A DNA stretch of 64,000 nt from Rhizobium leguminosarum (lineage in GTDB: Bacteria > Pseudomonadota > Alphaproteobacteria > Rhizobiales > Rhizobiaceae): NCBI RefSeq assembly GCF_001652265.1, contig NZ_LWBS01000294.1, positions 5,200 through 69,199 of the forward strand. Reading direction: 5' to 3'. The notes beneath the pieces were generated by a model, which saw only the letters and a program-made list of their open reading frames with translations, was not told the origin of the DNA and ran no database searches. Both the position numbers and the translations under genes were made by a program. This document shows positions 1 to 64,000 of the stretch, piece after piece. Position 1 is the stretch's first letter, and every line of letters begins with the position of its first letter.

Positions 1-2
1 CG

Positions 3-446
3 GTTTCGGGCTATGGTGCGACGATCGGCGAAAAGCTGTCGCATCTCGTGCTGCCGAGCCTGACGGTCGCGCTGTCGCTCTCGACCGTGCTGACGCGCAG
101 CCTGCGGGCGGCGATGATCGAGCAGCTGAAATCGGATGTCGCGACGGCGGCGCGCGCCCGCGGCATGCCGGAGGGAATCGTCTTCTGGCGGCATGTCCTG
201 CCGAATTCGCTGGTGCCGACCATCAATCTGCTTGCCGTCAATATCGGCTGGCTGATCGGCGGCACGGTGGTGGTCGAGAGCGTCTTTGCGCTGCCCGGTA
301 TGGGACAGCTGTTGGTCAGGGCGATCTTCTCACGCGACTACATGGTGGTGCAGGGCGTCGCCATGGTCTTTGCCTGCGCCACCGTGCTCATCAACTTCAT
401 CGCCGACATCGTCACTGTCGCCGTCGATCCGAGGGTGAAGCTATGA
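3..446 (+). CDS. Peptide-type ABC transporter permease, DppB/OppB-like (5' end missing)
   Basis: Inner-membrane permease subunit of an Opp/Dpp-type importer. The window opens inside the gene, in a frame readable from base 3, and the last 147 residues are visible. They carry the BPD_transp_1 coupling loop: a short helix followed by ARARGMPEG, the EAA-type contact to the ATPase, then VVESVFALPGMG and a C-terminal helix ending VAVDPRVKL, all typical of DppB-class proteins (normally about 310-330 residues). The stop overlaps the next start as ATGA, so the two permeases are translationally coupled. The true start lies upstream of the window. Substrate cannot be read from the permease; peptides or other family-5 ligands are possible. 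Confidence 0.93.
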   Translation, partial: VSGYGATIGEKLSHLVLPSLTVALSLSTVLTRSLRAAMIEQLKSDVATAARARGMPEGIVFWRHVLPNSLVPTINLLAVNIGWLIGGTVVVESVFALPGMGQLLVRAIFSRDYMVVQGVAMVFACATVLINFIADIVTVAVDPRVKL

Positions 447-1294
447 GCATCGAGGCGTTCGCCCCCGCCTCGCCCGGCTGGCGCCGGTTCTTCGGCCGGC
501 GGCCGATGCTTGTGTTCAGTGCCGGCCTGCTGCTGTTCTTCGTCTTGCTGGCGATCGGCGCCCCCATCGTCGCGCCTTACGATCCGATCATGCAGAATGC
601 CGAGGTGCGTCTGCAGGCGCCGTCATTGTTGCATCCATTCGGCACCGACAATTTCGGCCGGGATATCCTTTCCCGCGTCATCTGGGGCGCGCGCCTCGAC
701 CTGCAGATGGCGCTGATAGGCGTCATCTTCCCCTTCGTGATCGGCACGACGGTCGGCACGATCGCCGGTTTTTTCGGCGGGATCGTCGATGCGCTGTTCA
801 TGCGCCTCGTCGATATCATCCTCGCCTTCCCCTTCCTGGTGCTGATGCTGTCGATCATCGCGATCCTCGGCCCGGGCATCGGCAGCTTCTACATCGCCAT
901 GGCGCTGGTCGGCTGGGTTTCCTATGCGCGGCTGATCCGGGCGCAGATGCTGGTGCTGAAAGGCAGCGACTACGCCGTTGCCGCCGTCAGCCTCGGCTTC
1001 AGCCGCCCGCGCATCATGTTCCGCCACCTGCTGCCGAACGCGATCGCCGGCTCGATTGTCTTTTCGATGTCGGATGCGACGCTGGTGCTGCTCAGCGGCG
1101 CCGCCGTCAGCTATCTCGGCCTCGGCGTCCAGCCGCCGATCGCCGAATGGGGCGTCATGGTCGCGGAAGGACAGAGTTTCATCACCACGGCATGGTGGAT
1201 CACGCTGTTTCCCGGCCTCTCCATCGTCTGCCTCGCCTTCGGCTTCAGCATGCTGGGCGACGCGCTCGGCGAACTGCTGGGGGTGCATGAATGA
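443..1294 (+). CDS. Peptide-type ABC transporter permease, DppC/OppC-like
   Basis: Second inner-membrane permease (283 residues) of the importer. The N-terminal cytoplasmic stretch and first helix (about residues 20-45) are followed by HPFGTDNFGRDILSR, the hallmark of the OppC/DppC N-terminal domain. The permease domain has the loop around AVSLGFSRPRIMFRHLLPN that contacts the ATPase, and LGLGVQPPIAEWG near the C-terminus. The start overlaps the preceding stop (ATGA), and the stop overlaps the ATPase start (ATGA at 1291), so this is one operon. Length and motif order are normal for the family. Confidence 0.95.
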   Translation: MSIEAFAPASPGWRRFFGRRPMLVFSAGLLLFFVLLAIGAPIVAPYDPIMQNAEVRLQAPSLLHPFGTDNFGRDILSRVIWGARLDLQMALIGVIFPFVIGTTVGTIAGFFGGIVDALFMRLVDIILAFPFLVLMLSIIAILGPGIGSFYIAMALVGWVSYARLIRAQMLVLKGSDYAVAAVSLGFSRPRIMFRHLLPNAIAGSIVFSMSDATLVLLSGAAVSYLGLGVQPPIAEWGVMVAEGQSFITTAWWITLFPGLSIVCLAFGFSMLGDALGELLGVHE

Positions 1295-2999
1295 GCGGCT
1301 CCGTGCTGTCAGTCCGGGATCTCACCGTCAGGGCGCATGTCGATTCCGGCCCGCGCACGCTGCTCGATGCGGTCTCGCTCGACCTCGGCAAGGGCGAGAT
1401 CCTCGGTCTTGTCGGCGAGAGCGGCTCGGGCAAGAGCCTGTTCTGCCGTTCCCTGGTGCGCCTGCTGCCCTCCTCGCTGCTGAAGATCGAAAGCGGTAGC
1501 GTGCTGCTCGAAGGGCGTGACCTCATGCGGATCGGCGATGGCGAGATGCTGAAAGTGCGCGGCGGCGAGATCGGCATGATCTTCCAGAACCCGACCAGCC
1601 ATCTCGACCCGGTGATGCGGATCGGCGATCAGATCGCCGAGGGCATCCGCTATCACCAGGGGCTCGGCGCCCGCGAGGCCCGGGTCGCGGCAACCGAAAT
1701 CCTGGCGCAGGTCGGCTTCCCCGATCCGAAGCGCCAGCACGACAGTTATCCGCACGAATTTTCCGGTGGCATGCGGCAGCGGGCGATGATCGGCGTGGCG
1801 CTGTCCTGCAATCCGAAGATCCTGATCGCCGACGAGCCGACCACGGCGCTCGACGTGACCATTAGGCGCAGATCCTGCGGCTGTTGATTGACATTCGCGA
1901 CCGGCGTGGCCTGTCGATCATCTTGATCACCCACGATCTTGGTATCGTCGCCCAGACTTGCGACCGCATCGCCGTGTTGCGCGGCGGCAAACTGCTCGAA
2001 GAGGGGCCGAAGCGGGCGATCCTGGCGCGGCCGCAGCATCCCTATACGATCAACTTGATCAACAGCCACCCTTCCCTGCCGGGCGCGATATCAGCGCCGT
2101 TGCCCGAGCTTGCCGAAGCTAGCAACCCGGCGAGACCGTTGCTCGAAATCGATGATCTCCACGTGCGCTTCAGAGCCGGCGGCGCACTGCTCAGGGGCGG
2201 CGCCAAGACGGTCAGCGCCGTTGCCGGCGTCAGCCTGCAGATCATGCCGGGCGAGACGGTCGGCATCGTCGGCGAATCTGGCAGCGGCAAGAGTACGCTT
2301 GCCCGCGCCGTGCTCGGCCTCACCCCGCTTTCCTCGGGTCACGTCACGTTCGACGGCGTCGATCTGGCGCTGCAGAAAAGCGCTGGCCTGGGGAAGCTCA
2401 GGCGCGAGACGGCGATGGTCTTCCAGGACCCCTATAATGCGCTCAATCCGAGGCTGACGATCGGGCAGATGCTGGCCGAGGTGCTGAAGGTTCAGGGCAA
2501 GGTCGCCAGGGCCGATATCCCGGCGCGGATCGGAGAACTGCTCGATCTCGTCGGTCTCGAACGCGAGTTCGCCGGCCGCAAACCGCGCAGCATGAGTGGC
2601 GGCCAGTGCCAGCGCGCCGGCATCGCTCGGGCGCTGGCCGTCGATCCGAAGCTGATCATCGCAGACGAATGCGTCGCCGCCCTCGACGTCACCATCCAGG
2701 CGCAGATCATCGAGCTCTTCCGCGAGCTCACGGCGAAGATGAACCTCACGCTGATCTTCATCGCCCATGATCTCGCGATCGTCCGCAACCTTTGCGAACG
2801 CGTCGTCGTGATGTATCGCGGCGAAATCGTCGAGGAAGGTCGCTCCGAAGAAGTCTTCGCGCGGCCGAAGCACCCCTATACGGCGGCGCTGATCGCCGCC
2901 ATTCCCGACATCGATCCTGACAAGCGGCTGCTTCAAGACGCCGTCGGCAAGGACGATCCGCATTCGATGCCGATCCAGCCCATCAAACGCATGCCATAA
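1291..2999 (+). pseudogene. Fused double-ATPase of the peptide ABC transporter (GsiA/YejF-like), frameshifted
   Basis: Two ABC ATPase domains lie in one gene, as in GsiA/YejF-type fused DppD-DppF proteins. Domain 1 (1291 to about 1863) has Walker [10 protein letters not shown]-loop [10 protein letters not shown], signature SGGMRQR and Walker [15 protein letters not shown]. Immediately after DVTI the frame is lost: the DNA reads accattaggcgcag where accattcaggcgcag (DVTIQAQ) is expected. The loss of one C near 1867 sends the frame to a stop at 1885-1887. The +2 frame continues without a break as [10 protein letters not shown]...[10 protein letters not shown] (H-loop of domain 1), then domain 2 with [26 protein letters not shown] and IIADECVAALDVTIQAQ, ending at 2999. 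Restored length would be about 569 residues. It is either a real inactivating deletion or a sequencing error; the intact second half favours a recent event or an error. Confidence 0.88.
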
Positions 3000-3018
3000 C
3001 AACGAAGGGAACGAACTC

Positions 3019-4533
3019 ATGACAAACAGGTGGAAATCAATCGGGCTTGCAGCCTTGCTCGCCGGTCTGACGCTCAGCGGAAGCTATGCGGAAGCCGCCG
3101 GCGTGCTCACCATCGGGCGCCGCGAGGATTCGACGACATTCGATCCGATCAAGACCGCGCAGAACATCGATAACTGGGTGTTCTCCAACGTTTACGACGT
3201 GCTGATCCGCGTCGACAAGACAGGCACGATACTGGAGCCGGGCCTTGCCGAAAGCTGGACCGTCTCGGATGACGGGCTGACCTATACGTTCAAGATCCGC
3301 GACGCGAAATTCTCGGACGGTTCGCCGCTGACGGCGGAAGACGCGGCCTACAGCCTGCTGCGCATCCGCGATGACGCCGCCTCGCTCTGGAGCGATTCCT
3401 ATAAGGTGATCGACACGGCGGTGGCGACTGACGCGCGCACGCTGACGATCAAGCTCAAGAACCAGTCCGCACCGTTCCTTTCGACGCTGGCGCTGCCGAA
3501 TGCCTCCGTCATCTCCAAGAAGGGCATGGAATCGCTTGGTCCCGATGCCTATGGCGAAAAGCCGATCGCATCCGGCGCCTTCGTGGTCGAGGAATGGCGG
3601 CGCGGCGACCGCGTCATTCTGAAGAAGAACCCGAACTTCTGGCAGGCCGACCGCGTCAAGCTTGACGGCGTCGAGTGGATCTCGGTGCCTGACGACAACA
3701 CCCGCATGCTGAACGTTCAGGCCGGCGAGCTGGATACCGCGATCTTCGTTCCCTTTTCTCGCGTCGAGGAGCTGAAGAAGGACCCGAACCTCAATGTCGA
3801 TATCGACGCTTCGACCCGTGAGGACCATCTTCTGATCAACCATGCGCATGGCGCGCTCGGCAAGAAGGAAGTCCGCCAGGCGCTGGATCTCGCAATCGAC
3901 AAGAAGGCGATCGTCGATACCGTCACCTTCGGCCAGGGCACGGTCGCCAATTCCTATATTCCGAAAGGCGCGCTCTATTATTATGCCGACAATCTGCAGC
4001 GGCCTTATGATCCCGAAAAAGCAAAAGAGCTGCTGGCGACCGCCGGCGCCTCCGACTTGACGCTGAACTATCTGGTGCGCGCCGGCGACGAAGTCGACGA
4101 ACAGACGGCGGTGCTCGTCCAGCAGCAGCTGCAGAAGGCCGGCATCACCGCCAATCTGCAGAAGGTCGACCCGAGCCAGGAATGGGACATGACCGTGGCC
4201 GGCGACTACGACGTCTCGGTCAACTACTGGACCAACGACATTCTCGATCCGGATCAGAAGACCACCTTCGTCCTCGGCCACGATTCCAACAACAACTACT
4301 CGACCAATTACAAGAACGAGGCGGTGAAGGAACTGGTGGCCAAGGCGCGTCTCGAGCTCGACCCGAAGAAGCGCGAACAGATGTATGTCGATCTGCAGAA
4401 GATGGCCAAGGACGACGTCAACTGGATCGACCTCTATTACAGCCCCTATATCAACGTCTCGCGCAAGAATATCGAGAACTTCTACCAGAACCCGCTCGGC
4501 CGCTTCTTCCTGGAAGACACGGTCAAGAACTGA
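3019..4533 (+). CDS. Peptide-type ABC transporter substrate-binding protein (SBP family 5)
   Basis: Periplasmic binding protein of the importer encoded upstream (504 residues). An N-terminal signal peptide (about residues 1-26: basic MTNRWK, hydrophobic core, cleavage near AEAAG) precedes a family-5 SBP body. Typical blocks are LAESWTVSDDGLTYTFKIR with KFSDGSPLTAEDAAYSL, then EKPIASGAFVVEEWRRGD with LKKNPNFW, and RQALDLAIDKKAIV. A ribosome site (GAAGGGAACGA) sits just upstream. The gene is last in its operon rather than first and is followed by a good intrinsic terminator at 4551-4581. The ligand class is inferred from family only; members bind peptides, opines, glutathione or sugars. Confidence 0.93.
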   Translation: MTNRWKSIGLAALLAGLTLSGSYAEAAGVLTIGRREDSTTFDPIKTAQNIDNWVFSNVYDVLIRVDKTGTILEPGLAESWTVSDDGLTYTFKIRDAKFSDGSPLTAEDAAYSLLRIRDDAASLWSDSYKVIDTAVATDARTLTIKLKNQSAPFLSTLALPNASVISKKGMESLGPDAYGEKPIASGAFVVEEWRRGDRVILKKNPNFWQADRVKLDGVEWISVPDDNTRMLNVQAGELDTAIFVPFSRVEELKKDPNLNVDIDASTREDHLLINHAHGALGKKEVRQALDLAIDKKAIVDTVTFGQGTVANSYIPKGALYYYADNLQRPYDPEKAKELLATAGASDLTLNYLVRAGDEVDEQTAVLVQQQLQKAGITANLQKVDPSQEWDMTVAGDYDVSVNYWTNDILDPDQKTTFVLGHDSNNNYSTNYKNEAVKELVAKARLELDPKKREQMYVDLQKMAKDDVNWIDLYYSPYINVSRKNIENFYQNPLGRFFLEDTVKN

Positions 4534-4550
4534 GTTCGGGCAGCTCGCAA

Positions 4551-4581
4551 AAGTTCCGCCGCCGTAAAGGCGGCGGAGCTT
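4551..4581 (+). terminator. Rho-independent terminator after the peptide transporter operon
   Basis: A 13-pair stem with one G-T pair, AAGTTCCGCCGCC against GGCGGCGGAGCTT around a GTAAA loop, is followed by TCATTTATT. It lies 17 bases past the stop at 4533 and before the convergent gene ending at 4618, so it may serve both strands. Confidence 0.75.
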
Positions 4582-4617
4582 CATTTATTGCTGCGGCAGG
4601 TGGCTGGGGTCGCTTGC

Positions 4618-5493
4618 TTACTCGGCGGCCGCGAGCTTGTCCTGCGTCCTGGTGTCGAAGTCGCTGGCGTCATGGCGCTCGTGCAACTGGCTCGATGGCT
4701 CGCCGGAAAGCCGGTTGACCATCCGGCCGCGTTGTACGGCCGGCCTGCTGTGGATGGTGTCGGCCCAGCGCAGAACGTTCTTATAGTCCTCGACCTGCAG
4801 AAACTCGGCTGCCCCGTAGGTCCAGCCCTTCACGAGGCCGCCGTACCAGGGCCAGACGGCGATATCGGCGATCGTATATTGGCTGCCTGCCAGATACTCG
4901 CTTTCGGCAAGGCGACGATCGAGCACGTCGAGCTGACGCTTCACTTCCATGGCGAAGCGGTCGATCGCATATTCGATCTTCGTCGGCGCATAGGCGTAGA
5001 AATGGCCGAAGCCGCCGCCGAGATAGGGCGCGCTCCCCATCTGCCAGAACAGCCAGGACAGGCACTCGGCGCGGGCGGCCGGCTCTGTCGGCAGGAAGGC
5101 GCCGAACTTCTCAGCGAGATAGGTCAGGATGGCGCCGGATTCGAAGACACGGATCGGCTTTGGCCCGCTGCGGTCCATCAGCGCCGGGATCTTGGAGTTG
5201 GGATTGACCGCGACGAACCCGCTTCCGAACTGATCGCCATCGCCGATCTTGATCAGCCATGCATCGTATTCGGCACCGCTATGGCCAAGCGCCAGCAGTT
5301 CCTCGAGCAGGATGGTGACCTTCTGGCCGTTCGGGGTGCCGAGCGAATAGAGCTGCAGCGGATGCCGGCCGATCGGAAGCTCCTTGTCATGCGTCGGTCC
5401 CGCGATCGGGCGATTGATGCTGGCGAACTGGCCGCCATTCGCCTTGTTCCAGGTCCAGACTTTCGGGGGTGTATATTCGGGAGAACCGCTCAT
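4618..5493 (-). CDS. yghU: Glutathione S-transferase family protein, YghU-like disulfide-bond oxidoreductase
   Basis: Cytosolic glutathione-dependent enzyme (291 residues, about the length of E. coli YghU). The N-terminus (YTPPKVWTWNKANGGQFA, then INRPIAGPTHDKELP) is the long extension specific to the YghU/Nu-class. It is followed by a thioredoxin-fold GST N-domain (LQLYSLGTPNGQKVTILLEE; NPNSKIPAL; FESGAILTYLAEKFG) and an all-helical C-domain with YTIADIAVWPW. YghU enzymes bind two glutathiones and reduce disulfides or organic peroxides. A ribosome site GGAG lies ten bases before the ATG. It is a single-gene unit convergent with the peptide transporter. Confidence 0.93.
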   Translation of the reverse strand: MSGSPEYTPPKVWTWNKANGGQFASINRPIAGPTHDKELPIGRHPLQLYSLGTPNGQKVTILLEELLALGHSGAEYDAWLIKIGDGDQFGSGFVAVNPNSKIPALMDRSGPKPIRVFESGAILTYLAEKFGAFLPTEPAARAECLSWLFWQMGSAPYLGGGFGHFYAYAPTKIEYAIDRFAMEVKRQLDVLDRRLAESEYLAGSQYTIADIAVWPWYGGLVKGWTYGAAEFLQVEDYKNVLRWADTIHSRPAVQRGRMVNRLSGEPSSQLHERHDASDFDTRTQDKLAAAE

Positions 5494-5668
5494 CTTTCAA
5501 ACTCCTGGCATTGGTCGGACAGAGCGCGACGCCGGTTGGGCCGCCGCATTTTTCCTCACATAGCAGAGGCGATGAGGTTTTGTCACAGGTGTCGGAGCAG
5601 CTTCACACAATCGTCAGAGCGCCGACCAGATATCAAATTTACGCAGTGAAGCCAGGATTTTTGTTATG

Positions 5669-5683
5669 TACCAAAAATTGGTA
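5669..5683. promoter_or_regulatory. Palindromic operator candidate for the ParDE module
   Basis: Perfect inverted repeat TACCAA-AAA-TTGGTA, 23 bases upstream of parD, next to an AT-rich stretch (GTATATTTGC) that could be the -10 region. ParD-type ribbon-helix-helix antitoxins bind such short palindromes to autoregulate. The assignment is inference from position and symmetry. Confidence 0.6.
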
Positions 5684-5706
5684 TATTTGCTTAAAGGAGA
5701 TTCAGC

Positions 5707-5955
5707 ATGGCTAGAAATACGTCCATATCGCTCGGCGACCATTTCGCCAGCTTCATCGATACGCAGGTTCAGGCTGGCCGCTATGCTTCAGCCAGCGACG
5801 TTGTCCGGGCAGGCCTTCGCCTACTTGAAGAACACGAAGCCAAAGTGAAGGCATTACAGGACGCCTTGATTGAAGGTGAAGAATCCGGCCCTGCCACGCC
5901 CTTCGATTTCGATGCGTTCAACGCTCGCAAACGGGCGGCGTTCAAGGCGAAATGA
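5707..5955 (+). CDS. parD: ParD-like type II antitoxin (ribbon-helix-helix)
   Basis: Small antitoxin (82 residues). The N-terminus (TSISLGDHFASFIDTQVQAGRYASASDVVRAG, a CC2985/ParD-family block) is a ribbon-helix-helix DNA-binding domain. The acidic and basic tail (EEHEAKVKALQDALIEGEESG...FDFDAFNARKRAAFK) is the part that wraps and neutralises the ParE toxin in homologues. A strong ribosome site AAGGAGA precedes the ATG by six bases. The stop overlaps the toxin start (ATGA), giving the usual coupled antitoxin-first order. It probably represses its own promoter through the palindrome at 5669-5683. Confidence 0.92.
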   Translation: MARNTSISLGDHFASFIDTQVQAGRYASASDVVRAGLRLLEEHEAKVKALQDALIEGEESGPATPFDFDAFNARKRAAFKAK

Positions 5956-6242
5956 CCGGCATCATATTTTCTCCCGCCGCGCAAACCGATATTGACAAGA
6001 TTTGGGATTACACAGCGATGAGTTGGAATGTCGATCAGGCAGAGCGTTATATTCAGGACATAAGAGACGCCTGTCAGGAACTGGCGGAGGGAACACGGAT
6101 GAGCCGCCCCTCAGATATTCGGGAAGGGTACAGAAAGGTCTCCGTTGGCTCTCATTTTCTGTATTTCAAAAGCAATGATGCGGGCCAGATCATCATCGTG
6201 CGCATCCTTCATCAAAGAATGGACGTAGCCAAGCACCTGTAA
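5952..6242 (+). CDS. parE: ParE-like type II toxin
   Basis: RelE/ParE-superfamily toxin (96 residues, full length for the family). Typical signature elements are FSPAAQTDIDKIWDYTAMSW at the N-terminus, the middle segment RDACQELAEGTR with MSRPSDIREGYRKVSVGSH, and the C-terminal strand IIIVRILHQRMDVAKHL. ParE proteins poison DNA gyrase; RelE relatives cleave mRNA. The sequence favours ParE (LHQRMD tail) but the target is not proven. It is translated from a start that overlaps the parD stop. Confidence 0.92.
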   Translation: MTGIIFSPAAQTDIDKIWDYTAMSWNVDQAERYIQDIRDACQELAEGTRMSRPSDIREGYRKVSVGSHFLYFKSNDAGQIIIVRILHQRMDVAKHL

Positions 6243-6273
6243 GGCTGTTGCGGGGATTGCTTGACCATTGCGG

Positions 6274-7119
6274 TCAGCTACCGGGGCGGCCGATGATCTC
6301 GTCCAGTTGCTCGACGAGCACGCGGCTGCCCTCCACGTCGCCGGCCATCCTGGAGAAGACGTCCGCCATGCCGCGGAAGATGGTCGCGGCCGGATCATCC
6401 TCGCCGAGGAAATCGGCGATCTCCTGCATTTCGGCAACCCACCGATAGGCTTTCGGATACATGTCGGGTATGGATCTCGACAGCTTGCGATCGACGTCGG
6501 GAAGGCTTTCGGAGAGCTCGGCTTTCAGGCTTTCGGCAGCACCCGAACGCGATGCGGCGAGCAGCATGGCGGTGCCAAGGCCGATAAATCCCTTGTTGAT
6601 GCCGGCATAACACATCTTCAGTGCCGAGGCGGCGCCGAGCGGTCCGTCGAGCCTGCGGATCCTGAGGCCGCAATCCTCGAGGGGCCGGCTTCGCCCCGCG
6701 GTATCGCCGCTGATATAGATGGTCGGACCTGATTTGCCGGGGACCGGCGGCCCGCCGATGATCGCACCGTCAAGCACTTCCACGCCGTTGCCTTCGAAGC
6801 GTGCTGCCAACGCCCGCATCGTTTTCGGCGCAATCGCGTTGAGGTCGACGAAAGGCGGCGGCGCCGACATGGCGGGTGATATGTCCGCGACGAATTCGGC
6901 GACCTTGATCGCCTCCGCCGGCGGGACGATCGACAGGATCAGCTCGGCCTTCGTCAGCTCCTGGCGGCCGACCGGCACCATGCCGGCTGCCTTTGCCCGC
7001 GCAATCGTCTGCTCGCTCCTGCCCTGGAGATAGGTCAGCACCGTAGCGCCGTGGTCGATCAGCCGTTTGGCGACTGCACTTCCCATCGCACCCGATCCGA
7101 TAATCGCAAAATCCGGCAT
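6274..7119 (-). CDS. NAD(P)-dependent dehydrogenase of the 6PGDH/3-hydroxyisobutyrate family (DUF1932-type C-domain)
   Basis: Cytosolic oxidoreductase (281 residues from the chosen start). N-terminal Rossmann fold: MPDFAIIGSGAMGSAVAKRL carries the GxGxMG dinucleotide motif. The middle contains LDGAIIGGPPVPGKSGPTIYISG, the substrate-loop region of beta-hydroxyacid dehydrogenases, and KMCYAGINKGFIGLG has the conserved catalytic-lysine and asparagine region (K.xx.N.) in variant form. The C-terminal helical domain resembles DUF1932. The ATG at 7119 is preferred over the one 51 bases upstream because MPDFAIIG is the natural beginning of the fold and GAGG precedes it. It is divergent from the stress protein. 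Substrate unknown. Confidence 0.85.
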   Translation of the reverse strand: MPDFAIIGSGAMGSAVAKRLIDHGATVLTYLQGRSEQTIARAKAAGMVPVGRQELTKAELILSIVPPAEAIKVAEFVADISPAMSAPPPFVDLNAIAPKTMRALAARFEGNGVEVLDGAIIGGPPVPGKSGPTIYISGDTAGRSRPLEDCGLRIRRLDGPLGAASALKMCYAGINKGFIGLGTAMLLAASRSGAAESLKAELSESLPDVDRKLSRSIPDMYPKAYRWVAEMQEIADFLGEDDPAATIFRGMADVFSRMAGDVEGSRVLVEQLDEIIGRPGS

Positions 7120-7253
7120 ATGAACCTCAATCAATGACATTATAAAGTTAGAACTGTTGCCGATGGCCATATCGTCAACTGCGACGATTCAGCCGGAGGT
7201 CCATTCCGAAGCAGCTGGCCGTTTCATGCGCGCTGCCGTTGCGGCACTTTTGC

Positions 7254-7267
7254 TTGATATTCGTCAA
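7254..7267. promoter_or_regulatory. FNR/FixK-type binding site upstream of the universal stress protein
   Basis: TTGAT-ATTC-GTCAA matches the anaerobox consensus TTGAY-N4-RTCAA of FNR/FixK/FnrN proteins at every defined position. It lies 64 bases upstream of the stress-protein ATG, a distance compatible with activation at about -41 of a transcript starting near 7309. In rhizobia such boxes put genes under low-oxygen control. Regulation is inferred from the motif. Confidence 0.65.
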
Positions 7268-7331
7268 TGTCGGGACGGTCGACACCGGTATGATCGGTGC
7301 TATCATTCGCATTCAAGGATATGGATTTCAA

Positions 7332-7799
7332 ATGTATCGGACGATCATCTGCGGCATCGGCATGGGTCCCCGCGAAACGGCCAGCCGCCTTCTGCGCAGG
7401 GCTGCTGCGCTGGTGGACGAAGGTGGAAGCATCGTCGTCATGCACGTCATCGAGAATATCCCGCACCGTCACCTGACGGAGCTTCCCGAGGAATTCGAAA
7501 CGACCGCCATCGTCGACGCCGAAAAGAAACTTGCATCGCTCTGCAAGGAGATGGGAATTCCGGCGACGATCGAGGTGCGCGTCGGCGTTGCCGCCTCCCT
7601 GCTCGTCTCCGTCGCAAGGAAGAAGTCGGCTGATCTCATCCTGCTTTCATCCCATGTGACGGATATCACCGACTACGTCTTCTCCTCGATCGTCGACAAG
7701 GTCGTGCGCCACTCCGGGTGCTCGGTTCTCATCGACCGGCGGCCCGATCCCACGCATGAAGGCTCGGCGCCTCAAGTGGAAGACGCGGCGTTGCTCTAG
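7332..7799 (+). CDS. Universal stress protein (UspA family)
   Basis: Single-domain Usp protein (155 residues). It begins MYRTIICGIGMGPRE, the first Usp strand, and has VVMHVIENIP as strand 2. The C-terminal half, SADLILLSSHVTDITDY...SSIVDKVVRHSGCSVLID, corresponds to the ATP-binding block (normally G-2x-G-9x-G-S/T). Here the classical glycines are partly replaced, so nucleotide binding is uncertain. The start at 7332 is chosen because the longer frame only adds an unstructured 31-residue leader; AAGGA lies upstream. A consensus FNR/FixK box at 7254-7267 suggests induction under oxygen limitation, as is common for rhizobial usp genes. Confidence 0.88.
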   Translation: MYRTIICGIGMGPRETASRLLRRAAALVDEGGSIVVMHVIENIPHRHLTELPEEFETTAIVDAEKKLASLCKEMGIPATIEVRVGVAASLLVSVARKKSADLILLSSHVTDITDYVFSSIVDKVVRHSGCSVLIDRRPDPTHEGSAPQVEDAALL

Positions 7800-7919
7800 C
7801 TCCGCTGCGGATTGATGAAGTCGATCAGAGCGACTGGTCTCCCCTCCCCGACGGCGGCCCGGCAACCTATATCATCCCCAAGCCAACCAGCAATATTCGC
7901 TGCCTGACCGGAGATATGT

Positions 7920-8834
7920 ATGAGCCAGGATCCATATGAGCTTCTGGGCGTAAAGCGGGATGCGACGCAAAAGGATATTCAAAGCGCGTTCCGCAAGCTC
8001 GCCAAGAAACTTCACCCCGACCTCAACCCCGGCGACAAAAAAGCCGAGGAACGGTTCAAGGAAATTTCGGCCGCCAACGAGATCTTGAGCGACGAGGAAA
8101 AACGTGGCCGCTTCGATCGCGGCGAGATCGACATAACCGGCGCCGAGCGGGCGCAGCGCAACTATTACCGCGACTATGCCTCGGCGAGCCGTCCTAGCGA
8201 TCCCTATCACAACAGCGCAGGCTTTGCCGATTTCGGCGATGCCGACGATCTCTTTGCCAATTTCTTTTCGCGACGTGCCGGCGGCGGCCAGGCCCGCAGT
8301 CGTGGCCGGGACAGCCATTTCTCGATGGAAGTCGGCTTTCTCGACGCCGTCAACGGCACCAGGACTGAGATCAAGCTGCCGGAGGGCCCAGCGCTCGATG
8401 TACAGATCCCGCCGGGAACGCGCGACGGCCAGACTTTGCGGCTGCGCGGCAAGGGCGAGCCGGGCATCGGCGGCGGGCCGGCGGGCGATGCCCTCATCGA
8501 CATCCGCGTGCGGCCGCACCGCTTCTTCACGCGCGACGGCGATGACATTCGGCTCGAACTGCCGATCTCGCTCGGCGAGGCCGTGCTCGGCGGCAAGGTT
8601 CGTGTGCCAACGCCGTCAGGGCCTGTCAATCTGACGCTGCCGCCTCATTCCAACACCGGCAAGGTCCTGCGCCTCAAGGGCAAGGGTATTGCAAAACGCG
8701 GCGGCGAACATGGCGACGTCTACATCTCTCTGAAGATCGTGCTGCCCGATGCCCCGGATGAACGACTGAAGTCCTTCATCCAGGAATGGGCGACGGCAAA
8801 CCCATACGATCCGAGAAAGAACATGGAGGCCTGA
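7920..8834 (+). CDS. cbpA: DnaJ-class molecular chaperone, CbpA-like
   Basis: Type II Hsp40 co-chaperone (304 residues). J-domain at residues 4-70 with the essential HPD triad (residues 32-34, LHPDLNP). A Gly/Phe-rich linker follows (about 85-130: FADFGDADDLFANFF, RRAGGGQARSRG) and there is no zinc-finger domain. Then come two beta-barrel substrate domains: KLPEGPALDVQIPPG, RGKGEPG, VRPHRFFTRDGDDI, LGGKVRVPTPSG, LRLKGKG. This is the CbpA layout rather than DnaJ. It is followed two bases later by the CbpM gene, the dedicated CbpA modulator, which supports the name. It would act with DnaK in the cytoplasm, and CbpA can also bind curved DNA. Confidence 0.92.
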   Translation: MSQDPYELLGVKRDATQKDIQSAFRKLAKKLHPDLNPGDKKAEERFKEISAANEILSDEEKRGRFDRGEIDITGAERAQRNYYRDYASASRPSDPYHNSAGFADFGDADDLFANFFSRRAGGGQARSRGRDSHFSMEVGFLDAVNGTRTEIKLPEGPALDVQIPPGTRDGQTLRLRGKGEPGIGGGPAGDALIDIRVRPHRFFTRDGDDIRLELPISLGEAVLGGKVRVPTPSGPVNLTLPPHSNTGKVLRLKGKGIAKRGGEHGDVYISLKIVLPDAPDERLKSFIQEWATANPYDPRKNMEA

Positions 8835-8836
8835 TC

Positions 8837-9160
8837 ATGGATGATCTCGAATTCCGTCTTTACTTGAAAATCGACATCGTCCAGCTCGACCTCTGGGTCG
8901 GAGAGGGTTGGCTGATCCCGGAGACGTCAGGCGGCCAACGGCAATTTCGGGACGCCGATGTCGCACGTGCCCGGCTGATCCTGGATCTCATGGGAAACAT
9001 GGGGGTCAACGAAGCCGGCGTCGATGTCATCATGGACCTAATCGACCAGTTGCACGGCCTGCGGGGCACGATGGGCAAGCTGATGACCGCCATCAGCATG
9101 CAGGAGCGGGATGTTCAGCGCCGGCTGTTCGAGAGCCTCGAGGAGATCGACCGGTTTTAG
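8837..9160 (+). CDS. cbpM: Chaperone modulator CbpM
   Basis: MerR-like helical protein (107 residues) that in E. coli binds the CbpA J-domain and blocks its stimulation of DnaK. The N-terminal winged-helix-like segment has LWVGEGWLIPETSGGQRQFRDADVARARLI, the usual CbpM/MerR-HTH pattern. The C-terminal helices (MGVNEAGVDVIMDLIDQL...MQERDVQRRLFESLEEI) dimerise. The ATG at 8837 is used because GGAGG sits eight bases upstream and the fold starts there; a longer in-frame start lies inside the cbpA end. It forms an operon with the CbpA-like gene. Confidence 0.9.
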   Translation: MDDLEFRLYLKIDIVQLDLWVGEGWLIPETSGGQRQFRDADVARARLILDLMGNMGVNEAGVDVIMDLIDQLHGLRGTMGKLMTAISMQERDVQRRLFESLEEIDRF

Positions 9161-9174
9161 CCAGAACCAAGCTT

Positions 9175-10104
9175 CTACACGGTGAACCAATAGCGGATGA
9201 TGTGAAAGAACAGCGGCGCTGCGAAGGTGATGGAATCCAAGCGGTCGAGCACGCCGCCGTGACCCTCGATCACATAGCCCCAGTCCTTGGCGTTGAGATC
9301 GCGCTTGATGGCCGAGAGCACGAAGCCGCCGAAGAAGCCGGCGACGACGATGACCGTGCTGATGGCAGCTGCCTGCAGCGGCGAGAACGGCGTCAGGCGA
9401 TATAGCAGTGTTCCCACGAGGATGGCCGAGGTGCCGCCTCCGACCAGCCCTTCGATCGTCTTCGACGGGCTGATGTTCGGCGAGAAACGGTGCTTTCCGA
9501 GGAGCTTGCCCCAGACATACTGGAAAACGTCGCTGAGCTGCACGACCACGACCAGATAGACGAGAAGAAGTGCCGACGGCGTGCCGGTTTCCAGCATGAG
9601 GAGTGCCGGGGCATGGCTGATCGAATAGACCGTCAACATCAGTCCCCACTGCACCCTGGCGCTGCGGGCGAGAAATTCGTTGACGTCGCCGGTCAGGGTC
9701 GCCACCGCCGGCAGGATCAGGAAGGCATAGACCGGGATAAAGATGGAGAAGAGGCCGTACCACTCGGTTCCGAGCAGCACGTAATGGATCGGCAGGACCA
9801 CGAAGAACGACAGGAAAAGCGCCAGATGATCGCCACGTCGCGATGGCGTCAGCGTCCAGAATTCGCGAAGCGCCATGAAGGATAGAAATGCGAACAGGAT
9901 GACCGTCGACGTTTCGCCGAGCAGGATCGCGCCGCCGAACACGGCGACCATGATCCACCAGGAGCGGATACGGGCGTTGAGGTTCTGAACGGTGGCGACG
10001 GAGCCGGGTTCTGTCGCGCGTCGCTGCAGGATGAAACCGATGGCGGAGGCGACGGCAAGCAGGCCGAGGATAGCGGCTAGCACGAGAGAGAACATACTGG
10101 TCAT
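9175..10104 (-). CDS. Phosphatidate cytidylyltransferase family protein (CdsA-like)
   Basis: Polytopic inner-membrane enzyme (309 residues, about eight hydrophobic helices) expected to make CDP-diacylglycerol or a related CDP-lipid from CTP and a phosphatidic acid. The full cytidylyltransferase signature is near the C-terminus: S-A-I-K-R-D...K-D...HGGVLDRLDS at about residues 262-289. SPSKTIEGLVGG, a second conserved block, is at about 212-223. It is the last gene of a three-gene minus-strand cassette: its ATG overlaps the acyltransferase stop. It is probably an accessory paralogue (YnbB-like) rather than the housekeeping CdsA, which normally sits next to uppS/dxr. Confidence 0.88.
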   Translation of the reverse strand: MTSMFSLVLAAILGLLAVASAIGFILQRRATEPGSVATVQNLNARIRSWWIMVAVFGGAILLGETSTVILFAFLSFMALREFWTLTPSRRGDHLALFLSFFVVLPIHYVLLGTEWYGLFSIFIPVYAFLILPAVATLTGDVNEFLARSARVQWGLMLTVYSISHAPALLMLETGTPSALLLVYLVVVVQLSDVFQYVWGKLLGKHRFSPNISPSKTIEGLVGGGTSAILVGTLLYRLTPFSPLQAAAISTVIVVAGFFGGFVLSAIKRDLNAKDWGYVIEGHGGVLDRLDSITFAAPLFFHIIRYWFTV

Positions 10105-10721
10105 GCGGTGTGCCCCCCATCCGCGAGCTCGATGACAGCGGCACGGGCGCGCGCCAGGAATTCAGCCTTTTCCTCGCCCGGTTCGACGCGCAGTGGTTTG
10201 CCGAAGCGCGCCGTGCAGGTGATCGGCACGATCAGCATGCTTCCCTTAGGCAGGATGCGCTGGAGGTTGTCGAGATGGATCGGCACCAGATCGACATCGG
10301 GGAAACGGCAGGCAAGGCGAAAGATGCCGCTGCGGAACGGGGCGATCTCGTCGGTGGTGCTTCTCGTTCCTTCCGGGAAAATCAGGACTGAGCGCCCCTC
10401 CTCGAGCAGGCGCTCTATCGGAGCCAGCGGGTCGGTATCAGGCGGAGGCTTGCGGTCTATCAGGACCGCTCGCAGGCCTTTCTCCGCGATGAAACGGCGA
10501 AAAGCGCTCGTTCCCCAATAATCGCGCGCCGCAACCGGATGGGTCATCCGGCGCACCGGCCAGGGCAAGGCGGCCATGACGGCGACGGTATCGATATGGC
10601 TGTTGTGATTGGCGAAATAGATGCGGCGGCTGGGATCGGGCGCGCAGCCCCGCCACTCGCTTCGGGCGCCGACCAGGATACGGACGAGCAGCACGAGAAA
10701 CCGACGGATAATCGCGATCAT
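10101..10721 (-). CDS. 1-acyl-glycerol-3-phosphate acyltransferase family protein (PlsC-like)
   Basis: Membrane-associated acyltransferase (206 residues). Catalytic box I is NHNSHID (H39 and D44, the H-x4-D dyad) and block III is FPEGTRS; VPIHLDN fits the later conserved region. A hydrophobic N-terminal helix (IAIIRRFLVLLVRILVG) anchors it. It would acylate a lysophospholipid or lysophosphatidic acid, supplying the substrate of the CdsA-like enzyme encoded next. The ATG at 10721 overlaps the stop of the upstream phosphatidyltransferase gene (TGA at 10718), supporting this start over a longer one lying inside that gene. Confidence 0.9.
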   Translation of the reverse strand: MIAIIRRFLVLLVRILVGARSEWRGCAPDPSRRIYFANHNSHIDTVAVMAALPWPVRRMTHPVAARDYWGTSAFRRFIAEKGLRAVLIDRKPPPDTDPLAPIERLLEEGRSVLIFPEGTRSTTDEIAPFRSGIFRLACRFPDVDLVPIHLDNLQRILPKGSMLIVPITCTARFGKPLRVEPGEEKAEFLARARAAVIELADGGHTA

Positions 10722-11353
10722 AGTTTCTCCAGGGAATGTTTCAGCCTCAACGTGCGGGTGGTGCAGGTGACGAGGCTGCCGGCCGCGATGATCGCGGATG
10801 CAAGGATCAGCGACCAATGGCTGGGGGATATCAGCGTCTCAACGCTCTGGGCAAGGAGACCCGCTGTCAGCACGGCCATGCGGCGCTGCTTGGCCATGAT
10901 GCCGCTGAAATCCTGCGGCAGGCCCACCGATCCGCCGAACACCCTGATATAGGCGGTAAGGGCTGCGAGCAGCGCAGACAACCAGCCAAGCCAGCCAAAG
11001 CCGCAGGCATAACCAGCCGCGATCAGAAACAGGCTGTCGGCGACCCGGTCGGGGAATTCATTATAGAGCGGCCCGCTCTTGGTTTTCTTGCCGCCTTCGA
11101 TCGCGACCATTCCGTCCAGCAGATTGCAGACGAGCCGCAGTTGTACCGAGATCGCGGCACAAATCATGGCGATCGGATGTGTCGTGAAAACAATGAGCGC
11201 TGCGCCTATACCCGCGAATAGGACCGATAGAAGCGAAATGCCGTTCGGTGTCGCGCCGCTCCGCGCCAGCCACGCGCTGAGGCCGATGGCCCAGGACGAC
11301 GACCGGCTCGCGATCGGTCGCCGCGAGGCGCCAGCGCCCTCTTCTTCCCCCAT
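10718..11353 (-). CDS. CDP-alcohol phosphatidyltransferase family protein with variant active-site motif (YnbA-like)
   Basis: Inner-membrane enzyme (211 residues) of the family that swaps CMP of a CDP-linked donor for an alcohol. The canonical motif is D-x2-D-G-x2-A-R-x8-G-x3-D-x3-D. Here the spacing is exact but reads N77-x2-D80-G81-x2-A84-I85-x8-G94-x3-N98-x3-D102: the first and third Asp are Asn and the Arg is Ile. Asn at those two positions also occurs in E. coli YnbA as I recall it. The start at 11353 has GGGGGA six bases upstream; the longer frame lacks one. First gene of a coupled cassette with PlsC- and CdsA-like enzymes. The product lipid is unknown. Confidence 0.85.
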   Translation of the reverse strand: MGEEEGAGASRRPIASRSSSWAIGLSAWLARSGATPNGISLLSVLFAGIGAALIVFTTHPIAMICAAISVQLRLVCNLLDGMVAIEGGKKTKSGPLYNEFPDRVADSLFLIAAGYACGFGWLGWLSALLAALTAYIRVFGGSVGLPQDFSGIMAKQRRMAVLTAGLLAQSVETLISPSHWSLILASAIIAAGSLVTCTTRTLRLKHSLEKL

Positions 11354-11496
11354 TTCATGTCCCCCAACCCCAATGATCCTTGCATATCCTGCCGATGTCG
11401 TCACGCCAAGATATAACACCTTGTAAATCCAGCCCATCGCCTCCGCGCTTGGGCGAGCATGGGTCGAACAGCCTGATTTTTAAGCCCGTTTACTGC

Positions 11497-11524
11497 TTGA
11501 CACATTTTTGGGCGCTACTATGAT
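11497..11524 (+). promoter_or_regulatory. Sigma-70-type promoter of the BMP transporter operon
   Basis: TTGACA (11497-11502), a 16-base spacer, then TATGAT (11519-11524) stand 36 bases before the ATG of the binding-protein gene. It is the best housekeeping promoter match I found in the window. No obvious operator overlaps it. Confidence 0.65.
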
Positions 11525-11560
11525 TTTTGAACCAAATGGTAAAAAAAGGGGAGCAAAACA

Positions 11561-12547
11561 ATGACCAAAGACATGCTGATTTCACGCCGGGCAGTGATCG
11601 CGTCGGGCATTGCGCTCGGCGTCAGCGGCTTCGCCCCGCTGGCAAGGGCGGCTGCGCCACTGAAGGTTGCCGGCATTCATGCGTCGCCGGTCGAAAATGC
11701 CTGGAACTCCTGTCTGCACAAGGCGCTGCAGGATGCGGCCAAGGAAGGCATGATCGAGTATGTCTTCTCCGAAGGCGTCTCCGGCACCGACTATCCCCGC
11801 GCCATGCGTGAATATGCCGAACAGGGCAACAAGCTGATTATCGGCGAGGCCTATGCGGTGGAGAAAGAAGCCCGGCAGGTCGCGGCGGATTATCCCGATA
11901 CCGCTTTCGTGCTGGGTTCGAGCGGCGAGCAGGCCGGCGACAATTTCGGCGTCTTCGGCACCTGGAACCATGACGGCGCCTATCTTGCCGGCATGCTGGC
12001 GGGCAAGATGACCAAGTCGAATATCGTCGGTTCGGTCGGCGCCATTCCGATCCCCGAGGTCAACATGCTGATCAATGCCTTCGCAGCCGGCGTCAAGGCG
12101 GTCAATCCGGACGCAAAGCACCTCGTCTCGTTCATCGGCACCTTCTTCGATCCGCCAAAGGCCCGTGAAGCCGGTCTTGCCCAGATCGACGCCGGCGCCG
12201 ACATCCTATTCGGCGAGCGCATCGGCACGGCCGATGCCGCCAAGGAGCGCGGCATCAAGTCGGTCGGTTCGCTGATCGACTATACGCCGCGTTATCCCGA
12301 TACGGTGTTTGCCAACGCCATGTGGTATTTCCGCCCGATCCTGGACGCTGCGATTGCCGATGTCGCAGCCGGAAAGCCGGTCGGCAGGAACTACACGTCC
12401 TACGGCCTGATGAAGGAAGGCGGCAGCGATATCGTTTTCGTCAAGGGTGTCGCACCCGCCGAGGCAGAAGCTGCGATGGAAGCCAAGCGGGCAGAGATCA
12501 AGGCTGGCACCTTCGAAGTTCCGAAGATGATGGACGAGCCGAAGTAA
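11561..12547 (+). CDS. BMP-family ABC transporter substrate-binding protein
   Basis: Periplasmic or lipid-anchored binding protein (328 residues) of the basic-membrane-protein/PnrA type, whose characterised members bind purine or pyrimidine nucleosides. A twin-arginine leader (SRRAVIASGIALGVSGF, cleavage near ARAAA) precedes the body. Conserved stretches are VENAWNSCLHKALQDA, NFGVFGTWNHDGAYLAGMLAG, VGAIPIPEVNMLINAFAAG and IGTFFDPPKAREAGLAQIDAG. AGGGGAGC is the ribosome site. The operon continues with an amidase, a double ATPase, two permeases and a cytosine-deaminase-like enzyme, so the ligand is probably a pyrimidine or a related cyclic ureide rather than an intact nucleoside; this last point is inference. 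Confidence 0.92.
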   Translation: MTKDMLISRRAVIASGIALGVSGFAPLARAAAPLKVAGIHASPVENAWNSCLHKALQDAAKEGMIEYVFSEGVSGTDYPRAMREYAEQGNKLIIGEAYAVEKEARQVAADYPDTAFVLGSSGEQAGDNFGVFGTWNHDGAYLAGMLAGKMTKSNIVGSVGAIPIPEVNMLINAFAAGVKAVNPDAKHLVSFIGTFFDPPKAREAGLAQIDAGADILFGERIGTADAAKERGIKSVGSLIDYTPRYPDTVFANAMWYFRPILDAAIADVAAGKPVGRNYTSYGLMKEGGSDIVFVKGVAPAEAEAAMEAKRAEIKAGTFEVPKMMDEPK

Positions 12548-12555
12548 TTCGGCCC

Positions 12556-13968
12556 ATGCAGGGCGATGCGACGGATCTGGCGGCAGCGATCAGGCGTGGC
12601 AGCCTGAGCGCTGCGGAGGCGATGCAGGCTTCTCTTGCCGCAGCCGTGCTGCAGGAGCCGCTCGGCGCGATCGCCTATCTCGATGCCGCCATGGGCCTCG
12701 CCTCGGCGAACGCCCTCGACGAAGAACGGCAGAGCGCGCCCGATCGCTTTGCCGCCAGGCCCTTTGCCGGCGTGCCGACCTTGGCAAAGGATCTTGGCGG
12801 TCCTTTTGCCGGGCTGCCGGTTATGGCGGGTTCCGGTCTTTTCGAAAGAAAGGGCGGCGAAGCGGATTCCGATCTCGCTGCTCGTTTCCGCGACGCCGGC
12901 TTCTGCCTGTTCGGCCTGACGACCAGCCCGGAATTCGGCCTGTCGCTCGCCAGCGAACCGGCGATCGGGCCGATCTGCCGCAATCCGCTCGATCCGGCAC
13001 GGACCGCAGGTGGCTCCTCCGGCGGTGCGGCGGCAGCGGTTGCCGCCGGGATCGTCGCCATCGCGCATGCCACCGATGCCGGTGGCTCGATCCGTGTGCC
13101 CGCCGCATGCTGTGGCCTCGTCGGAATGAAGCCGACGCGCGGCGCCATTCCGGGTGGCCCATCCTTCGGCAACTACCTCGGCGGCATCGCCAGCGAACTC
13201 GCGGTCTGCCGCTCGGTGCGGGATACGGCGCTGATTTTCGACAGGCTGAGCGGCAAATCGCGAGGACCTTTTCCCGACCCCTCCCCTGTCGATAGCGATA
13301 ACGGCCGTTTGCGGATCGGCCTGCTTGTCGATACCGGCTCAGTCTATCCGACGGAGGGTGATCGGCTCGCAGCAGTGGAAGCTGCGGCCCGTGCGCTGGA
13401 GAGCGACGGACACGAAATCGTTCCACTGGCCTCGGCCGACTTCGAATGGGCCGTCGCCGCCAGCGGCCGTGCCTTCGCCGATATCGTCTCCGTCAACCTT
13501 GCGGCGCTCATCGAGGCTGCGGCTCTTGATGAAAGCAGGGCTGAGCCTCTGACCCAGGCTTTCGCGGCGCGCGGACGGGCGCTTCCGGCGACGTCGCTCT
13601 GGAACACGTTGAACGATGCTGTCCTGGTGAGCGGTAAGCTCTGGACACTGTTCGACAGGGTCGATTGCATCCTCATGCCGATGCTTTCCTCCGCACCTCT
13701 TGCGATCGGCTCCTTTCCATCCGATCATGCCGATACGGATCTGCATCTCGAGCGGATGACGGCATTTTCGCCGCTTGCCTGCCTCGCCAATATTTCGGGT
13801 TTTCCTGCTTTGACGCTGCCTTTCGGACAGGATGAGCATGCCATGCCGCTGCCGGTGCAGATCATGGCGCCGATGGGTCACGAGCCGCGTCTGCTGTCGC
13901 TTGCCACCCGCCTGGAGGCCGAGGGGCGATGGCCGCATCGTTTTCCGGTCGCAGGATTGCGGTCATGA
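12556..13968 (+). CDS. Amidase (amidase-signature family) inside the BMP transporter operon
   Basis: Cytosolic amide hydrolase (470 residues). The Ser-cisSer-Lys triad is visible: K78 in TLAKDLGG, S154 in TAGGSSGG and S178 in DAGGSIR, followed by PAACCGLVGMKPTRG. The C-terminal half holds substrate-specific segments. The ATG at 12556 is nine bases after the binding-protein stop and begins a normal AS N-terminus (MQGDATDLAAAIRRG with SLSAAEAMQAS). Its stop overlaps the ATPase start (ATGA). An amidase between the binding protein and the ATPase suggests the imported compound, or its deamination product, contains an amide or ureide bond. The exact substrate cannot be deduced. Confidence 0.93.
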   Translation: MQGDATDLAAAIRRGSLSAAEAMQASLAAAVLQEPLGAIAYLDAAMGLASANALDEERQSAPDRFAARPFAGVPTLAKDLGGPFAGLPVMAGSGLFERKGGEADSDLAARFRDAGFCLFGLTTSPEFGLSLASEPAIGPICRNPLDPARTAGGSSGGAAAAVAAGIVAIAHATDAGGSIRVPAACCGLVGMKPTRGAIPGGPSFGNYLGGIASELAVCRSVRDTALIFDRLSGKSRGPFPDPSPVDSDNGRLRIGLLVDTGSVYPTEGDRLAAVEAAARALESDGHEIVPLASADFEWAVAASGRAFADIVSVNLAALIEAAALDESRAEPLTQAFAARGRALPATSLWNTLNDAVLVSGKLWTLFDRVDCILMPMLSSAPLAIGSFPSDHADTDLHLERMTAFSPLACLANISGFPALTLPFGQDEHAMPLPVQIMAPMGHEPRLLSLATRLEAEGRWPHRFPVAGLRS

Positions 13969-15497
13969 CCGGGCCTGTTTTGGAAATTATTGGTGTCAGC
14001 AAGCGCTTCGGCGACAATCTCGCCAATGACGATATTTCCATGACGCTCGCCAAGGGCGAGGTCGTGGCCCTGCTCGGCGAGAACGGTGCGGGCAAGACCA
14101 CGCTGATGAGCATCCTCTTCGGCCACTACATGCCGGATGCCGGCCGTATTCTGATTGAGGACACGGAGGTGCCGCAGGGCAAGCCGCGCGCAGCGATCCG
14201 CGCCGGCGTCGGCATGGTGCATCAGCATTTCTCGCTCGCGCCCAATCTGACCGTTCTCGAAAATGTCATGACCGGCACGGAAAGACTATGGTCCTGGCGC
14301 TCGGGAACAACAGGGGCGCGGAAGAAGCTCTTGGCAATTTCCGAGCGCTTCGGCCTCAAGGTCGATCCAGATGCCCGCCTTGGCGACCTGTCGGTCGGCG
14401 AGCAGCAGCGCGTCGAAATCCTCAAGGCGCTCTATAACAATGCCCGCATCCTGATCCTCGACGAGCCGACGGCAGTGCTGACCAACATCGAGGCCGAGCG
14501 GCTGTTCACGACGCTGAAGGAAATGGCCCGCCAGGGCCTGTCGCTGATCTTCATCTCGCACAAGCTCGACGAGGTGATGGCCGCGGCCGACCGCATCGTG
14601 GTCTTACGCGGCGGCAGGATGGTCGCCGAACGCAGGGCGTCGGAAACCAGCAAGGCGGAACTCGCCGAACTGATGGTCGGACGCCGTGTGACGCGGCCCG
14701 TGCGCGAGCCGTCGACACCCGGCGCCGTTGCCCTCGAGGCGGCCGATGTGACGGTGCGCATCGACGGCGTCGATCGGCTGAAATCGATCAGCTTCCGCCT
14801 GCACCAGGGCGAGATCCTCGGCATCATCGGGGTTTCTGGCAATGGCCAGGCGGCTTTGGCGCATCTTCTTTCCGGCATGCTGTCGCGCAGCGGCGGTGAC
14901 CTTCTGCTGTTTGGGGAGGCCATCGGCAATCTCGGCGTCGCCGATGTCGTCGAAGCCGGCATCGGCCGCATTCCCGAGGATCGCAACGAGGAGGGCGTGA
15001 TCGGCGAAATGGCGATCTGGGAAAACGCCGTGCTGGAGCACATCGCATCGCCGGCGTTTTCGCGTCGTGGTCTCGTCAACCGCAAGGCCGGCATGGCCTT
15101 TGCCAGGGAGATCATCGACGGATTCGATGTCCGCGGCGGCGGCCCGGCCATCCGCACTCGGCTGCTCTCAGGCGGCAATATGCAGAAGCTCATTCTCGGC
15201 CGCAACCTGCATCGGCGGCCGCGCATCCTGATCGCTGCGCAGCCCGCGCGTGGCCTCGATGAGGGAGCGGTGGCCGCCGTGCATGCACGCCTGCTCGAAG
15301 CCCGCCGGCAGGGCACTGCCGTGCTGCTGATCTCGGAAGATCTTGACGAGGTGATCGCGCTTGCCGATCGTATACAGGCGATCGTCGGTGGCCGCCTGTC
15401 ACCGCCCGTCGCGGCCGAAAGCGCCGATGCCCGCAGGCTGGGATTGATGATGGCCGGCGAATGGCAGGAAAGCCCAGAGGCCGGCCATGCGATTTGA
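13965..15497 (+). CDS. ABC transporter ATP-binding protein, double-domain, BMP/nucleoside type
   Basis: Cytoplasmic ATPase (510 residues) with two fused NBDs as in YufO/RbsA. Domain 1 has Walker A GENGAGKTT, signature SVGEQQR and Walker B ILILDEPTAVLT. Domain 2 has the degenerate nucleotide loop GVSGNGQAA, signature LLSGGNMQK and a Walker B-like LIAAQPARGLDEG, the normal asymmetry in this family. The start at 13965 forms ATGA with the amidase stop; an ATG 36 bases earlier is possible but overlaps more. It powers the two permeases encoded next. Confidence 0.93.
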   Translation: MTGPVLEIIGVSKRFGDNLANDDISMTLAKGEVVALLGENGAGKTTLMSILFGHYMPDAGRILIEDTEVPQGKPRAAIRAGVGMVHQHFSLAPNLTVLENVMTGTERLWSWRSGTTGARKKLLAISERFGLKVDPDARLGDLSVGEQQRVEILKALYNNARILILDEPTAVLTNIEAERLFTTLKEMARQGLSLIFISHKLDEVMAAADRIVVLRGGRMVAERRASETSKAELAELMVGRRVTRPVREPSTPGAVALEAADVTVRIDGVDRLKSISFRLHQGEILGIIGVSGNGQAALAHLLSGMLSRSGGDLLLFGEAIGNLGVADVVEAGIGRIPEDRNEEGVIGEMAIWENAVLEHIASPAFSRRGLVNRKAGMAFAREIIDGFDVRGGGPAIRTRLLSGGNMQKLILGRNLHRRPRILIAAQPARGLDEGAVAAVHARLLEARRQGTAVLLISEDLDEVIALADRIQAIVGGRLSPPVAAESADARRLGLMMAGEWQESPEAGHAI

Positions 15498-16539
15498 ACG
15501 CCGTGAGCACCGCCCACTTTACCTGCTGATTGTCACACCCGTCGTCGCGGTGATCGCAGCACTGGCGCTGGCCGGCATCCTGATATCAATCGCCGGCGCG
15601 CCTGTTCTCGATGCCTATTGGCGCATCCTGACCGGTGCTTTCGGCTCGCGCCTCTCGGCAACCGAAACGCTGACGCGGGCAACGCCGCTGATGCTGACGG
15701 GGCTTGCCGCCGCCGTCGCTTTCCGGGCGCGGCTCTGGAATATCGGTGCCGAAGGCCAGTTCTATCTCGGTGCCATCGCCGTTGCGGCGGCAAGCTCGAA
15801 GCTGCTCGGCAATCTTCTTCCCGCCTCCATCCTCATTCCGCTCCTGCTGCTGGTCGGCGCGATTGCCGGCATGGTGCTGATCCTGATCCCGCTCTGGCTC
15901 AGGCTGCGCTTCTCCGTCGATGAGGTCGTCACCAGCCTGCTCTTGAACTTCATCGCCGTGCTCTTCGTCTCGATGCTGATCGATGGCGTCCTCAAGGATC
16001 CGCTGGCCTTCGGCTGGCCGCAGTCGCAATCCGTCAGCGATCACGCCATGCTGCCGAAGCTGATCGCCCGCTCGCGCCTGCATATCGGCTTTGCGATCGC
16101 GATCACACTGGCGGTCGTCGTCCATTTCGTCCAGTCGCGCACCGTGTTCGGCATGCAGTCGCGCGCAGCGGGCCTCAATCCCGGCGGGGCGGTCTTTGCC
16201 GGCGTCCCGCTCGGCAGAACGCTAGTGAAGGTCGCCTGCCTCTCCGGCGGGCTTGCGGGGCTCGCCGGAGCGATCGAGGTCATGGGCGTCAAGGGTTATG
16301 TGACGACCGATCTGTCACCGGGCTTCGGCTATGCCGGTATCGTCGTTGCCATGCTCGCCAACCTCAATCCACTCGGCGTCGTCTTCGCCGCCATTTTCAC
16401 CGCCACCATGTTCGTGGGTGCGGACGGCATGAGTCGCGGCCTTGGGATCCCGACCTATATCGCCGATGTCACGGTGGCGCTGTCGCTGCTGACGATGCTG
16501 ATTGCCTTGTTCGTCACCCAATACAGGATCCGGCGATGA
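15487..16539 (+). CDS. ABC transporter permease, BMP/nucleoside type (first subunit)
   Basis: Inner-membrane permease (350 residues) of the branched-chain/ribose permease superfamily, YufP-like. It has an N-terminal helix (LYLLIVTPVVAVIAALALAG), a periplasmic segment (YWRILTGAFGS, TETLTRATPLMLTGLAAAV) and then FRARLWNIGAEGQFYLG, which is the family fingerprint. Further helices and the coupling segment AAGLNPGGAVFAGVPLGRT follow. It overlaps the ATPase end by 11 bases and the second permease by four. Confidence 0.93.
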   Translation: MRFERREHRPLYLLIVTPVVAVIAALALAGILISIAGAPVLDAYWRILTGAFGSRLSATETLTRATPLMLTGLAAAVAFRARLWNIGAEGQFYLGAIAVAAASSKLLGNLLPASILIPLLLLVGAIAGMVLILIPLWLRLRFSVDEVVTSLLLNFIAVLFVSMLIDGVLKDPLAFGWPQSQSVSDHAMLPKLIARSRLHIGFAIAITLAVVVHFVQSRTVFGMQSRAAGLNPGGAVFAGVPLGRTLVKVACLSGGLAGLAGAIEVMGVKGYVTTDLSPGFGYAGIVVAMLANLNPLGVVFAAIFTATMFVGADGMSRGLGIPTYIADVTVALSLLTMLIALFVTQYRIRR

Positions 16540-17480
16540 TGCAGCTGTTCGACATCATTGCTTCCGCCGGGCTGTGGGCGGCAATCCTGCGGATCGCTAC
16601 GCCGCTGATTTTTGGCACGCTCGGGGCGCTGCTTTGCGAGCGCGCCGGCGTGCTCAATCTCGGCATCGAAGGCATCATGACCTTCGGCGCGATGATCGGC
16701 TGGCTTTCCGTCTATCACGGCGCCGACCTCTGGACCGGCCTGCTGATTGCGGCTCTGGCCGGCGGCGTCTTTGGCCTGCTGCATGCGTCGCTGACGGTGA
16801 CGCTCGGCCTCTCCCAGCATGTCTCCGGTCTCGGCGTGACGCTGTTTGCCTCCAGCTTCAGCTATTATGTCTTCCGCCTGATCGTGCCGCTTGCCAATAC
16901 TCCGCCCACCATCGTGCCGTTCCAGCCGATCGCCATTCCCGGCTTGTCGACGATGCCTTTCATCGGGCCGGCCTTCTTTACGCAGACGGCGCCGACCTAT
17001 CTTGCCATCCTTATTGCCCTGCTGATGGCTTACATGATCTTCCGCACGCCGGTCGGCCTTGCGATTCGTATGACCGGCGAAAATCCGCATGCGGCGGAAG
17101 CGCAGGGCGTCAATCCGATGAAGGTGCGCTACGGCGCGGTGATTGCCGGAAGCGCGCTGATGGGAATGGGCGGCGCCTTCCTCACATTGTCGGCGTTCAA
17201 CAGCTTCTTCCCGACCATGGTGCAGGGACGCGGCTGGATCTGCATCGCGCTCGTCGTCTTCGCCTCCTGGCGGCCCGGCCGCGCGCTGTTCGGCGCCCTG
17301 CTCTTTGCCTTCTTCGATGCGTTCCAGCTTCGGCTGCAAACCGCACTCAGCGGGCTCGTGCCCTATCAGCTCTTTCTGATGACGCCCTATATCCTTTCCA
17401 TTGCCGCCCTTGCCGTCATGGCTCGCCGCGCCCGCGTTCCACAGGCGCTGATGCAGCCCTATCGCCGCGGTGAACGCTGA
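16536..17480 (+). CDS. ABC transporter permease, BMP/nucleoside type (second subunit)
   Basis: Second permease (314 residues), YufQ-like. Family fingerprint RIATPLIFGTLGALLCERAG with VLNLGIEGIMTFGAM near the N-terminus; the coupling region is MTGENPHAAEAQGVNPMKVRYGA. About nine hydrophobic segments. The ATGA overlap with the first permease shows coupled translation. The downstream deaminase-like gene begins 26 bases later. Confidence 0.93.
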   Translation: MMQLFDIIASAGLWAAILRIATPLIFGTLGALLCERAGVLNLGIEGIMTFGAMIGWLSVYHGADLWTGLLIAALAGGVFGLLHASLTVTLGLSQHVSGLGVTLFASSFSYYVFRLIVPLANTPPTIVPFQPIAIPGLSTMPFIGPAFFTQTAPTYLAILIALLMAYMIFRTPVGLAIRMTGENPHAAEAQGVNPMKVRYGAVIAGSALMGMGGAFLTLSAFNSFFPTMVQGRGWICIALVVFASWRPGRALFGALLFAFFDAFQLRLQTALSGLVPYQLFLMTPYILSIAALAVMARRARVPQALMQPYRRGER

Positions 17481-17506
17481 AACCGCCCACACCCAATGAG
17501 GCTCCG

Positions 17507-18796
17507 ATGTTCGATCTGATCGTCAGAAATGCAAATCTCCCCGATGGCCGAAAGAGCATCGATATCGGCATCCAGGGCGGCAAGATCATCGCTGTTGAGC
17601 GCAATCTACAGGCGCAGGCGCAAGAAGAGATCGACGCGACTGGCCGGCTGGTCAGCCCGCCCTTCGTCGATCCGCATTTCCATATGGACGCCACCCTGTC
17701 GCTCGGCCTGCCACGCATGAACGTATCCGGCACGCTGCTCGAAGGCATCGCGCTCTGGGGAGAATTGCGGCCGATCGTGACGAAGGAGGAACTGGTCGAT
17801 CGTGCGTTGCGTTATTGCGATCTGGCGGTGACGCAGGGCCTGCTCTTCATCCGCAGCCATGTTGATACCAGCGATCCGAGGCTGGTGACCGTCGAGGCGA
17901 TGATCGAGGTTCGCGAAAAGGTCGCGCCCTACATTGATCTGCAGCTGGTCGCCTTCCCTCAGGACGGTTATTACCGCTCGCCGGGCGCAATCGATGCGCT
18001 CAACCGCGCTCTCGACATGGGCGTCGATATCGTCGGCGGCATTCCGCATTTCGAACGGACGATGGGGGAAGGTACGGCGTCGGTCGAGGCGCTCTGCCGC
18101 ATCGCCGCCGATCGCGGCCTACCGGTCGACATCCATTGCGACGAAACCGACGATCCGCTCTCGCGCCATATCGAGACGCTGGCTGCGGAAACCATCCGCT
18201 TCGGTTTGCAGGGACGTGTCGCCGGCTCGCATTTGACCTCGATGCACTCGATGGACAATTATTATGTCTCCAAGCTCATTCCGCTGATGGCGGAGGCCGA
18301 GATCAACGTCATCCCTAATCCGCTGATCAACATCATGCTGCAGGGCCGGCACGATACCTATCCGAAGCGCCGCGGCATGACTCGCGTGCGCGAATTGATG
18401 GATGCCGGGCTCAACGTTTCCTTCGGGCACGACTGCGTCATGGACCCCTGGTATTCGATGGGATCCGGCGACATGCTGGAGGTCGGCCATATGGCAATCC
18501 ATGTCGCGCAGATGGCCGGCATCGACGACAAGCAGAGTATCTTCGACGCGCTGACCGTCAATTCGGCGAAGACGATGGGGCTTGCAGGCTACGGCCTGGA
18601 CAAGGGATGCAACGCCGACCTCGTCATCATTCAGGCGAGCGACACACTGGAAGCGCTGCGGCTGAAGCCGAACCGGCTGGCGGTGATCCGCCGCGGCAAG
18701 GTCATTGCGCGGTCGGCACCGCGCATCGGTGAGCTCTTCCTGGACGGGCGCCCAGCACGGATCGACGGCGGCCTGGATTACGCACCTCGCTGTTAA
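17507..18796 (+). CDS. Cytosine deaminase-like amidohydrolase (CodA family) with Cys at the specificity position
   Basis: Cytosolic metal-dependent hydrolase (429 residues), clearly related to E. coli CodA along its whole length (PPFVDPHFHMDAT; IDLQLVAFPQDG; HCDETDD; INIMLQGRHDTYPKRRGMTRV; FGHDCVMDPWY). Metal and catalytic residues are all present at a constant offset of four from CodA: H57, H59, H210, E213, H242 and D309. The residue matching CodA Asp314, which faces C5 of the pyrimidine and limits bulky C5 groups, is C310 here. This points to a substrate other than plain cytosine, for example a C5-substituted pyrimidine. It is last in the BMP-transporter operon and followed by a weak hairpin. 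Confidence 0.9.
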   Translation: MFDLIVRNANLPDGRKSIDIGIQGGKIIAVERNLQAQAQEEIDATGRLVSPPFVDPHFHMDATLSLGLPRMNVSGTLLEGIALWGELRPIVTKEELVDRALRYCDLAVTQGLLFIRSHVDTSDPRLVTVEAMIEVREKVAPYIDLQLVAFPQDGYYRSPGAIDALNRALDMGVDIVGGIPHFERTMGEGTASVEALCRIAADRGLPVDIHCDETDDPLSRHIETLAAETIRFGLQGRVAGSHLTSMHSMDNYYVSKLIPLMAEAEINVIPNPLINIMLQGRHDTYPKRRGMTRVRELMDAGLNVSFGHDCVMDPWYSMGSGDMLEVGHMAIHVAQMAGIDDKQSIFDALTVNSAKTMGLAGYGLDKGCNADLVIIQASDTLEALRLKPNRLAVIRRGKVIARSAPRIGELFLDGRPARIDGGLDYAPRC

Positions 18797-18813
18797 GATA
18801 GGGCGCAAGCAAA

Positions 18814-18835
18814 AGGGCCGCGAAGCCGCGACCCT
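18814..18835. terminator. Weak bidirectional hairpin between convergent operons
   Basis: AGGGCCGCG-AAGC-CGCGACCCT forms an eight-pair stem with one C-A mismatch between the deaminase-like gene (ends 18796) and the convergent RraA-like gene (ends 18859). There is no clear T-run, so termination may be Rho-aided. Confidence 0.45.
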
Positions 18836-18858
18836 CCTCAATCCGCCTGGGCTGGAGC

Positions 18859-19557
18859 TTATTTCTTCGAGGCCTCGTAGAGCGCCTTGGTTTCGGCGTT
18901 CATCGGGTAGAGGCCGGGCAACGGCGTGCCTTCGTCGATCCTGGTCATGATCCAGGCTTCCATGCGCTCCTGTTCCGGCGCTTCGGCCAGCACCGCCTCG
19001 AGCAGATCGGCCGGGATCAGCACGGCGCCGTCCTGGTCGACGACGATAATATCGTCTGGGAAAACAGCCACGCCGCCGCAGCCGATCGGCTGCTGCCAGG
19101 CAACGAAGGTGAGGCCGGCGACCGAGGGGGGTGCTGCGACGCCGCGGCACCAGACCGGCAGGTTGGTATCGAGCACGCCGGCAAGGTCGCGTATGACGCC
19201 GTCGGTGACGAGGGCTGCAACGCCTCTCTTCTGCATGCGGGCGCAGAGGATATCGCCGAAGATGCCGGCATCGGTAACGCCCATCGCATCGACCACGGCG
19301 ACACAGCCCTCCGGCATCGCCTCGATCGCAGCGCGCGTCGAGATCGGCGAGGCCCAGGATGCTGGCGTCGCCAGATCCTCGCGGGCCGGCACGAAGCGCA
19401 GGGTGAAGGCCGGACCGACGATGCGCGGCTGGCCGGGCTTCAGGGGAACGGCGCCGCGGATCCAGACGTTCCGCAGGCCCTTCTTCAGAAGAACGGTTGT
19501 CAGGGTCGCCGTCGATACGGTCTTGAGGGTTGCTATCGCTTCAGCGCTGAGGGCCAT
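18859..19557 (-). CDS. RraA-like protein (HMG/CHA aldolase / RraA family)
   Basis: Cytosolic protein (232 residues) of the RraA/4-hydroxy-4-methyl-2-oxoglutarate aldolase fold. The family motif G-x20-R-D is seen around GDILCARMQKRGVAALVTDG...IRD; VDAMGVTDAGIFGDI and PVWCRGVAAPPS flank it. Members are either metal-dependent pyruvate aldolases or RNase E inhibitors. The metal-binding Asp after the Arg is kept (VIRD), which favours an aldolase or decarboxylase. It is longer than E. coli RraA (161 residues), like the versions found in sugar-acid clusters. It is transcribed after the SDR gene with a 27-base gap, and both are divergent from the LysR regulator. Confidence 0.85.
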   Translation of the reverse strand: MALSAEAIATLKTVSTATLTTVLLKKGLRNVWIRGAVPLKPGQPRIVGPAFTLRFVPAREDLATPASWASPISTRAAIEAMPEGCVAVVDAMGVTDAGIFGDILCARMQKRGVAALVTDGVIRDLAGVLDTNLPVWCRGVAAPPSVAGLTFVAWQQPIGCGGVAVFPDDIIVVDQDGAVLIPADLLEAVLAEAPEQERMEAWIMTRIDEGTPLPGLYPMNAETKALYEASKK

Positions 19558-19584
19558 CGGCTATCGGTTCCAATTCGGTTTCTG

Positions 19585-20370
19585 TCAGATGCTCTGGATC
19601 ATGCCGCCATCGACACGGATTATCGATCCGGTGAGATAGGAGGCGGGCTCGCTCGCCAGGAAGGTGACGACATTGCCATATTCTTCCGGTCGGCCATAGC
19701 GGCCGAGCGGAATGCTGCCGGTGCTCTCAGTGACGACATCATCGATCGAGCGGTTCTCGCGCATGGCCTTCTGTTCGTCGAGAAAGGTGATGCGGCCAGT
19801 GGCGATCCGGCCCGGCAGGACGATGTTGACGGTGATGCCGTCGCGTCCGACCTCACGCGCCAGCGTTTTCGACCAGCCTACCAATGACAGACGCAGCGCG
19901 TTGGAGATGCCGAGATTGGGGATCGGCGCGACCACGCCCGACGAGGTCGAGGTGACGATGCGCCCCCATTTGCGCGCCCGCATCTCAGGCAGCACCCGAT
20001 CGGTAATGGCGATGACGGAAAGCACCATGCTCTGAAAATACTGGTTCCAGACCGTCGGATCCTGACCGGAGACGGTGGTCGGGGCCGGACCGCCGGTATT
20101 GTTGACAAGGATATCGACCGGTCCGAACTGACGTTCGATTGCAGCGACATGCGCATTGATCGAACCGAGATCGGAAAGATCCCATTGCAGTGCCAGCGCC
20201 TTGCCGCCTTCGGATTCGACCGCAGCCGCGGTCTTCTCAGCAGCGGCGAGATCGATATCCGCCGCGGCAACTCTGGCGCCTTCGCGCGCAAGCTTCGCGG
20301 CAATCGCGCTGCCCAGTCCGCCGCCGGCGCCAAGCACGAGGGCCGTCTTGTCCTTCAGACCGAAATCCAT
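19585..20370 (-). CDS. SDR-family protein lacking the YxxxK catalytic pair
   Basis: Rossmann-fold protein (261 residues) with the coenzyme motif GAGGGLG (14-20), an acidic residue after strand 2 (AAADIDLA, suggesting NAD), NNTGG in place of NNAGG, and the PGRIATGRI segment after the active site. Where classical SDRs have Y-x3-K the sequence reads NLGISNALRLSLVGWSKTLA, with neither Tyr nor Lys at the expected positions. This resembles the BKR-like SDR subgroup known to lack the canonical tetrad. GAGGAGA stands nine bases before the ATG at 20370. First gene of a two-gene unit with the RraA-like protein. Reaction unknown. Confidence 0.87.
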   Translation of the reverse strand: MDFGLKDKTALVLGAGGGLGSAIAAKLAREGARVAAADIDLAAAEKTAAAVESEGGKALALQWDLSDLGSINAHVAAIERQFGPVDILVNNTGGPAPTTVSGQDPTVWNQYFQSMVLSVIAITDRVLPEMRARKWGRIVTSTSSGVVAPIPNLGISNALRLSLVGWSKTLAREVGRDGITVNIVLPGRIATGRITFLDEQKAMRENRSIDDVVTESTGSIPLGRYGRPEEYGNVVTFLASEPASYLTGSIIRVDGGMIQSI

Positions 20371-20467
20371 TCCGCTCGTCTCCTCGTATGGTCGAGCCAT
20401 CTTTCGGAGCAAAGGATTGCAAATAAAATATGGCTTCTGCTTCATTCAAGAGATAGAAAAACTATCG

Positions 20468-21340
20468 ATGGACACACGTTTTCTCGAAACTTTCATTGTC
20501 GTTGCCGAGCGGCACTCGCTGGCGGAGGCCGCCCAGCGGCTGAACCTCACGCCTGCGGCTGTTGCCCAGCGTATCCGCGCATTGGAGGCCGAGCTCGGGG
20601 TGCGGCTGCTGGTGCGCTCCGGCCGCGTGATGCGGCCGACGGAGGCGGGTTTTGCCATTCTCGAACGTTGCAGGGATCTGGTGCGCGCTACACGCGATCT
20701 GAAGGCGATGGCCGGTACCGCGACGATTTCGGGCGAGATGCGGATCGGGGCGATCAATACTGCGCTGACCGGCCTCGTTCCTGGCGTTCTCCACCGCCTT
20801 GCGCAGGACTATCCACTGATCGAGATCTTCCTCAAGCCGGGGGCGTCGATGGACCTCTATGCCGAGGTTTTGAACGGCGCGCTGGATGCAGCCTTCATTA
20901 TCGAGCCGCGATTTCCGATGCAGAAGACGCTGACCTTCAACAAGCTGCGCCAGGAGCCCCTCGTGCTGATCGCTCCGCGGGATTGTGAGGGGGCGGATCC
21001 GCTCGAACTGCTGCAGACCCTGCCCTTGATCCGCTACGACCGCAACCAGTGGGGTGGTCACATCGCCGACGAATATCTGCGAGAGATCGGCATCCGCCCG
21101 GTCGAGCGTTATGAGCTTGACGCGCTGGAGGCGATCGCAGTGATGGTAAACCGCGGTCTCGGGATCTCGATCGTGCCGGATTGGGCGCCGCCCTGGCCGG
21201 GGGGATTAGATATCGTCAAGCTGCCCCTGCCCCGCTCGTCCGCTATGCGCACGGTCGGCATCGTGGTGACGCGATCCTCACCGAGGGCAAATCTCGTCGC
21301 CGCGCTTCTGGAAACCAGCCGCGCGGCAATGGGAGCCTGA
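20468..21340 (+). CDS. LysR-family transcriptional regulator
   Basis: DNA-binding regulator (290 residues). The N-terminal winged helix (MDTRFLETFIVVAERHSLAE, then AAQRLNLTPAAVAQRIRALEAELGVRLLVR) is typical LysR HTH. The C-terminal periplasmic-binding-like domain (GEMRIGAINTALTGLVPGVL...) binds the inducer. It is divergent from the SDR/RraA unit across a 97-base AT-rich gap, the usual arrangement for control of the neighbouring genes. The ATG at 20468 is the only start that fits the HTH; the open frame upstream runs antisense through the SDR gene and is not expected to be translated. Confidence 0.93.
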   Translation: MDTRFLETFIVVAERHSLAEAAQRLNLTPAAVAQRIRALEAELGVRLLVRSGRVMRPTEAGFAILERCRDLVRATRDLKAMAGTATISGEMRIGAINTALTGLVPGVLHRLAQDYPLIEIFLKPGASMDLYAEVLNGALDAAFIIEPRFPMQKTLTFNKLRQEPLVLIAPRDCEGADPLELLQTLPLIRYDRNQWGGHIADEYLREIGIRPVERYELDALEAIAVMVNRGLGISIVPDWAPPWPGGLDIVKLPLPRSSAMRTVGIVVTRSSPRANLVAALLETSRAAMGA

Positions 21341-21346
21341 TCAATT

Positions 21347-21856
21347 TCAGGCGATCTTCTGGCGAACCGGCAGTTTCCAGCCGGGCCGGACGAAGTGGCA
21401 GGTATAGCCGTTCGGAATCCGCTCCAGATAATCCTGGTGCTCGGGTTCTGCCTCCCAGAAATCGCTGACCGGCACGACTTCGGTGACGACCTTGCCGGGC
21501 CACAGGCCTGATGCATCGACATCGGCGATCGTATCCCTGGCGACGCGCTCCTGCTCAGGGGTGACGTAGAAGATCGCCGAGCGGTAGCTCAAGCCGACAT
21601 CGTTACCCTGGCGGTTGCGTGTGCTCGGGTCGTGGATCTGGAAGAAGAATTCGAGGATTTCCCGATAGCTGATCCTTGCGGGGTCGAAGACGATCTCGAT
21701 CGCCTCGGCATGGGTTCCGTGGTTGCGGTAGGTGGCATTCGGCACATCGCCACCGGTATAGCCGACGCGGGTCGAAATCACGCCCTTATATCGGCGGATG
21801 AGGTCCTGCATGCCCCAGAAGCAACCACCGGCGAGCACTGCACGTTCTTCGGTCAT
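21347..21856 (-). CDS. msrA: Peptide-methionine (S)-S-oxide reductase MsrA
   Basis: Cytosolic repair enzyme (169 residues) that reduces methionine-S-sulfoxide. The catalytic motif GGCFWG is at residues 10-15 with the nucleophilic Cys12. Further family blocks are [52 protein letters not shown] and [19 protein letters not shown] in normal order. No resolving Cys pair is seen at the C-terminus (only YTCHF). AAGGAGAT precedes the ATG at 21856. It converges with the LysR gene with six bases between stops. Confidence 0.96.
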
Positions 21857-22043
21857 TGGATATCTCCTTTTCCGCAAGAGATAGTATCTCCTGCCGCCGA
21901 TTTCCACACGGTGCAAAGAGCACAGCTGTGCAATTTGCCTGCGGATAGGCCCGATCCTGTCATGTCGATGTTACGCGCCGGCGCTAGCAAGGCCTCAGAC
22001 AATCCTGCGGAGGCTGAGCCTCGACACCTGATGGAGACGGGTT

Positions 22044-23189
22044 ATGAATAGACGCGAATTTCTGATCACATCGTCAGCTGCAGCCGGTCTGCTCGGTCTT
22101 CCGCGTTTCGCATCGGCTGCGGCCGGCACGATCGATCTCTACAGCGGTTCGGATGCCAACATCGTCGACCTCTGGAACAACGTCATCCGCCTGGCCTTCG
22201 AAAAGGCGCATCCGGGTGTTGCCCTGAAGGTCACCGATGCGGGCGACAATAATGGTCTGCGCGCCATCGCCGACCGTGCGCTCGCCGCGCTGAAGACGAA
22301 GACGGATCCGCAGTCCGACCTTTTCGAGCAATTCGATCCGCGCCTGCCGTCCGGCGGCATCGATGCCGGGCTTTGGACCAAGTTCTCCGGCGAGAACATC
22401 GAGGGCTACGACCATATCAACCCGCTTGCCTTCGACACACCCTACTCGCTGCCCTATCGCGGTTCGCAGGTCCTTCTCGCCTACGACACGACCAAGCTCG
22501 ATCCGAAGGATGCGCCGAAGAGCTGGGATCAGCTCACCGCCTGGATCAAGGCCAATCCGGGCCAGTTCATCTACAACCGTCCTGACAAGGGCGGTTCGGG
22601 CGGAAACTTCGTCCGCCGCGCGATCCATGAGGCCAATGGCCGCGATCCGAAGAAGTTCAAGATCGACAATTTCACCGCCGACTTCGCCACTGAGACGCTG
22701 ACGCCGGCCTGGAAGATCCTCAACGACCTCGCCCCGACGCTTTACGACAAGGGCGCCTATACCGCCGGCAACACCCAGTCGATCCAGCTGCTGGCCCAGG
22801 GCGTCGTCACCATGGTGCCGGTTTGGTCGGACCAGGTGCTGCAGGCGATCTCCCAGGGCGTGCTGCCTGATACGACCGGCCTCGTGCAGCTTACCGATCT
22901 CGCCCTTTGCGGCGGCTTCTCCAGCATCACCGTGTTCTCGAACGGCGCCAACAAGGATGCGGCGCTGAAGCTGGCTGCATTCATGCTGACGAAGGAAATG
23001 CAGGAAGCGATCATCACCGAGATCGGCGGCTTCCCCGCCATCTCGTGGGACCACATTTCCGACGACCTCCGCAAGAAATATGCCGACGTCATTCCCTCAA
23101 CCATTCCGACCTTCCCGGGCGGCGATTGGGAAAAGGCGATCGCCGACGGCTGGTACCGCAACGTTGCGCCGGGCATCAGCCGCACCTGA
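22044..23189 (+). CDS. ABC transporter substrate-binding protein, polyamine/iron/thiamine type (SBP family 1)
   Basis: Exported binding protein (381 residues). A twin-arginine leader (MNRREFLITSSAAAGLLGL, cleavage near ASAAA) precedes a class-II SBP body: TIDLYSGSDANIVDLWNNVI, then DTPYSLPYRGSQVLLAYDTTKL with DPKDAPKSWDQLTAW, typical of PotD/YnjB-like proteins in which a hinge follows a near-N-terminal domain. The gene starts a four-gene importer operon; its TGA overlaps the first permease ATG as TGATG. The ligand is not identifiable; YnjBCD-like and spermidine/putrescine systems are the nearest by architecture. Confidence 0.9.
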   Translation: MNRREFLITSSAAAGLLGLPRFASAAAGTIDLYSGSDANIVDLWNNVIRLAFEKAHPGVALKVTDAGDNNGLRAIADRALAALKTKTDPQSDLFEQFDPRLPSGGIDAGLWTKFSGENIEGYDHINPLAFDTPYSLPYRGSQVLLAYDTTKLDPKDAPKSWDQLTAWIKANPGQFIYNRPDKGGSGGNFVRRAIHEANGRDPKKFKIDNFTADFATETLTPAWKILNDLAPTLYDKGAYTAGNTQSIQLLAQGVVTMVPVWSDQVLQAISQGVLPDTTGLVQLTDLALCGGFSSITVFSNGANKDAALKLAAFMLTKEMQEAIITEIGGFPAISWDHISDDLRKKYADVIPSTIPTFPGGDWEKAIADGWYRNVAPGISRT

Positions 23190-24079
23190 TGTCCACTGAC
23201 ACTGCGCCGGCGGTTCTGCGCCGTCCCCGATCCATCAACAGGGGGAGTTCGATCGGGCTCCTCCTCATTGTCCTGCCGGTCCTCCTGCTCGCATGGCTGA
23301 TCGTCTTTCCGATCTTTTCGGCGGTTGTCGGCACGATCTTCGTTCGAGGCCCTGACGGCGCGACGGAGTTTTCTGTTGCCTCCTACCGCTTCTTCTTCAC
23401 CGACGGCTACAGCCTCGGCAATCTATGGCTGACGCTCTGGACGACTGCCGTCTGCGGCATTCTGCTTCTGGCGATCGGTCTTCCGATCGCGATCTACCTC
23501 CGGTTTTCGCAGGGGCGTCTCGCCGCCTATGTGCAGGCTCTCGCAATCTTCCCGATGTTCGTGCCGTCGATCATTCTGGCCTATGCGCTGATCCGCACCA
23601 TCGGTCCGAACGGCACCGTCGACCTGCTGCTGAACGCCATCGGCCTGCCCAAGCTGCGTACGCCCTATCTGACGCCGTGGGGGCCGGTCATCGGCCTCGT
23701 CTGGGACAATCTTCCCTTGACGGTGCTGATGCTGACGGCGGGGCTTTCCTCCGTCTCGAACAGCGCGATCGAAGCCGCCCGCGATGTCGGCGCAGGCCCG
23801 CTCCGGGTGTTCATCTCGATCATTCTGCCGCGCATGGGCAATTCCCTGCTGGTGACCGCGTCCTTCGCCGTGCTCGGCATCTTCTCCGCCTTCACCCTGC
23901 CTTATGTGCTCGGCTCGGCATCGCCGGAGATGATGGGGCCGTTCATGCAGCGTACCTTCGCCGACATGAACGACCCGCTGAACGCCATGACCCAGGCCGT
24001 CGTCACATTCGGCTTCTGCCTGGTCTTCGGTATCTTCTGTATCAGGTCGATCGCCCGCAACCGCGAGGCCCAGCCATGA
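23189..24079 (+). CDS. ABC transporter permease (PotB/YnjC-type, first subunit)
   Basis: Inner-membrane permease (296 residues, about six helices). N-terminal helix at about 22-48; the coupling loop is SNSAIEAARDVGAGPLRVF followed by ILPRMGNSLL, the EAA motif with its conserved Gly. The ATG at 23189 overlaps the stop of the binding-protein gene. An open frame extends further upstream inside that gene but has no merit as a start. It pairs with the next permease (ATGA overlap). Confidence 0.92.
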   Translation: MSTDTAPAVLRRPRSINRGSSIGLLLIVLPVLLLAWLIVFPIFSAVVGTIFVRGPDGATEFSVASYRFFFTDGYSLGNLWLTLWTTAVCGILLLAIGLPIAIYLRFSQGRLAAYVQALAIFPMFVPSIILAYALIRTIGPNGTVDLLLNAIGLPKLRTPYLTPWGPVIGLVWDNLPLTVLMLTAGLSSVSNSAIEAARDVGAGPLRVFISIILPRMGNSLLVTASFAVLGIFSAFTLPYVLGSASPEMMGPFMQRTFADMNDPLNAMTQAVVTFGFCLVFGIFCIRSIARNREAQP

Positions 24080-24903
24080 GTGCCGGCAGATCGAGCTTCG
24101 GCCTGCGATTCGACTGGATCGGCATGCTCTTTGCGTGCCTGCTGACGTTGTTCATCGCGCTGCCGCTGATCGTCGTCGGAACATGGGCCTTCACCGAAGT
24201 CTGGCGTTATCCATCGGTGATCCCGCAGCAATTCGGCCTGCGTTTCTGGGGCCAGACGCTGGCGCGCGGGGATGTCTGGGACGCGCTCTTCCTCAGCCTG
24301 CGGTTGACGACGACGGTCACCATTCTTTCCGCCGCGATCTGCCTTCCCGCGGCTTACGCCTTCGCCCGCATGCGTTTTCCCGGCAGGAACATCCTGTTCT
24401 TGTCGTTCCTCGCATCGCATGCCTTTCCGAAATTCGGCCTGCTCGTCGCCATTGCCGGTATCTTCCTGCAGCTCGGCCTGATCAGCACTTTCTGGGGCGT
24501 CGTGCTGATCCAGCTGGTTGGCACGCTGATGCTGATGATCTGGATCCCGGTCGCAGCCTTCCAGAATGTCGACCGGCGCATGGAAGAGGCGGCGCGCGAT
24601 GCCGGTGCCACGCCGCTGCGCGTCTTCTGGTCGATCACCCTGCCGCAGGCCGGACCGACGATAGCAGCCGCACTGCTTTTGACCTTCGTCGGCACCTTCT
24701 ACGAGACCGAAGGCGCCTGGCTGATCGGCGCGCCTCAGGTCCGCACCATGCCGGTGCTGATGATCAGCTTCATCAACAATCAGATCGTCGTACAATACGG
24801 CGCCGTACTGTCAGTCATGCTGTGGGTGCCGTCCTTCATCGCGTTGATGTTTGCCCGCCGCGTGATCGGCACCGGCTCCTTTGCGAGAGGCTTCGGCGCG
24901 TGA
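24076..24903 (+). CDS. ABC transporter permease (PotC/YnjC-type, second subunit)
   Basis: Second permease (275 residues, six helices). EAA loop: NVDRRMEEAARDAGATPLRVFWSITLPQ. It starts at MSAGRSSFGLRFD, where ATG overlaps the stop of the first permease (24076-24079). A 25-base gap with GGGAAGG leads to the ATPase gene. Confidence 0.92.
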   Translation: MSAGRSSFGLRFDWIGMLFACLLTLFIALPLIVVGTWAFTEVWRYPSVIPQQFGLRFWGQTLARGDVWDALFLSLRLTTTVTILSAAICLPAAYAFARMRFPGRNILFLSFLASHAFPKFGLLVAIAGIFLQLGLISTFWGVVLIQLVGTLMLMIWIPVAAFQNVDRRMEEAARDAGATPLRVFWSITLPQAGPTIAAALLLTFVGTFYETEGAWLIGAPQVRTMPVLMISFINNQIVVQYGAVLSVMLWVPSFIALMFARRVIGTGSFARGFGA

Positions 24904-24928
24904 GGTTAATTCAGGGAAGGGTTTGAGA

Positions 24929-26011
24929 ATGGCACATCTTTCGATCGAGGGCGTTTCGAAGCTGTTCGGGACCACCTTTGCCGTTCGCGACTTCTCGCTT
25001 GAAGTCGGCGACGGCGAGCTCGTCTGCCTGCTCGGCCCATCCGGTTCCGGCAAGTCGACGCTTCTCAGGATGATCGGCGGCTTCGAGCGCCCGAGCGGCG
25101 GAACGATCCGCATCGACGCGAAGGATGTGACGACGCTGCCACCCGAGCGGCGTCCGACCGGCATGGTGTTTCAGAGCCATGCGCTCTGGACGCACATGGA
25201 TGTCTTCAACAACATCGCCTTCGGCCTGAAGCTCCGCCGGCTGCCGAAAGCGGAGATCCGCCAGCGTGTCGAGGATGCTTTGGCCCTGGTCGGCCTCGCC
25301 GATTACGGCCGGCGGATGACGACTCAGCTCTCCGGCGGTCAGCAGCAGCGCGTCGCGCTTGCCCGCTCGCTCGTGCTCGAGCCGAAGATCCTTTTGCTCG
25401 ACGAGCCCTTCGCCAGCCTTGACCAGCATCTGCGCGAAAGGCTGCGGGATGAAGTGCGCGATATCCAGCAACGCCTCGGCATCACCACGCTCTTCGTCAC
25501 CCATGGCCAGGACGAGGCCTTAGCGCTCGCCGACCGCATCGTCGTCATGCGCGACGGAGGCACCGAACAGATTGCGCCGCCGAGCACCATTTACCGGCAG
25601 CCGCAGACCGCCTTCGTCGCCGGTTTCATCGGCTCGATGAATTTTGTCCAGAGTCATACCAGGAACGGTGTCTGCGAGCATCCGCTGTTCCCGCTTGCGG
25701 TTCCCGTCGAGGATGGGCCGGTGACGCTGGCCGCCCGCCCGGAAGCACTGACGATCCGTTCCTCGGACCGGGTCGATGCCGCCACAGTCCATCGCATCGT
25801 CGATTTCGGCACCCACAAGATGGTCGATGTCGATCTTGCCGATGGCACCCGCCTGAAGGCGATGGTCGCGCCGGACGATGGGCTCCGGACCGGGATGAGG
25901 GTCGAGCCGAGTTTCTCCCGTTTTTTTATCTTCCGTGACAACGAGCTTGTCGATGCCGAGTTGCAGATTATGCCGCAGTACCTCGGTGAGCGAATCAAGT
26001 CGAATACATAG
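24929..26011 (+). CDS. ABC transporter ATP-binding protein (PotA/FbpC-type)
   Basis: Cytoplasmic ATPase (360 residues). Walker A GPSGSGKST, Q-loop VFQSHALWTHMDVFNN, signature LSGGQQQR, Walker B ILLLDEPFASLD and H-loop FVTHGQ occupy the first 230 residues. The C-terminal TOBE-type domain (about 260-360; VTLAARPEALTIR, RFFIFRDNELVDAE) is the regulatory or structural domain typical of PotA/MalK-class subunits. The ATG at 24929 is preceded by GGGAAGG and is the natural start (MAHLSIEGVSKLFG). Last gene of its operon. Confidence 0.94.
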   Translation: MAHLSIEGVSKLFGTTFAVRDFSLEVGDGELVCLLGPSGSGKSTLLRMIGGFERPSGGTIRIDAKDVTTLPPERRPTGMVFQSHALWTHMDVFNNIAFGLKLRRLPKAEIRQRVEDALALVGLADYGRRMTTQLSGGQQQRVALARSLVLEPKILLLDEPFASLDQHLRERLRDEVRDIQQRLGITTLFVTHGQDEALALADRIVVMRDGGTEQIAPPSTIYRQPQTAFVAGFIGSMNFVQSHTRNGVCEHPLFPLAVPVEDGPVTLAARPEALTIRSSDRVDAATVHRIVDFGTHKMVDVDLADGTRLKAMVAPDDGLRTGMRVEPSFSRFFIFRDNELVDAELQIMPQYLGERIKSNT

Positions 26012-26341
26012 ATGCCTTTGATTCGGCATGAGCGGCGCTTCAAGATGTTGACTGTGCCGGCTCGCGCCGTGAGATCTGATACCAGGTCGGTGTTTCGAAC
26101 TAAAGTTAAAGTTTATTCTGCGTTTTCCATGGGCTTTTTATGTATCCGTGGTTGTGCGGGGCGGCCGCCATTTCAATTATCTGAAACAATTCAAACAGAA
26201 ATGCGCGAATTTTACACGAATGCATTAGCACATTTACATATTATAAATGTCTTCATTTAAGAATCAGCACTATCAAAAGTGATGGTATTTGATGGCTTCC
26301 CGCATGCGATAATTGACCATTGTGAAACTATGGAGGAATGA
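26012..26341. other. AT-rich intergenic region upstream of the chemoreceptor
   Basis: 330 bases without a credible gene and clearly more AT-rich than the surroundings, especially 26160-26300. It holds an inverted repeat ACATTTA (26230-26236) / TAAATGT (26244-26250) and several TATA-like stretches. It probably carries the chemoreceptor promoter; the regulator is unknown. Confidence 0.5.
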
Positions 26342-28132
26342 ATGTTGGGATTTGGCGCAGGCGCCGATGCAAGGGCCGTTCTCGAAGCGATGAGCAAGTC
26401 TCAGGCGATCATCGAGTTCAAGCTGGACGGTACAATCATCACCGCGAACGAAAACTTTTGCCGGGCGCTCGGTTATCAGCTTTCCGAAATCGTTGGTCAA
26501 CATCATCGCCTCTTTGTCGATCCGGCTGAAGCAGCCAGTTCCGACTACAAAGACTTCTGGGCAAAACTGGCGCGCGGCGAGTTCGATCAACGGCAATATA
26601 AGCGCATCGGCAAGGGCGGCACGGAGGTCTGGATCGAGGCCTCCTACAACCCGGTCTTTAGCGGGGGCAAGCCGTATAAGGTCGTCAAATTCGCGACCGA
26701 TATCACCGCGCAGAAGCTCAAGGCGGCCGAAGATAGCGGTAAGCTGAACGCCATCTCGCGCGCCCAGGCAGTCATCGAGTTCACTCCAAAAGGCGATATT
26801 CTCAACGCAAATGAGAATTTCCTGACGACACTCGGCTTCGAGCTGGCGGAAATCCAGGGCAAACATCACTCGATGTTCTGTGAGCCAAGCTATAGCAACA
26901 GTGAAGATTATCGTCGGTTCTGGACGAGGCTTGCCGCGGGAGAATTTGTTGCGGATGAGTTCTTGCGCATCGGCAAGGGCGGCAAGAAGGTCCATATCCA
27001 GGCATCATACAATCCGATCTTCGACATGAACGGCAAAGTGTTCAAGGTCGTCAAATTCGCGACCGATGTCACCACGCGCGTCGGAAATGTCGACCAGCTC
27101 GCGGGAGCGCTAAGGGCTTTGTCAGAGGGCGATCTGACGCAGACCATCGCCATGCCCTTCCTGCCCGCCTTGGAGAAGCTGCGCGCTGATTTTAACGACG
27201 CTTCATCCAAGCTTCGCGTTACATTGCAGACAATCTCGCAGAACGCTGGCGCCATCGCTGCGGCATCGCAACAAATACAATCCGCCTCGAACGATCTGTC
27301 CAAGCGTACCGAGCAGCAGGCTGCTTCCGTCGAGGAGACGGCCGCAGCGCTGGAGGAGATCACAACCACCGTCGCTGATTCCAGTTCCCGCGCCCAGGAA
27401 GCAGGGCAGCTTGTTCGCAAGACCAAGGAGAACGCGGAGAATTCTGGCAACATTGTCAGTCAAGCCGTGGACGCGATGGGCAAGATCGAAAAGTCCGCCG
27501 GCGAGATCGCCAATATTATTGGCGTGATCGACGAAATCGCATTCCAGACCAATCTTCTGGCGCTCAATGCCGGTGTTGAAGCGGCCCGGGCCGGCGACGC
27601 TGGCAAGGGCTTCGCCGTCGTCGCTCAGGAAGTTCGCGAACTCGCCCAGCGATCGGCCAAGGCGGCAAAGGAGATCAAGGAGCTGATCAATGCCTCGAAC
27701 GAACACGTCAAAAGCGGTGTCACATTGGTTGGTAACACCGGCAAGGCATTGCAGGAAATCGTGACCCAGGTCGTCCAGGTCAACGGTAATGTCGGCGCCA
27801 TCGTCGAAGCCTCCAAAGAGCAGGCAACGGGGCTCAAGGAAATCAACACCGCCGTCAATACGATGGACCAGGGCACACAGCAGAATGCCGCCATGGTCGA
27901 GGAGACGACGGCCGCGGCGCATAGCCTTGCCAAGGAAGCCGATCAGCTCTTCGATCTCCTCGGTCAGTTCAACATCGGGACAGGTGCCGGTGCACCTCGC
28001 GCCGTCCCGGTTGCAGCCGACCGGCATTTGCGGGCTATGCCGTCGCCAGCCCGTCAGATGACGGCCAAGATTGGCCGAGCATTCAACGGGAATGGGGCGC
28101 TCAAAGGCGGCGACAGCTGGGAGGAGTTTTGA
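26342..28132 (+). CDS. Soluble methyl-accepting chemotaxis protein with two PAS domains
   Basis: Cytosolic chemoreceptor (596 residues); no membrane helix. PAS1 is at about 12-118 and PAS2 at about 135-242. They are close copies, each ending YNP(V/I)F...KVVKFATD(I/V)T, and at DNA level they share an identical 24-base stretch (26678-26701 and 27044-27067). A HAMP-like segment (about 245-300: GALRALSEGDLTQTI) leads to the MA signalling coiled coil with the hairpin tip DEIAFQTNLLALNAGVEAAR. The last residues are DSWEEF, fitting the x-W-x2-F tail that tethers CheR/CheB. Such PAS receptors sense redox, flavin or heme-linked signals, but no cofactor residue is evident here. GGAGG stands five bases before the ATG. 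Translationally coupled to cheW. Confidence 0.95.
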   Translation: MLGFGAGADARAVLEAMSKSQAIIEFKLDGTIITANENFCRALGYQLSEIVGQHHRLFVDPAEAASSDYKDFWAKLARGEFDQRQYKRIGKGGTEVWIEASYNPVFSGGKPYKVVKFATDITAQKLKAAEDSGKLNAISRAQAVIEFTPKGDILNANENFLTTLGFELAEIQGKHHSMFCEPSYSNSEDYRRFWTRLAAGEFVADEFLRIGKGGKKVHIQASYNPIFDMNGKVFKVVKFATDVTTRVGNVDQLAGALRALSEGDLTQTIAMPFLPALEKLRADFNDASSKLRVTLQTISQNAGAIAAASQQIQSASNDLSKRTEQQAASVEETAAALEEITTTVADSSSRAQEAGQLVRKTKENAENSGNIVSQAVDAMGKIEKSAGEIANIIGVIDEIAFQTNLLALNAGVEAARAGDAGKGFAVVAQEVRELAQRSAKAAKEIKELINASNEHVKSGVTLVGNTGKALQEIVTQVVQVNGNVGAIVEASKEQATGLKEINTAVNTMDQGTQQNAAMVEETTAAAHSLAKEADQLFDLLGQFNIGTGAGAPRAVPVAADRHLRAMPSPARQMTAKIGRAFNGNGALKGGDSWEEF

Positions 28133-28605
28133 TGGCGTCCATATCCAAAAATCGCGATGGACGCACGTCTCTCGAAATCATTGCATTCCAATTACATGGT
28201 CAGAGCTTCTGTATCGAAACCACCTCCATTCGAGAGATACGTGGATGGGCGGCTTCGACGCCCATCCCGCACGCGCCGCCGGAAATGGTCGGCATCATTA
28301 ACTTGCGAGGCGTCGTCATTCCCACCATCGATTTATGTCGCAAGCTGGGGATGCCGTCGTCGGAAGCGACCGAACGCAGCGCAATCGTGGTCGCGGAAGT
28401 TCACGGCAAACCGATCGGCCTTATGGTGGATCAGGTCACCGATATGCTTTCGATCAACGCCGATGATCTGCAACAGGCTCCAGAGATTGTCAGTTCGCCG
28501 GACCGCTCATACTGTGAAGGAATTATCACTCACCAGTCTGGGATGATTTGCTTCCTCAGCTTGACCAGGATGTTCACTGACGATGACGAAGCATTGGCCG
28601 CTTAG
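28132..28605 (+). CDS. cheW: Chemotaxis coupling protein CheW
   Basis: Adaptor (157 residues) that links chemoreceptors to the kinase CheA. Typical blocks: IAFQLHGQSFCIETTSIREIRG; PHAPPEMVGIINLRGVVIPTIDL; IVVAEVHGKPIGLMVDQVTDML; CEGIITHQSGMICFLSLTRMF. The ATG overlaps the chemoreceptor stop (TGATG). No CheA, CheR or CheB gene is nearby, so this pair must plug into a chemotaxis complex encoded elsewhere. Confidence 0.95.
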   Translation: MASISKNRDGRTSLEIIAFQLHGQSFCIETTSIREIRGWAASTPIPHAPPEMVGIINLRGVVIPTIDLCRKLGMPSSEATERSAIVVAEVHGKPIGLMVDQVTDMLSINADDLQQAPEIVSSPDRSYCEGIITHQSGMICFLSLTRMFTDDDEALAA

Positions 28606-28636
28606 TCGTCCCGCTTCAGCGTTGAAATCAAAGAGC

Positions 28637-28662
28637 AGAGCATGATGTCGTCCGAAATCCGC
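28637..28662 (+). repeat. Partial copy of the dispersed palindromic repeat
   Basis: AGAGCATGATGTCGT followed by CCGAAATCCGC matches the left half of the complete copy at 44660-44709. The right arm is missing or decayed (a CATCAT remnant follows at about 28669). It lies between cheW and the convergent phosphatase gene. Confidence 0.6.
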
Positions 28663-28756
28663 CCATAGTCATCATCCTCCAGAACCGCGCCAACACAGTT
28701 GTCGGCGTGGCATTCGCCTATGCGAAACCGGGATAACTGCGCCGGAATACGACGGT

Positions 28757-29590
28757 TCACATCTTGCTCCGGAAGCCTTCCAGCAGCCAGGGATGCAGCA
28801 CCTTGCTGGCGGCCAGGATATCGCCCTTCCCCTCGACGGCTGCGCCGGAAAAACGGGTGACGATGCCGCCCGCCTCTTCGACCATCAGTGCCGAGGCGCC
28901 GAAATCATGGATCGCGAGCCCGTCCTCGAAGAATCCGTCCAGGCGGCCGCAGGCGACATAGGCGATCGATAGTGCCGCCGAGCCGAGGCGGCGCACACCC
29001 GCCGTATTGGCCATCAGGCGTTTGACGGCTTCGAAATAGGTCGCTTCCGCAACTGCCGTGACCTGGCCAGGGATCGGCAGCCCGGCGCCGACGAGCACAT
29101 TCTCGATGTCGCCGACATCGGCACAGCGGATACGCTCGCCGTTCAGATAGGCGCCGCCGCCGATTTCGGCGCTGAACAGCTCGTCCTGCATGGCGTCATA
29201 GACGACGCCCATGACGAGCCTGCCGCTTTCGACGATCGAGATCGTCATGCCGAAATGCGGAAGGCCCCAGGCGTAATTGGTCGTGCCGTCGATCGGGTCG
29301 ATGTAGATAACAGGCGTTTCCGGACCCGCCGTGCGGTTGCCGACGGCTTCCTCGCCCTGGATGGCATAGTCCGGGAAGGCCTTCGTCATCTCGTCGACGA
29401 TGACCCGCTCGACGGCGACATCGATTTCGGTCTGATAATCGCGCGGGGCCTTGGCGAGCATTTCTGCCGATGTTCGCCGTCGCAGGGAGCCGCGAGCGGT
29501 TTCGCCCGCCTTCAATACCGTTTCGGCAAGCACGACGAGGCGGGACGAGGCGGTCGGGGAAAGACGCGCGGAAATCGGGGAAGATGTCAT
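28757..29590 (-). CDS. Inositol monophosphatase family protein
   Basis: Mg-dependent phosphatase of the IMPase/FBPase superfamily (277 residues). Metal-binding residues are seen in IQGEEAV (Glu of the GEE motif) and in YIDPIDGTTNYAWG, the invariant D-P-I-D-G-T. The usual second motif WDxAAG is altered to IHDFGASALMVEEAGG, keeping the Asp. It removes phosphate from inositol, histidinol or a sugar phosphate; the substrate cannot be chosen. Last gene of the minus-strand ten-gene unit beginning with the LacI gene, 103 bases after the PfkB kinase gene, so it may work on a phosphorylated intermediate of the same pathway. Confidence 0.9.
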   Translation of the reverse strand: MTSSPISARLSPTASSRLVVLAETVLKAGETARGSLRRRTSAEMLAKAPRDYQTEIDVAVERVIVDEMTKAFPDYAIQGEEAVGNRTAGPETPVIYIDPIDGTTNYAWGLPHFGMTISIVESGRLVMGVVYDAMQDELFSAEIGGGAYLNGERIRCADVGDIENVLVGAGLPIPGQVTAVAEATYFEAVKRLMANTAGVRRLGSAALSIAYVACGRLDGFFEDGLAIHDFGASALMVEEAGGIVTRFSGAAVEGKGDILAASKVLHPWLLEGFRSKM

Positions 29591-29693
29591 GAGAAAAGTC
29601 CGGATGCTGCTGATATGACGGAGTGAATCGCGAGGAGCCCATCCCGTCGCAGAGGCTGATGATGGTTTTATGAAGCGCGCCTATGCCGAGCGG

Positions 29694-30587
29694 CTATCTC
29701 AGGATCGCCCCAAGCTCGGAAATGGTCGGAAACGCCTTTCTTGTACCATGTCTTGAGACGGTGATGGCTGCGGCTGCAACTGCGTGTTCGATGGCAAGCC
29801 TGTCCAGCCGCTGTCCGCGCAGCGCGCAGGATGCAAGTGCTGCGGCCATGAAGGTATCGCCTGCGCCCGTTGTATCCACAACATCGCAGACGTGGGCGGG
29901 CACTTCGATTCTATCGTGTCGGTTCACGAGCGTCGCGCCGTCGCCGCCCAGCGTCAGGACGATTTCACGCAGGCCGCGGCTCAGGAGATATTCGGCAGCG
30001 TCCCTACCCGTCGTTCCCGTCAGGGCCTGCGCCTCGCCCTTGTTGAGGAAGGCGATGTCGATCAGATCCCAGAGATCGGAGAAATAGGAGCGCACCGGCG
30101 AGGGATTGAAAGCGGTGACCATGCCGATCGCTCTCGCATGCTCGAGAATGTCGCGCGTCGCCCGGTCGGAGAGGTTGCCTTGTAGTATCATCAGATCGCC
30201 GGAACCGGCCGTCGAGAGGATACGACTGACATCGGAGAGGGACAGGCTTTGCGCCGATTCCGTCGTCGTGACGATGGCATTTTCGCCGCCCGGCAGCCGG
30301 AAGATGATCGAGACGTCGCTCGATGCATCTTCCATTTCGATCAGTTCGCTGCGAAGCGGCTCGTCCGCGAGGTAATGGCGTATCGTATCGGCCCTCGCAT
30401 CCCTGCCGACGGGCGCCACCAGCGTTGTCGGAACGCCGCAGCGGGCCATGACGACCGCCTGGTTCGTGCCCTTGCCGCCGAGATCGCTGCCCCCGGCATT
30501 GCCCAGGATGGAGGCGCCGATGACGGGAAGTTCGGAGACGGCGATGGTTTCGTCGATGGCGACGTTACCGATTATGTAGGCGCGCAT
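29694..30587 (-). CDS. PfkB-family carbohydrate kinase (ribokinase-like)
   Basis: Cytosolic sugar or nucleoside kinase (297 residues). N-terminal signature GGSDLGGKGTNQAVVMAR (glycine-rich substrate side) and C-terminal signature VVDTTGAGDTFMAAALA with the catalytic Asp in GAGD. Length and the lid segment (NAIVTTTESAQSLSLSD) fit ribokinase-like enzymes. It sits between the TenA-like and the phosphatase-like genes in the ABC-transporter catabolic unit and probably phosphorylates the imported or processed sugar. Substrate unknown. Confidence 0.93.
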   Translation of the reverse strand: MRAYIIGNVAIDETIAVSELPVIGASILGNAGGSDLGGKGTNQAVVMARCGVPTTLVAPVGRDARADTIRHYLADEPLRSELIEMEDASSDVSIIFRLPGGENAIVTTTESAQSLSLSDVSRILSTAGSGDLMILQGNLSDRATRDILEHARAIGMVTAFNPSPVRSYFSDLWDLIDIAFLNKGEAQALTGTTGRDAAEYLLSRGLREIVLTLGGDGATLVNRHDRIEVPAHVCDVVDTTGAGDTFMAAALASCALRGQRLDRLAIEHAVAAAAITVSRHGTRKAFPTISELGAILR

Positions 30588-30611
30588 GCATCCGCTTTCG
30601 CAAAGTGGGGC

Positions 30612-31259
30612 TTAAAGGTAAGGCGCATCGTGAAAATCGACCTCGAGCTGCATCGCCCGGCCGAAGATCGCGCTGAGCCGCGCTTTTTCATCCTCTTCAA
30701 GCGTTTCTCCTGCCATGTCGAGTTCATTCTTCAGCCATTGCGCCTGGGCGGCGAAATTCGGATCGATATGCAGGTCGACCCATTCCTTCAGCAGCGGATC
30801 GCTGATTTGACGGGTCGCCGCTTCCTTCGACCAAGTCCAATACATCCACTCGGCCGCAAACATGGCCGCCACCGTGTCGAGGAAGCCGCCCTGGCGGGCA
30901 ATCTCCAACATGCCGGTGCGAAACGCCTCGACTTCGGCGATGCCGGTATCGAAGGACGAGGGATCGATGCCGCGGCTGGCGAAGGTACGCTCGAAATAGG
31001 TGATCTGCTCGTTGGCAAGCGCGTCGAGAACCGCGATCAGCCAGCGCTTCTGCGGCACCGTCCTGGCGGTCGCCGCCGCATAGGCAAAGATCGAGATAGC
31101 GCTGTCGACGAAGGCGCCTTCATAGACGAGATAACGTTCGAAAGCCGCCTTGCTCAGCCTGTCGTTCTTGACGTCCTCGACGAAGCGGTGGCTCAGCATC
31201 GTCTGGAAGACGGCGTCGTTCTCGTGCAGGATGCGGGCCGAAAGGCTCTCTGCCGCCAT
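30612..31259 (-). CDS. TenA-family protein, Glu-type (no active-site Cys)
   Basis: All-helical protein of the TenA/thiaminase II fold (215 residues), with LVYEGAFVDSAISIFAYAAA, ITYFERTFASRGI and the C-terminal AIFGRAMQLEVDFHDAPY holding the conserved Glu. At the place of the usual PC(x)W motif with the nucleophilic Cys the sequence reads FAAEWMYWTW, so Cys is replaced by Glu as in the TenA_E subgroup. TenA proteins hydrolyse aminopyrimidines in thiamin salvage; TenA_E members act on amino- or formylamino-pyrimidines. No thi gene is nearby, so it may act on a different amine in this pathway. The ATG at 31259 is used because it lies two bases from the previous stop. Confidence 0.87.
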   Translation of the reverse strand: MAAESLSARILHENDAVFQTMLSHRFVEDVKNDRLSKAAFERYLVYEGAFVDSAISIFAYAAATARTVPQKRWLIAVLDALANEQITYFERTFASRGIDPSSFDTGIAEVEAFRTGMLEIARQGGFLDTVAAMFAAEWMYWTWSKEAATRQISDPLLKEWVDLHIDPNFAAQAQWLKNELDMAGETLEEDEKARLSAIFGRAMQLEVDFHDAPYL

Positions 31260-31261
31260 GC

Positions 31262-32104
31262 TCAGCCCTCCAGTCCCGGTTCGGCGGCCGCCCGGAAGGC
31301 GCGCACCCGCTCGACGTCGACCGGGTTCCACCAGACTCCGCCGTGCTTCAGCGAAGAGGCGACGATGACGCCGTTGGTGCGGCTCAGAATATCGACGATA
31401 TTGTCCTTGTTGACGCCGGAGCCGACGAGCAGCGGCAGGTGCGTCGCCGCCCCGATCTCCTCGATCTCCTCCATTGTTGCCGAATTGCCGGTCCGCTGGC
31501 CGGTGGCGATAACGCCATCGGCATCGAAGAAGGCGAGGTCGCGCGTCAATTCCTGGATCGAGCGGTCGGCGACAATGGCGTGACTGCCATGCTTGACGTG
31601 GCTGTCGGCGAAGACCTTGATATGTTCGGCTCTCAGCAGCGAGCGATAACGCATGGCCTCGGCCGCCCTGCCCTCCATGAAGCCTTCATTGGCGACATAG
31701 GCATTGGCCCATTGATTGACGCGGATGAATTTGGCGCCACCGGCCATGGCGATGGCGAAGGCGGGGATCGGCGCGTTGGCAAGCACGTTGACGCCAAGCG
31801 GAATGCCGGCCGCGCGCGCGATTCGATCGGTGACGACGGACATGAAACCGGTCGTCTCCGAGCCGATATCCTCGGGCTTCGAGAATGGCACGTCGCCGTG
31901 ATTTTCGATGATCAGCCCATGCAGGCCGCCTTCCACGCAGGCTTCGGCGTCGCGCATGCACGCGTCGTAAATCGCATCCATCGCAGCCCCCCGGTAGCGC
32001 GGCGCGCCCGGAAAGGCCGGGCAATGGATCATGCCGATCAGAACCTTGTCCCTGCCGAAGATATCCCTGACGGCGTTGGACGACCTGTCCGAAATTTCCT
32101 GCAT
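31262..32104 (-). CDS. BtpA/SgcQ family protein
   Basis: TIM-barrel protein (280 residues) of the BtpA family. The family start VLIGMIHCPAFPGAPRY is clear; GLIIENHGDVPFSKPEDIG, IPLGVNVLANAP, FIRVNQWANAY and PLLVGSGVNKDNI are further conserved blocks. BtpA was named for photosystem I assembly in cyanobacteria, but SgcQ and many others sit in sugar or nucleoside operons and have no proven reaction; phosphate- or nucleobase-binding aldolase/nucleosidase-like roles have been proposed. The ATG at 32104 follows AAGGGAA. In the same operon as the TenA-like and kinase genes. Confidence 0.88.
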   Translation of the reverse strand: MQEISDRSSNAVRDIFGRDKVLIGMIHCPAFPGAPRYRGAAMDAIYDACMRDAEACVEGGLHGLIIENHGDVPFSKPEDIGSETTGFMSVVTDRIARAAGIPLGVNVLANAPIPAFAIAMAGGAKFIRVNQWANAYVANEGFMEGRAAEAMRYRSLLRAEHIKVFADSHVKHGSHAIVADRSIQELTRDLAFFDADGVIATGQRTGNSATMEEIEEIGAATHLPLLVGSGVNKDNIVDILSRTNGVIVASSLKHGGVWWNPVDVERVRAFRAAAEPGLEG

Positions 32105-32139
32105 GTCATTCCCTTTCCAATTCCTGCCGCGCGCTGACA

Positions 32140-32913
32140 TCACGCCTGCTTTTCGGTGAGCCAGCCGAGGATATTCTTCCAGAGCCGGCCGTAGCCTTCC
32201 CATTCGCAGAAAGCGGGCGAGAGCCAGTGCGGGCCGATATCCGACGTCCAGGCCGCCGTCCGCCCGGTGCCATGCGTGCCGACGACGAGCAGCGGATGGC
32301 CGCCCTGATCCTCAGGCAGGCGTGCGACGATCTCGACATCGGCGCGGTCGCGCACTTCGACCTCGTTGACGCCGAGAAGCACGGGCCAGGCGCCTTCGAG
32401 ACCCTGCATCGTCGGATGTCCCGGCTTCACCACTTCGGCAACGGTGCCCTCGGGGATTTCGACGCGGTCGTCATAAGGCAGGCAGGTGACGGGCAGCGTG
32501 TCTTCGACGGGCGTGCGCCGCCAGCGCGCCTTGCCGTCGATGCCCTGGAAAGAGAAGTATCCACCGACCATCAGCAGGCCGCCGCCCTTTTCCACCCACG
32601 CCTTCAGAAGCTTCAGCCGGTTCGGCACAGTGCGCGAATGCAGCCACACATCCGGCGGCAGCAGCAGCGAGTTGGCGCCGATATCGGAGAGAATGATGGC
32701 GTCGTACGCCTCGAGCCCCGCCATATCGAAGGGGAACTTCTCCACCGCCTCATGCGCCGGCATATAGGTGAGCTCGAAGGCGCTGCCGGCGAGTGCTTTC
32801 ACCAGCGGTTCGGCGCCGAGATGGAAGGTGACGCTGCCGAACTGATCGAAGCCTTTGTAATGGGTGGCGGAGCTGACCCAGCTCTCGCCGACAAGGAGGA
32901 TTTTCTTGGTCAT
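32140..32913 (-). CDS. Glutamine-amidotransferase-like / ThuA-fold protein (DUF1355-like)
   Basis: Cytosolic flavodoxin-like protein (257 residues). It begins KKILLVGESWVSSATHYKGFDQF, a family-specific start, with YDAIILSDIGANSLLLPPD, GGGLLMVGGYFSFQG (nucleophile-elbow position, but no Cys) and GTHGTGRTAAWTSDIGPHW near the C-terminus. Lacking the Cys of true class I amidotransferases, it is not expected to use glutamine. ThuA-like proteins of this fold occur in sugar catabolic clusters (for instance ThuA of the rhizobial trehalose operon). Role here unknown. A 117-base gap separates it from the phosphotriesterase-like gene. Confidence 0.83.
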   Translation of the reverse strand: MTKKILLVGESWVSSATHYKGFDQFGSVTFHLGAEPLVKALAGSAFELTYMPAHEAVEKFPFDMAGLEAYDAIILSDIGANSLLLPPDVWLHSRTVPNRLKLLKAWVEKGGGLLMVGGYFSFQGIDGKARWRRTPVEDTLPVTCLPYDDRVEIPEGTVAEVVKPGHPTMQGLEGAWPVLLGVNEVEVRDRADVEIVARLPEDQGGHPLLVVGTHGTGRTAAWTSDIGPHWLSPAFCEWEGYGRLWKNILGWLTEKQA

Positions 32914-33030
32914 GGTCTGCGTTTACCTGTGATCGATTGAATGGATGGAGCTAAAGGATGTCGCGCAAAAGTGTGCAGCGGTTTTGCGATAACGACATGC
33001 GTAAAACGAAGACCTAAATCGCGACGCGCT

Positions 33031-34110
33031 TTAGGTCCCGGCATGAAAGACGCGGCGCGGATTGCTGCGCATCATCTCGTCGAGAGCCGTCCTGTCGAGG
33101 CCGTGCCGCTGAAGACGGGGAAGGAAGTGGCGAAGGATGTAGGCGTAGCCATTGCCGCCGTAATGCGTCAGCATCATCTTCAGAAAGACGTCGTGCGACA
33201 GAAGAATCCGGTCGAGATAACCGGCCTCGACGAGACGCACGATCGCGCGCGCCGCCTCCTCGTCGCTCGGGCATTGCACCTGCTGGTCGGCATAGAAGAA
33301 ATCCATGCCGATCATGTCGTATTCGATGAAGGCGCCGCGCTCCGCCAGCTCGCTCTGATAGGCGATGTCGTCATGCGACGGGTTCATGTGGCAAAGCACG
33401 GTGTGGCTGAGATCGGCTCCCTCCTCGGCGACCACGTCGAGCACCCGGTGGCCGAGGCGGAACCAGCCCGGCAGATGCACCATCAGCGGAAGCCCGGTCA
33501 GCACCTGTGCCCGGGCAGCGCCGCGCAGCGATTTTTCTTCCTCGGCGATGAAATCCGAGGAGACGCCGATCTCGCCGATCAGGCCGATCCTGACGCCGGT
33601 GCCGTCGACGCCTTCCCTGGCCTCGCGGACAATTTCCCGTGCGATGTCATCGACGCTCATTGCCGCGACGCCTTCCGGATGTGAGGAGCCTAGGTAATAA
33701 CCCGCCCCCATCACGATGTTGAGACCGGATGCTTTCGAGATGCGCTGGAGCGCCAGCGGATCACGGCCGATGCCCTTGCAGGTCGGCTCCACCACCGTGC
33801 GGCCGCCCGCCGTGGCGAAATCCTTGAGCTCGGTCACTGCCAGATGTTCGTCATCTAGCGTGATATTGTGCTTGTTGACAAAAGGATCCTGCCTGAGTTC
33901 GCCGAGGATCTCCATGCAGACGAAGCTTTCGGTGAGATATTGCCGTTCCGGCGTCTTCGGCGCATGCCACCAGCAGCGGCAGTCGTTGAGGATATGCTCG
34001 TGCATCAGCGTCACGCCGAGCGCATCCGCCGAAACCGGGCCGGTAACGGTCATCACCTTGCCGGAGCGGACATGCGCTTCGGACAGGCTTTCTGTTGTCT
34101 GCTCGCTCAT
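33031..34110 (-). CDS. Phosphotriesterase-like metal-dependent hydrolase
   Basis: Amidohydrolase-superfamily TIM barrel (359 residues) with all metal ligands: LMHEH (H-x-H), a bridging Glu in RIGLIGEIGVSSDF in place of carboxylated Lys, LMVHLPGW (His), VLCHMNPS (His) and LLSHDVFLK (Asp). This Glu form is usual in PHP/PTE-like lactonases of sugar pathways rather than in organophosphate hydrolases. It probably opens a sugar lactone or cleaves an acyl/phospho ester derived from the imported compound. AAAGGAT lies upstream of the ATG, and the gene follows the permease by four bases, so it is tightly tied to the transporter. Confidence 0.92.
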   Translation of the reverse strand: MSEQTTESLSEAHVRSGKVMTVTGPVSADALGVTLMHEHILNDCRCWWHAPKTPERQYLTESFVCMEILGELRQDPFVNKHNITLDDEHLAVTELKDFATAGGRTVVEPTCKGIGRDPLALQRISKASGLNIVMGAGYYLGSSHPEGVAAMSVDDIAREIVREAREGVDGTGVRIGLIGEIGVSSDFIAEEEKSLRGAARAQVLTGLPLMVHLPGWFRLGHRVLDVVAEEGADLSHTVLCHMNPSHDDIAYQSELAERGAFIEYDMIGMDFFYADQQVQCPSDEEAARAIVRLVEAGYLDRILLSHDVFLKMMLTHYGGNGYAYILRHFLPRLQRHGLDRTALDEMMRSNPRRVFHAGT

Positions 34111-34114
34111 CGTT

Positions 34115-35119
34115 TCATCCTTTCCTGCCCAGCCGGAAATGGAAATTGGCCGTAAAGATGCGCGTGTTCAGCCAGATTGCCACGAGGATGATGGCGCCGG
34201 TGACGATCTGAGTGAAGAACGGCGATATGTGCATCAGGATCAGGCCGTTGCCGATGACGGCGATGGTCAGCGTGCCGAGCACTGTGCCGAGGATGGTGCC
34301 GCGTCCGCCCATCAGCGACGTTCCGCCGAGCACCACGGCCGCAATCACCTGCAGCTCGAAACCGACGGCGGCATTGGACGAGCCGGAGCCGAGACGAGCG
34401 GCGATCAGCAGGCCGGCGACGGCGCAGGCGATGCCGGAGATGATATAAACCGAGGCGATGATCCATTTGGCCGGCATGCCGACACGCCGCGCCGCCTCTG
34501 CATTGGAGCCGACCGCCACGACCTGCCGGCCATATTTGGTCGCGGTGATGACGACATAACCGAAAATGGCGATGATGACGGCGATGATCGCCGGGATCGG
34601 GAAGCTGAGGATTTCGCCCCGACCGAGCGCGAAGAAGCCCGGCGCATCCTTGATCGGGATGGAATAGCCCTGGGTCAGATAGAGCGCCAGGCCGCGCAGG
34701 ATCGAGAGACCGGCAAGCGTGACGATGAAGGCCGGGATGCCCTGATAGGCGGTAAACCAGCCCTGAACCAGCCCCATGAAGCCGCCGAGCACGATCATGC
34801 CGATAACCACGGACGGCCAGGGAACACCCATCGCCATGATGATCGCCGCGACCGCATTGACGAGCGCGACCTGCGAGCCGACCGAAAGATCGATGCCGCC
34901 GGTGATGATGACGAAGGTCATGGCTATGGCGACGATCAGGATGGGGGCCGCCTGCCGCACGATGTTCAGGATGTTGCCGAGCGTGAAGAAGGTTTCGCTG
35001 CCGATCGAGAAGAAGATCATGCAGGCCAGGAAGAAGATGGCGATCGACAGGACCTGTGCGTGTTCGCCGAAGAAATCGGCGACGCGCGAGCCGTGACCGC
35101 GTTCCGTATAAGCCGTCAT
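34115..35119 (-). CDS. Sugar ABC transporter permease (RbsC-like)
   Basis: Inner-membrane permease (334 residues, eight to ten helices). Family fingerprint ITGGIDLSVGSQVALVNAVAA with VGSNAEAARRVGMPAKWIIAS as the ATPase contact, then GTSLMGGRGTILGTVLGTL. Works with the single-domain ATPase encoded just upstream (start and stop overlap by four bases). Carbohydrate class uptake inferred from family; ribose-, fructose- or polyol-type ligands are common. Confidence 0.94.
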   Translation of the reverse strand: MTAYTERGHGSRVADFFGEHAQVLSIAIFFLACMIFFSIGSETFFTLGNILNIVRQAAPILIVAIAMTFVIITGGIDLSVGSQVALVNAVAAIIMAMGVPWPSVVIGMIVLGGFMGLVQGWFTAYQGIPAFIVTLAGLSILRGLALYLTQGYSIPIKDAPGFFALGRGEILSFPIPAIIAVIIAIFGYVVITATKYGRQVVAVGSNAEAARRVGMPAKWIIASVYIISGIACAVAGLLIAARLGSGSSNAAVGFELQVIAAVVLGGTSLMGGRGTILGTVLGTLTIAVIGNGLILMHISPFFTQIVTGAIILVAIWLNTRIFTANFHFRLGRKG

Positions 35120-35937
35120 TGTCTGGCTCCTTCACCGACGATCAGCCTGACGAGATCTTCGAGGTTGGTGCTACCGATCTGCCGTTCGGCGACCTTCGTG
35201 CCCTCATACATCACCGCGATACGGTCGCAGACCCGGAAGAGGTCCTGCAGCCGGTGGGTAATGAGGATCACCGAAACTCCGTTCGCCTTGACGCGGTTGA
35301 TCAGGGCCAGAACCGCCTCGACCTCGGCGACGGCAAGTGCCGATGTCGGCTCGTCCATGATCAGCACCTTCGGCTTGAAGGAGGCAGCGCGCGCAATGGC
35401 GATCGCCTGGCGTTGCCCGCCGGAGAGCTGGGCGACCTTGCTGGTCAGCCTGGGTATGCGGATCTCAAGCGAGTCCAGCATCTTGCGGGCTTCCGCCAGC
35501 ATCGTCCTGGTGTCGAGAAACGGCCCGCGGCTGAGTTCGCGGCCGAGGAAGAGATTGCCGACGACATCGATATGATCGCAGAGGCTGAGATCCTGGAAGA
35601 CCATTTCGATGTTCCGCCCACGCGCATCCGCGGGGCCGGAGAAGCGGACCTCCTCACCTTCCATGGTGATCGTACCGGCATCGGGAATGTAGGTTCCCGA
35701 GATGATTTTCGTCAGCGTCGATTTGCCGGCGGCGTTATCGCCGACGAGGCCCAGGCATTCGCCGGGGAAGATGTCGAGATCGACGCCGCGCAAGGCCTGG
35801 TGCGAGCCGAAGGACTTGCGGATACCGCGTAGCGAGATGCGCGGGTCGGATCGGGTGCCGCCGGATGTTCCGGTTCCGGAGGATGCGACCCCTCCGGAAC
35901 CGGCGGCAGCGATGTCACGCTGTCCGCTTTCGATCAT
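35116..35937 (-). CDS. Sugar ABC transporter ATP-binding protein, single-domain (FrcA-like)
   Basis: Cytoplasmic ATPase (273 residues). It has only one NBD, unlike RbsA but like FrcA of the rhizobial fructose system. Walker A GDNAAGKST, Q-loop VFQDLSLCDHIDVVGN, signature LSGGQRQ, Walker B VLIMDEPTSALAVAEV and H-loop ILITHRL are all present, so it should dimerise. The first 30 residues form a low-complexity Gly/Ser/Thr leader (AAAGSGGVASSGTGTSGGTR) not needed for the fold; an internal start is possible. Overlaps its neighbours on both sides by four bases. Confidence 0.93.
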   Translation of the reverse strand: MIESGQRDIAAAGSGGVASSGTGTSGGTRSDPRISLRGIRKSFGSHQALRGVDLDIFPGECLGLVGDNAAGKSTLTKIISGTYIPDAGTITMEGEEVRFSGPADARGRNIEMVFQDLSLCDHIDVVGNLFLGRELSRGPFLDTRTMLAEARKMLDSLEIRIPRLTSKVAQLSGGQRQAIAIARAASFKPKVLIMDEPTSALAVAEVEAVLALINRVKANGVSVILITHRLQDLFRVCDRIAVMYEGTKVAERQIGSTNLEDLVRLIVGEGARQ

Positions 35938-36887
35938 TTGAAGACGGCCCGGTACGGCTCGACATTCTCCTTGGTCACGATGGTGATCGGTACCGAGATC
36001 GTCTTGGTGACGGCTTCGCCGGCCGAGGCCTTGACGAGCGCGTCGACGGCGGCACCGCCCATTGCGGCCGGATCCTGCTGGACGACGGCGACGACGAAGC
36101 CGGCATCGATGCCGGCAATGGCTTCGGCCGTCAGATCCCAGCCGAACACCTTGATCTTATCCTGCTTGCCCTGGCTCTGGACAGCGGCGATCGCCCCCAT
36201 CAAGGCCGGCTCGCCGGTGGCGTAGATCGCGGTCAGGTCGGGATTGGCGGTGATCAGGTTTTCAGCCGCCGCAAGGGCGTTGTCCTGGATGTTCTGCCCG
36301 TCGACGACGCCGGCCAATTCAATGCCGTCGACGCCTTTCAGGGTCTTCTCGAAGCCGTCCTGGCGGATGTTCTGGATGAACGAGTTCAGCGCGCCGACAA
36401 CGCCGAGCTTGGCCTTGCCGCCCATGTTCGCCTTGACGTAGTCGAGGAAGTATTTGCCCATGTCGGCGCCGGCCGCGGCATTGTCCACGCCGATCTGCGC
36501 CTTCTGCGGACCATCAGGCAGGATGGCGTCGATGGCGACGACGGGAATGCCGGCATCGGCCGCCTGTTTGACGGCCGGCATGATGCCGTTGACGTCGATC
36601 GCGACGACGGCAAGGCCGGAGACCTTTTCCTGGACGTAGGTTTCGATGGCGCTGTTTTGCGCCGTCGTCTCGTTGTTGGCGTTGAAGATCACCAGTTTGA
36701 CGCCGGCGGCATCGGCCGCCTTCTGGGCGCCCTCATTCATCTGATTGAAGAAAAGCGCCTGCTGGTTGATCTGCACCAGCGCGATGGTCTTCTTTTCCTG
36801 TGCCGCAGCGCCGGACAGGCCGATGAAGGTCAATGCCGTGAAGCCGGCGGCTGCGATCATCGTTCGTCTTGTCAAATTCAGTGTCAT
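35934..36887 (-). CDS. Sugar ABC transporter substrate-binding protein (RbsB-like)
   Basis: Periplasmic binding protein (317 residues). Leader MTLNLTRRTMIAAAGFTALT with a twin-arginine-like RR and cleavage near GAAAQ. Two lobes of the type I fold: IALVQINQQALFFNQMNEGAQKAA; VVAIDVNGIMPAVKQAADAGIPVVAID; IYATGEPALMGAIAAVQSQG; VFGWDLTAEAIAGIDAG. The Asp after VVAID and the aromatic FF near the N-terminus fit sugar binding. AGAGGATGAGAAC precedes the ATG at 36887. First transporter gene after the LacI regulator (37-base gap). Confidence 0.93.
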   Translation of the reverse strand: MTLNLTRRTMIAAAGFTALTFIGLSGAAAQEKKTIALVQINQQALFFNQMNEGAQKAADAAGVKLVIFNANNETTAQNSAIETYVQEKVSGLAVVAIDVNGIMPAVKQAADAGIPVVAIDAILPDGPQKAQIGVDNAAAGADMGKYFLDYVKANMGGKAKLGVVGALNSFIQNIRQDGFEKTLKGVDGIELAGVVDGQNIQDNALAAAENLITANPDLTAIYATGEPALMGAIAAVQSQGKQDKIKVFGWDLTAEAIAGIDAGFVVAVVQQDPAAMGGAAVDALVKASAGEAVTKTISVPITIVTKENVEPYRAVFK

Positions 36888-36924
36888 GTTCTCATCCTCT
36901 TTTGGTTTTTGACGTTGCTGATTA

Positions 36925-37947
36925 TTATTTCGCAGGCGGCGCAACGGAGTTCCGCACCACGATTTCGACAGGCAGGAGTTCTTCCGAGGCGGATGGTTTC
37001 CACTCGTGCCAATTGGTTTCCAGAAGCAGTTCCAGCGATCGCCTTCCGATCTGGCGCACCGGCTGGCGGATGGCCGTCAGCGGCGGTGCGAAGAGATGAA
37101 GCGGACCGACATCGTCAAAGCCGATGACCGAGATGTCATCAGGGATCGAGACGCCGTGGCTTCTGAAGACCTCGACCAGACCGATGGCGATCTCGTCGGA
37201 GCTGGCAAAGATCGCCGTCGCTTTTCGATTGCCGGAGAGATAGTCAAGCGCGGCGGCACGGCCGTATTCGATCGTATATTCGCCGGCATAACGATCGGCG
37301 CGGGCCTCGCCGCCATGCTTTTCCCTGAGCGCCTTCAGCAGGCCGTCATAACGCCTGCGGGCGCTGATCATGCGCTCGTCGCCGCCGATGAAGAGGACAT
37401 GGCGATGGCCTTGTTCGGCCAGGTGCTGGCCGGCGAGATAACCGCCCTGCTCGTTGTCGCAGAACAGCTTCGGCGCCTTCGAATCGGGAATGTCCTCGTC
37501 AACGATGATGACCTTGCCGCTGCCGTTGATCAGCGCGGCAAGCGCGCCGTCGTCGGGGTGGTTGGTGACAAAGATCAAGCCGTCGACGTGATTGCGCTCG
37601 ATCAGCTGCAGATATTCGATCTCGCGCCCCGGCCGATTGAGCGTGGCGTGCAAGGAGACCGCCAGCTTCTTTTCATCGGCCGCCTGCTCGACGGCGGCGA
37701 CGAGGGTCGCGAAGAAGGGATTGGCGATATCGGGCACGACGAGGCCGATCGTGTCCGAGCGCCCCCTACTTAAGCGACGCGCATGCGGGTTCGGCCGGTA
37801 GTTCAGCGTCTTGATCGCATCCTCGATACGCTTCTTGGTCTGAAAAGGAAGGTCGAGGCTTCCGTTGACGAAACGCGACACGGTGGTGACCGACACGCCC
37901 GCAGCCGCCGCAACATCCTTCAAGCTTGGTGTCGTTCCCTTGGCCAT
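36925..37947 (-). CDS. LacI-family transcriptional regulator of the ten-gene catabolic unit
   Basis: Repressor (340 residues). N-terminal HTH: SLKDVAAAAGVSVTTVSRFVNG with the hinge NYRPNPHARRLSRGRSDTIG, then a periplasmic-binding-like effector domain (VVPDIANPFFATLVAAVEQAA; GHRHVLFIGGDERMISARRRYDG; ISVIGFDDVG). First gene of the minus-strand unit, immediately downstream of a large symmetrical operator at 37960-37990, so it is probably autoregulated and controls the transporter and enzymes behind it. The effector is presumably the imported sugar or a phosphorylated product. Confidence 0.94.
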   Translation of the reverse strand: MAKGTTPSLKDVAAAAGVSVTTVSRFVNGSLDLPFQTKKRIEDAIKTLNYRPNPHARRLSRGRSDTIGLVVPDIANPFFATLVAAVEQAADEKKLAVSLHATLNRPGREIEYLQLIERNHVDGLIFVTNHPDDGALAALINGSGKVIIVDEDIPDSKAPKLFCDNEQGGYLAGQHLAEQGHRHVLFIGGDERMISARRRYDGLLKALREKHGGEARADRYAGEYTIEYGRAAALDYLSGNRKATAIFASSDEIAIGLVEVFRSHGVSIPDDISVIGFDDVGPLHLFAPPLTAIRQPVRQIGRRSLELLLETNWHEWKPSASEELLPVEIVVRNSVAPPAK

Positions 37948-37959
37948 TGACTGGACCTG

Positions 37960-37990
37960 TTGTAAAGCGGTTTAGTAAACCGCTTTACAA
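37960..37990. promoter_or_regulatory. Nested double LacI-type operator
   Basis: A perfect 31-base palindrome: TTGTAAAGCGGTTTA, one central G, TAAACCGCTTTACAA. Each arm contains its own LacI-like half-symmetrical site (TAAAGCGGTTTA at 37963-37974; TAAACCGCTTTA at 37976-37987, TAAA-xCGx-TTTA). It starts 12 bases before the ATG of the LacI gene. Binding by the adjacent regulator is inferred. Confidence 0.75.
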
Positions 37991-38077
37991 GACAATATCG
38001 ATTGCTCGCCGTTGTCAACAGCGATGAATGTGCAGGATCTATTTTTCTTGCCGATCGAAGCTCGACCGGACAGGCCC

Positions 38078-38161
38078 TCAGGCGATCGTCGGGTCGGGCT
38101 TGTCGCGCAGCCAGTCGCCGGTGATGCTTTCGAGATCTGGCTCGACGGCGTCACCGGTGTC
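38078..38161 (-). pseudogene. Possible C-terminal remnant of a deleted gene
   Basis: In the 250 bases between the LacI operator and the UgpC-like gene the minus strand has a 27-codon frame with coding-like composition. It reads IDTGDAVEPDLESITGDW then LRDKPDPTIA, stop at 38078-38080, and is closed upstream by TAA. It looks like the tail of a soluble enzyme, but it is too short to assign and could be chance. Confidence 0.25.
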
Positions 38162-38197
38162 GATTTATGGCAATTCCGAGCCGACGGGGTGGTGCCT

Positions 38198-39274
38198 TTA
38201 TATGACGCGGTCCGTCGCTGCGTCGAAGAGATGGACTTGGCCCGGATCGACCGAAAGTCCGATCATGTCTCCCGCCTTGACCCTGTCGCGGCGCGTCTCG
38301 ACGATCGTCAGTTCCGGCTGGGTGGCTGCGGCGATGAAGGTCGATGAGCCGGTCGATTCGACGAAAGCGATCGGCACGTCGAAGCTGCCATGGCCGGGCT
38401 CGACGACGCCGATATGTTCCGGCCGGATGCCCGCGATGAGCTTACGCCCGGGTTCGATGGCGCGGGTGATCGCAAGCGCCTGCTTCACCGCACCGAAATC
38501 CAGGATAAGGCTCTTGCCGTCTTCCGCGGCAATCGCGGGAATGAAATTCATCGCCGGCGAACCGATGAAACCGGCAACGAACCGGTTGGCCGGCCGGTCA
38601 TAGAGATCAAGCGGTGCGCCCTGCTGTTCGATGACGCCGTCGCGCATGACGACCACATGGTCGGCCATCGTCATCGCTTCGATCTGGTCATGGGTAACAT
38701 ACACCGAGGTGGCGCCCAGCCGGTCGTGCAGGGCGCGGATTTCCTTGCGCATCGAGACGCGTAGCGCTGCATCAAGATTGGAAAGCGGCTCGTCGAACAG
38801 GAAGGCCTGGGGGTTGCGGATAATGGCACGGCCCATGGCTACACGCTGCCGTTGGCCTCCCGAAAGCTGGCGCGGATAACGGTCGAGCAGCCGGGAAAGA
38901 CCGGTGATGACAGCGACTTCCTCGGCTTTCTGCTTTGCCTCAGCCTTGGGGACGCCGTGCATTTTCAGCGAATAGGTCAGGTTCTGTTCCACCGTCATAT
39001 GCGGATACAGAGCGTAACTCTGAAAAACCATGGCGATATTGCGCGCCCGCGGCGGCACGTCGTTCATCACCTCGCCGGCAATCTTCAGCGTGCCGCCGGT
39101 AATTTTTTCCAGCCCGGCAAGCGAGCGCAGCAACGTGGACTTGCCGCATCCGGACGGGCCGACCAGCGCGACGAACGTGCCCTTGGGAATTGAAAGGTTG
39201 ACATTCTTAAGCGCATGAAAGGCGCCGTAGTGCTTCTCGATGCCCAAGAGTTCGATCTGGATGTCCTGGCTCAT
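38198..39274 (-). CDS. Sugar ABC transporter ATP-binding protein (UgpC/MalK-like)
   Basis: Cytoplasmic ATPase (358 residues). Walker A GPSGCGKST, Q-loop VFQSYALYPHMTVEQN, signature LSGGQRQR, Walker B AFLFDEPLSNLDAALR and H-loop YVTHDQIEAM, then a TOBE/MalK C-domain (AGIRPEHIGVVE; VETRRDRVKAGDMIGL). It is last in the operon that starts with the Gfo/Idh/MocA gene. The ATG at 39274 (MSQDIQIELLGIEKHYG) is preferred to an upstream TTG. Substrate class: mono- or disaccharide, polyol or glycerol-phosphate by family. Confidence 0.93.
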   Translation of the reverse strand: MSQDIQIELLGIEKHYGAFHALKNVNLSIPKGTFVALVGPSGCGKSTLLRSLAGLEKITGGTLKIAGEVMNDVPPRARNIAMVFQSYALYPHMTVEQNLTYSLKMHGVPKAEAKQKAEEVAVITGLSRLLDRYPRQLSGGQRQRVAMGRAIIRNPQAFLFDEPLSNLDAALRVSMRKEIRALHDRLGATSVYVTHDQIEAMTMADHVVVMRDGVIEQQGAPLDLYDRPANRFVAGFIGSPAMNFIPAIAAEDGKSLILDFGAVKQALAITRAIEPGRKLIAGIRPEHIGVVEPGHGSFDVPIAFVESTGSSTFIAAATQPELTIVETRRDRVKAGDMIGLSVDPGQVHLFDAATDRVI

Positions 39275-39335
39275 GCCGAAAACCTTGCTGGTCCCCAAGC
39301 GGAACCGATGAGATGGCCAAGGGTGAAAAACGTCG

Positions 39336-40223
39336 TCATTTGACTGCTCCGGCGGCGATGCCGCGCGTTAACGTGCGCTGGAAGATCAAGAAGAAGATCA
39401 CGGTCGGTATTATACCCAGGAAAGCCGCCGAGGCCTGCAGCACCGGGTCCGACATATTCTGACCGCGGGTGAGGCCCATGGCGACGGAGACCGTCTGGTT
39501 GTTGTTGGACACCAGCATGACGAGCGGGATCAAGAATTCGTTCCAAGTCCAGATGAAAAAGAAGGTCCCCAGGACCATGAGTGTCGGCCGCAGTACTGGG
39601 ACGACTACGAACCACAGCGTTTTCCAATGGGTCGAACCATCCATCTCGGCCGCTTCGAGGATTTCCTTGGGAAAGGTACTCAGCACGGTCGAGAGCAGGT
39701 AAGTTCCGAAAGCGCTTTGCAGGACCGCGAAAATGATGATCACGGAAAGCTGCGTATCGTAGAGACCGCTCGCTTTCGCCATGTAGTAGAGTGGGTAAAT
39801 GATCGACTCCTGCGGCACCATAATGCCCAGAAGAAAGACCACCAAAATCACCCGCGAACCCGGCACCTTGCCGACCCCAATCGCATAAGCGTTGAACAGG
39901 CTTATCAGTACCCCCAACACCGACACAGCGAGACTGATCACCACGCTGTTGAGCAGCTTGCGGCTGAAATCAGAAACCGTCCAGAATTTCTCGATCGCCG
40001 TGAGATCGATCGACCGGGGAATCGAAAGCGGTCCGCCGACCGCGTATTCGGCACTCGCCTTGACGGCGTTGAGCAGAGCAAGGAAAAAGGGAAAGAGCGT
40101 AAAGGCGAGGAGTAGAATAAGGATGGCCAGCACCACCCACCGCATGGGATCGCGTCGCGCGCGATCGGCTGCCACCGTCGCCTTTGCCTTGGTCGTACCA
40201 TCGCTGAGAACTGAGTAAGCCAT
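39336..40223 (-). CDS. Sugar ABC transporter permease (MalG-like)
   Basis: Inner-membrane permease (295 residues, six helices). It begins with a basic cytoplasmic N-terminus and helix RWVVLAILILLLAFTLFPFFLAL. The EAA loop is FPKEILEAAEMDGSTHWKTLWFVVVPVLRPTL, the MalG/UgpE-type consensus. The upstream MalF-like gene ends four bases before its start. Codon choice from here to about 42460 looks somewhat less GC-biased than in neighbouring genes, hinting at separate ancestry; this is an impression, not a computation. Confidence 0.93.
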   Translation of the reverse strand: MAYSVLSDGTTKAKATVAADRARRDPMRWVVLAILILLLAFTLFPFFLALLNAVKASAEYAVGGPLSIPRSIDLTAIEKFWTVSDFSRKLLNSVVISLAVSVLGVLISLFNAYAIGVGKVPGSRVILVVFLLGIMVPQESIIYPLYYMAKASGLYDTQLSVIIIFAVLQSAFGTYLLSTVLSTFPKEILEAAEMDGSTHWKTLWFVVVPVLRPTLMVLGTFFFIWTWNEFLIPLVMLVSNNNQTVSVAMGLTRGQNMSDPVLQASAAFLGIIPTVIFFLIFQRTLTRGIAAGAVK

Positions 40224-40226
40224 GAT

Positions 40227-41135
40227 CTAATCTTTCGACTCCTGCTGGCTCTGGAAGCGTAGGAAAATGACAGCCAAAGCGATCGTCAGAGTCGTTTGCA
40301 CGACCGCGATGGCTGCGGCATAGCCGACGCGTTGTGTTGTGAAGAAGTGGTAGTAAGTCAGATAGGATGGCACGAGGGTGGCATTGTCGGGCCCGCCAGC
40401 GGTGATGACAAAGATTGGCGCAAAGACTTTAAGCGCTGCGATCAGCGTGGTCAGCACAACGACGAAAATCTCCGGCGCCAGAAGTGGAATGGTGATCGTG
40501 ACTAGCCGGCTCCACCAGTTTGCCCCATCGAGCTCGGCAGCCTCGTAGAGAGAAGGGTCGATGCGCGAAAGACCGGCCATGAAAACCACCAGACAGTAGC
40601 CGACCTGTATCCAGACAATGACGAGCGAGACGGCCGCAAGCGCGTATGTCGCATCGCCGATCCAGTTCTGTGCGAGACTATCAAGGCCGATGGCCTTTAG
40701 CGTGATGTTGATGACACCGACGGGATTGAGAATCCAACCCCAGAGAACGCCCGCGACCGTTACGGGCAGAATCTGCGGTAAGTAAAAACCGGCCCTGAAA
40801 AAGCTCGAGACCCATTCCCCGAATTGGTCCCTGACATAGTCGAACAGCAGAGCGGCCAATACCAGGCCGATGCACACCGGTATCACGGTCATCGAAACGA
40901 TGAACAGCAGCGTGTGATACATCGATCCCCAGAATTGATCATCCGTCAGCAAGCGATGATAGTTCTGCAGGCCGACCGGTCGTGGCGTGCCGACGCCTTT
41001 CCATGCCGTGAAGCTCAGCCCGAGATTAGCAAGCTGCGGTATGAGCACGATTAAAATGAAGCCGATCGTCCCCGGAATGAGATAGAGGCTATAGCTTCGT
41101 GAACCGTCGCTCGATCGCTGGCTGGATATGGCCAT
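40227..41135 (-). CDS. Sugar ABC transporter permease (MalF/UgpA-like)
   Basis: Inner-membrane permease (302 residues). Six helices; periplasmic loop after the first helix (FTAWKGVGTPRPVGLQNYHRLLTDDQFW, the UgpA-type ENY segment) and EAA loop DPSLYEAAELDGANWWSRLVTITIPLLAPEI. It lies downstream of the binding-protein gene, separated by 66 bases that contain a strong hairpin. Confidence 0.93.
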   Translation of the reverse strand: MAISSQRSSDGSRSYSLYLIPGTIGFILIVLIPQLANLGLSFTAWKGVGTPRPVGLQNYHRLLTDDQFWGSMYHTLLFIVSMTVIPVCIGLVLAALLFDYVRDQFGEWVSSFFRAGFYLPQILPVTVAGVLWGWILNPVGVINITLKAIGLDSLAQNWIGDATYALAAVSLVIVWIQVGYCLVVFMAGLSRIDPSLYEAAELDGANWWSRLVTITIPLLAPEIFVVVLTTLIAALKVFAPIFVITAGGPDNATLVPSYLTYYHFFTTQRVGYAAAIAVVQTTLTIALAVIFLRFQSQQESKD

Positions 41136-41159
41136 ATCATTCTTCCTTCAGCCTTCCAT

Positions 41160-41188
41160 GCTGGGCTGCGCCTTCGGCGCAGCCCAGC
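41160..41188 (-). other. Intra-operon hairpin between binding-protein and permease genes
   Basis: A perfect 13-base-pair stem, GCTGGGCTGCGCC-TTC-GGCGCAGCCCAGC, lies in the gap after the binding-protein stop (41202) and before the MalF-like start (41135). There is no T-run, so a processing or 3'-end stabilising stem that raises binding-protein mRNA over permease mRNA is more likely than a full terminator. Confidence 0.65.
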
Positions 41189-41201
41189 GTTCTCGGCCGC
41201 G

Positions 41202-42464
41202 CTACTGATTTTCCTGCGTGTCGTCGTAAACCTGCTTGATCTGTTCGACGAACTGCCCCGCAGTAAGACTGCCCTGGAAGAGACCGGTGTCTTTCTGGTT
41301 GAGCACGTCGTAGTAGCCGGGAACCGGCCAGTCAGGATAGAACCCGAGGCCGCTTTTGTCAGAGATCTGCTTGAAAACCGCTGCGGCGTTTTTACCGATG
41401 GGGTTGGTGATGACGGAAAGATCAGCGGCGATCGGCACGCCGCCGGCATTGCCGAGTTCAGCTTGGTATTTCGGCGACAAGGTCAGGCTGATCCACTCGG
41501 CGGCGAGATCGGGATTCTTGCTACCCTTGGGAACGACCCAGAGATTGCCTGTCGAGCCGACCGAATATTTCGGCGTCGGAATGACGAACTGACCCCACTT
41601 GAAGTCCTTGATGGTCGAGGCGAAGGTGCCGAGATTCCAAGTGCCCGAGACGTACATCGGCGCCTTGCCGGAGGTGAAGAGCAGAGCCGCGTCCGGGTCC
41701 TTCATGCCCGTGGAGTCCTTGTTGATGTAGCCCTTTTTGACCCAGTCGAGCAATGTTTGCGCCGCATAGAGGTAGGGCGCGCCGTCGAGGGGAGCCTTCA
41801 AGCCCTGATAATTCTGGACCCATGCGTCATCGGCCTTGGTATAGGCTAGAGAGGCTAGCAAGTGCTGGCCACTGGTGTCGATAGCCCCGAGCGTGAGAGG
41901 CGTGAGGCCCTTCTGCTTGAAGGCTTCCATGTCAGCGACCCACTCTTCGAGCGTCGTCGGCGGCTTGAGGCCTGCCTTTTCGAACATGTCAATATTGTAG
42001 AAGCACGAGACATATTCGCCGAAGACCGAAACGCCCCAAACAGGGCCGGAGCCATATATGCCCTTTTCGTCATAACGGCTAAGGACAAAATCGCCTTCGT
42101 TAAGGATCTTGTCCCAGCCTTCTTTCTTCACATAGTCATCCAGATTGGTGAGCAATCCCTGGCTTGCAACCAAGCCAGCGGTCGCATTGCCCTTGTTGTA
42201 CTCGAGCACGTCGGGGGCCTGATCGGAATTGAGGATCATGCCGCCTGAAGCCTGCAACTGCTGAAAGGTCTTCTGCTCGAAGCTGACGTTGATGTCTGGA
42301 TGTTTCGTCTTGAACTCCTCGAGCGCTTTCTTCCAGACAATGCCCTGAGCCGTGGTCGGCTCCTCGAACCACCAGATCTTGAAGGTCTTCTGTTCGGCAT
42401 GGCCGACCGATGTCATCAGCATCGCCGTGCCGAGTGCTAGCGCAAGTCTTGCAATTCTTTTCAT
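41202..42464 (-). CDS. Sugar ABC transporter substrate-binding protein (SBP family 1)
   Basis: Periplasmic binding protein (420 residues). Sec signal peptide MKRIARLALALGTAMLMTSVGHA. The mature protein has the MalE-like pattern: FKIWWFEEPTTAQGIVWKKALEEF, KHPDINVSFEQKTFQQLQ, APDVLEYNKGN, GVSVFGEYVSCFYNIDMFEKAGL with PPTTLEEWVADMEAFK, and GKAPMYVSGTWNLGTF. GGGAGGAAAGC is a near-ideal ribosome site. Placed after the isomerase gene; the hairpin behind it suggests it is made in excess of the permeases. Confidence 0.94.
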   Translation of the reverse strand: MKRIARLALALGTAMLMTSVGHAEQKTFKIWWFEEPTTAQGIVWKKALEEFKTKHPDINVSFEQKTFQQLQASGGMILNSDQAPDVLEYNKGNATAGLVASQGLLTNLDDYVKKEGWDKILNEGDFVLSRYDEKGIYGSGPVWGVSVFGEYVSCFYNIDMFEKAGLKPPTTLEEWVADMEAFKQKGLTPLTLGAIDTSGQHLLASLAYTKADDAWVQNYQGLKAPLDGAPYLYAAQTLLDWVKKGYINKDSTGMKDPDAALLFTSGKAPMYVSGTWNLGTFASTIKDFKWGQFVIPTPKYSVGSTGNLWVVPKGSKNPDLAAEWISLTLSPKYQAELGNAGGVPIAADLSVITNPIGKNAAAVFKQISDKSGLGFYPDWPVPGYYDVLNQKDTGLFQGSLTAGQFVEQIKQVYDDTQENQ

Positions 42465-42565
42465 GCTTTCCTCCCAAAAAAGCGGCTGCGCCGCGAAAAA
42501 ACCAAGTTAGTCAGGCATGACGCCGCCGGGCCTCCCAGCCCGGTGGCCCTAGCTTAGGCGGTCGA

Positions 42566-43465
42566 TCAGGGATCAACAACGAAATCTCCGCCCCGGCACT
42601 TCTTCAGATAGTTGAGCCCGTGAACCTGACCAGTCATTTCAAGCGCGTCGCGATAGACCGGGTCGTGCCAGCCTTCGATGTCGATCGAGCCCGACCAGCC
42701 GGCAAGGCGCAGTTCTGAAATGATGTCGGTCCAGTTGCTGTCGCCGAAGCCCGGCGTGCGCATGAATACGAATTTCTCCTTGCCGAAGATGCCGTGTTCC
42801 TTGATGACCTCCCAGCGGATGGTCGCGTCCTTGCCGTGGACGTGAAAGAATTTGTGCGCCCATTTGCGGATCTGCGGCAAAGGGTCGATCAGATAGACCA
42901 TCTGATGGCACGGCTCCCACTCCAGCCCGACATTATCGTCCGGCGTCTCGTTGAAGATCAGTTCCCAGGCATCGGGATTGTGGGCGATGTTCCAGTCGCC
43001 GCTTGCCCAGTTGCCATCCATAGCGCAATTCTCGAAGGCGATCTTGACGCCCTTGTCGGCCGCCCGCTTGGCAAGCTCGCTCCAGATCTGCTTGTAGCGA
43101 GGCAGGCTGTCGGTCAGCGGCTTGCCGCGGATGCGGCCGGTGAATCCAGCAACGCTGGTGGCGCCGAAGTGATGGGCATTGTCGATGCAGCGCTTCCAGC
43201 CCTCCAGCGTCTCGAGGTCGATTGCCGTCTCTTCCAGCGGGTTGCCGAACATGCCGAGCGTCGAGATGGTGATGTCGCGGTCGCCGATCGCATCGAGGCA
43301 GCGCTTGCCGAGCTCGGCAAGGTCCTGGCCCTTCGTCGTTTGCCAGAAGAAGGGCTCGAAGCTTTCGAAGCCCATATCGGCGATCTCGCCGATGCGGGTA
43401 GCGGCATCGCCATTGTTGCCGCTGACCATAGTGCCGATGCGAATGGATTTTGCAGGGTTGCTCAC
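42566..43465 (-). CDS. Sugar phosphate isomerase/epimerase (xylose-isomerase-like TIM barrel)
   Basis: Cytosolic TIM-barrel enzyme (299 residues). IRIGTMVSGNNGDAATRIGEIADMGFESFEPFFWQ begins strand 1; VKIAFENCAMDGNW has the metal-binding Glu; VGLEWEPCHQMV, FHVHGKDATI (His/Lys) and GSIDIEGWHDPVY (second Glu) complete the usual E/D-H-E site. These enzymes isomerise or epimerise keto-sugars or cyclitol intermediates and are often paired with Gfo/Idh/MocA dehydrogenases, as here. The start is GTG at 43465, with AGGA upstream; the first ATG would remove strand 1. Confidence 0.92.
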   Translation of the reverse strand: MSNPAKSIRIGTMVSGNNGDAATRIGEIADMGFESFEPFFWQTTKGQDLAELGKRCLDAIGDRDITISTLGMFGNPLEETAIDLETLEGWKRCIDNAHHFGATSVAGFTGRIRGKPLTDSLPRYKQIWSELAKRAADKGVKIAFENCAMDGNWASGDWNIAHNPDAWELIFNETPDDNVGLEWEPCHQMVYLIDPLPQIRKWAHKFFHVHGKDATIRWEVIKEHGIFGKEKFVFMRTPGFGDSNWTDIISELRLAGWSGSIDIEGWHDPVYRDALEMTGQVHGLNYLKKCRGGDFVVDP

Positions 43466-43476
43466 GTCACTTGATC

Positions 43477-44511
43477 CTATGCTGAAATTTCGACGCGCCT
43501 GCCCGTCTTGGCGCTTTCGATTGCGCCGAAGACCATGGCAAGGCTTCGGATATTGTCGGAATTGACCGTTTCTGGCCGTTTGCCGGTGCCGATCGCCGCG
43601 ATGAAGTCGGCGATGACGCTGGCGTGGCCATGGGTTTCCTCGTCGTGTTCCGGACCGGGAACGTTTACGGCAGCAGAGCCATGCAAAAGGCCGGGCTCTT
43701 CACCGGCTACAGTCGCCTTGAAACTCTCCTCGCCATCCCAGGTGAGCATTCCCTTCGAGCCGACGAGACGCCATTGGCTTTCCCAGCTGGTGCGCTCGCC
43801 CTCGGCGCACCAGGAGCCGCGGTAGGTGAAGACGATGTCGTCGGAAAATTCGAAGATGGCATTGGCCGAGGCGCCGTGCCGGTACCACGAACCCTTCGGA
43901 TTGCGCTCGACGCAATAGACGGCGAGCGGCTTCCTGTCGGCGACGTAGCGCGCCGCATCGAAGGTGTGGATCGCCATGTCCAGAAGCAGGACGTTGTCCA
44001 TCTCTTCGCGGAAACCGCCGAAATGCGGCGCCAGGAAGAAGTCGCAATGGATGCCGGTCAGTTCGCCGATCGCGCCGCTGTCGACGAAGCGGCGCAGGCG
44101 CCTGACGCCGAATATGAAGCGGCGGTTCTGGATGACGGCGTGGATGCGGCCGGTCTCGGCGGCAAGATCGATCAGCGCGGCGCCCTCGGCAAGCGAGGCG
44201 GCCATCGGCTTTTCGCTGAGCACATGGCAGCCGGCCTTGAGTGCGGTGGAAACGACATCGTATCGCGCGGCCGGAATGACGATGTCGAAGACCAGGTCGG
44301 CCTTCGTGGCCGCGATGACGTCGGACAGGTCCGAACCGATGACGGCGCCTTCAAGGCCGAACTCCACGGCAAGGTTTCCCGCCGTCTCCCGGTTCAGGTC
44401 GACAAGGCCGACGATGGTGATGGAGTCGGCCAGGAGGGGGTTGGAAGCGATGGCTCGCAACCAACCTTTGGACATAGCTCCGCACCCGCACAGAATGGCA
44501 CTGAATTTCAC
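43477..44511 (-). CDS. Gfo/Idh/MocA-family NAD(P)-dependent oxidoreductase
   Basis: Cytosolic dehydrogenase (344 residues). N-terminal Rossmann domain (AILCGCGAMSKGWLRA with the GxGxM variant; VGLVDLNRETAG), then the family signature AGCHVLSEKPMAASLAEG containing the catalytic Lys of EKP. The C-terminal domain has HTFDAARYVA with the catalytic His. Start chosen as GTG 44511 because GGAGG stands six bases before it and VKFSAILCG begins the first strand; the longer ATG frame would run through the operator. First gene of the six-gene sugar operon. Confidence 0.92.
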   Translation of the reverse strand: MKFSAILCGCGAMSKGWLRAIASNPLLADSITIVGLVDLNRETAGNLAVEFGLEGAVIGSDLSDVIAATKADLVFDIVIPAARYDVVSTALKAGCHVLSEKPMAASLAEGAALIDLAAETGRIHAVIQNRRFIFGVRRLRRFVDSGAIGELTGIHCDFFLAPHFGGFREEMDNVLLLDMAIHTFDAARYVADRKPLAVYCVERNPKGSWYRHGASANAIFEFSDDIVFTYRGSWCAEGERTSWESQWRLVGSKGMLTWDGEESFKATVAGEEPGLLHGSAAVNVPGPEHDEETHGHASVIADFIAAIGTGKRPETVNSDNIRSLAMVFGAIESAKTGRRVEISA

Positions 44512-44558
44512 GATTTCCTCCAGGGGAACGGTGTCAACTCTCCTCGTGACACGCACTC

Positions 44559-44572
44559 CGTAAACGTTTACG
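44559..44572. promoter_or_regulatory. LacI-type operator upstream of the Gfo/Idh/MocA operon
   Basis: Perfect 14-base palindrome CGTAAACGTTTACG, 47 bases before the GTG start at 44511 and between the operon and the divergent LacI gene. TAAACGTTTA with central CG is the classic LacI/GalR-family core. The adjacent regulator is the obvious candidate. Confidence 0.75.
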
Positions 44573-44659
44573 ACTGTATGCGGAAACATTTTGCGGTGTC
44601 AATAGACGGCAAATGGGAAATTACGGGCCCAGATCCGGACGGATCTGAATTATAGAAAT

Positions 44660-44709
44660 GGAGCATGATGTCGTCCGAAAACCGCGCACACTTTTCGGCA
44701 TCATGCTCC
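44660..44709. repeat. Dispersed palindromic intergenic repeat, complete copy
   Basis: Outer arms GGAGCATGATG (44660-44670) and CATCATGCTCC (44699-44709) pair perfectly. Inner arms CCGAAAA (44675-44681) and TTTTCGG (44692-44698) pair as well, with a four-base bulge TCGT and a loop CCGCGCACAC. Partial copies occur at 28637-28662 and 62510-62543. Its style matches the RIME-like palindromes scattered through Rhizobium genomes. Confidence 0.75.
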
Positions 44710-44726
44710 CGGGAAAATCGTCAGCG

Positions 44727-45770
44727 ATGAAGGGGATTCGCCAGCTTGCCGAACACTTGAATATCTCGATCGGCACGGTCTCCCGCGCGCTGAACGGCAA
44801 GCCCGATGTCAATGAGGAAACCCGCCGGCGGGTGCTGGCGGCGGCCGAGGAACTCGGCTACGTCGCCAACCAGTCTGGGCGGAGCCTGAGGCAGGGGGAG
44901 ACGAAGGTCATCGGGTTGATGATCGAATCCAGCAAGGAGACGGTCGAGAACGCCGACAACTTCTTCCTCGGCGTCACCAGCGGCCTGCAGAGCGTCTTTG
45001 CGCGCCACAAGCTCGACCTCCTCATGTTGCCCTGCCCGAGCGACGAGGACCCGCACGAATATCTGAAGCGGATGGTGGCGCGGCGCATCGTCGATGCGAT
45101 GATCATCTCGGACACGCAGCGCGTCGACCGGCGCATCGACTTTCTATCGCGGGCGAAGATCCCCTTCGTCGCGCTCGGCCGCAGCCTTTCGGCTAGCAAT
45201 TTCCCCTGGATCGATCTCGATTTCGAGGGCGTGGCCGACCATGCCGTCGAGCGGCTGATCACGCTGGGCCACCGCCGGATCGCGATCACCGCGCCATCGA
45301 GCGAGGCCAACCTCGGCTATCTCTTTATCGACAGCTATCGCCGCGCGCTCGAGCGGCACGATATTCCCTTCGACCCCACGCTCGTCATTCGCGTCAAGTC
45401 GAGTGAACAGGGCGGCTATCAGGCGGCCCATGAGCTGCTGCTGCTCGAAGAGCGGCCGACGGCGGTGATCCTGATCTACGAGCTGATGGCGATCGGCCTT
45501 TATCGCCGTCTGATGGAATCGGGTGTCATGCCCGGCCGCGACCTTGCGGTGATCGGCTTCCGTGACGCTCCGCGCGCACGGTTCCTGCAGCCCTCGCTCA
45601 GCTGTTTCCGTATGTCGCTCTACGATCTCGGTGTCGAGCTCGGCCGGATGCTTCTCGCCACCATGCCGGTCTATCGAGATTTCTATCCGGGAGGCGACAG
45701 CAACATCATCTGGCCCCTCGAACTGATGCCGGGCGAAAGCGACGCGTTTCGGGTTGGGGTCATGGCCTGA
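44727..45770 (+). CDS. LacI-family transcriptional regulator of the sugar operon
   Basis: Repressor (347 residues). HTH: MKGIRQLAEHLNISIGTVSR then ALNGKPDVNEETRRRVL; hinge ANQSGRSLRQGETKVIG; effector domain with DNFFLGVTSGLQSVF, GHRRIAITAPSSEAN and LAVIGFRDAPRARF. The start at 44727 is preferred because the 69 bases of open frame before it are encoded by the palindromic repeat at 44660-44709 and are not conserved protein. Divergent from the Gfo/Idh/MocA operon with the CGTAAACGTTTACG operator between them. Confidence 0.92.
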   Translation: MKGIRQLAEHLNISIGTVSRALNGKPDVNEETRRRVLAAAEELGYVANQSGRSLRQGETKVIGLMIESSKETVENADNFFLGVTSGLQSVFARHKLDLLMLPCPSDEDPHEYLKRMVARRIVDAMIISDTQRVDRRIDFLSRAKIPFVALGRSLSASNFPWIDLDFEGVADHAVERLITLGHRRIAITAPSSEANLGYLFIDSYRRALERHDIPFDPTLVIRVKSSEQGGYQAAHELLLLEERPTAVILIYELMAIGLYRRLMESGVMPGRDLAVIGFRDAPRARFLQPSLSCFRMSLYDLGVELGRMLLATMPVYRDFYPGGDSNIIWPLELMPGESDAFRVGVMA

Positions 45771-45810
45771 GCACTATCGGCTTGCTTCCTGAAAGCAGAA
45801 ACAAGCCCCC

Positions 45811-47145
45811 TCATTTACCCGATGCAAAGAACCGGTTCTCCGGCCGCGGCAATCCGAGATGTTCGCGCAGCGTCGTGCCCTGATATTCGCTGCGGAACAG
45901 ACCGCGGCGCTGCAGCTCGGGAACCAGCCGGTCGGTGACGTCGAGGAGACCCTGCGGCAGATAGGGGAAGACGACGTTGAAACCATCCGAGCCTTCCTCA
46001 TCAAGCCAGCGTTCCATCTCGTCGGCGATGCTTGCCGGCGTGCCGACGAAGGCAAGGCCGGCATAGCCGCCATAGCGCTGTGCGAGCTGGCGCACCGTCA
46101 GTTTCTCTTCGGCGGCAAGTTTCAGAACCTGGGCGCGGCCGGTCTTGCTGGCATTGGTGTCGGGAATGTCTGATGGTAGCGGCGCGTCGGGATCGAAGCC
46201 GGACGCGTCATGGCCGAGCGCGATCGAAAGCGAAGCGATGGCGCTGTCGTAATGCACCAGACTATCGAGCGTGGCGCGTTTGGCGCGGGCCTCGTCGATG
46301 CTGTCGCCGACGATGATGAAGGCGGCGGGCAGGATCTTCAGATGGTCGCGGTTGCGGCCGATGGCTCCCATGCGACCCTTGATATCGGCATAGAGCGCCC
46401 TGCCCGCGGCAAGATCGCGCGGCGAACAGAAGACCATCTCGGCGGTCTCGGCGGCAAGCTGGCGGCCGGGGTCCGACTGGCCGGCCTGGACGATGACAGG
46501 CCAGCCCTGCGGCGGCCGGGCGATATTGAGCGGTCCGCGCACGCTCAATTCCTCGCCCTTGTGGCCGAGCACATGCATCTTTTCCGGATCGAAGAACAGG
46601 CCGCTTTCCCGGTCGCGGATGAAGGCATCGTCGGCGAAACTATCCCAGAGGCCGGTTACCACATCGTAGAATTCCCGGGCGCGATGATAACGCTCGCCAT
46701 GCTCCACATGTTCGTCGAGGCCGAAATTGAGGGCGGCGTCGGGATTGGACGTCGTGACGATGTTCCAGCCGGCGCGGCCGCCGCTGATATGGTCGAGCGA
46801 GGCGAAACGACGAGCAATGTGATAGGGCTCGTCGAAAGTAGTGGAGGCGGTCGCAACGAGGCCGATGCGCTCCGTCACCGCCGCCAGCGCCGACAGTAGC
46901 GTGAAGGGCTCGAAGGAGGTGACGGTGTGGCTGCGGCGTAGCGCCTCGACCGGCATGTTGAGCACGGCAAGGTGATCGGCCATGAAGAAGGCGTCGAATT
47001 TCGCCCGCTCCAGCGCCTGCGCGAAGGACTTCAGATGGGCGAAATTGAAATTGGCGTCCGGATAAGAACCGGGATAGCGCCACGCGCCGGTATGCAGGCT
47101 GACGGGACGCATGAAGGCGCCGAGGCGCAACTGCCGTGGGGTCAT
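45811..47145 (-). CDS. LLM-class flavin-dependent monooxygenase (NtaA/SnaA/DszA family)
   Basis: FMNH2-dependent TIM-barrel monooxygenase (444 residues, normal for the NtaA/DszA group). Blocks: RLGAFMRPVSLHTGAWRYPG; FDAFFMADHLAVLN; RIGLVATASTTFDEPYHIARRFASLDHIS with GGRAGWNIVTTSNPDAALNFG; WPVIVQAGQSDPGRQLAAETAEMVF; AFVGTPASIADEMERWLDE. These enzymes oxygenate sulfones, aminopolycarboxylates and similar compounds using reduced FMN from a separate reductase. None is encoded nearby. The ATG at 47145 has GAGG six bases upstream. Divergent from the SfnB-like gene at 47467. Confidence 0.93.
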   Translation of the reverse strand: MTPRQLRLGAFMRPVSLHTGAWRYPGSYPDANFNFAHLKSFAQALERAKFDAFFMADHLAVLNMPVEALRRSHTVTSFEPFTLLSALAAVTERIGLVATASTTFDEPYHIARRFASLDHISGGRAGWNIVTTSNPDAALNFGLDEHVEHGERYHRAREFYDVVTGLWDSFADDAFIRDRESGLFFDPEKMHVLGHKGEELSVRGPLNIARPPQGWPVIVQAGQSDPGRQLAAETAEMVFCSPRDLAAGRALYADIKGRMGAIGRNRDHLKILPAAFIIVGDSIDEARAKRATLDSLVHYDSAIASLSIALGHDASGFDPDAPLPSDIPDTNASKTGRAQVLKLAAEEKLTVRQLAQRYGGYAGLAFVGTPASIADEMERWLDEEGSDGFNVVFPYLPQGLLDVTDRLVPELQRRGLFRSEYQGTTLREHLGLPRPENRFFASGK

Positions 47146-47466
47146 GATTTTCCTCATGGATCGGGCAAGGCGGCCGCCTGCCCCGCATTGGGCGTTCTGT
47201 CTGAAGCCGCTGCAGCGACGCATCGGATATTGGTTACGTAGGAACTCGACGAATTCAAATCGAGGCCGGCTCCGCTAATTTCCGGTAGCGATTTCGGCGC
47301 TTTTCCGGCCACGTTTTCGCAGAACCGCCCGACTGAGACACTAATCGCGGCAGCCAGAAGCCGATAAGCAAACACTTTTCATTTTCCAGCGCATCTATAG
47401 AATTTGTGCTCTTATGTCGGCGCTTAATTTCTTTCACCGATAGGCTCGTCAGAATTGGAGACATCG
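47146..47466. other. Divergent intergenic region of the flavoprotein genes
   Basis: 321 bases between the LLM monooxygenase (minus) and the SfnB-like gene (plus), with no credible gene. The part from 47370 to 47440 is AT-rich and includes TCTAT-AG-AATTTG (47394-47406), similar to TCTAT-GAC-AATTTG upstream of the peptide-type importer at 55346-55359. Probably contains two divergent promoters. Confidence 0.45.
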
Positions 47467-48684
47467 ATGAACACCGTGCTAAGGCAAGCAGATCAGATCC
47501 GGCCCGTGGCCGACCGTATCGGCAGCGATGATGAGGCGATCGCCACCGCCCGCAGACTGGCGGCACAATTTGCAGCACGCGCAGCCGAGCGCGATGCCGA
47601 CAGGATCCTGCCTTTTAGCGAACTCGATCTTCTCGCCCAGTCCGGCCTTCTGGCGATCACCGTGCCGGCGCAATATGGCGGGCTTGACGTCTCCAACGCC
47701 GTGCTTGCCGAGGTCACCGCGATCCTGTCTGAGGCGGACGGTTCGATCGGCCAGATCCCGCAGAACCATTTCTATATTCTCGAGGCGCTCAGAACCGACG
47801 GCGGCGAGGAGCAGCAGCGCTATTTCTTCGGCCGCGTGCTTGCCGGCGACCGTTTCGGTAATGCGCTGTCCGAGCGCGGCACTAAGACGGTCGGCCACTA
47901 CAACACGCGCATCACCCGCGACGGTCCGGGTTACCGGATCAACGGCCGCAAATTCTATTCGACCGGCGTCCTCTTCGCCGACTGGATCACCATCTTCGCG
48001 CTCGATCCTGAGGACCGGTTGACCATGGCGTTCGTGCCGAAGGGTACCGAAGGCGTCGAGATCGTCGACGACTGGGACGGTTTTGGCCAGCGCACCACCG
48101 GCAGCGGCACGACGATCCTCGACAATGTCTATGTCAGCGCCGATTCCGTGGTCTTCCATCACAAGGGTTTCGAGCGGCCGACGACGATCGGCTCCGTTGG
48201 CCAGATCATCCATGCCGGCGTCGATCTCGGTATCGCGCGGGCGGCCTTTGCCGAAACGCTGGAGTTCGTCAGGACGAAATCACGCCCCTGGATGGATAGC
48301 GGCCTTGAGCGTGCCTCAGACGATCCGCTGACGATCGTCAAGGTTGGCCAGATCGCCATCCGGCTGGAAGCCGCAACGGCTCTGGTGGAGCGCGCCGGGC
48401 ACAAGGTCGATGCCGCGCAGGTCGAGACGACGGAGGAAAAGGTGATCGCGGCCACGCTTGCAGTCGCTGCGGCGAAGGTGCTGACGACCGAAGTGGCGCT
48501 CGAGGCCTCGAACACACTTTTCGAGCTTGCCGGAACCTCGTCAGTACAAACAGGCCTCAACCTCGACCGCCACTGGCGCAATGCTCGCACCCATACGCTG
48601 CACGATCCCGTGCGTTGGAAATATCACGTCGTCGGCAACTACCATTTGAACGGCGTAACGCCGCCGAAGAACGGCGCGCTCTGA
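47467..48684 (+). CDS. SfnB/DszC-type acyl-CoA-dehydrogenase-like flavoprotein
   Basis: Flavin-dependent monooxygenase of the acyl-CoA dehydrogenase fold (405 residues). Domains: helical N-domain (FSELDLLAQSGLLAITVPAQYGG), beta middle (ALSERGTKTVGHYNTRITRDG with YRINGRKFYSTGVLFADW) and helical C-domain ending LDRHWRNARTHTLHDPVRWKYHVVG, the ending shared by SfnB, DszC and related enzymes. The catalytic Glu of true acyl-CoA dehydrogenases is not evident. DszC hydroxylates a thioether sulfur; SfnB is tied to dimethylsulfone use. AATTGGAGACATCG contains the ribosome site. Convergent with a paralogue at 48761. Confidence 0.9.
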   Translation: MNTVLRQADQIRPVADRIGSDDEAIATARRLAAQFAARAAERDADRILPFSELDLLAQSGLLAITVPAQYGGLDVSNAVLAEVTAILSEADGSIGQIPQNHFYILEALRTDGGEEQQRYFFGRVLAGDRFGNALSERGTKTVGHYNTRITRDGPGYRINGRKFYSTGVLFADWITIFALDPEDRLTMAFVPKGTEGVEIVDDWDGFGQRTTGSGTTILDNVYVSADSVVFHHKGFERPTTIGSVGQIIHAGVDLGIARAAFAETLEFVRTKSRPWMDSGLERASDDPLTIVKVGQIAIRLEAATALVERAGHKVDAAQVETTEEKVIAATLAVAAAKVLTTEVALEASNTLFELAGTSSVQTGLNLDRHWRNARTHTLHDPVRWKYHVVGNYHLNGVTPPKNGAL

Positions 48685-48703
48685 AATCTCACCTCTCCAA
48701 CCG

Positions 48704-48738
48704 AAAACCCCACCGCCGGTGCCGGCAGTGGGGTTTTT
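48704..48738. terminator. Bidirectional Rho-independent terminator
   Basis: AAAACCCCAC pairs with GTGGGGTTTT around a GC-rich loop (CGCCGGTGCCGGCA). A T-run follows on the plus strand and an A-run precedes it, so it can end both convergent flavoprotein genes (stops at 48684 and 48761). Confidence 0.85.
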
Positions 48739-48760
48739 GCTTGCGATGAAAGATGGCCGC

Positions 48761-49969
48761 TCAGCTATAGAGGCTGACTTCCGGTATCTTGTCGTTCAGC
48801 ACGAATTCACCGACTTCCTTCGCCTTGTAGAAGACGGGATCGTGCAGCGTATGGGTGCGGACATTGCGCCAGAACCGGTCGAAGCGGTATTTGTCGGCCG
48901 TCGAGCGCGCGCCCGTCAGTTCAAAGACGCGCGAGGTGATGTCGAGCGAGACGTGGGTGGCGTGGACCTTGGCGGCATAGGCTTCGGCCGCTGCCTCGCC
49001 GCGCTCACGCGCGGTGACGTCGCGGCCGCGGGCAAGGCCCGCCTGCACGGCTGATGCCGCGCTGTCGGCAAGGGCCGCAGAGGCCTTCACCGCGGCGGTG
49101 AATTCGCCAACGCGTTCGAGGATATAGGGATCATCCGCTGCCCGCTCGACACCGGAAGTGATCCACGGCCGGGTCGTGTTGCGGACGTAATCGACGGCCG
49201 CCTGCAGCGCGCCTTCCGCGGTGCCGAGATAAAAGTTGACGAAGACCAGCTGGATGAACGGCGTGTTGAAGGTCGACAGCACCGGCGGCGCCACGTCGGG
49301 TGCAGCCGGCGCGCCGACGAAATCCTCCTCGTAAACGGGGAAATCATGAAATTCGACGCTGCCGCTGTCCGATAGGCGCTGGCCGATATTGTCCCAGTCG
49401 TCATTGGCGACGTAACCTTGCCGATTGGTCGGCACGGCGAAGCCGGCGATCTTGTCGTCGAGCGTCGCATTGGCATTGATATAGTCGGAGACCCGCGCCG
49501 CCGTGGAAAAGGACTTGCGTCCGTTCAGCACATAGCCATTGCCGCGGCGGGTGAGCACCAGCCCGGGATCGCGCGGATTGACGGCGGCCCCCCAATAGAG
49601 GTTCTTTGCGACCGTATCGCTGCCCAGCGCATGGGCGCGTGCGGCATCAAGTGCCCAATAGATGTATTGGCTGTTGACATAGTGGTAGCCGAGCAGCTGG
49701 CCGATCGAGCTCTCGCCACGGGCGAGAATGCGCACCAGCTTCAGCCCGTCGACCCAATCGAGGCCACCTCCGCCGACTTGCGTGGGATGCAGCGCATTGA
49801 GCAGCCCGGCATTCTTCAATTTGACGATCTCAGCGAGCGGCGGACGGCCTTCGCGGTCGAGGTCTGCGGCGCGCCGCGACAGGTCGGCAGAGATCTCCTC
49901 GGCACGGGCAAAGAGGCCTTCGCGCGTCGGGTTGCGGCTGGCCGCGAAGATGACATTGGATTGGCTCAT
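48761..49969 (-). CDS. SfnB/DszC-type acyl-CoA-dehydrogenase-like flavoprotein (paralogue)
   Basis: 402 residues, same fold and ending (FDRFWRNVRTHTLHDPVFYKAKEVG) as the gene at 47467, but clearly diverged: GGGGLDWVDGLKLVRILARGESSIGQLLGYHYVN, RGNGYVLNGRKSFSTAARVSDYIN, SGSVEFHDFPVYEEDFVG. Likely an FMNH2-dependent oxygenase acting on a different or sequential substrate. GGAG precedes the ATG. It follows the binding-protein gene at 50048 by 78 bases on the same strand and may be co-transcribed with it. Confidence 0.9.
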   Translation of the reverse strand: MSQSNVIFAASRNPTREGLFARAEEISADLSRRAADLDREGRPPLAEIVKLKNAGLLNALHPTQVGGGGLDWVDGLKLVRILARGESSIGQLLGYHYVNSQYIYWALDAARAHALGSDTVAKNLYWGAAVNPRDPGLVLTRRGNGYVLNGRKSFSTAARVSDYINANATLDDKIAGFAVPTNRQGYVANDDWDNIGQRLSDSGSVEFHDFPVYEEDFVGAPAAPDVAPPVLSTFNTPFIQLVFVNFYLGTAEGALQAAVDYVRNTTRPWITSGVERAADDPYILERVGEFTAAVKASAALADSAASAVQAGLARGRDVTARERGEAAAEAYAAKVHATHVSLDITSRVFELTGARSTADKYRFDRFWRNVRTHTLHDPVFYKAKEVGEFVLNDKIPEVSLYS

Positions 49970-50047
49970 GGGCGGAACTCCAATTCTCCAAAAAGATGAT
50001 CCGGCGGGAGCCGCACGCTTCCGCCGGAAGGATCGAAGTGCGAGGTC

Positions 50048-51094
50048 TCAGAACAGCTTGTCCGGGATCCAGCTGGCGGTCGCCGCATCGCTCGTGCTGA
50101 AGGCCGGGATCTTTTCGGCCAGTTCCTCGATCGTCTTGACGCCGGCTGCGCGCAGGCTTTCCTGCGTCAGAAGCGTCGGCTTCACGGTGATCTGGTGGGG
50201 AACCGTCTGCCCGGCGATTTCGAGTGCTGCGGCGCGAATGGAGACGGCGCCGACGACGGCCGGATTGGTCGCGACGGTCGCGACCCAAGGGCTGCCTTCC
50301 TCGGTGATTTCCTGGATATCGGCCGTCGACACGTCGGCCGAATAGATCTTGAGCTTGCTTGCTATGCCGAGATCATTGGCGGCGAGCTTCACGCCGCGGG
50401 CGAATTCGTCATAGGGGGCGAAGACGACCGAAATATCGGGATTGGCGGTGAGCACGGCCTTTGCCTGATCGGCGGTCGAAGTCGCCGTCGTGTCGCTGAC
50501 ATTTCCGAAACGGGCCTTTTCGACCACGCCTTTATTGGCCGATTTGAACTTGTCCCAGACTTCGTTGCGGCGGTCGAGCGGCGCAAAGCCCGCTACATAG
50601 ACATAGCCGGCGTTGAAGCTGTTGCCGTTGTCCTTCACCACCTGTTCGAGCGCCAGTGATGCAAGCTCGTGATCGCTCTGCTCCACCTGCGGAATCTTGG
50701 GGTTGTTGAGGTTGACGTCGAAGGCCACGACCTTGATGCCCTTGTCGAGCGCCTGCTGCACGACGTCGCTAAGCGATTCCGGCAGGCCGTGATCGATGAC
50801 GATGCCGGAGACGCCGAGATTGATCGCCTGCAGGATCTGCTCGCGCTGTTCGGCGGCATCCTGCCGGCCGGGGAAGATGCGCAGATCGATATCCAGCGCC
50901 TTGGCCTGAGCTTCAGCCCCCGCCTGGTAGGCCTGGAAGAAATCGCCGGCCGAGATGTAGCTGATCAGCGCTACTTTGACGCCGCCTTTGTCGAAAGGGG
51001 CAGGAGCACCGGATAAACCGTCGGCTTTTGCGCCTTGAATGAAAATGAACGGAATGACGGCGGCAGACAGTGCGAGCCGTGCGAGGGATTTCAT
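50048..51094 (-). CDS. Ribose-type ABC transporter substrate-binding protein
   Basis: Periplasmic binding protein (348 residues) of the RbsB class. Signal peptide MKSLARLALSAAVIPFIFIQG, cleavage near AKADG. Body: KVALISYISAGDFFQAYQAGAEAQAKAL, LRIFPGRQDAAEQREQILQAI, VSGIVIDHGLPESLSDVVQQALD with KGIKVVAFDVNL, VFAPYDEFARGVKLAANDLG. AAGGA is upstream. It is divergent from the ATPase and permease genes of the same system, an unusual split. Being surrounded by sulfur-type monooxygenases, the ligand may not be a sugar. Confidence 0.91.
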   Translation of the reverse strand: MKSLARLALSAAVIPFIFIQGAKADGLSGAPAPFDKGGVKVALISYISAGDFFQAYQAGAEAQAKALDIDLRIFPGRQDAAEQREQILQAINLGVSGIVIDHGLPESLSDVVQQALDKGIKVVAFDVNLNNPKIPQVEQSDHELASLALEQVVKDNGNSFNAGYVYVAGFAPLDRRNEVWDKFKSANKGVVEKARFGNVSDTTATSTADQAKAVLTANPDISVVFAPYDEFARGVKLAANDLGIASKLKIYSADVSTADIQEITEEGSPWVATVATNPAVVGAVSIRAAALEIAGQTVPHQITVKPTLLTQESLRAAGVKTIEELAEKIPAFSTSDAATASWIPDKLF

Positions 51095-51329
51095 CGTCGC
51101 GTTCCTTCTAGCAAATCGGGGCGTCGTCTGACAGGTCTGGAAGCCCCTGCGACGCGTTGAATTATTAGATATAATCTCTATGTTTTTAGTAGAGTAAATG
51201 ATCCGATTTTACCGGCTGCGGGAGATTCTTTGTTCCCTGAGCGTGGCTCGCAGCGGAAAGGCGTGCCTGGAGTTCGACCGCCCGGACAGGGCACACTCCG
51301 GCTTCGATTACAGTCCCGGACCCTTGTCG

Positions 51330-52814
51330 ATGCCGCTTCTTCACATTGGAAATATCACCCGCAGTTTCGGGTCGACGCGGGCGCTTGCCGGCGCTGATTT
51401 TTCTATGGAACGCGGCGAGATCGTGGCGCTGATGGGCGCAAACGGCGCGGGCAAATCGACGCTGGTCAAGATCCTTTCCGGCGTGCTTCCGGCCGATGGC
51501 GGCATGGTCAGCCTCGATGGCCGCGCCTTTGCGCCGCGTAGCCCGGCCGAAGCGGCAAGGGCCGGGGTCGTCACGGTGCATCAGTCGACGGATCTCGTCG
51601 GCGCGGCCGGTCTGACCGTTGCCGATGCCCTGCTGCTCAACCGGTTTGCCGATCGCAGCACACCCTTCTTCGTCTCGCGCACCGGCATCCGCCGCGCCGC
51701 GCAGTCCATGCTCGATGCCGCCGGCTTCACCCTGCCGCTGGACCGCGATTTTGGCGAACTCACCAGCGCCGACCGGCAACTGGTGGCGATCGCCCGTGCG
51801 CTTGCCAACCGCGCCGACCTCCTCATCCTCGACGAGCCGACGGCGAGCCTTTCCGGAGAGGAAAGTCGCCGCCTCTTCGATATTCTGCTGAAGCTTCGCG
51901 AGCGGGGCCTAGCTATCCTCTATATCTCGCACCGTACCGCCGATCTTGAAGCCATCGCCGACCGCGCGCTCGTCATGCGCGGCGGCCGCGTCGTCGGCAC
52001 CTTCGCGCGGCCGATCGATTTTTCGAGCGCCATCGAGACGATGATCGGCCGCAGACTGGATGCGGCTCGGCCGGATGCGCGGCCTGCGACCGGACCAGTG
52101 ATTTTCGAGATGCGCGATATCAGACTGCTCTCTGGGGCCGCCTCCTTCGATCTGTCATTGCATGAGGGCGAGGTGGTGGCGGTGACCGGTGTGCTCGGCG
52201 CCGGCAAGAGCCGGCTGTTGTCGGCGATCTTCGGGGTAACGGCGCTTGCCGGCGGTGCGATGTTCCTCGGCGGCCGGCCCTACCGGCCGAAAGGTCCGGC
52301 CGAAGCGATTGCATCGGGTGTCGCCATGGCGGCCGAAGACCGTCATCGTTCCTCGCTGATGCCACCGGCATGGCCCGGCCATTCGCTGTCGGCAACGATC
52401 AGCCTGCCGCATCTTGGCAAATGGTATCCGCGCGGTTTCCTCGTCGGCGGCCGCGAGCGACGCGAGGCCGAACAGGCGATCACTCGTCTCGGCATCAAGG
52501 CCGCAGGCCCGCTCGCCTCGATCTGGTCGCTGTCCGGCGGCAACCAGCAGAAGGCGGTGATCGCCCGGTGGGAGGCGGAACCAAGCCGGCTGCTGCTGCT
52601 CGACGAACCTTTCCAGGGTGTCGACGTCGGCGCCCGTCATGACATCATCCGGGCAATCCGCGCCCGCAGCGACCGGGCGACGCTGATTGCGACCTCCGAC
52701 CCGGAGGAGGCCTATGAGGTGGCCGACCGCATCCTCGTCATCGACCGCCACGTGTTGAGGCATGCGGCAGACGGGGCCGCTCTTGCCTCCGCTATCCAGG
52801 GAATATCCGCATGA
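51330..52814 (+). CDS. Ribose-type ABC transporter ATP-binding protein, double-domain
   Basis: Cytoplasmic ATPase (494 residues), RbsA layout. Domain 1: Walker A GANGAGKST, degenerate signature LTSADRQ, Walker B LLILDEPTASLSGEE, H-loop ILYISHR. Domain 2: GVLGAGKSR, signature LSGGNQQK and LLLLDEPFQGVDVGAR. The start at 51330 (MPLLHIGNITRSFGS) begins the first strand of the NBD; the longer frame from 51198 adds 44 residues that do not fit the family. Divergent from its binding-protein gene across a 235-base promoter region with a TATAAT at 51170-51175. Confidence 0.91.
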   Translation: MPLLHIGNITRSFGSTRALAGADFSMERGEIVALMGANGAGKSTLVKILSGVLPADGGMVSLDGRAFAPRSPAEAARAGVVTVHQSTDLVGAAGLTVADALLLNRFADRSTPFFVSRTGIRRAAQSMLDAAGFTLPLDRDFGELTSADRQLVAIARALANRADLLILDEPTASLSGEESRRLFDILLKLRERGLAILYISHRTADLEAIADRALVMRGGRVVGTFARPIDFSSAIETMIGRRLDAARPDARPATGPVIFEMRDIRLLSGAASFDLSLHEGEVVAVTGVLGAGKSRLLSAIFGVTALAGGAMFLGGRPYRPKGPAEAIASGVAMAAEDRHRSSLMPPAWPGHSLSATISLPHLGKWYPRGFLVGGRERREAEQAITRLGIKAAGPLASIWSLSGGNQQKAVIARWEAEPSRLLLLDEPFQGVDVGARHDIIRAIRARSDRATLIATSDPEEAYEVADRILVIDRHVLRHAADGAALASAIQGISA

Positions 52815-53872
52815 CCACGATCGACGACGACACTCTTCCACAGGCAAACGCCCGGCCAGGGCCATCGCCGCAAGCCCATAGCAGCGGTCTTGCATCTCTC
52901 GGGGCATTTCTGCGGGCGGGCGCAGTGTTCATCCTGTTGGCACTGCTCGTCGTCGGCTTCACCATCGCCGAGCCCGCCTTCATCAATATTGCCAATCTGA
53001 TGAGCATCCTGCAGGCGGTGTCCGTCGTCGCCATTCTCGGCGCCGGCGTCACCGTCACGCTTGCTGTCGGCGGTTTCGACCTGTCGATCGGCGCGGTCGC
53101 CGCATCGAGCGTGATGACGGCGAGTTACGCGATGATCGTCTGGGGCCTTGATGCCTATGCGACGGTGCCGCTGGTGCTCGCCTTTGGCGCGCTGGTCGGT
53201 CTCGTCAACGCCTTCCTCATCGTCCGCTTGAAGGTCCCGGATCTCCTGGCGACGCTGGCGTTGATGTTTTTGCTTTCCGGCCTGCAACTGATCCCGACCG
53301 CCGGCCGGTCGATTTCGGCCGGCCTCACTTTGCCCGACGGATTGAAGGCGACTGGCGCCTACGATCCGGCCTTTTTGCTGATCGGCCGCTACAGCATCCT
53401 CGGCACCCTGCCCGTTTCCGTGGTGTTGATGGCGACGGTCGCCATCGCACTCTTCATTCTCACCGAACGCACCCGCATCGGCCGGCTGCTGTTTGCGACC
53501 GGCGGCAACGAGCTCGCGACCCGGCTTGCCGGCGCCTCGACGGTGCAGCTGAAGACGCTCGCCTATGTGCTATCGGGCACGTTGGCATCGCTCGGCGGCA
53601 TCGTCATCGCTGCCCGCGTCGGGCGCGGTGATATTTCCTCCGGCGGCTCGCTGCTGATGGATTCGGTCGCCGCCGCGCTGATCGGCTTCGCCGTCTTCAA
53701 CCTGCGGCGCCCTAACGTGCTCGGCACCATCGCCGGCGCCGTCTTCGTCGGCGTGCTGCTGAACGGCCTCACCATGCTGAACGCCCCTTACTACACCCAG
53801 GATTTTGTCAAGGGCGCCGTGCTCGTCGGAGCCTTAGCGCTGACCTACGGCCTCGGCCGCAGCAATCCCTAA
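52811..53872 (+). CDS. Ribose-type ABC transporter permease
   Basis: Inner-membrane permease (353 residues, about nine helices). A hydrophilic N-terminus of 35 residues precedes the first helix. Fingerprint VTLAVGGFDLSIGAVAASSVM replaces the usual TGGIDLSVGS, and the coupling segment is FATGGNELATRLAGASTVQLKTLAYVLSG. ATGA overlap with the ATPase gene; the LLM monooxygenase gene follows 16 bases later, so uptake and oxygenation are co-transcribed. Confidence 0.93.
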   Translation: MTTIDDDTLPQANARPGPSPQAHSSGLASLGAFLRAGAVFILLALLVVGFTIAEPAFINIANLMSILQAVSVVAILGAGVTVTLAVGGFDLSIGAVAASSVMTASYAMIVWGLDAYATVPLVLAFGALVGLVNAFLIVRLKVPDLLATLALMFLLSGLQLIPTAGRSISAGLTLPDGLKATGAYDPAFLLIGRYSILGTLPVSVVLMATVAIALFILTERTRIGRLLFATGGNELATRLAGASTVQLKTLAYVLSGTLASLGGIVIAARVGRGDISSGGSLLMDSVAAALIGFAVFNLRRPNVLGTIAGAVFVGVLLNGLTMLNAPYYTQDFVKGAVLVGALALTYGLGRSNP

Positions 53873-53888
53873 TTCCAAGGAAGAAAAC

Positions 53889-55286
53889 ATGACCCGCGAA
53901 ATCAGGCTGAACGCCTTCGACATGAATTGCGTCGGACACCAGTCGCCAGGGCTCTGGCGCCATCCCCGCGACAAGTCCTGGACCTATAAGGATCTCGACT
54001 ACTGGGTGCATCTGGCAAAGACTCTGGAGCGCGGCAAGTTCGACGGGCTGTTCATCGCCGACGTGCTCGGCGTCTACGATGTGCTGAACGGCAATGTTGA
54101 TGCCGCACTTCGCCATTCGGCTCAGGTGCCGGTCAACGACCCGCTGCAGCTGATCCCCACCATGGCCTACGAGACCGAGCATCTCGGCTTCGGCCTGACG
54201 GCGTCGCTCTCCTTCGAGCATCCTTATACCTTCGCCCGCCGCATCTCGACACTCGACCACCTGACCAAGGGGCGTGTCGGCTGGAATATCGTTACCTCCT
54301 ACCTCAACAGCGGCGCGCTCAATATCGGCCAGCCGGCGCAGACGAAGCATGATGACCGCTACGACCTTGCCGAGGAATATCTCGAGGTCTGCTACAAGCT
54401 CTGGGAGGGAAGCTGGGAGGACGGCGCCGTCGTCCGCGACCGGGAAAGCGGTATCTTCACCCATCCTGACAAGGTCCACCCGATCCGCCATTCCGGCAGG
54501 CATTTCAACGTGCCCGGCATTCACTTGAGCGAACCCTCGCCGCAACGTACACCGGTGCTTTACCAGGCCGGCGCCTCGAGCCGCGGCAAGGACTTCGCCG
54601 GCGCCCATGCCGAATGCATCTTCGTCGCCTCTCCATCGAAGGCGGTGCTGAAGCGCTACGTCGCCAATGTCCGCGAGGCGGCCGAACGCGTCGGCCGGAA
54701 CCCGCGCGAAATCCTTGCCTTTAACCTGCAGACGGTGATCCTCGGCGAGACGGATGCGGAGGCGCAGCGGAAGTTCAACGAATACCGCAAATACGCCTCC
54801 TTCGAGGGTGCGCTGACGCTGATCTCCGGCTGGACCGGCATCGATTTCGGCCAGTTCGGGCCGGACGAGGTGCTGCGCCACCGCCATACCAATGCGGTGC
54901 AATCGGCCGTCGAGACCTTCACGACAATCGATCCCACCAAGGAGTGGACGGTGCGCGAAATGGCCGATTGGGTCGGTATCGGCGGTTTCGGCCCTGTTTT
55001 CGTCGGCTCGCCGCAAACGGTCGCCGATCTGATGCAGGAATGGATCGAGGACACCGATGTCGACGGCTTCAATCTTGCCTATGCCGTGACGCCCGAGAGT
55101 TTCGAGGATGCCGTCGATCTGCTGGTGCCGGAACTGCAGAAGCGCGGCGTCTACAAGACCGACTACGCCAAGGGAACGCTGCGGGAAAAACTTGGGCGAG
55201 CGGGGCCGCGGCTCGTCGCGCCGCATCCCGGTGCCGCTTATCGCAATCTCTTCGGCGAGCCGGCACGTGTCGCGGCCATCGGCTGA
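53889..55286 (+). CDS. LLM-class flavin-dependent monooxygenase (NtaA/DszA family, second copy)
   Basis: FMNH2-dependent monooxygenase (465 residues). EIRLNAFDMNCVGHQSPGLW opens the barrel; FDGLFIADVLGVYDVLNGN, FGLTASLSFEHPYTFARRISTLDHLTKGRVGWNIVTSYLNSGALNIG, PVLYQAGASSRGKDFAGAHAECIFV and FVGSPQTVADLMQEWIED follow the family order. The GHQSPGLW segment and the SGALNIG insertion place it nearer to DszA/SnaA-like enzymes than the copy at 45811. In the operon of the ribose-type permease; ends 122 bases before the peptide-type binding protein. Confidence 0.93.
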   Translation: MTREIRLNAFDMNCVGHQSPGLWRHPRDKSWTYKDLDYWVHLAKTLERGKFDGLFIADVLGVYDVLNGNVDAALRHSAQVPVNDPLQLIPTMAYETEHLGFGLTASLSFEHPYTFARRISTLDHLTKGRVGWNIVTSYLNSGALNIGQPAQTKHDDRYDLAEEYLEVCYKLWEGSWEDGAVVRDRESGIFTHPDKVHPIRHSGRHFNVPGIHLSEPSPQRTPVLYQAGASSRGKDFAGAHAECIFVASPSKAVLKRYVANVREAAERVGRNPREILAFNLQTVILGETDAEAQRKFNEYRKYASFEGALTLISGWTGIDFGQFGPDEVLRHRHTNAVQSAVETFTTIDPTKEWTVREMADWVGIGGFGPVFVGSPQTVADLMQEWIEDTDVDGFNLAYAVTPESFEDAVDLLVPELQKRGVYKTDYAKGTLREKLGRAGPRLVAPHPGAAYRNLFGEPARVAAIG

Positions 55287-55408
55287 GCGAATAATGGCTG
55301 GGTGACAAAAAATATCTCGCCCAGTCCAACCATTCGAATCTAACCTCTATGACAATTTGCATTTCGCCCTGATTATGGGCACCCGAATTTCACCGATCAG
55401 GAGGGGTC

Positions 55409-57028
55409 ATGACCGTATCATCTATCTCGCGGCGCACGCTGATGAAGGGCACCGCCCTGCTGCTTGCCTCGACGGCGCTCGCCCGGCAGACGCTTGCGCA
55501 GACCGCGCAGACCAACCCGGGCGGCGGCCGGCTGATCGTTGCGGCCGATTCCGAGCCGAAGAACCTCAATCCCGCCATCGTCGCCTCGAACGGCGTCTTT
55601 TTTGTCGCAAGCAAGGTGATCGAGCCGCTCGCCGAAGCGTCGTTCGACGGCAAGGATGGGCTTTCGCCGCGCCTCGCCACCTCCTGGGAGGGCTCGGCCG
55701 ATGGCCTCTCCGTCACCTTCAAACTGCGCGATGGCGTCACCTGGCACGACGGCAAGCCGTTCACCTCGGTCGATGTCGCCTTCTCCGCGCTCAACATCTG
55801 GAAGCCGCTGCAGAATCTCGGCCGCCTGGTCTTCGCCAATCTTGAAGCCGTCGATACGCCTGATGATTACACCGCGATCTTCCGTTTCTCCAAGCCGACG
55901 CCGTTCCAGCTGATCCGCAACGCCCTGCCTGTCGTCACCAGCGTCGTCGCCAAGCACATCTTCGACGGTACCGATATCGCCACCAACCCGGCCAACAACA
56001 CGTTGATCGGCACCGGTCCGTTCAAGTTCGCCGAACACAAGCCTGGCGAATATTACCGGCTGGCGCGCAACGAGAATTATTGGGACAAGGACCAGCCGAA
56101 ACTCGATGAGATCGTCTTCCGCGTGCTGCCCGATCGCGAAGCAGCGGGCTCGGCGCTCGAAGCCGAGGAAATCCAGCTTGCCGCCTTCTCGGCTGTGCCG
56201 CTGGCCGATCTCGATCGTATCTCGAAGGTCGCCGGCATCAAGGTGATCTCGAAGGGCTATGAGGCCCTGACCTACCAGCTCGTCGTCGAGATCAATCATC
56301 GCCGCAAGGAACTGGCCGATCTGAGAGTCCGCCAGGCGATCGCCCAGGCAATCAACAAGAAATTCGTGGTCGACACGATCTTCCTCGGCTACGCCGCCGC
56401 CTCCACCGGTCCCGTGCCGAAGAATGCGCCGCAGTTCTACACGCCGAATGTCGCGGCCTATGATTTCAACCCTGCCGCCGCCAACGACATCCTCGACAAG
56501 GCAGGATACAAGCAAGGGGCAGACGGCAACCGATTCACGCTGAAGCTTCGCCCCGCGCCCTATTTCAACGAAACCCGCCAGTTCGGCGATTACCTTCGCC
56601 AGGCGCTGGCCGTGATCGGCATCAATGCCGAAATCGTCAATGCCGATGCGGCCACGCACCAGAAAGCTGTTTATACCGATCACGACTTCGATCTCGCCGT
56701 CGGCCCGCCGGTCTTCCGCGGCGATCCGGCGATCTCCACCACCATTCTCGTCCAGTCCGGTACGCCAGCCGGCGTGCCCTTCTCCAACCAGGGCGGCTAC
56801 GTCAATCCGGAACTCGACAAGATCATCCTGCAGGCATCCGAAACCATCGACACGGCGGCGCGCACCGATCTCTACCGCAAGTTCCAGCAGTTGGTCGTCG
56901 CCGACCTCCCGCTGATCAACGTTGCGGAATGGGGCTTCATCACTGTTGCGCGCGACACCGTGCTCAACGTCTCGAACAACCCGCGCTGGGCCGTTTCGAA
57001 CTGGGGCGATACCGCGCTGCAATCGTGA
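55409..57028 (+). CDS. Peptide-type ABC transporter substrate-binding protein (SBP family 5)
   Basis: Exported binding protein (539 residues) with a twin-arginine leader (SRRTLMKGTALLLASTALA, cleavage near TLAQT). Body: LIVAADSEPKNLNPAIVAS, LATSWEGSADGLSVTFKLRDG with VTWHDGKPFTSVDVAFS, TGPFKFAEHKPGEYYRLARN, RQAIAQAINKKFVVDTIFLG. GATCAGGAGGGGTC is the ribosome site. It heads a five-gene importer operon that continues into a PLP enzyme. Family-5 proteins take peptides but also glutathione and many other solutes; neighbours suggest a sulfur- or nitrogen-containing organic compound. Confidence 0.93.
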   Translation: MTVSSISRRTLMKGTALLLASTALARQTLAQTAQTNPGGGRLIVAADSEPKNLNPAIVASNGVFFVASKVIEPLAEASFDGKDGLSPRLATSWEGSADGLSVTFKLRDGVTWHDGKPFTSVDVAFSALNIWKPLQNLGRLVFANLEAVDTPDDYTAIFRFSKPTPFQLIRNALPVVTSVVAKHIFDGTDIATNPANNTLIGTGPFKFAEHKPGEYYRLARNENYWDKDQPKLDEIVFRVLPDREAAGSALEAEEIQLAAFSAVPLADLDRISKVAGIKVISKGYEALTYQLVVEINHRRKELADLRVRQAIAQAINKKFVVDTIFLGYAAASTGPVPKNAPQFYTPNVAAYDFNPAAANDILDKAGYKQGADGNRFTLKLRPAPYFNETRQFGDYLRQALAVIGINAEIVNADAATHQKAVYTDHDFDLAVGPPVFRGDPAISTTILVQSGTPAGVPFSNQGGYVNPELDKIILQASETIDTAARTDLYRKFQQLVVADLPLINVAEWGFITVARDTVLNVSNNPRWAVSNWGDTALQS

Positions 57029-57068
57029 TAGAATCGGCAGCAATTCTCATTCAGAGGCCCTGTCCGGC

Positions 57069-58058
57069 GTGAGACGTGCAATCATCCTCCTGAGGCGCAG
57101 GGCGATCAGCAGCATTCCAGTGCTGCTGATCGTGGTGATCTTCACCTTTTTCCTGCTCGAATGCGCCTCGGGCGATGCTGTCGACGCCTATCTCGGCTCG
57201 ATCGGCGGCGGCGATGCCGCACTGAGGCAGTCGCTGCGTGAAAGCTACGGCCTCGACCAATCGATGTTCGCGCGCCTTTGGCTCTATCTTTCCTCGCTGG
57301 CGCGGCTTGATCTCGGCTGGTCGGTCGCCTTCGGCCGGCCGGTCGGTGCACTCATTGCCGAACGCCTGCCCAATACGCTGCTCCTGATGGGCAGCGCGAC
57401 CGCACTTTCATTCGGCCTCGGCTCGGCGCTCGGCATTCTCGCCGGGGCGCGGCCGGGCAGCATGCGCGACCGGCTGCTGTCGATCAGCTCGCTGATCGTT
57501 TATGCCATTCCGAGCTTCTGGCTCGGCCTGGTTCTAAGCATCGCTTTTTCGGTGAAGCTGCGCTGGTTTCCGATCGCCGGCGTCGAGACGATCGCTTCCG
57601 GCAAGACAGGTTTTTCGCGCGCGCTTGATATCGCCGATCATCTCGTTCTGCCGGTCGGCGCGCTGGCCCTCATCTATCTCGCCTTGTTCCTGCGGGTGAT
57701 GCGCAGCGGCATGGCCGAGGCGTGGAAGCTGGATTTCGTGCTCTTCGCCCGGGCCAAGGGGCTGTCGCGCAGCCGGATCGTCCTGCGTCACGTGGCGCGC
57801 AATGCGCTGCTGCCGCTCGTCACCATGCTCGGGCTGCAATCGGCGGCCATGCTCGGCGGCAGCGTGGTGATCGAGAGCATCTTTGCAATCCCGGGCTTCG
57901 GGCGGCTGGCGCAGGAGGCGGTCAACGGCCGTGACGCGCCGTTGTTGATGGGCATCATCGTCACCAGCGCCGTCTTGGTCATCTCAGTCAATCTCCTCGT
58001 CGATCTCGTCTATGCCGCACTCGACCCGCGCATCGGCGCATCGGAGGGCGGCGCATGA
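57069..58058 (+). CDS. Peptide-type ABC transporter permease (DppB-like)
   Basis: Inner-membrane permease (329 residues). The start is GTG at 57069 (VRRAIILLRRRAISSIPVLL), the only start that fits the first helix; a longer open frame to 56922 lies inside the previous gene. Blocks: LRESYGLDQSMFARLWLYLSSL, RLPNTLLLMGSATALSFGLGSALG and the ATPase contact FVLFARAKGLSRSRIVLRHVARNALLP. ATGA overlap with the DppC-like gene. Confidence 0.92.
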   Translation: MRRAIILLRRRAISSIPVLLIVVIFTFFLLECASGDAVDAYLGSIGGGDAALRQSLRESYGLDQSMFARLWLYLSSLARLDLGWSVAFGRPVGALIAERLPNTLLLMGSATALSFGLGSALGILAGARPGSMRDRLLSISSLIVYAIPSFWLGLVLSIAFSVKLRWFPIAGVETIASGKTGFSRALDIADHLVLPVGALALIYLALFLRVMRSGMAEAWKLDFVLFARAKGLSRSRIVLRHVARNALLPLVTMLGLQSAAMLGGSVVIESIFAIPGFGRLAQEAVNGRDAPLLMGIIVTSAVLVISVNLLVDLVYAALDPRIGASEGGA

Positions 58059-58888
58059 GCTGGCTGCGGCGACTGCTGCGCACGCCGGAAGGTGCGGCAG
58101 GATTTGCGATCCTTTTCGTCCTGCTTTCGGCCGGGCTGCTCGCTCCCATCCTTTCACCGGGCGATCCGTTGAGGATCGCCGGCCACGCACTACTGGCGCC
58201 GTTCGCCGATCCGGCTTTTCCGCTCGGCACCGACCGGCTCGGCCGCGACGTGCTGGCGGGTCTGCTCTATGGTGCCAGAACCTCGCTTGCCGTTGGCCTT
58301 GCGGCGGCCTTTTCGGCCATGGTGCTTGGGCTCTGCGTCGGCCTTGCGGCCGGTTTTGCCGGCGGGCTCATTGACGAGGCGCTGATGCGGGTGGTCGACG
58401 CCTTCCAGATCGTGCCGGCCTTCTTGCTCGCTCTTGCTTTCGTCAGCACCATCGGCGTCTCGACACCGGTTGTCGTTTTTGCCATCGCACTCGGCACCTG
58501 GGCCGATCCGGCGCGGTTGACGAGGGCGCAGGTGCTTGCGATCCGTGAGCAGGATTATGTGGCTTCGGCAAGGGTGATCGGCATGCATCCGGCAGAGATC
58601 GCCTTCCGGGAAATCCTGCCGAACGCGTTGCCGCCGGTGCTGGCGCTTTCGGCCACCATCGTGGCCGGCGCGATCCTCACCGAAGCAGCGTTGTCTTTCC
58701 TCGGTCTCGGTAATCCCAATATCGCCACCTGGGGTTCGATGATCGCCGAGGGCCGCAGCGTGCTGCGTTCAGCATCCTACCTCTCCGTCATACCGGGTGC
58801 GGCACTCGCCATCACCGTGCTCGGCGTCCATCTCTTCAGCGAAGGCCTCGGCAAAGTGCTCGGCGATGACGATGCGAGGGCGGCATGA
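58055..58888 (+). CDS. Peptide-type ABC transporter permease (DppC-like)
   Basis: Second permease (277 residues). FPLGTDRLGRDVLAGLLYGARTSL is the OppC/DppC fingerprint; the coupling loop is YVASARVIGMHPAEIAFREILPNALPP; the C-terminus has LGLGNPNIATWGSMIAEGR. Four-base overlaps with the genes on both sides indicate coupled translation. Confidence 0.94.
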   Translation: MSWLRRLLRTPEGAAGFAILFVLLSAGLLAPILSPGDPLRIAGHALLAPFADPAFPLGTDRLGRDVLAGLLYGARTSLAVGLAAAFSAMVLGLCVGLAAGFAGGLIDEALMRVVDAFQIVPAFLLALAFVSTIGVSTPVVVFAIALGTWADPARLTRAQVLAIREQDYVASARVIGMHPAEIAFREILPNALPPVLALSATIVAGAILTEAALSFLGLGNPNIATWGSMIAEGRSVLRSASYLSVIPGAALAITVLGVHLFSEGLGKVLGDDDARAA

Positions 58889-59676
58889 GCATTTTCTGCA
58901 GCCTGCGACAGCTTTCGGTCACCTACGGGCGCGCGAGGAACGGCGCGGCCGCGCTCGACGGCATCGATCTCGATATCGTCGCCGGCGAAAGGCTGGCGAT
59001 CATCGGCGAAAGCGGCTCCGGCAAAAGCACGCTCGCCCGTGCCCTTGCCGGTCTGCTGCCGGAGGGAGCGAAGGTCGGCGGGGAGATGTTCTGGCCGGAG
59101 CTTGGCCATCCGCCCAGCGCGGGGCGCGACTTTGGCTTCGTCTTCCAGGATCCTGGCTCCAGCCTCAATCCCGTCCTGACGATCGGCGAGCAGATCGCTG
59201 AAGGCGCCAGCCGCCATCTCGGCCTCAGTTGGAAACAGGCCTATATCAGGGCTGAGGAATTGCTCGGGCGGGTGCGGATACCGCAGCCTGACAGGGCGAT
59301 GCGGGCCTTTCCGCATCAGCTTTCCGGTGGCCAGCGCCAGCGCGTGGCGATTGCCGCTGCCATCGCCGCGAGGCCTGCGCTGCTGATTGCCGACGAGGCG
59401 ACCAGCGCGCTCGATGTCGTGGTCCAGGCCGAGATCCTCCGCCTGCTCGACGCGCTGGTGCGCGAGGACGGCATGACGCTTGTCTTCATCACCCACGACA
59501 TCGCCCTTGCCTCCGGCTTCGTCGACCGCATCGCCGTCTTTCGCAATGCGAGGCTGGTCGAGGCAGGTCCCGTCCGTTCGGTGCTTTCGGCGCCTGAGAG
59601 CGACTATACAACCGCCCTTATCGCCAGCCATCGCGATCTCGCGACGCCGCCGCTGATCGCGGAGGTGCTGCCATGA
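58885..59676 (+). CDS. Peptide-type ABC transporter ATP-binding protein (DppD-like)
   Basis: Cytoplasmic ATPase (263 residues). Walker [11 protein letters not shown]-loop VFQDPGSSLNPVLTIGEQI, signature LSGGQRQR, Walker B LLIADEATSALDVVVQAE, H-loop FITHDIALA. It is shorter than typical DppD (about 320), because the C-terminal oligopeptide-binding and Fe-S-type extension is missing. It pairs with the ATPase encoded next. Confidence 0.93.
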   Translation: MSIFCSLRQLSVTYGRARNGAAALDGIDLDIVAGERLAIIGESGSGKSTLARALAGLLPEGAKVGGEMFWPELGHPPSAGRDFGFVFQDPGSSLNPVLTIGEQIAEGASRHLGLSWKQAYIRAEELLGRVRIPQPDRAMRAFPHQLSGGQRQRVAIAAAIAARPALLIADEATSALDVVVQAEILRLLDALVREDGMTLVFITHDIALASGFVDRIAVFRNARLVEAGPVRSVLSAPESDYTTALIASHRDLATPPLIAEVLP

Positions 59677-60455
59677 ACGATGTGCTGCTTTCCGTCGAGA
59701 ACCTGTCGAAAGGTTTTTCTTCTGCGGGACGCCGGATTGCTGCCCTCGATAATGTGTCGCTCACCATCGCGGCCGGGGAAACGCTCGGTCTTGTTGGCGC
59801 CTCCGGCAGTGGAAAATCGACGCTATCGCGCATCCTGCTGCGGCTTCTCTCGGCCGATGCCGGTTCGATCCGCTTCGAAGGGGCAGACTGGCTTGCGCTG
59901 AATGGCGCGCATCTGCGCCGCAACCGCGCACGCATGCAGATGGTGTTCCAGGACCCGCTCGCCGCCTTCAATCCGCTGGCGACCGTCAGTGCGGTGCTCG
60001 ACGATCCGCTGCGCATCCACGGCGTCGCGGCGAAGGACCGGCGCCCTGGCGAGATCGCAACGCTGCTGGAGCGTGTCGGCCTCACCGCCGATCACGCCGC
60101 CCGGCCGGTGCGTTCGCTCTCCGGCGGTCAGCGCCAGCGCGTGGCGATCGCGCGGGCGATTGCGACGCGGCCCTCGCTGCTCGTGCTCGACGAAGCCGTT
60201 TCCGCCCTCGACGTCACCGTGCGCGGCAGAATTCTGGAGCTTCTGGTCGACCTGCAGAAAGAACAGGGCATTGCCTGTCTGTTCATTTCGCACGATCTTG
60301 CCGTGGTCCGGGCCGTCTCCCACCGCATCGCCGTTATGGATGGCGGACGGATCGTCGAGACCGGCCCGGCGGCGGCGGTCGTTGCCGCGCCGCAATCGGA
60401 GGCCGCTCGCGCGCTCATTGCCGCCGTCCCCCGTCTCGTGACCGATCCTTGCTGA
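59673..60455 (+). CDS. Peptide-type ABC transporter ATP-binding protein (DppF-like)
   Basis: Second ATPase (260 residues). Walker A GASGSGKST, Q-loop VFQDPLAAFNPLATVSAVL, signature LSGGQRQR, Walker B LLVLDEAVSALDVTVRG, H-loop FISHDLAVV. DEAVSALD is usual in DppF-type subunits. ATGA overlap with the preceding ATPase gene; the PLP enzyme starts 11 bases after its stop. Confidence 0.93.
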   Translation: MNDVLLSVENLSKGFSSAGRRIAALDNVSLTIAAGETLGLVGASGSGKSTLSRILLRLLSADAGSIRFEGADWLALNGAHLRRNRARMQMVFQDPLAAFNPLATVSAVLDDPLRIHGVAAKDRRPGEIATLLERVGLTADHAARPVRSLSGGQRQRVAIARAIATRPSLLVLDEAVSALDVTVRGRILELLVDLQKEQGIACLFISHDLAVVRAVSHRIAVMDGGRIVETGPAAAVVAAPQSEAARALIAAVPRLVTDPC

Positions 60456-60466
60456 AGGAAGTATCC

Positions 60467-61561
60467 ATGTCCGATCTTGGTTGGAATCCCCTGCATGGCG
60501 TGCCCTCCTATCCAGCAGAGCGCTACGCCGTCCTCGCCGACAGGATCGGCGGCATATTGCACAGCCGCAACGATATATTGCTGGTGCAGGCAGAAGCGGT
60601 GGTGGCGCTCGAGGCGGCGGCGGTCAGCCTTGCGCGCCCCGGTCTCACGGCACTCAACATCGTCACCAGCCCCTATGGCGGCTGGTTTGGGCAATGGCTG
60701 CGGCGGGGCGGCGCGACAGTAGAGGATGTTGTCGCCGAACCGGGCCTGCCGATCGAGATCGAAGCAGTCGCAAAAGCGCTCGACGCCGGTCCCCACATCG
60801 ATGTGCTCGCGCTGGTTCATGCCGAATCCACGAGCGGCATTCTCAATCCCCTGACCGAGATACTGGCGCTTGCCCGGGCTCGTGGCATCGTCTCCGTCGT
60901 CGATGCGGTCGCCTCGGTCGGTGGCCACCGGCTCGATGTCGACCGTCTCGGCATCGACATCGCCGTGATCGGTCCGCAGAAAGCGCTCGGCGGGCCGGCC
61001 GGTCTGTCCGCACTCTCGGTCAGCGGCCGCGCCTGGGATCTCATTCTCAGAGATGGCGCGCCGCGCGAGTCGATCTTGTCTTTGGCTGATCTGAGGACCT
61101 GGATTGACAGCGGCCGGAGTGGCCTGCCGGGAACACCGGCGCCGCTGGAATTCTTCGCGCTGGAGACAGCGCTCGACCGCATCGAGGCTGAAGGCCTGGA
61201 AAATGTCGTCGCCCGCCATGCGCTGGCGGCATCGGCGACACGAGCGGGGCTTGCCGCACTCGGAGCACCGGCCTGGGTGCCGGCAGCAAAGGCGTCGAAC
61301 CTGGTGACGTCGGTACCGGTGCCGGAGGCGCTGGCGCCTGCCGCGCTGATCGCAGCTGCCGGGAAGCTCGGGGTTGAGCTGACCGAAGGCGTCGGAACCG
61401 CGCCGGTCCGTCTCGTGCGGCTGAACCACACGGGTTCGCGCGCCGCATTCCAGACGGTGCTGTCGAATGTCGTGGCGTATGGCACCGCCCTCAGGCAGGC
61501 AGGCCATCCCTCGGATATATCAGCCGCTTCGGAGGCAATAACCGCTGCCTACAGTCGATGA
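60467..61561 (+). CDS. Class V aminotransferase-like PLP enzyme
   Basis: PLP-dependent fold type I protein (364 residues) of the alanine-glyoxylate aminotransferase group. Blocks: GVPSYPAERYAVLADRIGGILHSR; NIVTSPYGGWFGQWLRRGGA; LVHAESTSGILNPLTEI; VVDAVASVGGHRLDVDRLGID (Asp that pairs with the pyridine N); VIGPQKALGGPAGLSALSVS with the Schiff-base Lys. The group includes transaminases and C-S or C-N lyases. In this operon, behind an importer and near two monooxygenases, it may cleave or transaminate an amino-acid conjugate. GAAGGAAG is the ribosome site for the ATG at 60467. Confidence 0.88.
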   Translation: MSDLGWNPLHGVPSYPAERYAVLADRIGGILHSRNDILLVQAEAVVALEAAAVSLARPGLTALNIVTSPYGGWFGQWLRRGGATVEDVVAEPGLPIEIEAVAKALDAGPHIDVLALVHAESTSGILNPLTEILALARARGIVSVVDAVASVGGHRLDVDRLGIDIAVIGPQKALGGPAGLSALSVSGRAWDLILRDGAPRESILSLADLRTWIDSGRSGLPGTPAPLEFFALETALDRIEAEGLENVVARHALAASATRAGLAALGAPAWVPAAKASNLVTSVPVPEALAPAALIAAAGKLGVELTEGVGTAPVRLVRLNHTGSRAAFQTVLSNVVAYGTALRQAGHPSDISAASEAITAAYSR

Positions 61562-61633
61562 AAGCCGTATTCGGCCCTTGATAATCATGGTTCATCAAGG
61601 CAGGAGAGTAGCAATCGCGGAGACTTGGTGCAG

Positions 61634-62497
61634 ATGACAAGATTGCTGGACGCGCAGGGCCTGGAGATTTCACATGAGGGGCACCGGACCCGCCTGAAAT
61701 GGCACCGGTTGCGCAAGCGGTTTGCCGATCCGTTGTTCTCAGCCGAAGTGATGGCGGAGGGATTTGCAGCAGGCGCCTCGATGGAGCTCGATCTGCGCGT
61801 ACGCGCCGATGGCGGTTTCGTCGTGCTGCACGATGAGGAACTCGAAGGTGAAACGACTGGGCATGGAGCGATCGCCAAGAAGAGAATCGGCGACCTCAGC
61901 GCTATCAGGATGCAGGAGGGCGACCGGCCGCTTGTCCTCAGCGAGGATCTCGCCGCCATGTTACAATCGGCCCACCCGGCCGCACTGCTGCAATTCGACA
62001 TGAAGGACGACTACGAGGTGGTCGGCGCCACGGGCATCGCGCATCTGGCCGCGCATTTCCAGGATATCGCCGCCTCGGTGATCGTCAGCGGCGGCAGTCT
62101 CGATCTCATCGTCGCGGTCAAGGAGAAGCTTCCCCGTCTCTTGCGCGGCATCGATCCGACCGAAAAGCTCTACGATATCAGGAAGGCCAGCGGCTGGAAG
62201 GCTGTCGAGATTGAATTGCGTGCCGACCTTCGCGGCCCGACCGAACCGGACACGATCTATCTCCACTGGCCGCTGATCCTTGATGCCGCCAATGAAGGCC
62301 TCGACATGATCGCGCTCTGCCAGGACGAAGGCAAACGCGTCGATGCCTGGACCTTCACCCTGAAGGATCCGGATACCGGCTTCAGCGAAGAGGAATGGCT
62401 AGGCTTTTCGGCGCTGATGGCCCTGAAGCCGGATCAGATCACCACGGACGAGGCGCTGGCGACCGAACGCGCCTGGGGCCGCCGCATGGCGGATTAA
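61634..62497 (+). CDS. Glycerophosphodiester phosphodiesterase-like protein
   Basis: TIM-barrel GDPD-type protein (287 residues). The first His is seen in KWHRLRKRFADP, followed by FAAGASMELDLRVRADGGFVVLHDEELEG with the metal-binding E-x-D and the general-acid HD. The rest (LLQFDMKDDYEVVGATG, VDAWTFTLKDP) is diverged from GlpQ/UgpQ. No signal peptide, so probably cytosolic. The ATG at 61634 has GGAGA ten bases upstream; GTG 61628 and TTG 61625 are alternatives. Single gene after the PLP enzyme (72-base gap). Likely a phosphodiester hydrolase with unknown substrate. Confidence 0.78.
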   Translation: MTRLLDAQGLEISHEGHRTRLKWHRLRKRFADPLFSAEVMAEGFAAGASMELDLRVRADGGFVVLHDEELEGETTGHGAIAKKRIGDLSAIRMQEGDRPLVLSEDLAAMLQSAHPAALLQFDMKDDYEVVGATGIAHLAAHFQDIAASVIVSGGSLDLIVAVKEKLPRLLRGIDPTEKLYDIRKASGWKAVEIELRADLRGPTEPDTIYLHWPLILDAANEGLDMIALCQDEGKRVDAWTFTLKDPDTGFSEEEWLGFSALMALKPDQITTDEALATERAWGRRMAD

Positions 62498-62509
62498 CCG
62501 GCGGACGTT

Positions 62510-62543
62510 GGAGCATGATGCCGAAAGGTGTGAGAGGCTTTCG
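62510..62543 (+). repeat. Partial copy of the dispersed palindromic repeat
   Basis: GGAGCATGATGCCGAAA, G, GTGTG...GGCTTTCG matches the reverse strand of the complete copy at 44660-44709 over its first 34 bases; the closing arm is lost. Lies 13 bases after the GDPD-like stop. Confidence 0.6.
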
Positions 62544-62626
62544 ATACCCTGTTTCTAGGTTTGTCGCCTGCTTTTTGCAGTTTGCATCATTTTAAACTTC
62601 TGTTGCTATCCATAGCCAGCAGACAA

Positions 62627-63907
62627 ATGTTGGTGTCCGATATGCAAGTTGTTGATGCCGAAGCAAATACTCGACAAGCAAATTCCAGCTTACAGGAAGC
62701 GTGGCATCTTGGATGTACAGGCCGGTCGGTTGAGGCACTTACACTGGCCGGCGAAATTCTTGTTGATGCCAAGGCGCGGGGCGACGACCGGCTCGCCGCG
62801 CAATGCGACACCGATATTGCCTGGTACTGTTTTCAAATCGGCAAGGCCGAACTTGGACTGACGCATGTCCGGCGGGCGATAGACTTTTGGAAATTGACCG
62901 GGGAGCGCAAAGAGGAAGCCGTTGCCCGGGCCTATTTCGGATGGTTGCTCTTGGAACTGGGCTTGCCGGAGGAAGCAATCGAAGAAGCGACCCGCGCGTT
63001 GGATCTGGCCGACAAGGCCGCGGACCCGAAAGCACAAAGCCTGGCCACCAACGTCATAGGAATTATCTTCTGGTGCAACAAACAGCCCGACCGGGCCATC
63101 CTGATGAGCGAGAGGTCTGTCGAACTCGCCAGATTGATTGGCAATAAGACCTATGAATGCTGGTGGCTCATCAATCTCGGCGGCGCTCATTCGGAAGGCG
63201 GATATATCGCGCGGGCGCTAGGCCAGCCGGAGCAAGAACACAAGATGCTGGTCAGAGCGCTGGAACTGACCGAACAGGCGCTCGACATCGCAATCGAGAT
63301 CGGCGACAGCTGGGCCGCTCGCCTCTGTCTCGGCAACCAAGCCGAGTTCTACAGCCACCTGGGCGAGCATGAGAAGGCGCTCCAATGCATGGTCCGCTAT
63401 CGGCTGTTTCAAGAGAACAGCTATGTCAGGGACAGGCAGCAATATCTCTACACTTTGGGCCAGATCTACAACAATTCCGGAAAATTCACGGAAGCCCTGT
63501 CGCCGCTGCTCGAGGCGGTGGAGTTGATCGACGCCGGCGGCAGTTTCGATTCCTATGTGCAGATCTATCTTTATCTGTCGCAGGCCTATGAGGGGCTGGG
63601 GCAGTTCGATCCGGCGCTGGAGGCACATAAGAAATACCACCAAGCCTATTTGCGCAATAGTGCCGAGAGTACGCAGCGACGCGCACGTCTCGCCGAAATC
63701 TACTATGAAACCAAGCGGTTCAAGGAAGTTGCCGAAACGGAGTCGAAGCGCGCAGAAACGCTGGAGGCCTCCTATCGGAAATTGCAGGAGCAAACCGATA
63801 TCCTTGCCAATGCCGTCTATCTGGACGCACTGACCGGGCTCTATAATCGCAAATATCTCGACAGCCGCTTTAACCCGCATCTCTCAGTGCGCCCCGACGG
63901 CGCGTAA
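62627..63907 (+). pseudogene. TPR-repeat protein with a truncated GGDEF (diguanylate cyclase) domain
   Basis: The visible product is 426 residues. Residues about 30-360 are tetratricopeptide-like helix pairs (for example RAYFGWLLLELGLPEEAIEEATRALDLA; NNSGKFTEALSPLLEAVELI; YLYLSQAYEGLGQFDPALEAH). A coiled-coil linker (FKEVAETESKRAETLEASYRKLQEQ) leads into NAVYLDALTGLYNRKYLDSRF, the unmistakable first motif of a GGDEF domain. Instead of the next 130 residues it stops after NPHLSVRPDGA. The GGEEF active site is therefore absent. The sequence after about 63884 no longer looks like this gene and reads open on the other strand, so an insertion or rearrangement is likely. Start uncertain: ATG 62627 or 62642; no good ribosome site at either. 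Confidence 0.72.
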
Positions 63908-64000
63908 CACCAGTGGAGGAAGGTTCCACCCAGATAATTGTCGATAGGTCTGGTAGCTGACGAGCGGCTTGGCAGGGTAACCGGCCGGGCCGAAGCCTCG
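63884..64000 (-). CDS. Unidentified reading frame entering from the window edge (C-terminal part)
   Basis: On the minus strand an open frame runs from the right edge to a TGA at 63884-63886: 38 residues, with segments GFGPAGYPAKPLVSYQTYRQ and LSGWNLPPLVLRAVGAH. It begins exactly where the GGDEF homology on the plus strand ends. It could be the end of a transposase or other inserted gene, but I do not recognise the family and no terminal inverted repeat can be checked within the window. Confidence 0.3.
   Translation of the reverse strand, partial: RGFGPAGYPAKPLVSYQTYRQLSGWNLPPLVLRAVGAH

Follow-up and report, generated by a model that had tools for sequence, protein, structure and literature searches.

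Nine of ten genes on the minus strand of the Rhizobium leguminosarum window (the whole stretch of 64,000 nucleotides that was analysed) are a widely conserved, self-contained cassette, headed by a twin LacI-type operator of its own. In a reading that falls a little short of probable, the cassette takes up and degrades, in a regulated manner, a conjugate of ribosyl type that bears an amide or amine moiety, and BtpA has the phosphorylated sugar as its substrate; the nitrogen part of such a conjugate would probably be N-heterocyclic.

Layout of the unit

The ten open reading frames lie where they had first been placed, all on the minus strand and free of internal stops, and each has a Pfam match above the gathering score (LacI, Peripla_BP_4, ABC_tran, BPD_transp_2, PTE, GATase1_like (PF07090), BtpA, TENA_THI-4, PfkB and Inositol_P; Table 1). 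Reading frames and Pfam matches thus bear out the order, spacing and families given in the preliminary description, and its notion of one LacI-controlled catabolic unit is supported, the exception being the label 'ThuA-like', for the gene so named belongs to PF07090, a different family. According to the coordinates, 37 bp separate LacI from the binding protein, the binding protein and the ATPase overlap by 4, as do the ATPase and the permease, and 4 bp lie between permease and PTE; the further gaps are of 117 (PTE to GATase1-like), 35 (GATase1-like to BtpA, if BtpA starts at 32104), 2 (BtpA to TenA), 24 (TenA to PfkB) and 103 bp (PfkB to IMPase). Internal terminators and sigma-70 promoters were not found in the unit above the level of shuffled sequences. 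The sole Rfam match in the 64 kb is a group II intron.

Table 1. Features of the unit, their positions in the window and the basis of their assignment
Feature	Position	Strand	Basis
Twin LacI-type operator	37960..37990	-	Inverted repeat, two TAAANCGNTTTA sites
LacI-family repressor, first gene of the operon	36925..37947	-	Pfam
RbsB-type (CUT2) substrate-binding protein	35934..36887	-	Pfam, family models, 5hsg match
Single-domain ABC ATPase	35116..35937	-	Pfam, family models
RbsC-type permease	34115..35119	-	Pfam, family models
PTE-family binuclear metal hydrolase, bridging Glu	33031..34110	-	Pfam, 3k2g match, alignment
PF07090 GATase1-like protein	32140..32913	-	Pfam, alignment
BtpA/SgcQ-family TIM-barrel protein	31262..32104	-	Pfam, family models, structure model
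TenA_E-like hydrolase	30612..31259	-	Pfam, family models, alignment
Ribokinase-type PfkB kinase	29694..30587	-	Pfam, structure matches, alignment
IMPase-family phosphatase	28757..29590	-	Pfam; outside the conserved unit

Conservation among relatives

The relatives considered are the best 80 of 555 loci by BtpA similarity, 70 of which are uncut. Loci whose cluster lies near the locus end (L100, L102, L106, L114, L116, L123, L124, L129, L141 and L149) were left out of the gene-content counts, which rest on identity thresholds chosen by the author; kinase strand and distance correlations refer to all 80 loci, wherever the gene was found. L071 to L112 are labelled enterobacterial, except L112 (Martelella alba), and L113 to L150 are mainly Alphaproteobacteria and include L148 (Salinicola) and L126 (labelled Enemella).

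In all 70 uncut loci among the best 80 of 555, BtpA occurs with LacI, the RbsB-type binding protein, the ATPase, the permease and the ribokinase-type kinase; PTE is present in 69 of them, the GATase1-like gene in 63 (it is missing from 7), TenA in 58 and an M20 amidohydrolase in 56. Distances of seven partner proteins track those of BtpA across the best 80 (r 0.79-0.91, the comparison being confined to cassette proteins). The unit is far beyond chance, for at least 80% of it is found together in one place in 63 plasmid records and Enterobacterales also carry the gene set, which is common to root-nodule bacteria and Klebsiella relatives. The co-occurrence test proposed earlier, for BtpA, PTE and TenA genes beside an RbsB-type transporter, was strongly positive. 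BtpA of the cassette type is encoded in 83 of 148 Rhizobium genomes.

The boundary first drawn around ten genes has to be moved. IMPase is present in five of the best 80 of 555 relatives, at 93-97% identity, with a doubtful sixth in L121 (31% identity, opposite strand), and weaker matches of 33-36% in L113, L118, L126 and L127 are not in the cluster. This occurrence rules the phosphatase out as a pathway member; IMPase is a local addition of R. leguminosarum-type cassettes, and therefore the paradox of a kinase and a phosphatase in one pathway, raised in the preliminary description, dissolves.

A private twin operator

Two 15-bp arms, perfectly inverted about a single central base pair, make up a 31-bp element that stops 12 bp short of the start of lacI and includes two TAAANCGNTTTA sites at a spacing of 13 bp. 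It is the only twin site in the 8.18-Mb assembly (93% complete), where a search for further twin operators at up to two mismatches returned none. In 35 of the 37 non-enterobacterial loci among the best 80 of 555, the exact single site occurs no more than 200 bp upstream of lacI, against 0.52 expected; the same operator was sought in the 42 enterobacterial loci of these 80 and found in none (1.52 expected). Fifty-two of 148 Rhizobium genomes carry the twin operator, all of them belonging to the 53 that encode a close BtpA, and a reversed-pattern control gave 0. The twin operator is private to the cassette, which on these sequence counts is predicted to be a closed, single-operator regulon.

Transporter and kinase

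The closest solved structure to the binding protein is 5hsg (392 bits), which matches the binding protein of the Klebsiella michiganensis cassette at 601 bits. Among the residues that I take to be ribose contacts in RbsB, F40, F41, D114, R166, D240 and Q260 are retained and N38, N89, R115 and N215 are replaced by A, V, A and G, respectively; these replacements may have widened the pocket around what would still be a sugar clamp. The ATPase (273 aa, one matched stretch) scores 202.8 bits against the model of the two-domain RbsA, whose cut-off is 745.

The kinase of the K. michiganensis cassette matches PDB 3i3y ('Ribokinase in Complex with D-Ribose from Klebsiella pneumoniae') at 589 bits over 289 residues. 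In the R. leguminosarum kinase the catalytic residues seem intact, D16, G42, K43, N46 and D255 of E. coli RbsK being kept, while the counterpart of E143 is N138, which all 22 aligned cassette kinases share (D16, GGKG-NQ, D255 and E143 presumably being the sugar and catalytic residues). Since the nearest functional labels name ribose transport and a ribokinase, one could think of a plain operon for D-ribose or a rare pentose (or pentonolactone), in which transporter and kinase do the work, PTE opens a lactone and the amide-type hydrolases have no part; 3i3y contains D-ribose, E. coli ribokinase is equally close structurally, and the PTE family includes lactonases, for which a model (NF045706) exists. 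Such an operon is rather improbable, however, for a canonical ribokinase, over the cut-off, is already encoded elsewhere in the genome, the cassette kinase scores 188.5 bits against the canonical model (TIGR02152, cut-off 299.65) and has lost E143, four RbsB contacts are changed, and at least one of TenA and M20 is found in 69 of the 70 uncut loci among the best 80 of 555. Because the genome holds another ribokinase as well as another TenA (see below), both cassette copies look specialised.

The kinase gene is antisense beside BtpA, inside the cassette, in 73 of the best 80 of 555 relatives, and co-directional in the window and in the other 7; an operon gene lies upstream of the antisense kinase in 72 of the 80, one more being at a contig end. 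Such a candidate noncontiguous operon, found in two classes of bacteria, lends itself to studies of this kind of regulation.

Amide-type hydrolases

The PTE/amidohydrolase superfamily signature is HxH, a bridging Glu or Lys, His, His and Asp. The active-site motifs reported earlier hold: the PTE metal ligands H37, H39, E180, H212, H241 and D307 are intact and invariant in 12 of 12 aligned sequences, and E137 of TenA in 13 of 13. The structure closest to PTE is 3k2g (592 bits), followed by 9efa ('phosphotriesterase-related protein', 234 bits) and Pmi1525 (227 bits), and the score against the phospho-furanose lactonase model NF045706 is 70.9 bits, far below the cut-off of 630; hence lactone opening, as had been suggested, gains no specific support. 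Mouse PTER is an amide hydrolase that cleaves an N-acyl bond. Hydrolysis of N-acetyltaurine by the cassette PTE was considered and rejected, the substrate arginines of PTER seeming not to align.

In TenA_E proteins a Glu replaces the catalytic Cys. E137, at what is presumably the position of the catalytic Cys in thiaminase, aligns with a Glu in 1z72 and 1rtw, and by this residue the cassette TenA is assigned to the TenA_E subgroup. Among the best 80 of 555 relatives, M20 hydrolases accompany or replace TenA, and strict alternation was rejected, as many loci have both; the M20 enzymes belong to three subfamilies (ArgE/DapE, hydantoinase/carbamoylase and, in one locus, TIGR01891), which find one another by BLAST only at E-values of 1e-4 to 0.1. 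Because M20 enzymes of three subfamilies occur and PTER, a relative of PTE, hydrolyses an N-acyl bond, an amide-hydrolase theme emerges.

TenA_E adjoining M20 mirrors the salvage of FAMP by YlmB and TenA described in an excerpt of PMC10470507, and the pair might be thought to recover the pyrimidine of degraded thiamine. Thiamine salvage is barely credible here, however, given that the cassette TenA scores 43.1 bits against the thiaminase II/salvage model TIGR04306 (cut-off 130), that a separate TenA elsewhere in the genome scores better (137 bits), that the CUT2 transporter and the ribokinase are left without a place, and that no TPP riboswitch was found in the 64-kb window at Rfam gathering scores.

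The elbow of class I glutamine amidotransferases is G-x-C-x-G. In the GATase1-like protein, a GG-containing turn, GGY(F/Y)SFQG, occurs in 13 of 13 sequences with no Cys there, and may correspond to the nucleophile elbow position.

BtpA and the proposed pathway

BtpA scores 220.1 bits against the BtpA/SgcQ family model TIGR00259 (cut-off 153.4) and 184.3 against the photosystem I biogenesis model NF045918 (cut-off 400). Of 14 control genomes, five (E. coli, Synechococcus, Thermus, Thermotoga and Methanocaldococcus) have a match to the family, which exceeds the cut-off in three; I know of no settled reaction for the family. The structure model (pLDDT 82) matches MJ1099, ThiE, HisA/HisF and RPE, in match lists (Foldseek, VIA) dominated by generic TIM barrels, and on this model BtpA is proposed to act on a phosphorylated sugar intermediate.

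HisA and PriA, close to BtpA in fold, perform an Amadori rearrangement on phosphoribosyl substrates, and the fructoselysine pathway uses a PfkB-type kinase. Both would fit an Amadori or N-ribosylated amino compound, whose acyl group is trimmed by M20 and PTE, whose ribulosyl moiety is phosphorylated by the kinase, and for which BtpA is the deglycase. Yet this is decidedly unlikely, the kinase being far below the cut-off of the fructoselysine kinase model (NF007321, 43.4 bits against 247) and TenA being left unexplained.

For the ribosyl-type conjugate preferred here, five steps are envisaged: (i) a ligand would free LacI from the twin operator; (ii) the conjugate would be imported by the RbsB-type ABC system; (iii) the PTE-family metal hydrolase with TenA_E and/or M20 would break amide and C-N bonds in the nitrogenous portion; (iv) the kinase would phosphorylate the sugar where O5 lies in ribose; (v) BtpA, a phosphate-binding-type TIM barrel, would isomerise or cleave the phosphorylated sugar (glycoside or aminal) to a pentose phosphate. 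The numbering implies no order among hydrolysis, kinase and BtpA steps, and the PF07090 protein stands outside the five. Import of a sugar-like nitrogen compound, hydrolysis and phosphorylation, as outlined in the preliminary description, are supported.

A more specific proposal, very doubtful as it stands, is that the BtpA branch is a new phosphoribosyl-bond enzyme (glycosidase or isomerase with a HisA/ThiE-like barrel) and the cassette a route for nucleosides bearing an aminomethyl, carbamoyl or acylated group, such as pyrimidine or deazapurine nucleosides that are modified or ring-damaged. The nitrogen groups would be removed by TenA_E and M20/PTE, the kinase would yield the 5-phosphate and BtpA would free the sugar phosphate; in most relatives (best 80 of 555), antisense transcription within its own operon would govern the kinase.

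The preliminary description could map the unit to no described pathway, and none with this gene set was found among the papers listed for gene names, locus tags (some guessed) and PDB codes, and a search for published phenotypes by locus tag (pRL9 and SMb numbers guessed) returned no paper on the cassette. In an excerpt of PMC4495286, a transductant in pRL90234, a pRL9 permease gene inside or outside the cassette, was not significantly less competitive. The function is directly testable, owing to the closed regulon predicted here and to the existing structures of the Klebsiella kinase and binding protein (3i3y, 3ikh and 5hsg), and finding the compound would assign a role to the long-orphan BtpA/SgcQ family. 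The gene being common and the cassette occurring also in Enterobacterales, soil, plants or guts may often contain the compound.

Comparison with known systems

The E. coli rbs operon (rbsDACBK-R) shares with the cassette a LacI-type regulator, a CUT2 transporter and a ribokinase-type kinase, whereas the cassette has no RbsD among its ten genes, a single-domain ATPase, an altered kinase and binding-protein pocket, and extra enzyme genes. The E. coli sgc operon (sgcXBCQAER) joins BtpA/SgcQ to a zinc-peptidase-type hydrolase and a phosphorylating uptake system, but the latter is a PTS instead of ABC transporter and kinase, PTE, TenA and PF07090 are absent, and all annotated functions are putative.

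YlmB is M20-type, and to my knowledge the YlmB-TenA salvage involves no sugar kinase, BtpA, PTE or CUT2 transporter. The likeness lies in a deformylase, YlmB, working with TenA on an acylated aminomethyl pyrimidine (excerpt of PMC10470507), whereas the cassette TenA is far below the salvage model. To PTER and 3K2G the cassette PTE is homologous over its length, with a binuclear site containing Glu, but two substrate-contact arginines of PTER are apparently not conserved in it (9efa alignment, numbering offset inferred).

In pseudouridine catabolism (PsuK-PsuG), a PfkB kinase acts first and the phosphoribosyl bond is then cleaved. The cassette resembles it in logic only, pseudouridine kinase structures being among the structure matches of its kinase; as PsuG is missing from the ten genes, that step would fall to BtpA, a protein of another family.

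The cassette and its conservation

The families, order and spacing assigned to the ten minus-strand genes in the preliminary description were borne out by ORF coordinates, Pfam and NCBIfam, through which the proteins were placed in families (the GATase1-like PF07090 protein has no NCBIfam model), and the genes themselves are genuine and intact. The observation holds up and goes beyond its first description, for the genes belong to a conserved catabolic cassette common to two classes. Scanning one genome per species in GTDB with an alignment of the BtpA protein returned at least 555 stretches encoding a relative, the best 80 of which, with flanking DNA of up to 10 kb, were taken as loci; 42 of these are grouped as enterobacterial (Pantoea, Klebsiella, Raoultella, Enterobacter, Erwinia, Rahnella and others, with one carrying the title Martelella alba), and the other 38 come mainly from Alphaproteobacteria. 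Neighbours less than 1.5 kb apart were joined into clusters, and ten loci in which the cluster lay near a locus end were excluded from gene counts.

Within these best 80 of at least 555, the genes for LacI, the RbsB-type binding protein (SBP), ATPase, permease, PTE, PfkB kinase, BtpA and an M20-superfamily amidohydrolase (M20) each occur in all 39 uncut enterobacterial loci, together with TenA (35 loci) and the GATase1-like gene (33 loci). The 31 uncut other loci all hold LacI, SBP, ATPase, permease, PfkB and BtpA, followed by PTE (30), the GATase1-like gene (30), TenA (23), M20 (17) and IMPase (6). The co-occurrence of PTE, BtpA and TenA genes with an RbsB-type transporter, earlier proposed as a check, thus holds across the 70 uncut loci at these counts. 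In each group, protein distances of seven partners correlate with those of BtpA (r 0.79 to 0.91, for cassette genes only and without an outside control).

Nine of the ten genes initially grouped together make up this cassette; the IMPase, present in few of the relatives, is not a member. Among the best 80 of at least 555 loci it is confined to five R. leguminosarum-type loci (93-97% identical) and a single other cluster, L121, where it is 31% identical and on the opposite strand; four weaker matches are found 4-8 kb past BtpA. The chemotaxis genes that follow the IMPase adjoin the unit in strain WSM1274 and not in 3841, and the transporter preceding the unit also differs between the two.

BtpA of the cassette type (E up to 1e-70) is encoded by 83 of 148 Rhizobium genomes, with identities of at least 81% in 53 and of 57-62% in 30. 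The occurrence of PTE (E up to 1e-60) in 10 of 398 genomes drawn across the phylum, the window's own included, indicates a patchy distribution of the unit. At least 80% of the length of the unit is matched in one place by each of 63 PLSDB plasmid records, those among the matches listed being 94-95% identical and mostly from R. leguminosarum and near species; the window's assembly comprises 8.18 Mb in 472 contigs.

Features located in the window
Feature	Position	Strand	Remarks
Ten-gene unit	37947-28757	minus	LacI, SBP, ATPase, permease, PTE, GATase1-like, BtpA, TenA, PfkB, IMPase
Twin LacI-type operator	37960-37990		31 bases; perfect inverted repeat TTGTAAAGCGGTTTA-C-TAAACCGCTTTACAA; ends 12 bases before lacI
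Chemoreceptor and CheW genes	26342-28605		converge on the cassette; names taken from the WSM1274 counterparts
Group II intron domain RF02003	63911-64000		Rfam match; cut by the window end

Control by a private operator

Within the twin operator, two LacI-family sites, TAAANCGNTTTA, are spaced 13 bases apart, a single base separating them. Among the best 80 of at least 555 loci, 37 non-enterobacterial ones extend far enough upstream, and 35 of them carry an exact single site within 200 bases of lacI; random stretches of these loci would be expected to give 0.52. The window's genome has the twin pattern at one place, even when two mismatches are allowed, and 52 of 148 Rhizobium genomes carry it (reversed control, 0); all 52 are among the 53 with a close BtpA, the pattern being on the same contig and 4.1-7.5 kb from it, and none of the 30 Rhizobium genomes with only the 57-62% form carries it. 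In Rhizobium the cassette is under a single private operator and, as far as the twin pattern shows, the repressor's targets would lie within the unit: one repressor, one operator, one operon. This operator is found in 0 of the 42 enterobacterial loci among the best 80 of at least 555; hence theirs differs.

LacI was not found in the cassette form of L037-L040, L044 and L070 (BtpA 58-61%); a cupin-domain HTH regulator lies upstream in L037 (Pfam), and a gene annotated as cupin-domain occupies the same place in L070. Loci L123, L124, L129, L141, L065, L071, L072, L079, L081, L108 and L109 have a further cassette next to the first, encoding a transporter of LsrB/RhaS type and a deacylase of ArgE/DapE type; in the first four it comes with a second PF07090 gene and, in L124 by eye, with its own LacI. 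The window genome itself encodes a second, distant BtpA (30%; L050, contig C44) with an FGGY kinase, a gamma-glutamyltranspeptidase and, on visual inspection, a regulator of DeoR type.

Putative function

No published description of the cassette was found in the literature looked through by gene name, PDB code and locus tag (few subscription papers being covered); the preliminary description likewise could not map it to a described pathway. NCBIfam cut-offs of models for known reactions were missed by the kinase (ribokinase, 188.5 of 299.65 bits), TenA (salvage TenA, 43.1 of 130), the PTE (phospho-furanose lactonase, 70.9 of 630) and the ATPase (RbsA, 202.8 of 745); therefore, no gene of the unit simply duplicates an enzyme already described.

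The structure closest to the SBP is 5hsg (392 bits), which scores 601 bits against the K. michiganensis cassette SBP. Of the residues which we take to be the ribose contacts of E. coli RbsB, F40, F41, D114, R166, D240 and Q260 are unchanged in the alignment, whereas N38, N89, R115 and N215 are replaced by A, V, A and G, and W stands in place of F239; this pattern suggests that the sugar clamp is kept and the pocket enlarged.

All metal ligands are present in the PTE-family protein (12 of 12 aligned), whose closest structure is 3k2g (592 bits), also the top structural match of the N-acetyltaurine amidase PTER (PMC11374699). PTER's two substrate arginines are apparently missing from the cassette protein, so that another amide, lactam or ester would be the latter's expected substrate. 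TenA has the Glu-type motif, and a separate, better-scoring TenA (137 bits) is encoded elsewhere in the window genome; according to PMC10470507, TenA_E and also the deformylase YlmB plus TenA process FAMP, which arises from thiamine breakdown.

Beside or in place of TenA, 56 of the 70 uncut relatives (from the best 80 of at least 555) have an M20 enzyme. These enzymes are of different origins, namely the ArgE/DapE type in the enterobacterial locus tested, the hydantoinase/carbamoylase type in the two rhizobial loci tested and the TIGR01891 type in Paracoccus aminophilus, with BLAST E-values between the three of only 1e-4 to 0.1. That hydrolases of amide type have been recruited more than once is the strongest hint that the substrate contains amide-type bonds. 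Tentatively, the likeliest job of the cassette may be to import and degrade a ribosyl-type conjugate that carries an amide or amine moiety.

Elsewhere, a TRZ/ATZ deaminase-type gene adjoins the unit in L036, and in L042 (13871-19501) a BtpA unit that lacks the PTE and GATase1-like genes has PxpA and PxpB/C-like (5-oxoprolinase) genes downstream and, on visual inspection, a biotin carboxylase-like gene as well.

The antisense kinase

Of the 80 relatives (best 80 of at least 555), 73 carry the kinase gene antisense to BtpA, the two starts lying 23-46 bases apart (median 27); the seven exceptions (five R. leguminosarum-type loci, L119 and L122) have it co-directional after TenA, as in the window. 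In 72 of the 73 antisense loci the next gene upstream is oriented like BtpA (SBP in 42, GATase1-like in 29, permease in one), and the remaining locus is at a contig end. In enterobacterial loci LacI, ATPase, permease, PTE, GATase1-like and M20 genes are oppositely oriented, hence the interrupted run is SBP-BtpA-TenA. Since both starts share one short gap, a kinase promoter is probably inside btpA. Noncontiguous operon is the name for this layout in PMC7154746, and the antisense-kinase cassettes may be operons of this kind.
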